Of a stretch of DNA of 42,590 bases, positions 1 to 42,590 are shown in pieces; the stretch's first letter is position 1, and each line of letters begins with the position of its first letter. Origin of the DNA: Acidobacteriota bacterium (GTDB lineage Bacteria; Acidobacteriota; Terriglobia; Bryobacterales; Bryobacteraceae); contig JACQDF010000157.1 of assembly GCA_016201205.1 (NCBI GenBank), positions 1 to 42,590 of the forward strand, read 5' to 3'. The notes below the pieces were generated by a model that made no database searches, was not told where the DNA came from, and was given only the letters and a program-made list of their open reading frames with translations. Both the position numbers and the translations under genes were made by a program.

Positions 1-1
1 C

Positions 2-678
2 AGGCGGGTATTCGGAGCCCGCCCGAAGACCTTCAAATACTACGAGGAAATGCTGGCCGACCCGGAACTGGATGCGGTGATGATCGCAACCGGGGACCAC
101 CAGCATGCGAGGATTCTGGCCGGCGTGGTCCGGGCAGGCAAGGACTCCCCGACGACACTGTGGCCAACGGAGGCATTTTCGCGTGGCCAGACGGCCGCGA
201 GAATCCGGATACGTTCGCCTGCCTGTCGACGTTCGCCCGGAAAGAGGCGCTTTACAGCTTCAGTGTTTGCTTCGGCAACGCCTTTGGCGACCACACGATT
301 ATTCGAGGCACTCGCGGGACGCTGTATTCTCCAGGCGGCGAGGGATGCCCGCAGTGGTGGTTCATTCCTGAACCGGGCAGTGGCTGGCGCTCCAACGTCA
401 TTTTCGAATCGAAGGGCAAGAAGCCGCCCAAGCGCGAACTCGTCACCATTCCGGGACACACCGGGGTACCGCCGGTAGTACAGAGCGACGACCTGGTCTA
501 CCACACCGACAACTGGCTGGCGTGCATGCGCAGTCGTGAAACCCCCAACGGCAGCATCGACACCGGATTTGCCCATTCGGTCGCAGTAGTGATGGCAACG
601 CGGGCGTACCGCGAAGGGAAGAAGATCTACTGGAATAGGAAGGATGAAGAGATCCTCGACCATCCGCCGCCGGGCTAA
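2..678 (+). pseudogene. Gfo/Idh/MocA family oxidoreductase, 5'-partial, internally deleted and frameshifted
   Basis: The gene enters from the left edge. One frame (from base 2 to about 145) encodes the end of the Rossmann half, with the family-typical stretch MIATGDHQHARI and then AGKD, where an EKP motif would normally follow. The family's C-terminal domain is found instead in another frame from about 151 to 678 (VANGGIFAWPDGRENPDTF to a stop at 676-678). The middle, roughly 100-150 residues including the expected EKP lysine segment, is absent. This means an internal deletion joined out of frame near 142-152. Family members are NAD(P)-dependent sugar or inositol oxidoreductases, often Tat-exported in Acidobacteria. 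This copy should not make an active enzyme unless the junction is an assembly error. Confidence 0.75.
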
Positions 679-706
679 AGGCCGATCGCTCGAAACTGCT
701 CGCTGT

Positions 707-1252
707 TCAATACCTTCGAATGAAGGATTGGAACCCTGTTGCTTCCAGCGTCTTGTGGGCTTTCTCGATTTCGTCGGCGTCCTCGAGCGGGCCCACCAGC
801 ACGCGTTGAAGATTAGGCCCGGTGCCCGACGCCGTGCGCGCCTTCAGGCCGAGCCGCTGGAGGTATTCCACAAAGACTGCCGCGATTCCGCGGTCCAACA
901 GGCCGACTTGCCAGAAGGTCTGACCGCGGGGCGGGTCGGCCTGTGGCTCGGGAGTATTCACTGCCACAACAGGCTTTGGAGCCACAATCGTCTGCGCCTT
1001 GGCTTCCATGGCAGCCGGAGGCTTTGGCTGCGCCGGCGCGCGGCTTGGGGACGAAGCAGACCGCGTCGGATCAACCATGATCGCCGCCGCCGCGGGCCGG
1101 CTGCTTTCGAACTGAGCAGCCGTGATCGAGCGGCCGCAAACATAGGCAAGGGTGGCGACGAGGCCCATCACGACGAGACACATGGTGCAGACAGCGATCA
1201 GTTGCCGCTGGCCGAGGACAATGGCGAGTTGGTCGTCGGAGGCGTGGGTCAT
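707..1252 (-). CDS. SPOR-domain membrane protein
   Basis: 181 residues. A cytoplasmic N-terminus is followed by one transmembrane segment (about residues 18-40), a Pro/Ala-rich linker (about 45-105) and a C-terminal SPOR-like domain (about 108-181, beginning QTFWQVG, with the repeat-like VGPLEDADEIEKAHKTLEATG). SPOR domains bind denuded peptidoglycan glycans, commonly at the division septum, so the protein is probably an inner-membrane anchored cell-wall binding protein. No Shine-Dalgarno sequence is visible before the ATG. It is transcribed divergently from the gene at 1325 across a 72-bp gap. The specific role is not known. Confidence 0.8.
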   Translation of the reverse strand: MTHASDDQLAIVLGQRQLIAVCTMCLVVMGLVATLAYVCGRSITAAQFESSRPAAAAIMVDPTRSASSPSRAPAQPKPPAAMEAKAQTIVAPKPVVAVNTPEPQADPPRGQTFWQVGLLDRGIAAVFVEYLQRLGLKARTASGTGPNLQRVLVGPLEDADEIEKAHKTLEATGFQSFIRRY

Positions 1253-1324
1253 AGTACACTTGCGATCGGTCGGATCGGGGATTTTCTTTAGAGCGTTCTA
1301 AGTATTTCACCTGAGCAGGTCCTA

Positions 1325-2248
1325 ATGCCCGCACCCCGTGCAGTTTCCAAGGCTTTCCTCCGATATCGGAGTGTGGCATCCGACTACCGGCAGGCGCGCT
1401 TGGCGCGTCTCCGTGCAGCGCAGAACGCCGATGGCGGCTGGGGCTATTTCCCGAAACGGCACTCCTGGCTCGAGCCGACCTGCTACGCCCTGCTGGCGCT
1501 CCATAAGGACGCCGGGTCGGAGCAGGCCTGGCGGAGGGGCTGGGAACTGGTGCGTTCCTGGCAACTGGCCGATGGCAGTTGGAAGCCCAGTGCGAATGTA
1601 GCCACCAGCGGCTGGGCCACGGCGCTCTGCGTGACATTGCATTGCGTACAGGGGCTCTTTGATCAGCCGTTTCATCGCGGCGCTGAATGGATGCTGCAAA
1701 CGCGAGGCTCGGAAGGAAGCCTGTTGGAGCGCGCGATCAACCTGGTGCGCCCGCTGCCGGTGGAATACGACCGGCGTTTCAAAGGCTGGCCATGGCATCC
1801 GGAGACGACGAGCTGGGTCGAGCCGACGGCCCATTCTGTGCTCGCATTGAAGAAGTCGGCGGCGAAATTGCCCGGAGCGGCGGCGCGCATCGAAGAAGCC
1901 GAGCGGATGATGGCGGACCGGCGGGCCAAAGATGGCGGCTGGAACTACGGGAACAGGCGCGTGCTGAACGTGGACTTGCCCTCCTTCCCGGAGACCACCG
2001 CGATCGCGTTGCTGGGCTTACAAGGAAGCAAAGTGGTGGATCTGGAACCCGCGTTGCTTCTGGCCGGGCGGCACTTGCGACAGACGCGGTCGCCGCTCGC
2101 CAAAGCGTGGCTGGGGATCTCGCTTCGCAACTTCGGACGGGACCTGCCACCGCCGGCGGCGAGCGAGCCGGGGGACGATCTGCTGCTGGCGGCGCTGGAG
2201 GCGCTTGCCTATCCGCAGGGAGGGCATCAATGGCTCAAAGCAGGTTAA
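1325..2248 (+). CDS. Prenyltransferase/squalene-oxidase repeat protein
   Basis: 307 residues built of alpha/alpha-toroid repeats resembling squalene cyclase QW motifs: NADGGWGYFPKRHSWLEPT near residue 35, ADGSWKPS near 85, SWVEPTAHSVLAL near 160, KDGGWNYGNRRV near 200 and FPETTAIALLGL near 218. The DxDD protonation motif of hopene/squalene cyclases is not seen, and no signal peptide is evident. A cyclase role is therefore unlikely; a binding or polyprenyl-related role is only inference. Its 3' end overlaps the start of the DUF362 gene by 19 bp, so the two are translationally coupled and probably act together. Confidence 0.75.
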   Translation: MPAPRAVSKAFLRYRSVASDYRQARLARLRAAQNADGGWGYFPKRHSWLEPTCYALLALHKDAGSEQAWRRGWELVRSWQLADGSWKPSANVATSGWATALCVTLHCVQGLFDQPFHRGAEWMLQTRGSEGSLLERAINLVRPLPVEYDRRFKGWPWHPETTSWVEPTAHSVLALKKSAAKLPGAAARIEEAERMMADRRAKDGGWNYGNRRVLNVDLPSFPETTAIALLGLQGSKVVDLEPALLLAGRHLRQTRSPLAKAWLGISLRNFGRDLPPPAASEPGDDLLLAALEALAYPQGGHQWLKAG

Positions 2249-3180
2249 CCACACGCCGCGCCTTTTTTCCGCTGGCGGGGGCGGCGCTGGCTGCCGGCTG
2301 CAGCCGCACCCGGCGCGCGAATTCAGCAGTGTTCATTGCCAAAGCGGCTTCCTATACGGCGGATCTGGCCCGGCTGATGGAGTCGGGGATACAAGCCTGC
2401 GGGTTGGAGGTGCGTGGCAAGAATATCCTGTTGAAGCCGAACCTGGTGGAATTTGACCCGGCCACCGCGATCAACACGCATGCCGCGGTGATTGCCGCGG
2501 CTTTTGAGGTATTCCGCAAGCTGGGCGCCGCCAGCATCCGAATCGGAGAAGGGCCTGGCCATCGCCGGGACACGCTGTTTCTGGCGGAAGAGGCGAAATA
2601 CCGCGAATCGCTGTCCGGCTTCGAAAGCTTTTTCGTGGATCTGAATCGCGACGATGTGTCAGCGGTGAAAGGATTTGCGGATCGCGAAGAGATTTATCTT
2701 CCAAACACCGCGCTGGGCGCGGATCTCATCGTGTCGCTGGCCAAGATGAAGACGCATCATTGGGCGGGCGCCACCCTGTCCATGAAGAACCTGTTCGGGC
2801 TGACGCCAGGCTCGGTGTACGGCTGGCCCAAGAATCTGCTGCACCAGGTCGGCATCCCGCGCTCAATTGTGGAATTGAACCGCATCTTCCGCAAGACATT
2901 TGCCATCGTGGACGGCGTCGTCGGAATGGAGGGAAACGGCCCGATTCAGGGAACGCCGAAACCCTGCGGTGTCCTGGTGATGGGGCCCGATGTGGCAGCC
3001 GTGGATGCCACCTGCTGCCGCATCATGGGAATCAACCCTGCCAAGGTCACCTATCTTCAGATGGCGGGCGAACTGGGTCATACCGAGGAGTCGCACATCG
3101 AGCAAAGAGGAGAAAGCATCGCCAGCGTGCGGACTCCCTTTGCACTGATCGAGGAATTCCGTCACATCCGGCTGGCGTAG
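2230..3180 (+). CDS. DUF362 domain protein, Tat-type lipoprotein
   Basis: 316 residues from the ATG at 2230, chosen because it gives a complete export signal: twin arginine (TTRRAFF), hydrophobic stretch and lipobox LAAGC at about residues 18-22. The body matches the DUF362 family: KPNLVEFDPATAINTH near 68-83, AKMKTHHWAGATLSMKNLFG near 172-191 and DGVVGMEGNGPIQG near 230-243. Members of DUF362 often carry a ferredoxin-like 4Fe-4S segment; none (no CxxCxxC) is present here. The biochemical function of the family is unsettled. It overlaps the upstream toroid-repeat gene and is followed by a type-1 hairpin repeat. Confidence 0.82.
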   Translation: MAQSRLTTRRAFFPLAGAALAAGCSRTRRANSAVFIAKAASYTADLARLMESGIQACGLEVRGKNILLKPNLVEFDPATAINTHAAVIAAAFEVFRKLGAASIRIGEGPGHRRDTLFLAEEAKYRESLSGFESFFVDLNRDDVSAVKGFADREEIYLPNTALGADLIVSLAKMKTHHWAGATLSMKNLFGLTPGSVYGWPKNLLHQVGIPRSIVELNRIFRKTFAIVDGVVGMEGNGPIQGTPKPCGVLVMGPDVAAVDATCCRIMGINPAKVTYLQMAGELGHTEESHIEQRGESIASVRTPFALIEEFRHIRLA

Positions 3181-3191
3181 CAGGTTGACAC

Positions 3192-3256
3192 CTCCGCTTG
3201 CTCACGCGCGCGGCTCAGAAAGCGCTTCCGAGCCGCGACCGTCAGGGAGCGGCTGG
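3192..3256. repeat. Type-1 dispersed hairpin repeat, copy 1
   Basis: The core begins CCGCTTGCTCACGCG and contains the arms CGCGGCTC and GAGCCGCG around a 13-nt loop, followed by ACCGTCAGGGAGCGG. It lies in the 98-bp gap between the convergent DUF362 and sulfite reductase genes. Nearly identical cores occur at 8250, 9344, 11428 and 38868. A strong hairpin between convergent genes could act as a bidirectional terminator or mRNA 3' protector, which is inference. Confidence 0.85.
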
Positions 3257-3278
3257 CACACTCATTTCGTGGCAGGCC

Positions 3279-5054
3279 CTAGGCGGCGCACTCGCCGCGG
3301 CCCAGTTGCAGCGAGAAAGCCTCCTCATCGCCCCAATCCTTGTAGATCTCGGGGAACATCTCGATCGGCTTGGCCAGATCCGCCGTCAACTGCCGGAAGA
3401 ACTCGACCTTGTGGCGCAGAACAAACTCGCGGAAGCTCTCGCCGGCGGCGCGGTTGCTGCCGTAGTGGTCGATGACGCGCTGGACCGCCTCTGGTGCAAG
3501 ACGCGCCGGGATGCTCTGCACTGCAAGCGCGAAGCGCATGATGCCCCCGGCGTCGTAACCGCCGCCCAGCAGCATCTGGTAGTAAGGCACCTCCTTGCCA
3601 TCGATCTTGCGCGCGTTTCCGTAAAAGCCGATATCGCCGATCCAGTGGTGGCCGCAGGCGTTCGGGCAGCCGCTGGCCTTGATGCTCAGCTTACGCACCG
3701 CTTTGTCCGGGTGATTCTTCACTACGCCGGCCAGCGCGGCGCCGAGATTCATTGTCTTGGTCAGCGCCAGGTTGCACGAATAAGCGCCGGGGCAGGTGAC
3801 GATGTCGTCGATCTCATTGGCGCCCGCCCTGTTCAGTCCGATCAGCTTGAGCGCGGCGTAGACCCGCTTCAGATGGGACACCGGGATAAAGCCCAGCACC
3901 AGGTTCTGCACGATGGTCACCCGGAGCATGCCGTCTCCGGCGTCTTCCGCGATTCTGGCCAGCCCGCGCATCTGGTCCCCGGTGAGGTTGCCCTGTGGGA
4001 TCACGGCCGTCACCGCGGCGTAGCCGGGCTGGCGCTGCTGGTGGACGTTGGTTTCCAGCCATCGGTCGAATTCCGCATCCGGCGTGCGGTCCACCACCGG
4101 CAGCAGATCGCCCGTACCCAACGGCGGCGGCGCCGGGACGAATCCTCCGAATCCTTCCGGAACCGTCTCCAACGCCGCGATTCCACCATGGGCCTGAATG
4201 TCCTGATACTCGGCTTCGATGGTGGCCTTTACCCAATCCCAGCCGCGTTCTTTCAGGACAAACTTCAATCGCGCTTTGTTCTTGTTCTGACGATTCCCGT
4301 GCTTGTTGAACATCCGGATCACCGCTTCGATCCTCGGCACGAGATTCTCCACCGGCAGAAATTCATCGAGAAGATGGGCTTCGGCGGGCATCGGCCCCAG
4401 ACCTCCGCCAATCACCACCCGGAAACCACGCTGATCCCCACGCACGGCGGCGGTCAGCCCCACATCGTGAACGGCGCCCACCATCCGGTCTTCGGGATAG
4501 CCCGAAAACGCAATCTTGAATTTGCGCGGGAGGCTGTCCGTGAGTTCTTTGTGCAGAAACGCGAACGCGGCCTGCCGCGCATACGGCCTCACATCGAACA
4601 ATTCGCCGGGCAGCAAACCCGCCATCGGATCGCCGGTGACGTTGCGGACCGTGTTGTAGCAGGCTTCACGCGTCGTCAACCGAACATCGGCCAGCAATTC
4701 GAGCACCTCGGGCACCTTCTCGAGCGGCACGAAGTGGTACTGCATATTCTGCCGCGTGGTCAGATGGCCCTTGCCGCCGCCGTACTCGTCCGCGATGCGA
4801 GCCAGTTGCCTCATCTGCGCCGCTGTCATCGTCCCCCCTGGGATCTTGGTGCGGATCATCTGGACGCCGGCCTGCCGCTGGCTGTAGATGCCGCGCCGCA
4901 GACGGTAGGGGCGGAACTGGTCCTCGTTTATCTCGCCCGCGCGCAGCCGCCGGATTTGAAGGCGGAAGTCCTCGATGTCCTGGCGGACAATGTGGTCGTA
5001 ATCGGCCTCGAGGGTGGCGGCGAGGGAAAGAGGGGTGTCCTCGGCAATGTCCAT
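3279..5054 (-). CDS. Ferredoxin-type sulfite/nitrite reductase (siroheme)
   Basis: 591 residues, the usual length for assimilatory siroheme reductases of the NirA/Sir type. Two half-domains are visible: the first has IYSQRQAGVQMIRTKIPGG and HLTTRQNMQYHFV (about 55-110); the second carries the siroheme/4Fe-4S cysteines C421 and C427 in TCPGAYSC and C463 and C467 in GCPNAC. The reaction is the six-electron reduction of sulfite to sulfide or nitrite to ammonia, using ferredoxin as donor, in the cytoplasm. No other cys or nas gene is adjacent, so the substrate cannot be assigned from context. A perfect palindrome directly before the start codon suggests repressor control. Convergent with the DUF362 gene. 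Confidence 0.93.
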   Translation of the reverse strand: MDIAEDTPLSLAATLEADYDHIVRQDIEDFRLQIRRLRAGEINEDQFRPYRLRRGIYSQRQAGVQMIRTKIPGGTMTAAQMRQLARIADEYGGGKGHLTTRQNMQYHFVPLEKVPEVLELLADVRLTTREACYNTVRNVTGDPMAGLLPGELFDVRPYARQAAFAFLHKELTDSLPRKFKIAFSGYPEDRMVGAVHDVGLTAAVRGDQRGFRVVIGGGLGPMPAEAHLLDEFLPVENLVPRIEAVIRMFNKHGNRQNKNKARLKFVLKERGWDWVKATIEAEYQDIQAHGGIAALETVPEGFGGFVPAPPPLGTGDLLPVVDRTPDAEFDRWLETNVHQQRQPGYAAVTAVIPQGNLTGDQMRGLARIAEDAGDGMLRVTIVQNLVLGFIPVSHLKRVYAALKLIGLNRAGANEIDDIVTCPGAYSCNLALTKTMNLGAALAGVVKNHPDKAVRKLSIKASGCPNACGHHWIGDIGFYGNARKIDGKEVPYYQMLLGGGYDAGGIMRFALAVQSIPARLAPEAVQRVIDHYGSNRAAGESFREFVLRHKVEFFRQLTADLAKPIEMFPEIYKDWGDEEAFSLQLGRGECAA

Positions 5055-5071
5055 AATCTCTATAGAGATTA
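5054..5071. promoter_or_regulatory. 18-bp perfect palindromic operator at the reductase start
   Basis: TAATCTCTATAGAGATTA is a perfect inverted repeat in GC-rich DNA; it touches the ATG of the sulfite/nitrite reductase. Upstream on the reverse strand are a TATAGT box (5076-5071) and a TTGACG box (5095-5090), whose 13-bp spacing is too short for a standard promoter, so the exact -10 is uncertain. The location fits a repressor site at the transcription start. The regulator is unknown. Confidence 0.6.
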
Positions 5072-5185
5072 CTATATTCCACGCCGCCTCGTCAATCTAA
5101 ATCTGTACTTTCTCGTCTTCGACCCCATCCCCATCCCCGCCCCCGCCACAGCCCGTGCTACCGTCTCAGCTATCCTGAAAGTCTG

Positions 5186-6208
5186 ATGAACACCGTTCGT
5201 CTTACAGCGCACGTTAAAGCCGCCGGTTGAGCCTCCAAGCTGAGTCCAAAGGTTTTGGACCAGGTGTTGCGCCATCTGCCCAAGGTGGCCAACGAGAATG
5301 TGCTGGTTGGTTTCGATACGTCGGATGATGCCGGCGTGTACCGGCTGAGCCCGGAGTGTGCGCTGGTGCAGACGGTGGACTTCTTCACGCCAATCGTCGA
5401 TGATCCGTTCACCTATGGCGCTATTGCAGCCGCCAACTCCTTGAGCGACGTCTACGCGATGGGCGGACGGCCCCTCACGGCGCTCTCCCTGGTGGCGTAC
5501 CCCGGCAAAGGCGACCTTGATGTTCTCGAGCAGATTCTGCAAGGCGGCTCCTCGAAGATGCAGGAGGCTGGCTGCCCGGTCATCGGCGGACACAGCGTCA
5601 ACGACGAAGAGATCAAGTTCGGCTATGCGGTCACCGGTGTGGTGCATCCGGAACGGGTGTGGACGAACGCGGGGGCTCGCGCAGGCGACGAACTGCTGTT
5701 CACCAAACGGATTGGCACGGGTGTGATTGCGACGGCGCTGAAGCGCGGGGTGGCGAAAACGGAAGATGTAGCGGACGCGATCGGCTCGATGCTGATGCTG
5801 AACCAGGGCGCGGCCGAAGCGCTGGAGGGACTTACTGTACACGCCTGCACCGACATCACCGGCTTCGGCCTCATCGGCCATGCGCGTGAGATAGCCGAAG
5901 CGAGCGGCGTGACGCTGGAGATCGAGGCGAGCCGTGTCCCATTGCTTGCCGGCGCGCTCGACTACTCGCGTCAGGGCGCGATCGCGGGCGGGCTGAAGAA
6001 CAACCAGGAATTTGCCTCTTGCGATGTGGACATGGCAGCCGCGGTGTCGCCCGAACTGGAAGCTTTGATGTACGACCCGCAAACCTCCGGAGGCTTGCTG
6101 ATCGCCGTACCTGCCGCGGATGCAGCCCTGTTGCGGGAGCGCTTTCCGGCAGCGGTGCGGATCGGCCGGGTCACCGGGCGAGGGCAAAAGAGAATTCGCA
6201 TCCTATGA
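5186..6208 (+). CDS. selD: Selenide, water dikinase SelD with selenocysteine (UGA codon 15)
   Basis: SelD makes selenophosphate from selenide and ATP for selenocysteine and selenouridine synthesis. Reading from the ATG at 5186 gives MNTVRLTAHVKAAG, then TGA (5228-5230), then ASKLSPKVLDQVLRHLPK in the same frame. The TGA aligns with the catalytic Cys17 of E. coli SelD, and the essential Lys is kept three residues later. The rest is standard: VGFDTSDDAGVY, VDFFTPIVDDP, GGHSVNDEEI, TDITGFGLIGHA and DPQTSGGLL. Length with Sec is 340 residues, normal for SelD. Starting after the TGA at 5255 would remove the catalytic segment. A SECIS-like hairpin follows the UGA. Overlaps pyrF by ATGA. A TATCCT box at 5171-5176 would give a very short leader. 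No selA, selB or selC is in the window. Confidence 0.93.
5240..5263 (+). promoter_or_regulatory. Bacterial SECIS-like hairpin in selD mRNA
   Basis: Inside the coding sequence, GTCCAAA (5244-5250) pairs perfectly with TTTGGAC (5254-5260) around a GGT loop. Outside a single bulged A, CTG (5240-5242) pairs with CAG (5261-5263), giving a 10-bp stem. The first loop G is 21 nt after the UGA, inside the 16-37 nt window described for bacterial SECIS elements, and the G at the start of a small apical loop fits the SelB-binding consensus. Confidence 0.85.
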
Positions 6209-6891
6209 AGAATCCGATTATCGTGGCGCTGGATCTCGCTTCGGCCGGGCAAGCGCGCGATCTGGTGCGGTGTCTCGGCGACACGGTCGCATTCTACAAA
6301 GTGGGCATGGAGCTGTACGCCGCCGCGGGCATGGGCTTTGTCGAGGAATTGGCGGCCGAAGGGAGGCGCGTTTTCCTTGACCTGAAGTTTTACGACATTC
6401 CGGAGACCGTGAAGCGCGCCACCGCGCAGGTGGCGGCGAAAGGAGTTCATCTGCTCACGGTGCACGGAAGCGGCGCGGTGATGCGCGCCGCTGTCGAAGG
6501 GCGCGGCCAGGCCGCCCTGAAACTGCTCGGCGTGACCGTGCTCACCAGCTTCGATCAAAGTGACCTTGCCGACCTGGGCTATCCGTGCAAGCCGGAAGAG
6601 CTGGTGGCGCTGCGCGCGAGGAAGGCGAAAGAAGCCGCCATGGACGGGATCGTGTGCTCGCCGCTTGAAGCGGCGCAGATGCGCGAGATGATGGGACCTG
6701 GAGCGATCCTGGTCACGCCGGGTGTGCGCTCGGCCGGGGCGGGCCAGAGCGATCAGAAGCGCGTCGCCACGCCCGCCGAAGCGATCCGCAACGGGGCAAC
6801 GTATGTCGTCATCGGCCGGCAGATCACCCGCGCCCGAGATCCTCGTGCGGAAGTGCAACGCATCCTGGAGGAGATCGCCGCTCAGCCATGA
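6205..6891 (+). CDS. pyrF: Orotidine 5'-phosphate decarboxylase
   Basis: 228 residues, the normal length. It catalyses the last step of UMP synthesis, OMP to UMP plus CO2, in the cytoplasm. Visible motifs are IVALDL at the N-terminus, FYKVGMELY, the catalytic DLKFYDIPETV (D-K-D array near residues 60-70), LLTVHGSGA, and the phosphate-binding C-terminal part VTPGVRS and YVVIGRQIT. The ATG at 6205 overlaps the selD stop (ATGA), so it is translationally coupled to selD. Gene order selD-pyrF-sulfatase shows no pathway link; co-transcription looks like convenience. Confidence 0.95.
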   Translation: MKNPIIVALDLASAGQARDLVRCLGDTVAFYKVGMELYAAAGMGFVEELAAEGRRVFLDLKFYDIPETVKRATAQVAAKGVHLLTVHGSGAVMRAAVEGRGQAALKLLGVTVLTSFDQSDLADLGYPCKPEELVALRARKAKEAAMDGIVCSPLEAAQMREMMGPGAILVTPGVRSAGAGQSDQKRVATPAEAIRNGATYVVIGRQITRARDPRAEVQRILEEIAAQP

Positions 6892-6904
6892 TAAGATCTG
6901 CGGC

Positions 6905-8221
6905 ATGATCACGCGACGTCACTTATTGTCCACAGCGGCGGCCACGCCCTGGCTGAAGGCCGCCGATCGGAAGCCCAATATCATTTTCCTTTTTAGCGAC
7001 GACCATCACTTTCAGTGCCTGGGCGCGGCCGGCAATCCGCACATCCACACGCCCAACCTGGACCGGCTCGCCTCGAGCGGCATCCTGTTCATCAACGGCA
7101 TCATCAGCACCTCACAGTGCTGCCCCAGCCGGGGCATCATGCTGAGCGGGCGGGAGACGTATCAGACCGGCCTGCTCAGCAACGGCGCGACGGATTTCAA
7201 ACCCGGCGTGGGGCCCACGGTTGTCGAGCAGCTACGCCGCGGCGGCTACGACACCATTCACATCGGCAAATGGCACATCCGCCCGGAGCCCGGCCCCAGC
7301 GGCTTTAACCGTTCTCCACTGTGGCTGCGCGGCGGCGGCAGCATCTACCGCGATCCCATGCTGCGCCGCGGCCAGCAGGGCGCCGACGAGAAAGTCGAAG
7401 GGCACATTACGGACCTGTTCACCGATGCGGCCATCGGCGTGGTGAAGGACGCCAGGCAGCCGTTCTTCCTGTGGCAGGCGTACAACGCCCCCCACGTGCC
7501 GCTGTACGCAGCCCAGAAATACTACGACCGCTACCGCGGCAAGACCAATGAGCAACTCGCGCCACCGCTGCATCCCAAAGGGGGCAGCCCGTTTGATTGG
7601 GCGACCTACTATGCGGTGATCACGCATCTGGACGAAGCCATCGGCCGCCTTACCGATGCACTAAGGAAGTCGGGCCAGTGGGACAACACGGTGATCTTTT
7701 TCATCGGCGACAACGGCTACATGGCGGGCACGCGCAACTGGAACGGCAAGGTGCGCCATTGGGACGAGTCGGTGCGTGTTCCTTACTTCGTGTCGGGCGG
7801 CGCGGTCAAGAAGGCATTCCGTGTGGACGACCCGGTTGCTTCCGTCGATACAGCAGCCACGTGGCTGGACCTGGCGGGAATCAAGCCCGAGAAGCCTCTG
7901 GCCGGACGCAGCCTGCGCAGCTACCTCGAGACGGGAAAAGGGGATCTCGACGCCGCTTTTTCAACCTGGGACGACGGCCGCGCGGAAGGACTCGCGGCGC
8001 GGGTGGCCATCGAGCCGTACCGGCTGGTGCGCACCAGGCGGCACAAGCTGGTCGTCTGGCAATCGAAGAAGCAGGCGCTCTACGATTGCGTGGCGGATCC
8101 GGCCGAAGAGAGAGATCTCATCGAAGATGCGAAGCTGGCTGCTGTGCGTGAGGATCTGCGCAAGAAGCTGCGGGCGCGCATGGAAGTTACCGGGGACCAT
8201 GCCGTTGCCTGGTTCAGTTAA
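6905..8221 (+). CDS. Sulfatase (formylglycine-dependent), Tat-type signal
   Basis: 438 residues from the ATG at 6905, 13 nt after pyrF. The N-terminus TRRHLLSTAAATPWLKAA looks like a short Tat-type signal, so export to the periplasm is likely. The type I sulfatase signature is present: PNIIFLFSDDHHF (metal-binding Asp pair), SQCCPSRGIMLSGRETYQTG with the FGly cysteine in CxPSR (C-C-P-S-R), HIGKWH, and FFIGDNGYM with the second metal-binding Asp/Asn. Family enzymes hydrolyse sulfate esters of polysaccharides or choline; the substrate cannot be read from the sequence. Maturation needs a formylglycine-generating enzyme, not seen here. Followed by a type-1 repeat. Confidence 0.93.
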   Translation: MITRRHLLSTAAATPWLKAADRKPNIIFLFSDDHHFQCLGAAGNPHIHTPNLDRLASSGILFINGIISTSQCCPSRGIMLSGRETYQTGLLSNGATDFKPGVGPTVVEQLRRGGYDTIHIGKWHIRPEPGPSGFNRSPLWLRGGGSIYRDPMLRRGQQGADEKVEGHITDLFTDAAIGVVKDARQPFFLWQAYNAPHVPLYAAQKYYDRYRGKTNEQLAPPLHPKGGSPFDWATYYAVITHLDEAIGRLTDALRKSGQWDNTVIFFIGDNGYMAGTRNWNGKVRHWDESVRVPYFVSGGAVKKAFRVDDPVASVDTAATWLDLAGIKPEKPLAGRSLRSYLETGKGDLDAAFSTWDDGRAEGLAARVAIEPYRLVRTRRHKLVVWQSKKQALYDCVADPAEERDLIEDAKLAAVREDLRKKLRARMEVTGDHAVAWFS

Positions 8222-8249
8222 ACACGGCGTCTGAAGTGCTTGCGCAAGA

Positions 8250-8311
8250 CCGCTTGCTGACGCGCGCGGCTCAGCAAGGGCTTCCGAGCCGCGACCGTGA
8301 GGGAGCGGTTG
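8250..8311. repeat. Type-1 dispersed hairpin repeat, copy 2
   Basis: CCGCTTGCTGACGCG, arm CGCGGCTC, loop, arm GAGCCGCG, then ACCGTGAGGGAGCGG. It begins 28 bp after the sulfatase stop, and its right end supplies the first codons of the open frame that follows. Confidence 0.85.
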
Positions 8312-9388
8312 GAAAGGTTATTTAACAACAAGCCCTCGCTCGGATTCCTTTCGGTTCCCACGCATCTGTTTCCGGCAAAACATTCCAATTTCTCGCTGGC
8401 TTTGCCGGGCGTCGAAACGCCGCAAAAGCCGGTGCTGTTTCCTGCCGACGTGTGGGTGACCGAGGTCTGGTCGTACCGGTCGGCGAACTTTGGCGGCTAC
8501 CAGCTCTATTTCCAACCCTGTGACCGGGTGCGCGCCTACTTCTTTCATCTCAAAGATATTTCGGATGCGCTGAAGGCAGCCTTCGAAGCCGGCGAGAAGC
8601 ACTGCTCGGATTTTCAGGATCCGCAAGGCACGATTGTCAAGTGCCAGGCTCGCGTTCAATATAAGGCCGCTGCCGGCGAGCAGGCGGGTATCTCCGGAGA
8701 CGGCGCCGGCGTTGATTTCGGCATGGCGGACTTCCGCATCGCGCCTTCCGGCCTGGCCGATCTAAGCCATTATCCTTTCGATTACCCCTACTATGTTTCG
8801 CCCGTCGAGTACTATCCGTCCGATCTCAAAGGGCTGTTTGAGACCAAGCTCGCAAGCTGGGATGGCACGATGAGGCGCACCGCGGAACCTCTGCCAGGCA
8901 TCTACCGTCAGGATGTCCCCGGCACGGCGCAGGGCAACTGGTTCTTCCCCGGTCTGAACCTGCGCATCAACTCAGAGGACTTGACTCCGCATCTGGCGCT
9001 GGTGCAGGACTACATCAATCCCGCGCAGCCGGTTCTCTCCATCGGGGCGAGCGTGAAGGACGTCCGCATGGGCCTTTACAGCTTCACGCCGGCGGAAACC
9101 GGATTCGTAAACCGCGTCTTCCGCGAAGTGACGGCGGACGGAAACACTTACTGCTACGACAATCTCAAGGCCGGCCGCACTGCCGGGCTGTTGCCATTGA
9201 CGTCGCTGGATGGAGTCCTGCTTGTCTCGATGCCATCAGAATCGACGATTCGCCTGGAAAAGCAGGGAGCGGCCGGCATGACGTGTGAATCGGCGCGCCC
9301 CTGGCAGTTCACCGACAACGCCACCCTGTTCGAGCGATTAGGACCGCTTGCTGACGCGCGCGGCTCGGAAACAGAGCCGCGACCGTAA
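8297..9388 (+). CDS. Protein of unknown function, ends built from repeat sequence
   Basis: Open frame of 363 residues. No ATG is available until far inside; the only early start is a GTG at 8297 that lies within repeat copy 2, so the authentic 5' end may have been lost. The body contains aromatic-rich stretches (VTEVWSYRSANFGGYQLYF, FFHLKDIS, YPFDYPYYVSPVEYYPSDLKG, GNWFFPGLNLRIN). The segment around residues 50-85 faintly resembles degenerate M23-type domains, too weak to assign. At the 3' end the frame runs through FERLGPLADARGSETEPRP into repeat copy 3. In the homologous copy at 11377 the same frame stops right after FER with TAA, so the original stop appears mutated here. Confidence 0.5.
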   Translation: MRERLERLFNNKPSLGFLSVPTHLFPAKHSNFSLALPGVETPQKPVLFPADVWVTEVWSYRSANFGGYQLYFQPCDRVRAYFFHLKDISDALKAAFEAGEKHCSDFQDPQGTIVKCQARVQYKAAAGEQAGISGDGAGVDFGMADFRIAPSGLADLSHYPFDYPYYVSPVEYYPSDLKGLFETKLASWDGTMRRTAEPLPGIYRQDVPGTAQGNWFFPGLNLRINSEDLTPHLALVQDYINPAQPVLSIGASVKDVRMGLYSFTPAETGFVNRVFREVTADGNTYCYDNLKAGRTAGLLPLTSLDGVLLVSMPSESTIRLEKQGAAGMTCESARPWQFTDNATLFERLGPLADARGSETEPRP

Positions 9389-9456
9389 GTGCCGTTGTGT
9401 TCAGTCGATCGCGAAGACCGGATCGGGGTGCGAGCCTTTGGCAGTTGCAGCGTCTT
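9293..9456. repeat. 165-bp direct repeat, left copy
   Basis: Matches 11377-11541 with about six substitutions and one missing G. It contains the last codons of the 8297 gene, a type-1 hairpin repeat (9344-9388) and, on the reverse strand, a frameshifted remnant of the last codons of the beta-propeller gene that is intact at 11485. Together the two copies bracket about 1.9 kb. Confidence 0.85.
9344..9388. repeat. Type-1 dispersed hairpin repeat, copy 3 (short form)
   Basis: CCGCTTGCTGACGCG, arms CGCGGCTC and GAGCCGCG with a shorter 8-nt loop, then ACCGTAAGTG. It lacks the GGGAGCGG tail of copies 1, 2 and 5. It sits at the end of the 8297 frame. Confidence 0.8.
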
Positions 9457-9815
9457 GCGCGAGCGGCGAGTTCAATGGGTCGAAGGTGATCCACATACCA
9501 GCCATGAGCGATGCGGTCCATGCCCGCACCGACAAGGGGTGCAGCGGTCCTCAGGCTCGCGCGGAGAGCGACGGCATCGGTTTTTCCCCAATGCAGAACC
9601 AGGTTCCGCTGCCGATAGAGCCTTACAAATGTGTCCGCGGCATGCAGCTTGATGTCCTCAATTCGGCGCGCGGAAACGAGCACGCGACAAGCGCAGCCAA
9701 CCGCTCTTGCAGCCCCTCCGCGATCGTTGGCTTCACTGAGGAGCGCCTCGATTGCGGCCCAGCCTCCGGCAACCGCGGCACTGGGCGAACTGCTCTCCAA
9801 ATTAGACAACAGCTC
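9457..9815 (-). pseudogene. Remnant of a HEPN-like hypothetical protein, frameshifted
   Basis: Reverse-strand fragments in alternating frames: NLESSSPSAAVAGGWAAIEALL, then ERLAALVACSFPRAELRTSS in a second frame, then VRLYRQRNLVLHWGKTD and LRTAAPLVGAGMDRIAHGW. In this order they resemble a family of large bacterial proteins of unknown function whose RxxxxH-like motif (RQRNLVLH) recalls HEPN ribonucleases. The resemblance is from memory of the family, not a search. Frame changes and missing segments between blocks show that it is decayed. No start or complete domain remains. Confidence 0.5.
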
Positions 9816-9841
9816 AATAGACTAACAAGCTGAAACAAAAC

Positions 9842-10275
9842 AGCAAAGGCCGCGGTTCCTCAAAAGGCTGGCGAGGCCAGCCGGAATTGAGCGGCGCTTC
9901 CGTGGAGGCGGGTGCGAAAACGGCGGGACGAAATCCGGCGGAAACGCTGAAGTCGATCTTCCTTTCAAGTGACGGTCCGATCGAGCTGGATGCGCTAACC
10001 GCCATCGTCGGAATTACCGGCGCGCCAACGGGCGGCTCTGCTGTTGAATCCACGGGATCCCCAGGGGAACGGCTGCATCGAGTTGTTCCCGTTGACGGGG
10101 GTGGCCACGATCAGGGAACTCGCGACAACGCATGATATGCCGGCGCAAGAGTTCAGCCGGCTCTGGAACGAGCTGCCTTGGGATGATCTGAGAATCGGCG
10201 CGATGCTCAGCGTCACACGCCAGCAGGTGATCGCGTCGCCAGTCGCCAGGGGCAAGTCCACCGCGTGTCACACTA
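9842..10275 (+). pseudogene. Remnant resembling the C-terminus of a sigma-factor-like protein
   Basis: Two frames are needed. In one, AETLKSIFLSSDGPIELDALTAIVG; in the other, CIELFPLTGVATIRELA followed by LWNELPWDDLRIGAMLSVTRQQVI. The last block looks like the helix-turn-helix end of a sigma-70-like protein (usually continuing with a short basic tail). The frame changes near 10040 and the tail is lost after VIASP. I read it as a decayed gene; the family assignment is tentative. With the HEPN-like remnant this accounts for the otherwise gene-poor stretch 9389-10284. Confidence 0.4.
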
Positions 10276-10284
10276 GGGAAAGCC

Positions 10285-10536
10285 ATGGCCCTCTCGCGCC
10301 GCATCGCCGGAATCGCCGTTCTCGTCGCCTTGGTTTTTTTCTGCGTGCCGCCGGAAGTTCTTGCGGCGGCGGTGGCCGAGCGCGCGGCGCGGCTGGGGCT
10401 TCGCTTGACCGCGGACCAGGTGCGCGTCTATCGCTCCGACGCCGGCGCCTACATCGAAGGGCGCTACGCGGTGCGTGTGGACCTGTTTGTGTACACGGTA
10501 GATCTGCACTTCCGGCCGGCGGCTGGCGCGCGCTGA
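10285..10536 (+). CDS. Small secreted or membrane protein, unknown
   Basis: 83 residues. The N-terminus MALSRRIAGIAVLVALVFF is a signal peptide or membrane anchor with a possible cleavage site after LAAA. The rest (VRVYRSDAGAYIEGRYAVRVDLFVYTVDLHF) looks like a short beta-rich domain. I do not recognise the family. Its stop codon is followed immediately by the ATG of the next gene, so they form a pair and are probably translated together. Confidence 0.6.
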   Translation: MALSRRIAGIAVLVALVFFCVPPEVLAAAVAERAARLGLRLTADQVRVYRSDAGAYIEGRYAVRVDLFVYTVDLHFRPAAGAR

Positions 10537-11292
10537 ATGAACAACTGGCGGATCGTGGTGTTAATCGGCCTGGCGGGGGTGGCCATTGCCATTGCGCTGG
10601 CAGTTCCTCCTGTGGCGCAAGATCCTGCGTACCACGCGTTCGCGGATCGCCGGACTCTGGCGGGCATCCCGCATTTCTGGAACGTGATTTCAAATGCACC
10701 GTTCCTGTTTGCCGGTCTGTACGGACTCTGGGGCTGGAGACGTTCGATCTGGGCCCAGCCGGGAGATCGCTGGCCGTGGCTCGTGGTGGCGTTGGCCAGC
10801 CTGCTTATCGGCGCCGGCAGCGGCTACTATCACGCCGATCCCAACACGCAGAGCCTGTTCTGGGACCGGCTGCCGATGACACTCGCCTTTATGGGCATTT
10901 TCTCGGCCGCCATCGCCGAACGCATTCACGCGCGCCGCGGAGTGTTGCTGCTGGCGCCGTTTCTGCTCTTAGGCGTGTTGAGCGTCGAGGTGTGGCGGCG
11001 CGGCGAGCTCACCGGCGCCGGCGATCTGCGTTCTTACGCGCTGGTGCAGTTCTATCCGATGATTGCGTTGCCATTGATATTGTGGATGTTTCCAGCGCGA
11101 TATTCACACGCCGGAGGCATGTGGTGGATGGCGATCCTGTATGGCGCCGCCAAGCTGCTGGAAGTGGCGGACGCGCCCCTCTACTCCTGGTCGGGCGAGA
11201 CGATCAGCGGTCACAGCCTGAAACATATTGGGGCGGCCCTGGCGCTGGCTGCGGCGTTTCGCATGCTCGCCGCGCGGCGGCCATTATACTGA
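10537..11292 (+). CDS. Ceramidase-like CREST-superfamily membrane protein
   Basis: 251 residues with about seven transmembrane helices. Conserved polar motifs match the CREST superfamily (alkaline ceramidases, PAQR, Per1): IPHFWNVISNAPF near residues 44-56, GSGYYHADPNTQSLFWDRLPM near 95-115, and SGHSLKHIGAA near 227-237. In this superfamily the histidines and Asp bind a metal, usually zinc, and catalyse amide hydrolysis within the membrane. Activity on ceramides or other lipids here is inference. It starts directly after the stop of the small upstream gene. Confidence 0.8.
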   Translation: MNNWRIVVLIGLAGVAIAIALAVPPVAQDPAYHAFADRRTLAGIPHFWNVISNAPFLFAGLYGLWGWRRSIWAQPGDRWPWLVVALASLLIGAGSGYYHADPNTQSLFWDRLPMTLAFMGIFSAAIAERIHARRGVLLLAPFLLLGVLSVEVWRRGELTGAGDLRSYALVQFYPMIALPLILWMFPARYSHAGGMWWMAILYGAAKLLEVADAPLYSWSGETISGHSLKHIGAALALAAAFRMLAARRPLY

Positions 11293-11295
11293 GTC

Positions 11296-11367
11296 ATGAT
11301 GCGACGCCTTCTTCTCCTGACGTTGGCCGCAGGAGCCGCGCCGCGATCAATTCTTCATCGGGATTGA
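11296..11367 (+). pseudogene. Truncated start of a secreted protein
   Basis: A 23-residue reading frame beginning MMRRLLLLTLAAGAAP has a strong signal-peptide look and then stops. In a neighbouring frame DQFFIGIDGLE follows, and the 165-bp repeat begins 9 bp later at 11377. It looks like a secreted-protein gene cut off at the repeat boundary. Confidence 0.4.
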
Positions 11368-11376
11368 CGGGTTGGA

Positions 11377-11541
11377 GCGCGCCCCTGGCAGTTTACCGAC
11401 AACGCCACCCTGTTCGAGCGATAAAGACCGCTTGCTGACGCGCGCGGCTCGGAAACAGAGACGCGACCGTAAGTGCCGTTGTGTTTACTCGATCGCGAAG
11501 ACCGGATCGGGGTGCGAGCCTTTGGGCAGTTGCAGCGTCTT
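11377..11541. repeat. 165-bp direct repeat, right copy
   Basis: Right partner of 9293-9456. It keeps a TAA stop after the PWQFTDNATLFER coding stretch of the 8297 gene, a type-1 hairpin repeat, and the intact reverse-strand end of the beta-propeller gene. This copy therefore looks closer to the ancestral junction. Confidence 0.85.
11428..11472. repeat. Type-1 dispersed hairpin repeat, copy 4 (short form)
   Basis: Same short form as copy 3 with one arm mismatch (GAGACGCG instead of GAGCCGCG). It lies 12 bp past the 3' end of the reverse-strand beta-propeller gene. Confidence 0.75.
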
Positions 11542-12453
11542 CACCAGCTTTCGCTCCCTGATGGAGAGGATGTAGACGGTGTCACGCTCTTCGGCGGAAG
11601 CGAACGCGAACTTGCCGTCCCTTGATACGGTCAGCGAGACAAGCGGGCCGGGGAGCTTCCCGGTTCGGCCAATCACCTTACGCGCTTGCGTGTCGGCGAA
11701 TTCGACCACTTCGTCATGCATGCAGGCGTAGATGATCTGGCGGTCATCAGGCGTGCGGGCGATGCGGACGGGACCCTTGCCGGTGGCGATCCTGGCGACG
11801 ATCTCCTGCCTGCCTGTGTCGATCACGTCCACAGCGGCGGCCTCGCGGTTGACGACGTACACATACCTGCCGTCCGCGGAGAGAACGCTGCCTTCCGGGC
11901 GCGCACCCGTGGCCAGCAGTTTCACCTTCCCGCCGGCCAGATCAATCACGGCGATGTTGGCGGAATTGGAATGGCTGATGTAGGCATGTTTGGCGCCCGG
12001 GCCGAGCGTCACCATGTGCGCCGTCTTGCCTTTGGTTTCCCAGACGCGCTCGATCTTCCGCGTTTGGGTGTTAATGGCGAGCAGGCGGTCGGGGAACTCG
12101 GTGGTGACGTAGAGAAGGCCGGTCTTGGGATCGAGGTCGATGCCGTGCGGGCGGCGGAATTCGCCGATCTGGATCTCTCCGGTCTTCTGGCGCGCCTTGA
12201 CATCGACGATCGAGACGAAGTTGCCGCCCGAGCCCGGCTGCTCGATGCGCATGGTTCCGTTGTCAGTGGTGTAGAGGAAGCGCCGGTCTGGCGAGAACAC
12301 CATTTCGTGCGGATGCTCACGGACGGGCGTGCGGGCGATTTCCTTGCCTTCGGCCGAATAAAAGGCCAGGGCGCTCGCGCCTTTGAGCAGGATGGCGAGC
12401 TCGTAGTTTTGGGCCGCCGCCGAGCAAACCAAAGCGAAAAGCAGCTCAAGCAT
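11485..12453 (-). CDS. Secreted YncE-like beta-propeller protein
   Basis: 322 residues from the ATG at 12453, which begins a clean signal peptide (MLELLFALVCSAAA). The body is a series of propeller blades of the YVTN/40-residue type: HEMVFSPDRRFLYTTDNG, RPHGIDLDPKTGLLYVTTE, HMVTLGPGAKHAYISHSNS, GSVLSADGRYVYVVNRE, VRIARTPDDRQIIYACMHD and LVSLTVSRDGKFAFASAEE. Such proteins are periplasmic; their ligands are mostly unknown. The start overlaps the end of the MFS gene by 8 bp, so the pair is an operon with translational coupling. Its 3' end lies in the right 165-bp repeat, and a broken copy of that end exists at about 9400-9456. Confidence 0.82.
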   Translation of the reverse strand: MLELLFALVCSAAAQNYELAILLKGASALAFYSAEGKEIARTPVREHPHEMVFSPDRRFLYTTDNGTMRIEQPGSGGNFVSIVDVKARQKTGEIQIGEFRRPHGIDLDPKTGLLYVTTEFPDRLLAINTQTRKIERVWETKGKTAHMVTLGPGAKHAYISHSNSANIAVIDLAGGKVKLLATGARPEGSVLSADGRYVYVVNREAAAVDVIDTGRQEIVARIATGKGPVRIARTPDDRQIIYACMHDEVVEFADTQARKVIGRTGKLPGPLVSLTVSRDGKFAFASAEERDTVYILSIRERKLVKTLQLPKGSHPDPVFAIE

Positions 12454-13669
12454 AAACGTCCTTCTTAACGTAGCGCACGATGCCGAGAACAAGCAGCGCT
12501 GCGGCGATCAGATACACCACGGCGGTGATCGAAATAGCGAAGCCGAGCCCATAGAGGTCCGCAAGATAGCCCACCACGACCGGTGCGGTTCCTCCGCCCG
12601 CCAGCCAGCCGGCAGTGTTCATCAGGCCGGCGGCGGCGCCGCGCGCTTCCGGGCGCACGACTTCGTACACCGAAGCGAAGATGTTGGCGTCGTAGAGGCC
12701 TTTGAAGAAGCCCCATCCGATCAGTGCGAAAATCAGCACGGGGATGGACTGGGTCGCGCCACAAAGCAGGACGAACGGCGCGCCGGCAAGGACTCCGATC
12801 GCCTGCACGATCATCCGCCCGCCGGGCGTCCGTCGCCTCAGCCGGTCGGCGAGCCAGCCGCCCGCGGGCGAGCCGATCATGCTTGCAAGCTGGAGGAAGA
12901 GCGTTGCAGTGAGACCGGCCATGGCAAGGCTCAGATGGAACCGGTCGTAGAGAAACTTGGGCATCCAGGAGAGCATCACGGTGGCGACGAAATTCGAGCA
13001 GACGAAGGCGGCCAGCAGCACGCGAACAGTCTTGGTGCGCCAGGCGAGCGTCAGGAATCCGCCGATGCTGAGCGGGCGTCCGGTTTCGAGGCGCTCGGAG
13101 GCGCCGCGCCGCGGTTCGTCGAGCCAGCGGGTAAGAACGAACCCGAGCACAATGCCGGCCGCGCCGAACACGAGGAACGACAGACGCCAGCCGTAGTGCT
13201 GCCCGATGAGGCCGGCAAAGAAGCCGCCGCCAATGGTGCCGACATAGACGCTGGTTTGATGGAAGCCCATGGCGCGGGAGCGCGTGGTGCGGTCGTGGTA
13301 ATCGCTGAGGAGCGACATCGAGGCCGGGAAGTAGAAGGTCTCGCCGAGGCCCTCGGCCGCCCGGAACAGAAACAAGTGGGTGAAGTTGCGCGAGACTGCC
13401 GTGGCCATGCAGATGAGGCTCCAGACATGGAGGCCCGCGAGGATCGCGGCCTTGCGCCGGACGCGGTCGACAATGGCGCCCGCGAAGATGGCTCCGAGCC
13501 CGTAGACCCAGGCGAAGGAGGCGCCAAGCAGCCCGAGCTGCGTGTTGGAAAGCCGCATTTCCTCTTGAAGCAGCGGGAAGACGGAGAAGATCGCCTGGCG
13601 GTCGGCGTAGTTGAAGAACGCGATCGACCACAGCATCGCGACCACGCACCACTTGTAGTTGGGCCCCAT
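12446..13669 (-). CDS. MFS transporter
   Basis: 407 residues with twelve predicted membrane helices. The loop between helices 2 and 3 has the MFS signature GAIVDRVRRKAAI, and NYADRQAIFSVFPLLQEEMRLSNTQLGLLG at the N-terminus is typical of the ACS/hexuronate-like branch of organic-anion symporters. The substrate is not readable. A TATAGC box (13692-13687, reverse strand) overlaps the promoter of the divergent cobalamin operon. Downstream it overlaps the beta-propeller gene, which may bind the same ligand outside the membrane (inference). Confidence 0.88.
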   Translation of the reverse strand: MGPNYKWCVVAMLWSIAFFNYADRQAIFSVFPLLQEEMRLSNTQLGLLGASFAWVYGLGAIFAGAIVDRVRRKAAILAGLHVWSLICMATAVSRNFTHLFLFRAAEGLGETFYFPASMSLLSDYHDRTTRSRAMGFHQTSVYVGTIGGGFFAGLIGQHYGWRLSFLVFGAAGIVLGFVLTRWLDEPRRGASERLETGRPLSIGGFLTLAWRTKTVRVLLAAFVCSNFVATVMLSWMPKFLYDRFHLSLAMAGLTATLFLQLASMIGSPAGGWLADRLRRRTPGGRMIVQAIGVLAGAPFVLLCGATQSIPVLIFALIGWGFFKGLYDANIFASVYEVVRPEARGAAAGLMNTAGWLAGGGTAPVVVGYLADLYGLGFAISITAVVYLIAAALLVLGIVRYVKKDVYA

Positions 13670-13685
13670 CCGCCGTAGCTGAACC

Positions 13686-13694
13686 TGCTATACT
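13686..13694 (+). promoter_or_regulatory. Extended -10 promoter of the cobalamin operon
   Basis: TGCTATACT is an extended -10 element (TGn plus TATACT) about 17-25 bp before the start of the riboswitch. No good -35 is seen, as is usual with an extended -10. The reverse complement offers TATAGC for the divergent MFS gene. Confidence 0.5.
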
Positions 13695-13710
13695 CTCACA
13701 CAATCCCCTG

Positions 13711-13868
13711 ACCGGGTAAGCAATGCTCGGGAAGGCGGTGCAAATCCGCCACTGTCCCGCAACTGTGAGCGGCGTGATGTGGGCAGCGTGGTCACTGTCC
13801 CGGAACCGGGAGCGGGAAGGCCGCGCGAGACACCCAGCCGCAAGTCAGGAGACCGGTTGCTTGCCTCT
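13711..13868 (+). ncRNA. Cobalamin riboswitch
   Basis: Conserved core elements are present in order: GGTGCAAATCCGCCACTG, GTCCCGCAACTGTGAGCGG, the GGAAGGCC/GGGAAGG internal helix region, and the B12 box CAAGTCAGGAGACC (13841-13854). AAGCAA (13718-13723) pairs with TTGCTT (13857-13862) to close the aptamer. The cobQ Shine-Dalgarno (GAGGGAGAA) starts about 25 nt later, so control is probably at ribosome access. It governs the btu/cob operon that follows. Confidence 0.95.
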
Positions 13869-13900
13869 TCGAGTGGGTGCGTTCCGAGGGAGAACGGCTC

Positions 13901-15316
13901 ATGTCGTTATCCATTTTCATTGGCGGCACGGGCTCGCACGCCGGCAAGAGCTGGATGGCCGCCGCCGTGTGCCGCTTCCTCAAGCGCCGGGGCTATCAGG
14001 TAGCGCCCTTCAAGGCCCAGAACATGTCGCTCAATTCCTACCCTTGCCGCGAAGGGGGCGAGATCGGCCGCGCGCAGGTGGCCCAGGCCGAAGCGTGCGG
14101 CCTGGAGCCCTCCGCCGACATGAATCCCATCCTCCTGAAACCGAACACGGACACGGAAAGCCAGGTGATCCTGCTGGGCAAAGTCTGGCGCAATCTGCCC
14201 GCGCACGAATACTACCTGCATTTCGACTTCCTGCTCGAGCAGGTGCTGGCCGCCTATGGGCGGCTCCGCGCTCAATATGAGTTCCTTGTCATCGAAGGCG
14301 CCGGCAGTGTCAGCGAGATCAATTTTCGCCATGTCGATCTGGTGAATCTCGGCCTGGCGCGCCGCCTCGATGCCCCCGGACTGCTGGTGGCGGATATCGA
14401 TCGCGGCGGGGTGTTTGCCTCTGTCGCCGGCACGTTCGCCGTGCTCGACCAGGAGGAGCGGGATGTGCTTCGCTCCTTCGCCGTGAACCGCTTCCGGGGC
14501 GATCCCGCCTTGTTTGGCGGCGGAGTGCGCGAGTTGGAAAACAGAGCTGCTCGAAAATGTCTGGGCGTCTTCCCGCACCTGGAGAATGTCCGCCTCGATG
14601 AAGAAGACAGCGTCTGGTTCGACCGGAGGGCGCCCCGATGCGGCTTCGGCGGCGATGTCGCCATCCTGCAATTCCCGCTCTGCTCGAATTTCACCGACTT
14701 CCAGTTGCTCCCCGGCGCCTGGTGGGTGGACCGGCCCCTGGGGCGGCAGTTTCGCCTGGTGATTCTGCCCGGGTCGAAGAATACGCTGTCCGATCTGGCC
14801 TGGATGCGGGCACGCCGGCTCGATGACTGGGTGCTCCGGCAACACGCGGGAGGTGCGCGGATCCTCGGCGTCTGTGGCGGTTATCAGATGCTGGGGGAAG
14901 CGATCGAAGACCCGCACGGCATCGAGTCGGATCGCGGCTGCGCGCAAGGTCTGGGCCTGTTGCCGGTCCGAACCGTGCTTTCGCCCGAGAAAACCACGCG
15001 TGTCGTCGAGGCGCAAACTCCTTCCGGAGTGCGCTTCTCAGCCTACGAGATTCACATGGGCGTGACCGCGCGCGGCCATGGTTTCGCTCCGTTCGCCGTG
15101 GTGAAGGATGAACCGGAAGGAATCCGCGCCGGCAACTGCTACGGCACCTATCTGCATGGCGCACTCGAGAACCCCGCCGTGCTCGAGGAATTGCGTGGCG
15201 CGAGCCCGCCCGGCGAGGACCCGCCTGTGCGCGACAAAGACGCCGCTTACGACGCTCTCGCCGATTGGTTCGAGCAGCACGCCGATCTGCGCCTGTTCGA
15301 GGAGTTGTACTTGTGA
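13901..15316 (+). CDS. cobQ: Cobyric acid synthase
   Basis: 471 residues from the ATG at 13901, which has a Shine-Dalgarno and follows the riboswitch. CobQ amidates four side chains of adenosylcobyrinic acid a,c-diamide using glutamine and ATP. Visible: P-loop-like GGTGSHAGKSW (near 8-18), FKAQNMSLNS, IEGAGSVSEIN, the glutamine amidotransferase nucleophile C325 in GVCGGYQMLG, and the histidine region GTYLHG near residue 417. Length is typical. The 3' end overlaps btuF (GTGA). The preceding and following corrin steps (cobB/cbiA, cbiB/cobD) are not in this window, so they must be elsewhere or absent. Confidence 0.94.
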   Translation: MSLSIFIGGTGSHAGKSWMAAAVCRFLKRRGYQVAPFKAQNMSLNSYPCREGGEIGRAQVAQAEACGLEPSADMNPILLKPNTDTESQVILLGKVWRNLPAHEYYLHFDFLLEQVLAAYGRLRAQYEFLVIEGAGSVSEINFRHVDLVNLGLARRLDAPGLLVADIDRGGVFASVAGTFAVLDQEERDVLRSFAVNRFRGDPALFGGGVRELENRAARKCLGVFPHLENVRLDEEDSVWFDRRAPRCGFGGDVAILQFPLCSNFTDFQLLPGAWWVDRPLGRQFRLVILPGSKNTLSDLAWMRARRLDDWVLRQHAGGARILGVCGGYQMLGEAIEDPHGIESDRGCAQGLGLLPVRTVLSPEKTTRVVEAQTPSGVRFSAYEIHMGVTARGHGFAPFAVVKDEPEGIRAGNCYGTYLHGALENPAVLEELRGASPPGEDPPVRDKDAAYDALADWFEQHADLRLFEELYL

Positions 15317-16158
15317 AACGCTGGCTCTTCATTCTCTCGGTCCTGTCTCCCCTCGAAGCAGGCCAGCGCATTGTCTCCACCTCGCCCGGCATCACCGAGA
15401 TCCTGTTTGCGCTAGGTCTGGGCGACCGCGTCGCCGGCGTGACCAGCTACTGCCGCTTTCCGGATGAAGCCAGACGCCTGCCCAGGATCGGCTCGTTTCT
15501 GGACCCGCACCTGGAAACGATTCTCGAGCTTCGCCCCGATCTGGTCATCGTGCAAAAGAATCCCGTGCGGCTGACCGAACGCCTGCGCGCGGTGAGACTG
15601 CGTGTGCTCGAAGTGAATCCGGAATCCATGCAAGGGGTGCATGAGGCGATCGCTGCGATTGCGGCGGCAGCCGGCGTGCCGGATCGCGGGCGGCAGTTGA
15701 GCGAGCGGATGCGCTCCGAGCTGAACACGCTGGGCGAGCGCGCAGGCAGACTCCCGCGCACGAAAGTGGTCTTCTTTGTCGGGCGAACTCCCGGCACGCT
15801 CGACGGTCTGATCGCCGCCGCCAAAGGGTCCTATCTCGCGGAACTGCTGGAAATCGCCGGCGGCGACAATATTTTCGCCGATGCCCCGGCCGCTTATCCC
15901 AAAATCACGCATGAAGAATTGCTGGCGCGCAATCCGGACGTGATCATCGACATGGGGGATAGCACGCACACCGGCGTCATCTCGGAGGAGCACCGCCAGG
16001 CGGTGATCCGCCTGTGGTCGCGCTACCCGGTGCTGAATGCCATGCGGAACCGGCGTGTCTATCCCGTCGCCGACGATCGCTTCGTCATTCCAGGCCCTCG
16101 CATGGCGCAAGCCGTGCGGCTGTTCGGAAAACTGCTGCACCCGGAGGTGTCCTGGTGA
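15313..16158 (+). CDS. btuF: Cobalamin-binding periplasmic protein (BtuF-like)
   Basis: 281 residues from the GTG at 15313, which overlaps the cobQ stop and begins a signal peptide (VKRWLFILSVLSPLEA). It has the class III binding-protein form typical of BtuF/FecB: RIVSTSPGITEILFALGLGDRVAGVTSYC at the N-terminus, LETILELRPDLVI near 70, a long interlobe helix, and NPDVIIDMG in the C-lobe. It should deliver corrinoids to the BtuCD transporter encoded next. The riboswitch context supports B12 rather than iron chelates. No outer-membrane receptor BtuB is in the window. Confidence 0.88.
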   Translation: MKRWLFILSVLSPLEAGQRIVSTSPGITEILFALGLGDRVAGVTSYCRFPDEARRLPRIGSFLDPHLETILELRPDLVIVQKNPVRLTERLRAVRLRVLEVNPESMQGVHEAIAAIAAAAGVPDRGRQLSERMRSELNTLGERAGRLPRTKVVFFVGRTPGTLDGLIAAAKGSYLAELLEIAGGDNIFADAPAAYPKITHEELLARNPDVIIDMGDSTHTGVISEEHRQAVIRLWSRYPVLNAMRNRRVYPVADDRFVIPGPRMAQAVRLFGKLLHPEVSW

Positions 16159-16925
16159 GCGCATTCGTCGAGATCGAGGGAGTCTCGTATGCCTACAATG
16201 GCCGGCTGGTGCTCGACGCCGTGAGTGCATCGTTTGAAGCCGGCGAGCTGGCGGCGATCGTAGGGCCAAACGGAGCCGGCAAGTCCACGCTGCTCCAGAT
16301 CTGCACCGGGCTTCGTGCGCCGCTCAGTGGTGCTTGCCTCTACCAGGGCAGGGAAATCGGCCATTGGCCGCGGCGCACGTTCGCTCAGCAGGTGGCTTTC
16401 GTCCCGCAGACATTGCAGATGCCGTTTCCATTTACCGCGGAGCAAGTCGTGCTGATGGGCCGATCTCCGTTTGGGGACGGCTTGTTCGAATCGGCCGAGG
16501 ACATCGCCGCCGCCGAACAGGCGATGGCGGCCACCGATTGCCTCGGGTTCCGCGGCCGCGATTTTCGCGCTCTCAGCGGAGGCGAGCGCCAGCGGGTGAT
16601 TCTCGCCGCGGCGCTTGCTCAATCCCCGCGAGTGCTGCTGCTCGATGAGCCGACAACGTTCATGGACTTGAAACATCAGGTGGCGATCTACTCGCTGCTG
16701 GCCGGGTTGCGTGCACAAGGCATGCTCGTCATTGCCGTAACCCACGATGTGAATCTGGCGGCCGCCTACGCGGACCGCGTCCTCATGCTCAAGGACGGCC
16801 GCGTCGAGGCTTTCGGGCCGGCCCGTGACGTTCTTTGCGAGCAGAACATCCGGCGCGTGTTCGAAGTCGATTGCGCGCTGCTGCGGCAGCCGGATGGAGG
16901 AGTCTGGATTCGCTATGGCCGCTAG
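16155..16925 (+). CDS. btuD: Cobalamin ABC transporter ATPase (BtuD-like)
   Basis: 256 residues from the GTG at 16155, overlapping the btuF stop. All ABC motifs are present: Walker A GPNGAGKST (about 36-44), Q-loop QVAFVPQT, signature LSGGERQR, Walker B VLLLDEPT, and the switch histidine in VTHD. It belongs to the FecE/BtuD subfamily and powers corrinoid import through the neighbouring permease. Its last 11 bases overlap the permease start. Confidence 0.93.
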   Translation: MSAFVEIEGVSYAYNGRLVLDAVSASFEAGELAAIVGPNGAGKSTLLQICTGLRAPLSGACLYQGREIGHWPRRTFAQQVAFVPQTLQMPFPFTAEQVVLMGRSPFGDGLFESAEDIAAAEQAMAATDCLGFRGRDFRALSGGERQRVILAAALAQSPRVLLLDEPTTFMDLKHQVAIYSLLAGLRAQGMLVIAVTHDVNLAAAYADRVLMLKDGRVEAFGPARDVLCEQNIRRVFEVDCALLRQPDGGVWIRYGR

Positions 16926-17922
16926 CGCGCTCACGCCCGCCCGTTTTGCTCGCGTGCTCGGCGCCTGCCTGGCGATATGCGCGCTGGTATTGCTGGTGAC
17001 GCCTTTTATCGGCTCGGCGCACGTGGATTATCAGAAAGCCCTGGCCGGCGAGCCGCCGCATGCGCAGATCCTGTTCGAGGCCCGCCTGCCACGGGTGCTG
17101 CTGGCATCGCTGGTCGGAGGAGCGCTGGCAGTCGCCGGTGTCTTATTCCAGGCGCTGTTGCGCGATTCGCTTGCTGATCCTTACACGCTCGGTGTTTCCA
17201 GCGGCGCTTCGCTCGGCGCCGTCCTCGCAATCTGCCTGGGCTGGCGCGACACCGGCTCGATCCCGGCCATCTGGATCGCCGCTCTGGTCGGCGCCGCCGC
17301 CGCCCTGCTGGTGGTGATGGGCATGGCGTCCTTCGGCCGCCGGGTCTCTTCGTTTTCTCTGCTGATGTCCGGCGTCACGGTGAACAGCATTGTCATCGCT
17401 GTGATTCTGTTGCTCCAGAACGTCGCCACTTTCGCCCAGTCGTTTGCGATCATACGGTGGTTGATGGGCGGGATCGATGCAGTCGAGTATCGGACCATCG
17501 CCGCGCTGGCCGCGATCCTGGCTCCGGTGCTCGTGTACCTGGTATGGAGCGCGCGAAGCTGGAATCTGATGGCGGCGGGCGAGGAATGGGCGGCCACCCG
17601 CGGAGTCGCCACCACGAAGCTGATGTGGAGCGGCTTGCTGGCCGGGTCGCTCATAACAGGATCGGTCACCGCGATCACCGGACCGATCGGCTTTCTCGGG
17701 CTGATTGTGCCGCATGCACTGCGGCTGCGTCTGGGCGCGGATCACCGCGTGCTGATTCCCGCTTCGTTTTTCATCGGCGCAGCCTTTCTCGCCATCTGCG
17801 ACACGGTGGCGCGGACCGCGCTTGCCCCCGCCGATATCCCGGTGGGCGTCATGACGGCGATGCTCGGAGGGCCGTTTTTCCTATGGCTGCTGCGCCACCG
17901 CCAGAAGAGGTACTGGTCATGA
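16915..17922 (+). CDS. btuC: Cobalamin ABC transporter permease (BtuC-like, FecCD family)
   Basis: 335 residues, FecCD family. Membrane helices are visible throughout, with the family motifs RLPRVLLASLVGGALAVAG (about 47-65), RDSLADPYTLGVSSGASLGA, GVTVNSI, the cytoplasmic coupling region RGVATTKLM, and GPIGFLGLIVPHALR near 260. BtuC works as a dimer with BtuD. The start at 16915 overlaps btuD by 11 bp; the stop overlaps cobU by ATGA. Confidence 0.92.
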   Translation: MAASALTPARFARVLGACLAICALVLLVTPFIGSAHVDYQKALAGEPPHAQILFEARLPRVLLASLVGGALAVAGVLFQALLRDSLADPYTLGVSSGASLGAVLAICLGWRDTGSIPAIWIAALVGAAAALLVVMGMASFGRRVSSFSLLMSGVTVNSIVIAVILLLQNVATFAQSFAIIRWLMGGIDAVEYRTIAALAAILAPVLVYLVWSARSWNLMAAGEEWAATRGVATTKLMWSGLLAGSLITGSVTAITGPIGFLGLIVPHALRLRLGADHRVLIPASFFIGAAFLAICDTVARTALAPADIPVGVMTAMLGGPFFLWLLRHRQKRYWS

Positions 17923-18419
17923 TTCTGGTGGGCGGCGGCAGCCGTAGCGGCAAAACGCGCTTTGCTTTGCAGCTTGCGCGTGAGTGCGGCCGCCGGCTGG
18001 CGTATGTCGCCACCGCCGAGCTTCTCGATCAGGAAATGCGTGAGCGAGCCTTCGCGCACCGCGCCGAGCGAGGCGACGCCTTCACTACCATCGAAGAGCC
18101 CCGTGAGCTGCCCGGAGTGATCCGGGATGCGGATTTCGACGCGATCGTCGTGGATTGCCTCACCATCTGGGTCAGCAATCTTCTGCATGCCGGCGCCGGC
18201 GACGTGCAGTCGTGCGGCCGGAGCCTGGTGGAGGCAGCCGCCGCTTGTCCGGCTCGCGTCATCCTCGTCACCAATGAAGTCGGCTGCGGCATCGTGCCGG
18301 ACAATGAGCTGGCCCGGCGATTCCGCGATGAGGCCGGCTGGATGAATCAGATGCTGGCAAGCCGGGCGGAGCAGGTCTGGTGGCTGGTGTTCGGCTGCCC
18401 GCTGAAGGTGAAAGGATGA
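17919..18419 (+). CDS. cobU: Adenosylcobinamide kinase / guanylyltransferase
   Basis: 166 residues. CobU phosphorylates adenosylcobinamide and then transfers GMP to give AdoCbi-GDP. Motifs: P-loop GGGSRSGKTRFA (about 5-16), YVATAELLDQEM, HRAERGDAF with the guanylylated histidine region (normally H46), VVDCLTIWVSNLL, and VTNEVGCGIVPDNELARRFRD. Length is slightly short of the usual 180 but complete. It overlaps btuC upstream and cobS downstream by ATGA, showing tight coupling. Confidence 0.94.
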   Translation: MILVGGGSRSGKTRFALQLARECGRRLAYVATAELLDQEMRERAFAHRAERGDAFTTIEEPRELPGVIRDADFDAIVVDCLTIWVSNLLHAGAGDVQSCGRSLVEAAAACPARVILVTNEVGCGIVPDNELARRFRDEAGWMNQMLASRAEQVWWLVFGCPLKVKG

Positions 18420-19141
18420 GGCGGCTCATCGGTGCGATTCATTTTCTGACGATTCTTCCGCTCGGTGCGAAAGGCGCCCAGCCGGGAGAGGCGGCCGTGT
18501 TCTTTCCACTCGTCGGCGCCGCGATGGGATGGCTGGGCGCGCGCTGGTTCGGCTTCCTCGAGGGGTGGCTGGGCGCTTCGGTCGCCGCGCTGCTGATTCT
18601 TGCTTTCTGGACGCTGCTGACCGGCGGATTGCACGAAGACGGCCTGGCGGACGTGGCGGACGCGATTCGTGCGAACCGCAGCCGCGAGCGGATGCTCGCC
18701 ATCCTGAAAGACAGCCGCATTGGCGCCTTCGGGACGATGGCTCTGATCCTGGCGCTGGCGTTGCGATGGCAGGCGATGCTGCGAATGCCGTCGAATCCAG
18801 CGGCCGAATTGACCGCCTGTCTTGCACTGTCCCGCGCTGCGATGGTGGCGCAAGCCTGGTTATCCCGGCCCGCGGGCGGCGGCCTCGGCGCGGAATTCGC
18901 CGCTCGGCTGACCACGCCGGCGGCGTTTCTGGCGATGGCGCAAGGAGCCGCCGCGGCGTTCCTGCCGGGATGGCGAGCAGCGATCGTGCTGCTCGCCGGA
19001 GCTGTCTTTGCCGTGTGGCTTCTCAACCGCTGGTTTGACGCGCGGCTTGGCGGCGTCAACGGGGACTGCCTCGGCGCCACTTCGGTCGTCACCGAAACAT
19101 TACTGATGGTTCTCGTTTCATGCCGAAACTGTTTCTGGTAA
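18416..19141 (+). CDS. cobS: Adenosylcobinamide-GDP ribazoletransferase
   Basis: 241 residues, polytopic membrane protein. CobS joins AdoCbi-GDP and alpha-ribazole (phosphate), the final assembly step at the inner membrane. Signature GGLHEDGLADVADA (about 73-86) is the metal/nucleotide site; GGVNGDCLGA near 207-216 is the second conserved motif (usually GGxTGDxxGA). The gene begins inside the cobU stop and its last 22 bp overlap cobC. Confidence 0.93.
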   Translation: MRRLIGAIHFLTILPLGAKGAQPGEAAVFFPLVGAAMGWLGARWFGFLEGWLGASVAALLILAFWTLLTGGLHEDGLADVADAIRANRSRERMLAILKDSRIGAFGTMALILALALRWQAMLRMPSNPAAELTACLALSRAAMVAQAWLSRPAGGGLGAEFAARLTTPAAFLAMAQGAAAAFLPGWRAAIVLLAGAVFAVWLLNRWFDARLGGVNGDCLGATSVVTETLLMVLVSCRNCFW

Positions 19142-19638
19142 GACACGCCGAACCCGAGCTCACCGGAATCCTGCTGGGACGGCTGGATCCCGGCCTCAGC
19201 CCCGCGGGCCACGAAAGCGCCCGCCGTGCGCTGGAAAGCATGAATGCCGCAATCGCCTATGCCAGCCCTTTGCGGCGCGCGCAGCAGACGGCGGCCTACC
19301 TGCCCGCATCCATCGAACGCATCACGCTTTCCGAACTGGCGGAAATCAGCCTCGGCGAGTGGCAAGGTCTGAGCTGGGAAGAAGTCACTGCCGCCTGGCC
19401 TGAGCTGGCGCGGAAGAAGATGGAGGGCTGGCACGCTGCGCCCGCTCCCGGCGGGGAAACGTGGCGCCAGGTCGCCGAGCGCGCCGCCGCTGCTCTGGGC
19501 CGCATTCGCAGCGGCCCATTGCCAGCGATCGTTGTCGCACACCAGGGCATTCACTCGGCGATTGCGTCCTGCCTTGACGGCTCTGACCCGCATGCATTCA
19601 ACCAGGCCTATTGCCAGATCCTCAGCTATGATCTCTGA
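19120..19638 (+). CDS. cobC: Alpha-ribazole phosphatase (histidine phosphatase family)
   Basis: 172 residues. LVRHAEPE at residues 6-13 holds the catalytic RHA/G motif, with ASPLRRAQQTA near 47-57, EISLGEWQGLSWEEV, and the second catalytic histidine in VVAHQG near 144. CobC removes phosphate from alpha-ribazole-5'-phosphate or adenosylcobalamin-5'-phosphate. On sequence alone it could be a general phosphoglycerate-mutase-like phosphatase; its position between cobS and cobT makes CobC the best call. Confidence 0.88.
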   Translation: MPKLFLVRHAEPELTGILLGRLDPGLSPAGHESARRALESMNAAIAYASPLRRAQQTAAYLPASIERITLSELAEISLGEWQGLSWEEVTAAWPELARKKMEGWHAAPAPGGETWRQVAERAAAALGRIRSGPLPAIVVAHQGIHSAIASCLDGSDPHAFNQAYCQILSYDL

Positions 19639-20611
19639 CCTTGTCCAGAAGCGTCTTGATTCGCTCACCAAGCCGCCCGGCAGCCTCGGCCGCATGGAAG
19701 AACTTATCGTTCGCTACGCTCAGATTCGCGGCGCTGAGCCGCCGCGGCAGTTACGCGCGACGGCGTATGTCTTCTGCGCGGATCACGGCGTGGTGGCCGA
19801 AGGCGTCAGCGCCTGGCCAGGCGAAGTCACCCGCCAGATGGCGCTCAACTTTGTCTCCGGCGGCGCCGCCATCAATGTCCTTTGCCGCCAGGCAGGCATT
19901 GATCCGTTCATCGTCGACATGGGCGTGCTCGGCGGCCCCGTGCCCGGCGCTCTGAATCGCAGGATCGCACCTGGTACGCGCAACTTCGCTCGAGAACCCG
20001 CCATGACGGCTGAGCAGGCGCTCGGTGCGATCGAAACCGGCAGGCAACTTGCCAGCCGGGACCACGACTTGATTCTCTGCGGCGACATGGGGATTGGAAA
20101 CACCACAGCCGCCACCGCGCTGTTGTGCGCCTATGCCGGTTGCGATCCAGCCGAAGTCACCGGCGCCGGCGCAGGCCTCGATGACGCCGGCATCCGCCAC
20201 AAGAGCGAAGTCATCCGCCGTGCCCTGGCGCTGCATCCTTCGCGCGAGCCGCTGGATGTGGCCGCCTGCTTCGGCGGCTTCGAGATTCTCGCCATCGCCG
20301 GTTTGATTCTTGGATCTGCGTCCGTGCGGGTGCCCGTGGTGATGGATGGCTTCATCACCTGCTCGGCGGCGCTGATCGTAAAGGCGCTCGAGCCGGCCGC
20401 TCTGGACGCCGTGCTTTACTCGCACCGCTCAGCCGAGCGCGGCCACCGCGTGATGCTCGAATTCCTCGGCGCGCGGCCGCTGCTCGATCTCGACTTGCGG
20501 CTGGGCGAAGGAAGCGGCGCCGTGCTGGCGCTGCTGCTGATCCAGGCGGCGTTCCGGCTGTACCACGAGATGGCCACGTTTGACCAGGCCAGCGTTTCCA
20601 GGAACGATTGA
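19628..20611 (+). CDS. cobT: Nicotinate-nucleotide-dimethylbenzimidazole phosphoribosyltransferase
   Basis: 327 residues from the ATG at 19628 (overlapping cobC by 11 bp). CobT makes alpha-ribazole phosphate from a lower-ligand base and nicotinate mononucleotide. Motifs: LTKPPGSLGRMEE at 13-25, VFCADHGVVAEGVSAWP, GDMGIGNTT, GAGAGLDDAGIRHK, and the catalytic glutamate in LGEGSGA near 298-304. It is the last gene of the operon and converges with the serine hydrolase gene after 19 bp; no terminator hairpin is visible in that gap. Confidence 0.95.
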   Translation: MISDLVQKRLDSLTKPPGSLGRMEELIVRYAQIRGAEPPRQLRATAYVFCADHGVVAEGVSAWPGEVTRQMALNFVSGGAAINVLCRQAGIDPFIVDMGVLGGPVPGALNRRIAPGTRNFAREPAMTAEQALGAIETGRQLASRDHDLILCGDMGIGNTTAATALLCAYAGCDPAEVTGAGAGLDDAGIRHKSEVIRRALALHPSREPLDVAACFGGFEILAIAGLILGSASVRVPVVMDGFITCSAALIVKALEPAALDAVLYSHRSAERGHRVMLEFLGARPLLDLDLRLGEGSGAVLALLLIQAAFRLYHEMATFDQASVSRND

Positions 20612-20630
20612 AGAAACACGGCGCTCCCGC

Positions 20631-21986
20631 TCATTCCACTCTCTTCGCAGTCATGCTCCGCCCGCTCTGGTTCAAGATCAGCTCCGTCGCCTTTCCAGTT
20701 GCGTCCTTCACAAAGGTGATCTGCGCATCCACCACCTTCACGAAAAACTTCGCTTCCGACTCGGGATAGATCTCCACTTGCGGCTGGCCCGTCACCTGCG
20801 TCAAAAAGCGGGCACCCTCGCGCGATACCGTCATCACCACGTTCGGCGCCAGCTCGTACTTGCCGGTGTAGCTGTCAAACACCGCCGGGTTCAGCGAAAT
20901 CACCTTGCGAAGCTGCGGCAGATCGTATTTCTCTCCATGAGAGATCGCGCCCAGATCCCTCGCGACGCGGCCGGCGTTGGACTCCTGAACGTTGCTCAGC
21001 ACGATCACCACGGAGTTCTCCGCGCGCGCCCGCCCGATGAATGTCGAGAACCCGTTGATGCCGCCGCCGTGCCCGATGACCGCGCGCCCGAACTCCTCGG
21101 TGACGCTCCAGCCATAGCCGTAACCGTTCTTCACCGGCGTAAACATGCGCTCGAGCACCGCCTGCGGCAGCACCTTGTCCGTATACAGCGCCCGGTCCCA
21201 CAGATACAGATCATCGATGGTCGAATACAGCGCTCCGGCCGAGTAGGGAAGCGTCATGTCGAGATAGGCCGCGTTCACCCAGCCCCTTGAGCCTCTCGAA
21301 TAACCGGCGGCGCGGTTCGCCAGGATCGTCTCCCAGTGGTCATAGCCCGTGTTCTTCATCTCCAGCGGCTCGAAGATGTTCCTGCGGATGAACTCTTCGT
21401 ACTTCTCACCGGAAACGCGCTCGATGATGTCGCCCAGCAGCACGTAGCCCGAATTGCTGTACTTCCAGCTCGACCCGGGCTCGAATTCCAGCGGCTTGTC
21501 CCGGAACCCGGCAATCAGTTCCGGCAGGGGATGCGGCTTGAACATGTTCTTGAGGTAGCCGGGGTCATTGGTATAGCTCGGAACTCCACCCGTGTGCGAC
21601 AGCAGGTGACGCACCGTCACCTTCTTCCAATGATCCGGCGCATTCGGGAAGTGCTTGTCGATGGCATCCTCGACGCTGAGCTTGCCGCGCTGCTCGAGAA
21701 GCATGATCGCCGTCGCGGTGAACTGCTTGGTGATCGAGCCCAGCCGGAATTTCGTTTCCGGCGCGTTGGCCACATTCAGCTCGCGGTTGGCCAATCCGAC
21801 GCCACGGCGGAGCCAGACCTTGCCTTCCTGCACGTAGAGGACGGAGCCGCTGAAGCCGTTGATCTTTTCCTGCGCCTGAAGGTATTCGGCGGCTTTGATG
21901 TTGAAGGTTTCCTGCGGAACGGTGGCCGCCCCGGCGGCCAGGCTCACCAGCAGGCTGATCAGAAGGCATCGTCGAAGCAGGATCAT
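20631..21986 (-). CDS. Secreted serine hydrolase, class C beta-lactamase fold
   Basis: 451 residues from the ATG at 21986, which opens a signal peptide (MILLRRCLLISLLVSLAAGAA). The penicillin-binding/beta-lactamase class C triad is complete: SITK near residue 84 (SxxK), YSN in KYSNSGYVLLG near 172, and HGGG in VIGHGGGING near 312. A C-terminal beta-rich domain (from FDSYTGKYELAP) resembles the DUF3471-type extension found on many such esterases/peptidases. Likely a periplasmic esterase or D-amino peptidase rather than a resistance enzyme. Divergent from the next gene across only 22 bp. Confidence 0.9.
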   Translation of the reverse strand: MILLRRCLLISLLVSLAAGAATVPQETFNIKAAEYLQAQEKINGFSGSVLYVQEGKVWLRRGVGLANRELNVANAPETKFRLGSITKQFTATAIMLLEQRGKLSVEDAIDKHFPNAPDHWKKVTVRHLLSHTGGVPSYTNDPGYLKNMFKPHPLPELIAGFRDKPLEFEPGSSWKYSNSGYVLLGDIIERVSGEKYEEFIRRNIFEPLEMKNTGYDHWETILANRAAGYSRGSRGWVNAAYLDMTLPYSAGALYSTIDDLYLWDRALYTDKVLPQAVLERMFTPVKNGYGYGWSVTEEFGRAVIGHGGGINGFSTFIGRARAENSVVIVLSNVQESNAGRVARDLGAISHGEKYDLPQLRKVISLNPAVFDSYTGKYELAPNVVMTVSREGARFLTQVTGQPQVEIYPESEAKFFVKVVDAQITFVKDATGKATELILNQSGRSMTAKRVE

Positions 21987-21992
21987 ACAAAA

Positions 21993-22000
21993 AGGATAAT
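21993..22000. promoter_or_regulatory. Overlapping divergent -10 boxes
   Basis: The 22-bp gap between two divergent ATGs holds GATAAT (21995-22000, forward) and TATCCT (21998-21993, reverse). They lie 8 and 6 nt from their start codons, so both transcripts could be leaderless. No clear -35 boxes are visible. Confidence 0.35.
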
Positions 22001-22008
22001 CTAAGACC

Positions 22009-23160
22009 ATGCTCATCCCGCTGCTGGTTCTGTTTACTTCCGCGGCCGCCGAAAACTGGCCGGCATGGCGCGGCCCGGATGGAAGAGGAATCTCGACGGA
22101 CCGTGGCGCCCCGGTCCGGTGGTCGAAGACGGAGAACGTGCGCTGGCGGATCGAATTGCCCGAGCCCGGCAATTCAACCCCGATCGTATGGGGCAACTCG
22201 ATCTTTGTGACACAAGCCAGGAAGGCCGCCGGCGAGCGCCTGCTGCTGTGCTTCGACAGCGCGACAGGCAAACTCATGTGGGAGGCCGCCGTGCCCTACA
22301 GCGCGGACGAGCCCACGCATCCGACGAACCCGTACGCCTCCGCGTCCGCCGTCACCGATGGCGAACGCGTCATTGCGTGGTTCGGCTCGGCGGGTCTCCA
22401 CGCCTTCGACAGGAACGGCAAGCTTCTCTGGAAGCGCGACCTTGGCCGCCAGCGCCACACCTGGGGCTACGCCAGCTCGCCGCTGATTCACGGCGACCGC
22501 CTCTTTCTGAACTTCGGCCCCGGCGACCGCGCGTTTCTGCTCGCACTCGATAAGAAAACCGGAAAGACGCTCTGGCAGGTCGACGTGCCCCCAGGTGAGG
22601 GCGCCGCGTTCAACCAGTGGAAGCCCGAGGATATGTACGGCTCCTGGAGCACGCCCGTCCTTGCAGGCGGTGAGCTGATTCTCATGCATCCCAGGAGAAT
22701 GGCGGCTTACGATCCCGCTTCCGGGAAAGTGCTCTGGTCCAGCGACGGGCTGGGTGACCTCATCTATCCGTCGCCCGTCGCCGCCGAAACCGCGAAGGGC
22801 GACCACGTGATCATCGCGGCGAGCGGATTTCAGGGCCCGGCCATGGTGGTGAAACCCGGCGGAGAGCGCCTCTGGCACTGGCCGAAAACCAAGGCCTTCA
22901 TCGGTTCCGCCGTCGTCAAGGACGGATTCCTCTACTGGATCGACATCGGCGGCGTGGCCCAATGCGTCAACGTGTCCAACGGCGAAGTGATGTGGACCCA
23001 GCGGCTGCCGGGCGCCGGAGAGGACAACGGGCGTGGGCTTAGCCCGCATCAGACTGCCGCGCAAGACCGGCGTGATTGTGGATGCCAAGGGCGGTATCGG
23101 CTCCATCAATGCCCATGGCCTCGTCAAGAAAGGCGACCGTTACTACAACGAAGCCTATGA
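22009..23160 (+). pseudogene. PQQ-binding-like beta-propeller protein, 3' end replaced
   Basis: The first about 340 residues are a normal secreted PQQ/quinoprotein-like propeller: short signal peptide, WPAWRGPDGRGIS, then blades containing GKLMWEAAVPY, GKLLWKRDLG, GKTLWQVDVP and GKVLWSSDG. The last recognisable blade is GEVMWTQRLPG near 22990-23020. After about 23025 the frame reads unrelated sequence and ends at 23160, while the final blades (about 80-90 residues) are missing. A different frame then carries the end of another gene. A deletion joining two genes explains this. If translated, the propeller would be open and probably unstable. Confidence 0.75.
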
Positions 23161-23230
23161 CCCGGGCAAGCCTGCGGTCCGTGTCGAGGTGCGCGGAGGC
23201 ATCGGAGAGATCTCGTTGCGTGTCGAGTAG
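23033..23230 (+). pseudogene. C-terminal remnant of a DUF4097/toastrack-like protein
   Basis: A frame ending at 23230 encodes LPRKTGVIVDAKGGIGSINAHGL and [17 protein letters not shown], the regular beta pattern of DUF4097/toastrack proteins at their C-terminus. The N-terminal part is absent; it is joined to the truncated PQQ-propeller gene. The join carries GGGCTTAGCCC (23037-23047), a short palindrome resembling pieces of the type-2 repeat. Confidence 0.55.
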
Positions 23231-23256
23231 AATCGGGTTGTAGGCTTACTATCGCT

Positions 23257-24756
23257 ATGCCTGAACCTCTCTCCGATATCGGCTTGGCCGGCCTGGCCGT
23301 CATGGGCCAAAACCTTGCTTTGAACATGGCGGATCACGGTTTCCGTGTCAGCGTCTACAACCGCACTCGCGAGACGATGGAGAAATTCGTCTCCGAGAAC
23401 CCCTCCACGCCCGGAGGGCTGCGGGGTGAAGCAACCCTTGAAGCTTTTGTTGGTTCCCTGAAGCGTCCACGCAAGATCGTCATCATGGTGAAGGCCGGCG
23501 GGCCCACCGACGCAGTCATCGGCAGTCTGGCGCCGCTGCTCGATGCCGGTGATATTTTGATCGACGGCGGCAACGCCCACTGGCTGGACACCATCCGGCG
23601 GGAGCGGGATCTGAAGGCGAAAGGCCTTCGCTTTGTCGGCTCCGGCGTCTCCGGCGGCGAGGAAGGCGCGCGCTTCGGCCCATCCCTGATGCCCGGAGGC
23701 GAGTTCGCCGCCTGGAAAGAGATCGAGCCGGTCTGGAGGGCGATTGCCGCCAAAGTCGATGAAACCACCGGCAAGCCGCTGACCGACGCCGGGCCCGGCC
23801 AGCCGGTGAAAGGCGGCGTCCCCTGCACTACGTACATTGGACCGGACGGCGCCGGCCACTACGTCAAAATGGTGCACAACGGGATCGAATACGGCGACAT
23901 GCAGATGATTTGCGAGGCCTACGCCTTGCTGACCGGCATGCTCGACTTTTCCGAGGAGCAGGCAGGCGATGTGTTCGCTGAGTGGAACCGCGGCCTGCTT
24001 GACAGCTTTCTCATCGAGATCACCGCCGACATCCTGCATCAGAAGGACCCTGTAACCGGCAAACCGTTTGTCGGCGTGGTGCTGGACACGGCGGGGCAGA
24101 AAGGCACTGGCAAATGGACGTCGGTAAACGCGCTGGATCTGGGCACGCCGGCGCCGACCGTCGCCGAGGCTGTCTTTGCGCGTTATCTGAGCGCAATTAA
24201 GCCAGAGCGAGTCGCTGCATCGAAGCGGTTGTGCGGCCCCGCCCTCTCGTACTCGGGCGATGGCACGGCGTTTGTGCAGGCCATCCACGATGCGCTGTAT
24301 TGCTCGAAGATCTGCGCCTACGCGCAGGGCTTTCAACTGATGCGTGCGGCGCAGGCGGAATACAACTGGAAGCTGCCCTTCGGCGAAATCGCGAGCATCT
24401 TTCGCGGCGGTTGCATTATCCGCGCTCGCTTTCTGCAAAAGATCACCGAAGCGTACCAGCGGACCGCGGAGTTGCCGAACCTGCTGCTGGATCCGTATTT
24501 CAAAGGCGAGATCGACCGCTGCCAGTCGAACTGGCGCAAGGTGATCGCGGCGGCGGCCGAGAACGGGATTCCGGCGCCCACCTTCTACTCCGCTCTGGCG
24601 TATTATGACGGCTACCGCAGCGAGCGGTTGCCGGCGAACCTGTTGCAGGCGCAGCGGGATTACTTTGGCGCCCATACCTATGAACGAATCGATCAGCCGA
24701 GGGGCAAGTTTTTCCATCTGGACTGGCCGGATCCGGCGCGCCCGCAAATCGGCTAG
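23257..24756 (+). CDS. gnd: 6-phosphogluconate dehydrogenase, decarboxylating
   Basis: 499 residues. It converts 6-phosphogluconate to ribulose 5-phosphate and CO2 with NADP+ in the pentose phosphate pathway. Motifs: nucleotide-binding [17 protein letters not shown] (about 9-25) followed by VYNRT, which favours [12 protein letters not shown]; substrate-binding [20 protein letters not shown]; and catalytic Lys in [13 protein letters not shown] near 205-217. Length is slightly above the usual 470-480. The TAG stop lies in CTAG, which also gives the reverse-strand frame its stop. A type-2 repeat begins 4 bp later. Confidence 0.95.
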
Positions 24757-25535
24757 TTTTTGTGGGGCGGCCAAGCCCGCTGAAAGCGGGCTTGCGGGCT
24801 GAAAGCCCGCCCCACAAGTTTCTGGGTGAACCACGGCCGCGACGTTGGGTCCTTTTTCAAATGCTCGACAAGCAGCCGCGCCACCTTCTGTCTTCCTGAT
24901 TGCGACGGGTGTGTTCCGTCCGCGGCCAGATCCTCGCGCAGCCACGCGAGGCCGTCGCTGCGCTTGCGATCACCCATTTCACGGCAAACGCACTCTCGTA
25001 AGCATGCGGTTCAGGGTTCAGCGGCGAGGCGGCATGACCCGCGTAAATCCTGCTCGACAGATAGGCCATCTTCAGGTTCGGGTACAGCTCATGCCGGCTG
25101 CCTTGAGCCTCTCATCGGCGACCTTCCAGGAATTGGCCTGCGGATCGGCGGTGACCATCGCCACCTGACCGCCCTGCGCTCCGTCCACGATCAGCAGCCG
25201 CGAGTTGATCTCCGGATCGGAAGCCGCGTGCCGGATGAAAGCCTGCGACTCCATGGTCGTGTTCGACATGCCAATGGTGAGCAGGACAATTCTGCCGTCC
25301 CCGGACGGGGCGCCTTGCACGTTCAGTGGCCCGATACGGCGAGCAATCTGCAATCCGGCTTTCAGATGCGCAGCCGGTGGCGTGTTTTCCCCGCCGGGAT
25401 AAAGGCCGCCCTGTTCGTTCTTGTAGCCGCCTTTGCCCAGCTCCGGGAGAGGAACCATACCGGTGGTCTCTCGCGGAGGATGCTCTTTGGCGTAGGATGC
25501 CAGACGCTGATCGTCGTTGGATCCCGCACGCGCCG
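24753..25535 (-). pseudogene. SGNH-type hydrolase, decayed
   Basis: Blocks of one gene occur in order but in different frames: VPLPELGKGGYKNEQGGLYPGG, then IVLLTIGMSNTTMESQAFIRH and LLIVDGAQGGQVA (25090-25458), then in a second frame AYLSSRIYAGHAASPLNPEP (about 25010-25069), then in a third LREDLAADGTHPSQSGRQKVA (24880-24950). The last block is the Asp/His end of an SGNH-like esterase. Segments between the blocks, including the expected KQAN-type region, are missing, so internal deletions rather than single-base changes are involved. The frame's original stop is lost; it reads on through the type-2 repeat to the CTAG at 24753-24756. Confidence 0.6.
24760..24817. repeat. Type-2 compound palindromic repeat
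   Basis: Outer arms TTGTGGGGCGG (24760-24770) and CCGCCCCACAA (24807-24817) enclose a 9-bp hairpin, CAAGCCCGC/GCGGGCTTG with a TGAAA loop (24772-24794), and a second short one, GCGGGCT-GAA-AGCCCGC. The form is cruciform or cloverleaf-like. It sits exactly between the gnd stop and the end of the reverse-strand hydrolase remnant, where it could terminate both. A related element starts near 42530. Confidence 0.85.
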
Positions 25536-26251
25536 TTTGCCCGAAACAGGATCGAAGGAAGGCAACCGCGCGCCGGGCCGCTCTCGCGTTTCCGGAATAT
25601 CCGGGCGGCCGAAATAGAATCCGTGCGGGCCGTTGTCCGGCAGGTACGTCTCGGCGCGTTTGCCGGCGGTCCGCAGCCGGACCATGTAAGCGTCGATGAC
25701 CGAAGTGGGCGGAGAGGTATCGTTGCGGCCATTTATGATCAGCAGCGGGAAGCGCACTCCGGACGCCTCAGTCAAGGCCGATTGGTAGCCATGTTGCGTT
25801 TCCATCCCGGCGACCATCTTCTTCAGAATGGGCGCCGTGGCTGCCGCCCATCAACGCCACGCTTTGCGCGTCGATGAAAGGCAAGCTTCGGACCTTCCGG
25901 ACAGCGGCGATCATGTCCTCCCATTCGGCAGGATCCAGCATGGCGCGCGGGTTCGGGCCCGGCGGCGACCAGGTCCGCAGTGGGAGGACCGCTCGAGCGT
26001 CCCAACGCGTACGTCGCCTCTTTGGAATTGCCTCCGCCGTGCAGAAGAACGACTACGGGAAACGGCCCATCGCCGGCGGGCTTGCGGAGATAGGCGGCAA
26101 TGGCTGTGTTCCCGGCGCCCTGAAACTCCAGCTCCTGGCCGTTCGAGCGGTCCGGGAATGGCTCCCATTCAGACGGCTCGAATCCATGATACACATGGCC
26201 TTGTCGCCCAGACAAAGTTGCGCTATGTTCGCGGCCAAGGAGGCCAACCAA
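25530..26251 (-). pseudogene. Alpha/beta hydrolase (dienelactone-hydrolase-like), decayed
   Basis: Fragments in at least three frames: LEFQGAGNTAIAAYLRKPAG and VVVLLHGGGNSKEATYALGRS (26050-26180), DPAEWEDMIAAVRKVRSLPF followed by VALMGGSHGA with the nucleophile-elbow serine (about 25845-25940), then LLIINGRNDTSPPTS (Asp region) and LPDNGPHGFYFGRPDIPET (His region, 25600-25760), and finally ARRAVAFLRSCFG. A stretch of roughly 70 residues after the nucleophile elbow is missing. All three catalytic positions are recognisable but not in one frame. Its tail runs directly into the SGNH-like remnant. Confidence 0.6.
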
Positions 26252-26595
26252 TGGCGACTTTCTTGTTGCAAGCTGCCTACACCTCTGAGGCCTGGTCGGC
26301 GATGGTGAAGAACCCCCAGGACCGCAGAAGCGCCATCGACAAAACCCTCAACAACCTCGGTGGAAAGATGCTCCATACGTTCCTCTCGTTTGGGGACTAT
26401 GACATCGTATCGATCGTGGATCTACCCAACAACGTCAGCGCAGCCGCGTTCTCGCTGGCGGCGTCGGCTGGTGGAGCTGTCAAGTCCATCAAGACCACAC
26501 CGCTGCTGACGTATGAAGAAGGAATGGAGGCGATGCGCAAAGCAGCGCAATCCGGCTATCAGCCGCCGATGGCGATGGCCAAAGCGGCAACCTGA
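26251..26595 (+). CDS. GYD domain protein
   Basis: 114 residues with a strong Shine-Dalgarno (AAGGAGG at 26239-26245) before the ATG. The GYD-family ferredoxin-like fold is shown by FLLQAAYTSEAWSAMVKNPQDR, then GGKMLHTFLSFGDYDIVSIVDLP (the GxYD motif) and a C-terminal tail TPLLTYEEGMEAM. Function of the family is unknown. It is divergent from the decayed hydrolase and has no evident partner. Confidence 0.85.
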   Translation: MATFLLQAAYTSEAWSAMVKNPQDRRSAIDKTLNNLGGKMLHTFLSFGDYDIVSIVDLPNNVSAAAFSLAASAGGAVKSIKTTPLLTYEEGMEAMRKAAQSGYQPPMAMAKAAT

Positions 26596-26728
26596 TCCAG
26601 CTACAATAGTGACGCTGGCTTTTAGTGATAAGCTGGCACAGGCCGGGCCCGCCTCGATACCGGTGAGGGAACTCGCCGGCTGCCGGCAGGCCCGGCGCGT
26701 TGTGCGAAACGTTCGGAGGGGGCTATCG

Positions 26729-28012
26729 ATGAACCTTTGCCCGGCGATACTCTTGTTGCTGCCGCTTTCCGTGGCGGCAGCTCCCAAAGTCACGTTTCAC
26801 AAGAATGTCGCGCCGATCCTGCAGGCTCGATGTCAGGCCTGCCACCGGCCGGGCGAAGCTGCGCCGATGCCATTGATCACCTACCGGGAGACGCGGCCAT
26901 GGGCCAAGGCAATGAAAGCGGCGGTGCTGACGCGGAAAATGCCGCCGTGGTTTGCCGAGCCCGGCGTCAGCCATTTCAAGAACGACCGCACGCTGGCCAA
27001 ACAAGAGATCGACACGCTGGTCGAGTGGGCCGACAAGGGCGCCCCGGAAGGGAATCCCGACGAGGCGCCTCCGCCGCTTGTGTTCACCACTGGATGGAGC
27101 ATTGGCCAGCCGGATCAGGTTTTCGAGATGCCACAGGCCTTTGAGGTGCCTTCCACGGGCATCGTCGATTACCAGTGGGTCCTGCTCCCCACCCGCTTTG
27201 CGGAAGACAAATGGATTCGCGCCATCGAGCTGCGCCCCGGCAACCGCGGCGTTGTGCACCACATCGCTGCCTTTGCCCGTCGCGGGGGATCGAAGTGGCT
27301 GGCTGAAGCCAAGCCCGGCGTTCCCGTGCCGAAAGCGCCTGGCGGGCCGGAGGCAGGACAATCCGATGGCCTGATCGGCGAGTACGTGCCCGGCCTGCCA
27401 GCCAAGCCTTTTCCGGACGGCAGCGCGCTTTTTTTGCCGGCTGGTTCCGAAATCGTCCTTCAGCTTCACTACACGCCCAACGGCAAAGCGGCGAGTGACC
27501 GGTCCAAGCTCGGCTTGATTTTCGCCAGTGAACAGCCGAGAAGCCGTTTCTTCTATTTCGGAGTCACAAATATGGCCTTCGTGATTCCGCCTGGCGAGGC
27601 CAACCATAGCGTGACCGCGCGAGTCACCTTGGGAGCGGATGTCCGGCTGATCGATTTGCAGCCACACATGCACCTCCGCGGCAAGTCATTCGAGTTTCGA
27701 GCAGTCTATCCGGATGGAAGCCAGGAAGTGCTGCTGCGCGTCCCTCGTTACGACTTCAACTGGCAGCTCACCTACGAAGTGGCCGGAGAAAAAATACTGC
27801 CACGAGGCACGCGAATCGAAGCCACGGCCATCTTCGACAATTCGCCCAACAACCCGCGCAACCCCAATCCGGAAGCGGAAGTGCGGAACGGGGATCAGAC
27901 CACCGACGAGATGATGGCCGGCGTGATGCATCTCGCGTTGCCTGTGGACTTCGACCTGCGAAAGTTGTTCCTGAGGCCGCCCTCGCCTGCATACGAAAGG
28001 AAATCACCGTAG
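26729..28012 (+). CDS. Secreted cytochrome c / copper type II monooxygenase-like protein
   Basis: 427 residues from the ATG at 26729 (Shine-Dalgarno GGAGGGGG; signal peptide MNLCPAILLLLPLSVAAA). An N-terminal cytochrome c-like domain has the heme motif CQACH near residue 35 with a distal Met candidate in KMPPWF. It is followed by a copper monooxygenase-like part (from about 130) with VVHHIAAF, LQLHYTP and the HxH copper site in LQPHMHLRGKSFEF near 313-318. The arrangement heme domain plus ascorbate-dependent monooxygenase fold is common in soil bacteria, and its substrate is unknown. A periplasmic redox enzyme is the best reading. Confidence 0.82.
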   Translation: MNLCPAILLLLPLSVAAAPKVTFHKNVAPILQARCQACHRPGEAAPMPLITYRETRPWAKAMKAAVLTRKMPPWFAEPGVSHFKNDRTLAKQEIDTLVEWADKGAPEGNPDEAPPPLVFTTGWSIGQPDQVFEMPQAFEVPSTGIVDYQWVLLPTRFAEDKWIRAIELRPGNRGVVHHIAAFARRGGSKWLAEAKPGVPVPKAPGGPEAGQSDGLIGEYVPGLPAKPFPDGSALFLPAGSEIVLQLHYTPNGKAASDRSKLGLIFASEQPRSRFFYFGVTNMAFVIPPGEANHSVTARVTLGADVRLIDLQPHMHLRGKSFEFRAVYPDGSQEVLLRVPRYDFNWQLTYEVAGEKILPRGTRIEATAIFDNSPNNPRNPNPEAEVRNGDQTTDEMMAGVMHLALPVDFDLRKLFLRPPSPAYERKSP

Positions 28013-28013
28013 T

Positions 28014-28148
28014 ATGGCGCGCCCCATCGAAGTAGCGGCGCAGCCCGAGGACTTGAACATCGCCGGGTTTCGCTTCCACGGCCTGCGCGGCGACCCGCAA
28101 CGCTGGTCGGTGCGCGTGACCGGAAATTACCGGATCACCTTCGGCTGA
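28014..28148 (+). pseudogene. HigB-type toxin fragment
   Basis: 44 residues, beginning 1 bp after the preceding stop. DLNIAGFRFHGLRGD, then RWSVRVTGNYRITFG, matches the core of HigB/RelE-family mRNA interferases (LPGxxLHxLKGD..WSVRVxGxxRI.F). The N-terminal about 40 residues and the last strand with its VDLVDYH-type end are absent, and no HigA antitoxin follows. It is a toxin remnant, not a working system. Confidence 0.55.
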
Positions 28149-28170
28149 CCCTGTTCCCACAAATAGACCC

Positions 28171-30090
28171 ATGAACACTCATGACTCGACTGCACTAGCT
28201 TTGTTGGCGTTGCTCGCCTCCGCCGCCTCTGCAACGGAGTTCCATGTTTCCGTTCGGGGAAACGACAGCAACGCCGGTTCGTCGTCGAAGCCCTTCCGGA
28301 CGATTTCCGCCGCCGCGCGAGTGGCGCAGGCGGGCGATGCGATTACGGTGCATGAAGGCACGTATCGCGAGCGGGTGACGCCGCCCCGCGGTGGCGAGTC
28401 CGATTCCCGGCGGATAGTCTATCAGGCTGCCGCCGGGGAAAAGGCCGTTATCAAGGGATCGGAAGTGATCAGCAACTGGAAGCCCTTCCAGGGCGGGGTG
28501 TGGAAAGTGACACTGCCGAATTCCTTCTTTGGCGGCTACAACCCCTACCAGGATCGGATCGTGGGGGACTGGTTCACCGATCGCGGGAGGCCTCATCACA
28601 CCGGGGAGGTATATCTCAACGGCAAATCCCTCTGGGAATCGCACGTGCTCGAGCGGGTGCTCGATCCGCAACCCGTTGCCGGCGCCAGGGACAGCGAGAG
28701 TTCCACCTACACCTGGTTCACCGAAACCGACGGCAAGGATACCTATATCTACGCCAATTTCCACGACAAGAATCCCAACCAGGAGTTAGTGGAGATCAAC
28801 GTCCGCGACAGTTGCTTCTACCCGGACCAGCCGGGCCGAGACTACATCACGGTCCGCGGCTTTCACATGAGCCAGGCCGCGACGCAATGGGCCGCGCCGA
28901 CTGCCGAGCAGATCGGCCTCATCGGGACCCACTGGAGCAAGGGCTGGATCATCGAGAACAACGTGATCAGCGACTCAAAATGCGTGGGCATCAGTCTCGG
29001 CAAGGACCGCAGGACCGGCCACAATGTCTGGATCAACGACCCCCGCAAAGACGGCGCCACTCACTACAACGAAGTCATCGTGCGCGCGCTGGAAGCCGGC
29101 TGGTCGCGCGAAACGATCGGATCCCACGTCGTGCGGAACAACGTCATCTTCAACTCCGAACAGGCCGGGATCGTCGGCAGCCTCGGCCCGGTTTTCAGCC
29201 AGATCACGAACAACCACATCTACAACATCTGGACCAAGCGGCAGTTCACCGGCGCGGAGATGGCCGGCATCAAATTGCACGGCGCCATCGACGTGGTGAT
29301 CAGGAACAACCGCATCCACAATGCAGGCCGCGGACTGTGGATGGACTGGATGGCGCAAGGGACGCGCATCACCGGCAATCTCCTGTATGACAACAGCACC
29401 GACGATCTCTTCGTCGAAGTGGATCACGGCCCGTTTCTGGTGGACAACAACCTGTTCCTGTCCGCTCTGAGTCTGTTGGACATGTCCGAGGGTGGCGCCT
29501 ATGTGCACAATCTCATGACCGGCCGAATCGTAAGCCGGCCCGAACCCCGCCGCTCGACGCCGTATCACAAGGCGCACTCGACGGCGCTCGCCGGCTTGAA
29601 CAGCACCACGGGAGGCGACAACCGTTTCTACAACAATATCTTTGCCGGGAGTGGTGGGCCGCCTGCCAGCACCGAGGCCGACGCCGACCCCCTTCGCTTC
29701 GGCGGCTATGGATTGTGGGTCTACAACCACCGCGAGTATCCGCTGTACACGGGCGGCAATGTGTATCTCAAGGGTGCTCGCACATATTTCAAGGAGGATG
29801 GGGCTCTCAACCTGTCCGGAGCGGATCCCAAGGCCGAGATCGTAGAGGACGGGGACCGCGTATATCTTCGCCTCAACTTAGGTGCGGACATGCGGAAAGC
29901 GGCGACCAGGCTCGTGAATACCGAGATGTTGGGGAAGGCGAAAATCCCGGGCCTTCCGTACGAAAACGCCGAGGGCTCGCCCGTAGTCATCGACACCGAC
30001 TATTCCGGCAAGAAACGAAATACGGCTGCTCCCTTCCCCGGACCATTCGAGAACCCGGGGCACGGGGACCTCAAGCTCAAGGTCTGGTAA
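28171..30090 (+). CDS. Secreted right-handed parallel beta-helix protein
   Basis: 639 residues with signal peptide (ALALLALLASAASA). The start TEFHVSVRGNDSNAGSSSKPFRTISAAARVAQAGDAITVHEGTY is the DUF1565/pectate-lyase-like opening. Repeated beta-helix coils follow from about 230 to 430 (WIIENNVISDSKCVGISLG, VVRNNVIFNSEQAGIVGSLG, QITNNHIYNIW, VVIRNNRIHNAGRGLWMDW, RITGNLLYDNSTDDLFVEV). Such proteins are usually polysaccharide lyases or glycoside hydrolases acting outside the cell; GH141-like enzymes have this form, but I cannot assign a family. It would fit carbohydrate foraging together with the sulfatase. Confidence 0.82.
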   Translation: MNTHDSTALALLALLASAASATEFHVSVRGNDSNAGSSSKPFRTISAAARVAQAGDAITVHEGTYRERVTPPRGGESDSRRIVYQAAAGEKAVIKGSEVISNWKPFQGGVWKVTLPNSFFGGYNPYQDRIVGDWFTDRGRPHHTGEVYLNGKSLWESHVLERVLDPQPVAGARDSESSTYTWFTETDGKDTYIYANFHDKNPNQELVEINVRDSCFYPDQPGRDYITVRGFHMSQAATQWAAPTAEQIGLIGTHWSKGWIIENNVISDSKCVGISLGKDRRTGHNVWINDPRKDGATHYNEVIVRALEAGWSRETIGSHVVRNNVIFNSEQAGIVGSLGPVFSQITNNHIYNIWTKRQFTGAEMAGIKLHGAIDVVIRNNRIHNAGRGLWMDWMAQGTRITGNLLYDNSTDDLFVEVDHGPFLVDNNLFLSALSLLDMSEGGAYVHNLMTGRIVSRPEPRRSTPYHKAHSTALAGLNSTTGGDNRFYNNIFAGSGGPPASTEADADPLRFGGYGLWVYNHREYPLYTGGNVYLKGARTYFKEDGALNLSGADPKAEIVEDGDRVYLRLNLGADMRKAATRLVNTEMLGKAKIPGLPYENAEGSPVVIDTDYSGKKRNTAAPFPGPFENPGHGDLKLKVW

Positions 30091-30266
30091 TCCTGATCGG
30101 CGCCGGGATGGGCCCACACACGCGCGTCCAAAAGGGTGCGGCGCGATGAGAGCGGGCATGAGGCGAGAGCGTGAGGGCGGACTTGGCTTATTGTGCGCAG
30201 TCGTGTAAGGAAGCGCTAGGAAGCGGACTTGCCAAATCCCGCCAATTCGGTTACCCTATAAGTAGG

Positions 30267-30614
30267 ATGCGTGGATTTGCCGTTCGCATTCTCGGGGCGT
30301 GGCTGCTCAGCGCCGTGCTGCTGCTGAGTAATTGCATCAATTGTCTGGCCGCGCCGGCCAGCTCCGCCGATCACGGCTGCTGCAAACACCAGAAGAACAC
30401 CAAGAAGCAGGACGGCAGCAAGCCTTGCGCGCCGGATCAACTGCTGCTGGAAACGGCCAAGGCGAAACCGGCGGCCAAGCCGGCGCTGTTCGCCGCCGCA
30501 GTTACAGCGGCGCCGCTCGCGCCCGCTGCTGGTGAAGCGATCGAAGCCGAATCCTGGCTTGCCAGAAGCTCTCCTCCCAGCTTGTATCTCTCGCATCTGA
30601 ACCTCCGCATCTGA
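30267..30614 (+). CDS. Small Cys-rich secreted protein heading the copper efflux operon
   Basis: 115 residues. The signal peptide (VRILGAWLLSAVLLLSNCINCLA) could place the protein in the periplasm. The short mature part has DHGCCKHQKN and PCAPDQ, then an Ala/Pro-rich linker and SPPSLYLSHLNLRI. Cysteines and histidines in DHGCCKHQ suggest copper or silver binding, which is inference supported by its position 71 bp before cusC. A TATAAG box at 30257-30262 lies 4 bp before the ATG, so the transcript may be leaderless or the start may differ. No named family is recognised. Confidence 0.65.
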   Translation: MRGFAVRILGAWLLSAVLLLSNCINCLAAPASSADHGCCKHQKNTKKQDGSKPCAPDQLLLETAKAKPAAKPALFAAAVTAAPLAPAAGEAIEAESWLARSSPPSLYLSHLNLRI

Positions 30615-30685
30615 TTCGTCTCTCCTTTCCGTCCTAGCCGAAATTCGGCCAAACCTGTCATTTGCCATCACCAGGAAAGGAGTGT

Positions 30686-31942
30686 ATGGGCTACACGAGA
30701 CGAATCGTTCTTTCCCTTCTTACGCTGCCGGTCTGTGCGTCCGCCGAGACGAATCTCCGCAGTTTGATCCGCGAGGCGCTCGAGCACAATCCGGAGATCA
30801 TGGCCGCGCAGCAGCGGTTTGAAGCGGCGCGGAAGCGGCCCGATCAGGCAAGCGCGCTGCCCGAGACGACGTTCAGCGCAGGCTATGCCAGCAACGGCCG
30901 GCCGTGGCCGGGCGCCGGACTCGGCCTCGAGCCTACCAGCAATATCGGCTTCATGGTGACGCAAGAGTTTCCGTTCTTCGGCAAGCGCAAGCTGCGCGGC
31001 GAGATCGCGAGCAAAGAAGCACAGGCGGAATACGACCAGTATCAAGCGGCCCAGTTGAGTGTCATCGCGCGGCTGAAGCAGGCCTATTACCGGCTCGGCT
31101 ACACCTTTCTGGCGCAAGATGTGCTCGAGCGCAATCGCGATCTGCTGGACAAGCTCATCAAAGTCTCCGAGATCCGCTATTCGGTCGGGCGTTCGGCGCA
31201 GCAGGATCTGTTCAAGCTGCAAACGCAGCTTTCCATCCTCGAGACGCGTCTCATCCAACTCGATCGCGAGAGAGGATCGCGAGAGGCGGAGATTCTCAGC
31301 CTGGTGAACCGCCCTCCCACCGGGAAGCTCGGCCGCGTCGCCATGGCGACGCCTCCGCCGCTGGCGAAAACGTTCGAAGATCTGCTGGCCGCCGCCGGCG
31401 CCAACGCACCGGCGATCCAGCGTGACCGCCGCATGGTCGAGCGCAATCAGATCGCGTTGAACCTGGCGCGCAAAGATTACATGCCGGACTACGCGGTCAG
31501 CGGCGGCTATTTCAACATGGGCGCGATGCCGGACATGTACCAGTTCCGCCTGGACATCAAGCTGCCCACGTCGTTCTTCCGCAAGCAGCGCTCAGCGGAA
31601 GCCGAGCAGACGATCAAAATCCGCGAAGCGCGCCGGACGCTGGAAGCGACCGCGCAAAGCCTGGCGTTTCGCGTCAAGGACGACTATCTGATGGCGGAAA
31701 CTTCCCTGCGGCTGATGCGCGCGTATGAAGCGGCCGTGGTGCCGCAGGCGAGCCTGGCGCTCGAGTCCTCGCTGGCCAGCTACGAAGCCGGCCGGGTGGA
31801 TCTGCTCAGCGTGTTGACGAATTTCATCACCATCGTCGAATACCAGATGAACTACTACCAGGAGATGCTGAACGCATATCTGGCGGCGGCGCGGCTGGAG
31901 GAGATAACCGGGATTGCGCTGATCGAGGAGGCACAGCCATGA
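30686..31942 (+). CDS. cusC: CusC-like outer membrane efflux protein (TolC family)
   Basis: 418 residues from the ATG at 30686, chosen for its Shine-Dalgarno (AAAGGAG) and the signal peptide MGYTRRIVLSLLTLPVCASA. The TolC-type repeats are long helices: LIREALEHNPEIMAAQQRFEAARK at the N-terminus, GFMVTQEFPFFGKRKLRGEIA, then QLSVIARLKQAYYRLGYTF, and the second repeat from about 240. It forms the outer membrane channel of the CusCBA pump. The stop overlaps the cusB start (ATGA). Confidence 0.88.
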   Translation: MGYTRRIVLSLLTLPVCASAETNLRSLIREALEHNPEIMAAQQRFEAARKRPDQASALPETTFSAGYASNGRPWPGAGLGLEPTSNIGFMVTQEFPFFGKRKLRGEIASKEAQAEYDQYQAAQLSVIARLKQAYYRLGYTFLAQDVLERNRDLLDKLIKVSEIRYSVGRSAQQDLFKLQTQLSILETRLIQLDRERGSREAEILSLVNRPPTGKLGRVAMATPPPLAKTFEDLLAAAGANAPAIQRDRRMVERNQIALNLARKDYMPDYAVSGGYFNMGAMPDMYQFRLDIKLPTSFFRKQRSAEAEQTIKIREARRTLEATAQSLAFRVKDDYLMAETSLRLMRAYEAAVVPQASLALESSLASYEAGRVDLLSVLTNFITIVEYQMNYYQEMLNAYLAAARLEEITGIALIEEAQP

Positions 31943-33327
31943 GACGCGCACTTCTCGTTCTCGCACTGCTGGCGGGCGGCTTCGGCGCCGGCTACCTGTA
32001 CCACGCTCGCCACACGCCGTTTGCGCCAAAGGCAGGCGAGCGCAGGATTCTGTACTGGTATGACGCGATGCACCCGGCCTACAAGTCGGACAAGCCGGGC
32101 ATTGCGCCGGATTGCGGGATGCAGCTTGTGCCGAAGTACGCCGATGAGGGTGCGACCGGACATGCCGCCGTGCCCGCGGATCCGGGCCGGAAGGCGCTGT
32201 TCTATCGCGATCCGCAGCAGCCTTCGTTCCAATCCGACAGACCAGGTCTGAATCCGGAGACGGGCAATGAGCTCGTGCCCGTGTATGAAGGCGATGCAAC
32301 CACCATGGCCGCGGGTACAGTCCGGATTACGCCCGACAAGCAGCAGCTCATCGGTGTTCGCTTTGGCACGGCAGAGTATGCCTCGGAGTCCCGGACGCTG
32401 CACTCGGCGGGCAAGGTGACCGCGGATGAAACACGCATTTCGCACGTTCATACGCGCACCGAAGGCTGGATCGATCACGTCTATGTTCACTTCACCGGCA
32501 TGGAGGTGAAGCAAGGCGAGCCGCTGCTTACCATCTACAGTCCCGAGTTGCTGGCCACACAGCAGGAGTACCTGCTGGCGCTCAAGGCCAGGCAGACGAT
32601 GAAAGCGAGCCCTCTCGAAAGCGGCCGCGATCACCTCGACGGCATGATCGAGGCGGCCGGACGCCGCCTCAATCTGTTGAATTTCTCCGAAGAGCAGATC
32701 CGCGAGATCACTCGCACGGGCAAGCCGATCCAGAACGTTACCCTCTATACGCCCGCGAGCGGCTACATCACCATGCGCAATGCGTTTCATACCCAGCAGG
32801 TGAAACCCGACGTCGAGCTGTACACGATCGTGGACCTGAGCCACGTATGGATCATGGCCGACGTGTTCGAGTCGGATGCGCCCAACGTGCGCGTGGGCAC
32901 GCCGGCGCGGATTACGCTGGCCTCCCTGCCCGGCCGCGTGCTGGCGGCTCGAGTCACGTACATCCAACCGCAGGTGAATCCGGAGACACGCACCCTCAAG
33001 GTGCGCCTGGAAGCCGACAATCCTGGCATGCTTCTGAAGCCGGAGATGTTCGTCGATGTGGATCTGCTGGCGCCGGCGCCGGCGCGCCTCACCGGTCCCT
33101 CCGATGCAGTGCTGGACGCCGGTGAGCGCAAGACGGTGTTCGTCGACCGCGGCAACGGATTCTTCGAGCCCCGGCAGGTGCAAACGGGCGAGCGGTATGG
33201 CGATCGCATTGTGATCCTGTCCGGCCTGAAAGCCGGTGAGCGGATTGTCACCAGCGGCACCTTCCTGATCGATTCGGAAAGCCAGCTCAAGGCAGCCGCC
33301 GCCGGCATGGAGCACAAGCATGATTAA
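31939..33327 (+). CDS. cusB: CusB-like periplasmic adaptor with tandem heavy-metal-binding domains
   Basis: 462 residues, membrane fusion protein of an RND pump. After the N-terminal anchor come two HMBD repeats: residues about 36-66 (YDAMHPAYKSDKPGIAP, then DCGMQLVPKY) is intact, while about 88-117 (FYRDPQQPSFQSDRPGLNPE, then TGNELVPVY) has lost the MHP and CGM residues. The barrel-sandwich/hairpin part follows from about 140 (AGKVTADETRISHVHTRTEGWI), with the beta-barrel and C-terminal region VTSGTFLIDSESQLKA. It overlaps cusA by 8 bp. Confidence 0.9.
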   Translation: MRRALLVLALLAGGFGAGYLYHARHTPFAPKAGERRILYWYDAMHPAYKSDKPGIAPDCGMQLVPKYADEGATGHAAVPADPGRKALFYRDPQQPSFQSDRPGLNPETGNELVPVYEGDATTMAAGTVRITPDKQQLIGVRFGTAEYASESRTLHSAGKVTADETRISHVHTRTEGWIDHVYVHFTGMEVKQGEPLLTIYSPELLATQQEYLLALKARQTMKASPLESGRDHLDGMIEAAGRRLNLLNFSEEQIREITRTGKPIQNVTLYTPASGYITMRNAFHTQQVKPDVELYTIVDLSHVWIMADVFESDAPNVRVGTPARITLASLPGRVLAARVTYIQPQVNPETRTLKVRLEADNPGMLLKPEMFVDVDLLAPAPARLTGPSDAVLDAGERKTVFVDRGNGFFEPRQVQTGERYGDRIVILSGLKAGERIVTSGTFLIDSESQLKAAAAGMEHKHD

Positions 33328-36300
33328 CCGCATCATCGAGTTCTCGGCGCACAACCGGCTGGTCGTCTTTCTGCTGACGGCGACTGCTGTGATCGCCGGT
33401 ATCTGGTCGATGCAAAATGTGCCGCTCGACGCCATCCCGGACCTGAGTGAAACGCAGGTAATCATCTACTCGCGCTGGGACCGCAGCCCGGACATCATCG
33501 AGGACCAGGTGACGTATCCGATCGTCACCGCCATGCTCGGCGCGCCCAAGGTGAAAGTTGTCCGGGGGTTCTCCGACTTCGGCTATTCCTACATCTACGT
33601 CATATTCCAGGAGGGAGCGGACATCTACTGGGCGCGATCGCGGACGCTGGAGTATTTATCCGGCGTTTTGCCGCGTCTGCCGCAAGGCGTGAAGACGGAA
33701 CTGGGGCCCGACGCAACCGGACTCGGCTGGGTGTTTCAGTACGCGCTGGTGGATACGACCAACACACACAGCCTGGCCGAATTGCGCTCGTATCAGGACT
33801 GGTACTTGCGCTACTACCTGAAGTCCGTGCCAGGTGTGGCCGAGGTGGCGCCGCTGGGTGGTTTTGTAAGGCAGTACCAGGTGCAGGTCAATCCCGTACG
33901 CCTGCAAAGCCTTGGCATCCCGGTCTCGAAAGTAGTGGAAGCCGTCCGTGCGGGCAACAACGACGCAGGCGGGCGGCTCATCGAGTTCTCCGGCGCCGAG
34001 TACATGGTTCGCGGCCGCGGCTACGCGCGCTCGGTCGAGGATCTCGGCAACATCGTGCTTGCCAGCACCGCGGCCGGAGTTCCCATTCGCGTCAGGGACA
34101 TCGGAGCTGTGACGCTGGGCCCGGATCTGCGGCGTGGTGCGGCGGACCTGGACGGGAACGGCGAAGCGGTTTCCGGAATTGTGGTCATGCGGCAAGGCGA
34201 GAATGCGCTCCGCGTGATTGACCGGGTGAAAGCGAAGCTCGCCGAGATCGAGCCTGGGTTGCCCAAAGGCGTCAGCATCGTCACGACCTATGACCGTTCC
34301 GATCTGATCCTGCGCTCGATTGACAACCTGAAGTCCACGCTGATGGAGGAGCTGGCGGTCGTCTCGGTTGTGATTCTGATCTTCCTCTGGCATCTCCCCA
34401 GCGCGATGATTCCGATCGTCACCATTCCCATCGCTGTGATCATCGCCTTCATCCCGATGAAGGCGATGGGGCTGACGTCGAACATCATGTCGCTGGGCGG
34501 GATCGCGATCGCAGTCGGCGCGATGGTGGACGAGGCGATTGTGGTGGTCGAGCAAACACACAAGAAACTCGAGCAATGGGAACGCGGCGGCCGGCAGGGG
34601 GATTACCACTCGGTGATCGTGAACGCGGTGAAGGAAGTCGGCGGACCGAGCTTCTTCTCGCTGCTCGTGATCGCGGTTTCGTTTCTGCCGGTGCTGGCGC
34701 TGGAGGCTCAGGAGGGCCGCCTGTTTAAGCCACTGGCTTACACAAAGAATCTTTCGATGATCGTGGCGGCCGTGTTGGCGATCACGCTGGATCCGGCCAT
34801 GAGGCTGCTGTTCACGCATGTGAACAACTTCGACTTCCGCCCCCGCTGGGTGGCCAGAGCCTTGAATGCCGTTCTCATCGGGAAGATTCACTCCGAGGAG
34901 CATCATCCCATCAGCCGCATCCTGATCCGACTCTATGATCCGGTTTGCCGCTTTTCGCTGCGCTGGAAATGGATCGTGGTTACGGGCGCGGTCGCTGCCG
35001 TCGCGTTCACCGTGCCCGTCTATCAGCGGCTAGGGTCGGAATTCATGCCGCCGCTCGAGGAGGGCTCGCTGCTGTACATGCCCTCGACGCTGCCAGGCAT
35101 CTCAATCACGGAAGCACAACGGCTGCTGCAGGTGCAGGACCGCATTCTCCTCCGGTTTCCCGAAGTGGAGCGCGTGTTCGGCAAGGCGGGCCGCGCGGAG
35201 ACGCCGACCGACCCGGCGCCGCTGTCGATGGTGGAAACCGTTATCCTGCTGAAGCCGAAGACTCAGTGGCGCAAGGTCGAGACCTGGTATTCGGCGTGGG
35301 CGCCCCCATGGCTGCGCCCGGTCTTGCTGCGCATGACTCCGGATCACATCTCGACGGAATCACTGGTCAACGAGATGAATGAGGCGCTCCAGTTTCCCGG
35401 CGTGAGCAATGCATGGACGATGCCGATCAAGAACCGCATCGACATGCTCACCACCGGGATTCGCACACCGGTGGGCATCAAGATCTTTGGCTCGGACATC
35501 AAGGAGATCGAACGCATCGGAACACAAATCGAGCAAGCGCTGAAGCCGCTCGACGGCACGCCGGTGTACGGCACGCGGAGCGTCTTTGCGGAGCGGACCG
35601 GCGGCGGATTTTTCCTCGATGTCGAGTGGCAGCGCGACAAGCTGGCCCGCTACGGCATCAGCATGGACGATGCGCAGATGGTCATGATGTCCGCGATCGG
35701 AGGCGACACGGTGACCACCACCGTCGAGGGGCGCGAGCGTTATCCGGTCAATGTGCGCTATTACCGCGACTACCGCAGCAGCGTCGACACGCTGGGGCGC
35801 GTTCTGGTGCCGGCCATGGGAGGCAAACAGCAGATCCCCGTTTCGCAGCTTGCCCGCATCCGAATGGTGAGCGGTCCCGCGATGCTGCGGAATGAAAACG
35901 GAATGCTGAACGGCTATGTCTACGTCGACGTGGCCGGGCGCGACGTCGGCGGCTACGTGAACGAAGCCAAGCGCGTGTTGCGCGAGCGCATCCAGTTGCC
36001 GCCGGGGTATTCGCTGATGTGGAGCGGGCAATACGAAGCGATGGAGCGCGTCAAAGAGAAGCTCACCGTCGTGCTGCCAGTGACGCTGTTCCTGATCGTG
36101 ATGCTGATGTACCTGAACACACGGTCGCTGGCGAAGACATCCATCATTCTGCTGTCTGTGCCCTTCTCCGCAATCGGCGCGGTCTGGCTGCTGTATCTGC
36201 TCGGGTACAACATGAGCATCGGGGTATGGGTGGGCCTGATTGCACTGCTGGGTGTGGACGCGGGCACCGGCGTGTTCATGCTGCTTTATCTCGATCTGGC

Positions 36301-36592
36301 GTATGAGGAGGCGAAGAAAGCGGGCAGGATGCGAACGCTGGCGGAGTTGCAGGAAGCGATCTGGCACGGCGCGGTGAAGCGCATCCGGCCGAAGTTCATG
36401 ACGGTCTCGACGATGTTCATCGGGCTGGCGCCGATTATGTGGTCCGTGGGCACGGGCGCCGATGTCATGAAGAGGATCGCCGCCCCGATGGTGGGCGGCA
36501 TCCTGACGTCCTTTGTTCTCGAACTGGTGGTTTATCCGGCTGTATACGAGGTGTGGAAATGGCATTCGGAAGTCAAACGTCAATTGTCCTGA
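33320..36592 (+). CDS. cusA: CusA/CzcA-type heavy-metal RND efflux transporter
   Basis: 1090 residues, the usual length of heavy-metal RND pumps (1040-1090), with twelve membrane helices and two large periplasmic loops. Hallmarks are NVPLDAIPDLSETQVIIY at the N-terminus, GVKTELGPDATGLGWVFQY, the proton-relay helix GAMVDEAIVVVEQTHKKLE near 405, PTDPAPLSMVETVILLKPK near 630, and YPVNVRYYRDYRSS. The CusB/HMBD partner and the absence of a CzcD-type gene make monovalent copper/silver the likely cargo, though zinc/cobalt cannot be excluded. A 34-bp overlap leads into the next gene. Confidence 0.93.
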   Translation: MINRIIEFSAHNRLVVFLLTATAVIAGIWSMQNVPLDAIPDLSETQVIIYSRWDRSPDIIEDQVTYPIVTAMLGAPKVKVVRGFSDFGYSYIYVIFQEGADIYWARSRTLEYLSGVLPRLPQGVKTELGPDATGLGWVFQYALVDTTNTHSLAELRSYQDWYLRYYLKSVPGVAEVAPLGGFVRQYQVQVNPVRLQSLGIPVSKVVEAVRAGNNDAGGRLIEFSGAEYMVRGRGYARSVEDLGNIVLASTAAGVPIRVRDIGAVTLGPDLRRGAADLDGNGEAVSGIVVMRQGENALRVIDRVKAKLAEIEPGLPKGVSIVTTYDRSDLILRSIDNLKSTLMEELAVVSVVILIFLWHLPSAMIPIVTIPIAVIIAFIPMKAMGLTSNIMSLGGIAIAVGAMVDEAIVVVEQTHKKLEQWERGGRQGDYHSVIVNAVKEVGGPSFFSLLVIAVSFLPVLALEAQEGRLFKPLAYTKNLSMIVAAVLAITLDPAMRLLFTHVNNFDFRPRWVARALNAVLIGKIHSEEHHPISRILIRLYDPVCRFSLRWKWIVVTGAVAAVAFTVPVYQRLGSEFMPPLEEGSLLYMPSTLPGISITEAQRLLQVQDRILLRFPEVERVFGKAGRAETPTDPAPLSMVETVILLKPKTQWRKVETWYSAWAPPWLRPVLLRMTPDHISTESLVNEMNEALQFPGVSNAWTMPIKNRIDMLTTGIRTPVGIKIFGSDIKEIERIGTQIEQALKPLDGTPVYGTRSVFAERTGGGFFLDVEWQRDKLARYGISMDDAQMVMMSAIGGDTVTTTVEGRERYPVNVRYYRDYRSSVDTLGRVLVPAMGGKQQIPVSQLARIRMVSGPAMLRNENGMLNGYVYVDVAGRDVGGYVNEAKRVLRERIQLPPGYSLMWSGQYEAMERVKEKLTVVLPVTLFLIVMLMYLNTRSLAKTSIILLSVPFSAIGAVWLLYLLGYNMSIGVWVGLIALLGVDAGTGVFMLLYLDLAYEEAKKAGRMRTLAELQEAIWHGAVKRIRPKFMTVSTMFIGLAPIMWSVGTGADVMKRIAAPMVGGILTSFVLELVVYPAVYEVWKWHSEVKRQLS

Positions 36593-37320
36593 TTCTGGCG
36601 GCAGCGGCGCCGGCTCTTGCGCAGCAGGAGTTTCGCTATGAGGTGCGGCACGCGAGCCCGTTGCAGAAGATGCGTTTCAAGACCGTGCGCGGCGCGCTGC
36701 GCCTGGACTCGAACGGCGTGTCGTTCGAGGAAGTGGTGAAAAAGAAAAAGAAGAAGCCCGCCGCCTGGAGCTGGCCGTATCGCGAGATCCAGCAGTTGAG
36801 CGTGTCCCCGCGGTCGCTGACGGTGCTGACATACCAGGACAGCGGGTGGAAGCTGGGCGCGGACCGCGAATACCGGTTTGACCAGCCCAGCGAGGGCGGC
36901 TTCGAGCCGGTCTATCAATTCCTGAAGTCACGCCTGGATGAGCGCTTTGTGGCGGCCGTCGCCCTCGAAGAAGAGAAGCCGGAGTGGGAGCTGCCGGCGA
37001 AGCACTTGATCGGGTACGCCGGCGGGTCGCAAGGAGTGCTGCGCTTCCGCGGGGATGGGATCGTCTATTCGACCAGCCGCAGGGAAGACTCGCGCATCTG
37101 GCGGCTCAGCGATATCGAGAACATCTCGAGCTCGGGGCCGTTCCAGTTGACGATCACTACCTTCGAGCGATCCAAGTCCCTCTACAACGGCTACAAGGAT
37201 TTTAATTTCCAGCTCAAACAGAGACTGGAGCAAGACAGGTTTCAGAAGCTCTGGCTGGCCTTGAACAAGGGCCGCGAGCTGAATGTTCTGAGTGAGTATC
37301 GAAAGGAGTCAGAGAAATGA
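36559..37320 (+). CDS. Secreted protein of unknown function in the efflux operon
   Basis: 253 residues from the ATG at 36559, which opens a signal peptide (VLILAAAAPALAQ). It overlaps the end of cusA by 34 bp and the next gene by ATGA, so it belongs to the operon. The body contains two similar beta-rich units: FKTVRGALRLDSNGVSFEEV with WPYREIQQLSVSP, and GVLRFRGDGIVYSTS with WRLSDIENISSSG, each resembling a PH-like or GRAM-like strand set. A run of six lysines lies near residue 60. No catalytic motif or metal ligand cluster is seen. Confidence 0.7.
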   Translation: MAFGSQTSIVLILAAAAPALAQQEFRYEVRHASPLQKMRFKTVRGALRLDSNGVSFEEVVKKKKKKPAAWSWPYREIQQLSVSPRSLTVLTYQDSGWKLGADREYRFDQPSEGGFEPVYQFLKSRLDERFVAAVALEEEKPEWELPAKHLIGYAGGSQGVLRFRGDGIVYSTSRREDSRIWRLSDIENISSSGPFQLTITTFERSKSLYNGYKDFNFQLKQRLEQDRFQKLWLALNKGRELNVLSEYRKESEK

Positions 37321-37637
37321 GATTTCTGTTGTGCCTGCTGGTTACCGGCATGTATTTGCCCGCCGTCGAGGAGAACCGCAACTTCACGGGCGTCATTACT
37401 GACGACATGTGCAAGAAGAACCACACCATGATGAACATCACGCCGGATGCAAAATGCATTCGCACTTGCGTGAGCATCTACAAGAGCAAGTATGCACTCG
37501 CCGACGGCAAGGACGTTTACCGGCTGAGCGATCAGCAAATGCCCGAAAAGTTTGCGGGGCAGAAAGTGGTCGTCACCGGAGTCTTGTACGAGAAGACAAA
37601 GATCATCAAGGTGGAATCGATCCGGCCGGCAAAGTAG
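37317..37637 (+). CDS. Small secreted Cys-containing protein (OB-fold-like)
   Basis: 106 residues with signal peptide (MRFLLCLLVTGMYLP). FTGVITDDMCKKNHTMM, then KCIRTCVSIYKSKYALADGKDVYRL and FAGQKVVVTGVLYEKTKIIKVESI, matches a family of short acidobacterial secreted proteins with the pattern GxIxDxxC..H..M..C...C and a small OB-like barrel. The C/H/M spacing near residues 30-50 could bind copper, which would fit the operon; this is inference. It overlaps the upstream gene by ATGA and lies 2 bp before the multicopper oxidase. Confidence 0.72.
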   Translation: MRFLLCLLVTGMYLPAVEENRNFTGVITDDMCKKNHTMMNITPDAKCIRTCVSIYKSKYALADGKDVYRLSDQQMPEKFAGQKVVVTGVLYEKTKIIKVESIRPAK

Positions 37638-37639
37638 CC

Positions 37640-38837
37640 ATGCGTTTCCTCAGCCGCAGACAGTTCCTGACGGCGGCCACCGCCGGCGTTGTTCGCGCGC
37701 AGGATGGCCTGCTTGAAGCCGGGCTCGAGGCGGTTCCGGCTGCCGCCGACATCGGCGGACGCGCAGTGCGCCTGTTCACGTACCAGGGCGCCCTTCAGGC
37801 GCCTCTGCTGGAAGTGCGCGCGGGCGACACGGTGAAGCTGCGGCTGATCAACCGGCTTGCGGAAGCCACCAATCTGCACTTCCACGGCCTGCATATCCCG
37901 CCGGGCGGCGAGGCAGGTGGCACGCGGGCTCGCAGGGTTGCTGATCGTGCGGGGCGAAATCGATCGCATGCCGGAGATCGCGTTGGCGCGCGAGCATCAT
38001 CTCGTGCTGCAAGACTTCGATCCGGCCGCCAATGGCGTGTTGCGTGAGCCCAGCGTGATGGAACGCATGGTTGGGCGCGAGGGGCCGCTGATCACGGTGA
38101 ACGGACGCGTGCGGCCGCAGTTCTCGGTGGCCAAAGATGGTTGGGCGAGGCTGCGCATCCTGAACGCTTCCGCGTCGCCGTACTATCGGCTGCGCATCGA
38201 GGAGCATTCGTTCTTTGTGATCGGTGTGGATGGCGGTCCGTTGCCCGCGCCGGTGGAAATGGAAGAATGGCTGCTCGCGCCGGGAGAGCGGGTCGAGCTG
38301 ATGGCGCGAGGCGCCCGGGCGCCCGGGTCGTATCGCCTTCTGAGCCTGCCGTACCGGCGCGGGGCGCCAATTGCACCCACTCAATTCACGCTGGCGGATC
38401 TGGTTTATGAGGGAGAGATGGAAGGGGACTACGAACTGCCTGGCAGGCTGGCATCGATCGATCCATTGCCTGCGCCTTTTTCGCGCGTCCGCTCATTCAC
38501 ACTGGCTCAAGGAATGATGATGAGCTTCACGATCAACGGGCGCACGTTCCGCGCGGATCGTGTGGACACGGAAGTGGCGTTGGGAGCTGTCGAGGATTGG
38601 GAATTCGTCAACACCACAGCCATGGATCACCCGATGCATGTGCATACCAACGCCTTTCAGGTGATCGGCAGCGATGGAGAGCCCGTGCGCGCCTGGAAAG
38701 ATGTAGTCAACGTGCCGGCGCAGTCAAGGACACGCATTCGCATCGCCTTTCGCGATTACACCGGGATCAGCCTGTACCACTGCCACATTCTGGACCACGA
38801 GGGTATGGGAATGATGGGCACGCTGGCGATCCGGTAG
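37640..38837 (+). pseudogene. Multicopper oxidase (CueO/laccase-like), internally deleted and frameshifted
   Basis: The N-terminal frame from the ATG at 37640 has a Tat-type signal (LSRRQFLTAATAGVVRA) and the first copper motif NLHFHGLHIPPGG. After about 37905 the family sequence continues in another frame from 37911 (RQVARGLAGLLIVRGEIDRM). About 45 residues that normally carry the second HxH copper motif (HPHxHG region) are missing. The C-terminal half is intact, with DHPMHVHTNAFQV and YHCHILDHEGMGMMG supplying T1/T3 ligands. Intact versions oxidise Cu(I) in the periplasm, matching the operon. As sequenced the gene is broken. Confidence 0.78.
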
Positions 38838-38867
38838 AGAAAACCGGGGACGGGGTAGCCTGTCCCT

Positions 38868-38930
38868 CCGCTTGCTCACGCGCGCGGCTCAGAAAGCGCT
38901 TCCGAGCCGCGACCGTTAGGGAGCGGTTGG
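38868..38930. repeat. Type-1 dispersed hairpin repeat, copy 5
   Basis: Almost identical to copy 1 (CCGCTTGCTCACGCG, CGCGGCTC arm, AGAAAGCGCTTCC loop, GAGCCGCG arm, GGGAGCGG tail). It fills the gap between the convergent multicopper oxidase and slipin genes. Confidence 0.85.
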
Positions 38931-38931
38931 C

Positions 38932-39699
38932 TTACGGATGTGGCGCCGAGCGGTCGATGAGCCGGCCCAGCGAAGCAAGCAAGTCCAGAGGCAAGGGGAA
39001 GACCACGGTGGTGTTCTTCTCCGAGCCGATCTCGACCAGCGTCTGAAGATAGCGAAGCTGGATGGCAACGGGCTGGCTTTGGATCGTCTCGGCAGCCCTG
39101 GCCAGATTGGCGGAGGCGGCGAATTCTCCTTCGGCGTGGATGATCTTGGCGCGGCGCTCGCGCTCGGCTTCGGCCTGGCGGGCGATGGCGCGGATCATGG
39201 AATCGGGCAAATCGACCTGCTTCACTTCGACTTTGGCGATCTTGATGCCCCAGGGATCGGTATCTTGATCGAGGACGGTCTGCAAACGCAAGTTGAGCTT
39301 TTCGCGATGACTGAGCAGCTCGTCCAGTTCCACTTCCCCGAGGATGCTGCGCAGCGTCGTTTGCGCCAGTTGCGAGGTGGTGTAAAGGAAATTCGTCACC
39401 TCGAGGATGGCGCGCTTGGGGTCGATAACACGGAAGAAGATGACGGCGTTCACCTTCACCGTGACGTTGTCGCGAGTGACGATGTCCTGGGGAGGAACCT
39501 CGAGTGTTTCCAGTCGCAGCGAGACTCGAACCATGCGGTCAATGGGGCGGAAGACGAGAATAAGCCCCGGGCCCTTCGGGCGCTCAAGCGCGCGGCCGAG
39601 GCGAAAGATGACGCCGCGCTCATACTCGGCAAGGATCTTGATGGAAGAAAGCAGGTACAGAATCAGCACCAGCAGAATGATGACGGGAATGTCGAGCAT
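38932..39699 (-). CDS. Slipin (stomatin-like, SPFH/band 7)
   Basis: 255 residues. One N-terminal membrane hairpin (about 5-22) precedes the SPFH domain: [37 protein letters not shown], then [24 protein letters not shown], followed by a coiled coil (about 165-200). Slipins form membrane microdomain scaffolds and are typically paired with NfeD proteases, exactly as here: the NfeD gene lies just upstream on the same strand, 23 bp away. Its 3' end abuts repeat copy 5. Confidence 0.9.
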
Positions 39700-39722
39700 G
39701 GAGGTTGTCCTTTCTTTACGAG

Positions 39723-40985
39723 TCAGGGAGCGGGCTCCACCCGGAGCCGCAGTCCTTCAACAGCGGCGACACGAACCCGGACGCCACGGGCAACCGGGCC
39801 GGGGGCGACCGCGTCCCAATACTCGCCGTGGATGTATACTTTGCCTGCCGGCGCCAGGTCCGTGTAGGCAATGCCTTTTTCATGGAGCAGCCCGGCATCT
39901 CCGGTGGCCACCGGCTGAGCGCGGGCGCGAATCACGAGAGAAACCAGGAAAACGGTGATCAGAGCGAATGGGATGGTCACGGCCACTGCCGTGGACCAGC
40001 GGATGCGGAATTCCGGCGGTCCTTCGACCAGCATGACAGCGCCGAGCAGCATGGCGACGGCGCCGCCGGCGCCCAGCACGCCATGAGAGGCGAGTTTCGC
40101 TTCGAGCACAAACAAGGCCACCGCCAGCACCAGCAGCGCCACCGCCACCCAGTTGATGGGAAGCACGGAAAGCGACAGCAGCCCCAGCAGGATCAGGATG
40201 GCGCCGGCCACGCCGGGGCCAATCAGGCCGGGAACGGTGAACTCCACATAGAGCAGAATGGCGCCGAAAAAGACCATCAGGAATGCGAGGTTCGGATCGG
40301 CGATCGACGAGATCACCCGCTCGCGCATAGAAAGCCGGTAGTCTTCCAGTTGCGCCCCCGGAGTGTGCAGAACCTGCTTGCGGCCATCGAACCGAGTGAT
40401 CTCGCGGCCGTTCAGAGCGGCGATCAGCGAGGGCTCGTCCGCACAGATCAGATCGATGAGGCCTTGCTTGAGCGCCTCCTGGTCGGTGAACGATTGGGCT
40501 TCGCGAATCGCCTTCTCAGCGGCCTGGCTATTGCGGTGGCGGCGCTCGGTGAGGCTGCGCAGCATGGCCGCCGTGTCGCTTTCCATCTTGCGTTGCAGAA
40601 TGGGATCCATCGGTTGGCTGAGGGCGATTGGAGTGGCGGCGCCGGTGTGTGTGCCGCTGGCCATGGCGGCTACGTCGCCGGCTTGGAGCAGGAAAAAGCC
40701 CGCCGAGGCTGCCCGGCCGCCGCTGGGAGTGACGAAGGTGACCACCGGAACAGGCGACGCGATGATCTTTTCCACGGTCTGCCGGGTCGCCTCCAGCAGC
40801 CCTCCCGGCGTGTTCAGGCGGATCAGAAGCGCAACTGCGCGCTCGCGCTGCGCCTGTTCGATGCCGTGTGTGATGATTTCCGCCGTGATCGGATGAACCG
40901 CCGAATCCACCGAGACGGCGATGATTTTATTCTGCCCAAAAATGCATGGGGCTAGCGGAACAAGGAACAAGAATAGTCCGAGCAT
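39723..40985 (-). CDS. NfeD-family membrane serine protease
   Basis: 420 residues from the ATG at 40985, preferred over an earlier in-frame ATG because it has a Shine-Dalgarno (AAGGGGAG) and starts the signal peptide [16 protein letters not shown]. Domains: ClpP-like protease (about 20-220) with [17 protein letters not shown] and the serine in [12 protein letters not shown], membrane helices (about 235-360), and a C-terminal OB-fold NfeD domain (about 365-420, [25 protein letters not shown]). Such proteases cleave stomatin/slipin C-termini. It is co-directional with the slipin gene. Confidence 0.9.
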
Positions 40986-41041
40986 GCTGCTCCCCTTCTT
41001 TACGATAGGCCGATCCGGCGGCGGTGTAAACCGGGCTCCGA

Positions 41042-41524
41042 TCAAGCGGCCACGCCTCTGGCCACCTTGGAGAATCCAGCCACCACCGGCTGCGTCAGGC
41101 GCTCGAAATCTTTGTAGGCGAGCCGGATCAGCTCGTGGTGGGTCCCCGCGTTAAACGTGATCTGCTCATCCTGCGCCATCGCCAGCGACGCATACACAGT
41201 CATTCCGTAAAGGTTGCCGAACGGAGGCATGGCGCCGGTTTCGCAATCCGGAAAGAGGCTCTTGAATTCGGATTCCGTCGCCAGTTGCGCTGAGCCGGCG
41301 TCGGCGGCGTTTTTCAGAGCGTTGAAATCGACCATGTGCGAAGCGGGAATCACCGCCATCGCCAGTTTGCCGTCCAGTTTCACCATGACGGTCTTGGCAA
41401 GCTCCTTGCCCGGAATGTGCGTGAGCGCCGCAATCTCCTGGGAAGTGTACGCAGTGGAGTGGTGGATGGAGACGTACTTGATCTGGTTTCGGTCGAGAAA
41501 CTCCTTAAGCTTCTTAGCAGGCAT
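41042..41524 (-). CDS. YbaK/ProX-type aminoacyl-tRNA deacylase domain protein
   Basis: 160 residues from the ATG at 41524, which has a good Shine-Dalgarno (AGGAGG). The YbaK/EbsC fold shows in IHHSTAYTSQEIAALTHIPGKELAKTVMVKLDGKLAMAVIPASHMVD, with the conserved Lys in GKELAKTV, then CETGAMPPFGNLYGMTVY (GxMPPFG motif) and INFAG-like FNAGTHHELIRL. Free-standing members clear mischarged tRNAs (for example Cys- or Ala-tRNAPro). It is divergent from the LysR gene across 106 bp. Confidence 0.88.
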   Translation of the reverse strand: MPAKKLKEFLDRNQIKYVSIHHSTAYTSQEIAALTHIPGKELAKTVMVKLDGKLAMAVIPASHMVDFNALKNAADAGSAQLATESEFKSLFPDCETGAMPPFGNLYGMTVYASLAMAQDEQITFNAGTHHELIRLAYKDFERLTQPVVAGFSKVARGVAA

Positions 41525-41630
41525 GGGAGGCCTCCTGGCTTGGTTATACACCCCTTCGTGAAATGATGCAAAGCGTCTGTGCTATAAATCTCCGTTATGG
41601 AGGTGACAGGCTGAGTCCTGCCCCGCAACG

Positions 41631-42503
41631 ATGGAGCTTTATCCGCTGAAGGTGTTTCTGGCCGTCGCGAGCGAAAAGAGCTTTTCGCGCGCCGGGGAGA
41701 AACTGCTGCGGACACAGCCGGCCGTGTCGCTGGCGGTGCAGCGTCTGGAAACGCAGTTGGGCGAGAAACTGATCGACCGGTCGGGCAAGGATCTGTTGCT
41801 GACCGATGCCGGAAGAATCGTGCTGGATTACGCGCGGCGCTTCGAGAACCTGGAGCGGGAGCTGGAGAACGCGCTGGCCGAACTGAGGGACAATTCGGCC
41901 GGGCGGCTGATCGTGGGAGCCAACGAATCGACCTCCTTATATCTGTTGCAGCACATCGAGAAGTACCGGCGGCTGTATCCGAAAGTGAAGGTTCAGGTGC
42001 GGCGCACGCTGTCCAGCCGCATTCCGGCTCAGTTGATTGACGGGGATCTGGAATTGGGGGTGATCAGCTACGATCCCACTGACGATCGCTTGCAGGCGCG
42101 GGTGATCTACACGGACCATCTGGCTTTTGTGGTGTCGCCGGAGCACCGCTTTGCCCGGCGCGATTCGATCTCGATTTCCGAATTGGGGATGGAGACGTTC
42201 GTGGCGCACAATGTGGTGTCGCCGTACCGCGAGGTGGTGCTGCGGGAGTTCCAGCGGCACAAGGTGATGTTGAACATGGATGTGGAGATGCCGACGGTCG
42301 AGACGATCCGGCTGATGGTGCAACGCAACGAAGGGGTGGCGTTTCTGCCGCGGATGTGTGTCGAGCAGGACCTGGAGAAGGGGCTGCTCAAAGAAGTGCG
42401 CGTCGAGGAGCTGAAGGTGGAGCGCAAAATCCGGCTGGTGTATCCGGCCAGAAGGGCGTTGAGCCACGCTGCGCGGGCGTTCCTGGAAGTGGTGGGCGGC
42501 TAG
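41631..42503 (+). CDS. LysR-family transcriptional regulator
   Basis: 290 residues. N-terminal winged helix (1-60): MELYPLKVFLAVASEKSFSRAGEKLLRTQPAVSLAVQRLETQLG is the classic LysR HTH with a linker helix to about 88. The effector domain (about 90-290) has GRLIVGANESTSLYLLQHI, then LELGVISYDPTDD and EGVAFLPRMCV. The effector is unknown; the layout resembles CysL/CbbR-like regulators. It could regulate the divergent deacylase. A TATAAA box at 41583-41588 and two short hairpins precede the start. Confidence 0.92.
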   Translation: MELYPLKVFLAVASEKSFSRAGEKLLRTQPAVSLAVQRLETQLGEKLIDRSGKDLLLTDAGRIVLDYARRFENLERELENALAELRDNSAGRLIVGANESTSLYLLQHIEKYRRLYPKVKVQVRRTLSSRIPAQLIDGDLELGVISYDPTDDRLQARVIYTDHLAFVVSPEHRFARRDSISISELGMETFVAHNVVSPYREVVLREFQRHKVMLNMDVEMPTVETIRLMVQRNEGVAFLPRMCVEQDLEKGLLKEVRVEELKVERKIRLVYPARRALSHAARAFLEVVGG

Positions 42504-42526
42504 AGTCAATACTGTTCACTTTGTCT

Positions 42527-42590
42527 CGGTGGGGTCAGGCTTTCAGCCTGCGGCGGGCCTTCAGGCCCGCCCCGATCGCAGGCTTCAGCC
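42527..42590. repeat. Type-2-like palindromic repeat, cut by window edge
   Basis: CAGGCTTTCAGCCTG (42536-42550) is followed by the perfect hairpin GCGGGCCT-TC-AGGCCCGC (42553-42570), then CAGGCTTCAGCC at the edge. It lies just after the LysR stop and shares the GCGGGC/GCCCGC palindromes and GGGGCGG-like flank of the element at 24760. Confidence 0.7.

Follow-up and report, generated by a model that had tools for sequence, protein, structure and literature searches.

Selenophosphate synthetases that themselves contain selenocysteine (Sec) have long been known (PMC4561486 and PMC1794560, each consulted in part). According to the consulted part of PMC4561486, 19% of the detected SelD genes contain Sec, invariably at one and the same site, and those with Sec carry bacterial SECIS structures; the consulted part of PMC1794560 names SelD and FdhA as the most widespread bacterial selenoproteins. 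The bSECIS model, as given in the consulted part of PMC13188914, describes a loop of 3-9 nt with G in the first two loop positions, a stem of 4-16 bp, a spacing of 16-37 nt and an energy of -7.5 kcal/mol or lower. The gene analyzed here is a further example of this long-known class. It lies in a 42,590-nt stretch of an Acidobacteriota genome (assembly GCA_016201205.1, contig JACQDF010000157.1), hereafter the window, and very probably represents, on sequence comparison, an ordinary Sec-containing SelD whose UGA at 5228-5230 is read as selenocysteine.

The selD gene (selenide, water dikinase, or selenophosphate synthetase) occupies positions 5186..6208 of the plus strand, from ATG 5186 to the TGA at 6206-6208, and encodes 340 residues including Sec15 when the TGA at 5228-5230 is read through. 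Its product scores 371.8 bits with TIGR00476, the curated SelD model (cut-off 125), and the best PDB match found by phmmer is 3u0o (2.6e-70), aligned over approximately residues 2-312. As the initial annotation had proposed, the TGA is in frame, preceded by MNTVRLTAHVKAAG and followed by ASKLSPKVLDQVL, and it sits at the catalytic position: the motif GUASKLSP aligns with GCGCKISP of 3u0o and GCAAKVGP of 2yye, placing the TGA opposite the Cys of both. The same annotation was also right about the Ser at the second Cys of the classic motif, two residues after the Sec site. The second residue is Cys in 3u0o, in contrast to the Ser found here, and 2yye likewise lacks the second Cys, having Ala. The conserved Lys that lies within a few residues of the catalytic Cys/Sec is present in GUASKLSP; both the Cys/Sec and this nearby Lys are presumably catalytic in SelD.

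A mechanical ORF call for selD begins at TTG 5255, which would lose the active-site segment, so the earlier expectation that automatic callers truncate this gene is plausible. The annotation of selD should run from ATG 5186 with Sec15. A mechanical scan lists TGA-interrupted frames in the window. Downstream on the plus strand, pyrF (orotidine 5'-phosphate decarboxylase, 6205..6891; PRK00230, 269.9 bits against a cut-off of 193) shares an ATGA overlap between its start codon and the selD stop. Upstream and divergent lies a NirA/sulfite-reductase-like hemoprotein gene (3279..5054, minus strand), which scores under all the curated cut-offs listed. Farther along, a cobalamin riboswitch was matched at 13684-13875 of the plus strand (86.7 bits).

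The genome of the window is a draft of 392 contigs, 94.3% complete. The initial annotation had tied its reading to selB and selC, and a search of this genome found both selB and tRNA-Sec. The tRNA-Sec match scores 77 bits with the Rfam family (cut-off 47) and is called by ARAGORN as tRNA-Sec with anticodon tca, the only one among the eight best matches scanned, the other seven being ordinary tRNAs; the Rfam family is permissive, with matches in all 14 control genomes and above the cut-off in 5 of them. A second match above the cut-off (C114, 48.6 bits) was rejected, as ARAGORN identifies it as tRNA-Ser. The selB gene scores 391.5 bits (cut-off 242.25) and has no stops; of the 14 control genomes, 2 also score above the cut-off with its model. 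A selB-like match on contig C213, considered as a second copy, proved to be EF-Tu.

A search for further UGA-containing genes had also been proposed, and two were found at known Sec sites, within a search that covered the UGSC and formate dehydrogenase alpha (FDH-alpha) families. The UGSC-family selenoprotein candidate (L132; C339 26167-26607, minus strand) scores 142.5 bits against a cut-off of 125 and carries a single TGA, at D-U-GSC; the consulted part of PMC5029168 includes UGSC proteins among its families. The FDH-alpha-like gene (L133; C183 ~14957-15730, minus strand), whose best stretch reaches 184.3 bits, under the cut-off of 666.25, likewise has one TGA, at ARL-U-HGPTV. Read by hand, both can form hairpins with a 3-nt loop starting with G at 19 nt after the UGA. 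In the FDH-alpha-like gene (loop GTC) this is the predicted fold, and in the UGSC gene (loop GTT) the minimum-energy fold is another pairing. This acidobacterial genome thus carries Sec decoding and at least three candidate selenoprotein genes; the consulted part of PMC12013277 lists an acidobacterium with three known selenoprotein genes.

The expectation of a working Sec system elsewhere in the genome held for tRNA-Sec and selB. No selA was found above its curated cut-off in this assembly, the best TIGR00474 match reaching 37.3 bits against 267.9. With the Pfam SelA model, whose cut-off is low (22.8), four matches score higher than the limit (best 34.7 bits). We rejected these open frames (L102, L103, L104 and L105) as selA because they are DgaE-like, with 154-198 bits for the selA-related DgaE subfamily model against 25-48 for SelA, all under the cut-offs. 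All four SelA-related frames, which resemble DgaE-type ammonia lyases, lie in this one genome.

One explanation of the missing gene is that selA has been lost, leaving the UGA genes as relics, or that Sec is made by another synthase. It is favored by the scores just given and by the finding that selA exceeds the cut-off in 39 of the 41 genomes searched, the genome of the window being among the 41 and G017 having its selA split over two contigs. The neighborhood of selA argues otherwise. In congeners, selA has a Dpp5-like peptidase and a PIG-L/BshB1-like deacetylase as its neighbors in 9 of 9 examined (11 listed), these families having been checked in one of the nine, where both proteins score under the curated cut-offs. 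No orthologue of either was found in the genome of the window: the best rows for the peptidase are 32-34% identical and the nearest deacetylase match 33%, compared with 69-96% and 76-95%, respectively, between G009 and eight other congeners. Since both usual neighbors of selA are also missing as orthologues, pointing to one missing block, an assembly or binning gap is more probable than loss and explains the finding most simply; less probably, the genome has truly lost the whole block. Moreover, tRNA-Sec, SelB and three UGA genes persist, with no other stops in the matched stretches. We consider relic genes or a substitute synthase improbable, and retain an ordinary Sec-containing SelD, with selA presumably in an assembly gap.

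To place the TGA in its phylogenetic context, SelD loci were collected by a scan of named genomes, giving a set of 80 among at least 585 confirmed relatives; the nearest named relatives of the window among the matches listed are Bryobacterales (Acidobacteriota). At the Sec site, 65 of the 80 listed loci have TGA, including the frameshifted locus L059, and 15 have Cys (13 TGC and 2 TGT). The TGA-bearing loci among the matches listed sit on distinct contigs.

A SelD match above the cut-off is present in 36 of the 41 genomes searched. Within the window's own family this applies to 20 of 25 genomes, 18 of which, the window's genome included, show one TGA and two none (G013, which reads TGC, and G019); in a further member, G020, a SelD fragment under the cut-off also has one TGA. 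Family f2 contributed two partial matches ending short of the Sec site. In family f3 of the same order, 14 genomes have SelD without a stop, in open frames of 749-832 aa. These frames (including L157-L166, which span 753-832 aa) lack the TGA and are probably N-terminal fusions. Long N-terminal SelD fusions (NADH-dehydrogenase-like), nearly always with SelD-Cys, are known according to the consulted part of PMC4561486.

Directly downstream of the Sec codon, a putative bacterial SECIS hairpin was delineated at 5240..5263 of the plus strand from folding, model comparison and covariation in the TGA homologues. Its upper stem has 7 bp (5244-5250 with 5254-5260, GTCCAAA-GGT-TTTGGAC), the GGT loop occupies 5251-5253, and an outer stem adds three pairs (5240-5242 with 5261-5263) past a bulged A5243. 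The hairpin described in the initial annotation is therefore present, in the form of 7 bp plus three pairs across the bulge and not as ten contiguous pairs; the 21-nt spacing given there fits the loop, which is separated from the TGA by 20 nt, whereas the base of the stem is only 9 nt away. Taken alone, the window hairpin is hardly better than chance: the 66-nt fold has a z-score of -1.21 with 21 of 200 shuffles equally good, and a synonymous-codon null gave 0.05 (300 randomisations). It is the comparison among homologues that exceeds chance.

This comparison set 66 TGA rows (the 65 listed loci and the window) against the 15 listed Cys rows. For the best contiguous-stem SECIS-like hairpin of each row, the mean energy is -8.5 kcal/mol among the TGA rows vs. 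-3.3 among the Cys rows; this hairpin reaches -7.5 kcal/mol in 40 of 66 vs. 1 of 15, and attains 0.05 in the synonymous-codon null in 48 of 66 vs. 3 of 15. Eighteen of the 66 TGA rows fall short of 0.05, and in one, L067, no contiguous-stem SECIS-like hairpin was found. Two of the three Cys rows at 0.05 (L048:4103 and L054:2963) still have a SECIS-like hairpin in its usual location, and likely represent recent Sec-to-Cys changes; SECIS remnants after such changes are reported in the consulted part of PMC1794560.

Covariation was scored on all 66 listed TGA rows, 62 of them distinct, in which the seven stem pairs are formed in 84.1% of cells. Both-sided changes occupy 48 cells vs. 18.9 after shuffling, and the covariation score is 0.316 vs. 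0.184, neither value being reached by any of 500 shuffles. Four pairs show both-sided changes (vs. 2.6 shuffled; reached by 56 of 500), which is not clearly above the shuffles, and 44 of the 48 cells fall in the two pairs adjoining the loop, where the encoded residues vary too. The 15 listed Cys rows are no better than shuffles, with 51.4% paired, two both-sided cells and a score of 0.112. Relatedness inflates covariation counts, so more weight belongs to the difference between the TGA rows and the Cys rows.

These data bear on the possibility that a TGC or TGT was misread as TGA during sequencing or assembly, or that the TGA is a real stop in a pseudogene. Such an explanation could draw on the draft state of the genome, with its 392 contigs and 94.3% completeness, and on the Cys codon of 15 of the 80 listed loci. 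Sequencing error is nevertheless very unlikely, and we reject it on grounds of conservation, since the TGA is common to 65 of the 80 listed loci on distinct contigs. Family-conserved residues flank it on both sides, the downstream frame is intact, and the hairpin is weak or absent in most of the listed Cys relatives; we accordingly give error and pseudogene next to no weight. Equally negligible is readthrough of the UGA by an amino acid other than Sec, given that the Sec decoding parts are present apart from selA, that each of the three genes checked has its UGA at a known Sec site, and that UGA and Cys exchange among relatives.

The position of the hairpin itself varies: for the SECIS of selD, two or more registers are seen, at about +20 or +33 nt from the UGA, with differences in this respect within Acidobacteriota, both registers falling inside the published 16-37 nt range. 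Of the 66 listed TGA rows, the hairpin is at +20 in 49 (three placed by hand) and at ~+33 in 11, and six fit neither set. The 11 listed +33 rows comprise seven Bacillota, one Nitrospirota, one Binatota and two Acidobacteriota; the last two, among the matches listed, are L083:4034 and L093:4031. In these 11 rows the +20 stem is missing (a mean of 3.0 of 7 pairs), and 7.9 of 8 pairs are formed at +33, where 10 of the 11 have the full stem. At the same place, the 49 listed +20 rows form 4.3 of 8 pairs, none complete, and the listed Cys rows 3.9 of 8. Covariation in the 11 rows is 0.639 vs. 0.216 with 98.9% paired, values that are partly circular as the rows were chosen for the hairpin. Tested singly in the synonymous-codon null, six of the 11 reach 0.05; L083 falls short (0.060), as does the acidobacterial +17 locus L087 (0.133).

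In the selD tree, which has an arbitrary root and places L083, L087 and L093 on long branches, these three acidobacterial genes (registers +33, +17 and +33) form a group (100/91) that joins other acidobacterial selD genes (99/96). The +33 label requires at least five changes along starred branches, part of which lead to Cys and not to +20. One reading, which we put forward tentatively and would not yet prefer, is that the selD SECIS moved between +20 and +33 inside the acidobacterial lineage while the Sec codon stayed fixed, so that the SelB-binding site might have changed without a passage through Cys. Gene transfer is also a possible source of the register difference. Among the papers listed by our literature searches, none announces two selD SECIS registers in its title or abstract opening; the present comparison set could reveal how a SECIS element changes its place when the sequence also has to encode protein.

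Together, our results suggest a mode of expression that follows the known bacterial pathway. In the window, the ribosome would read UGA 5228-5230 as selenocysteine; SelB would bind the 5240-5263 hairpin at its GGU loop and deliver Sec-tRNA-Sec. The SelD selenolate would then contribute to the formation of selenophosphate, from which SelA obtains selenium, and SelD would thus need its own product in order to be made. We infer the insertion of Sec, the activity of SelD and the placement of selA in an assembly gap, the mechanism being that of the known pathway.

Measured against the bSECIS model, the window hairpin shares a 3-nt loop starting with G, a 7-bp upper stem and a distance of 20 nt from the UGA. 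It differs in that the upper stem alone, at -5.9 kcal/mol, is weaker than the -7.5 limit; the 48-nt fold comes to -13.2 kcal/mol. Compared with known Sec-SelD proteins, the Ser at the second motif residue is the one feature found to set the gene apart; the family (TIGR00476), the position of the UGA and a SECIS placed directly downstream within the coding sequence are shared with them.
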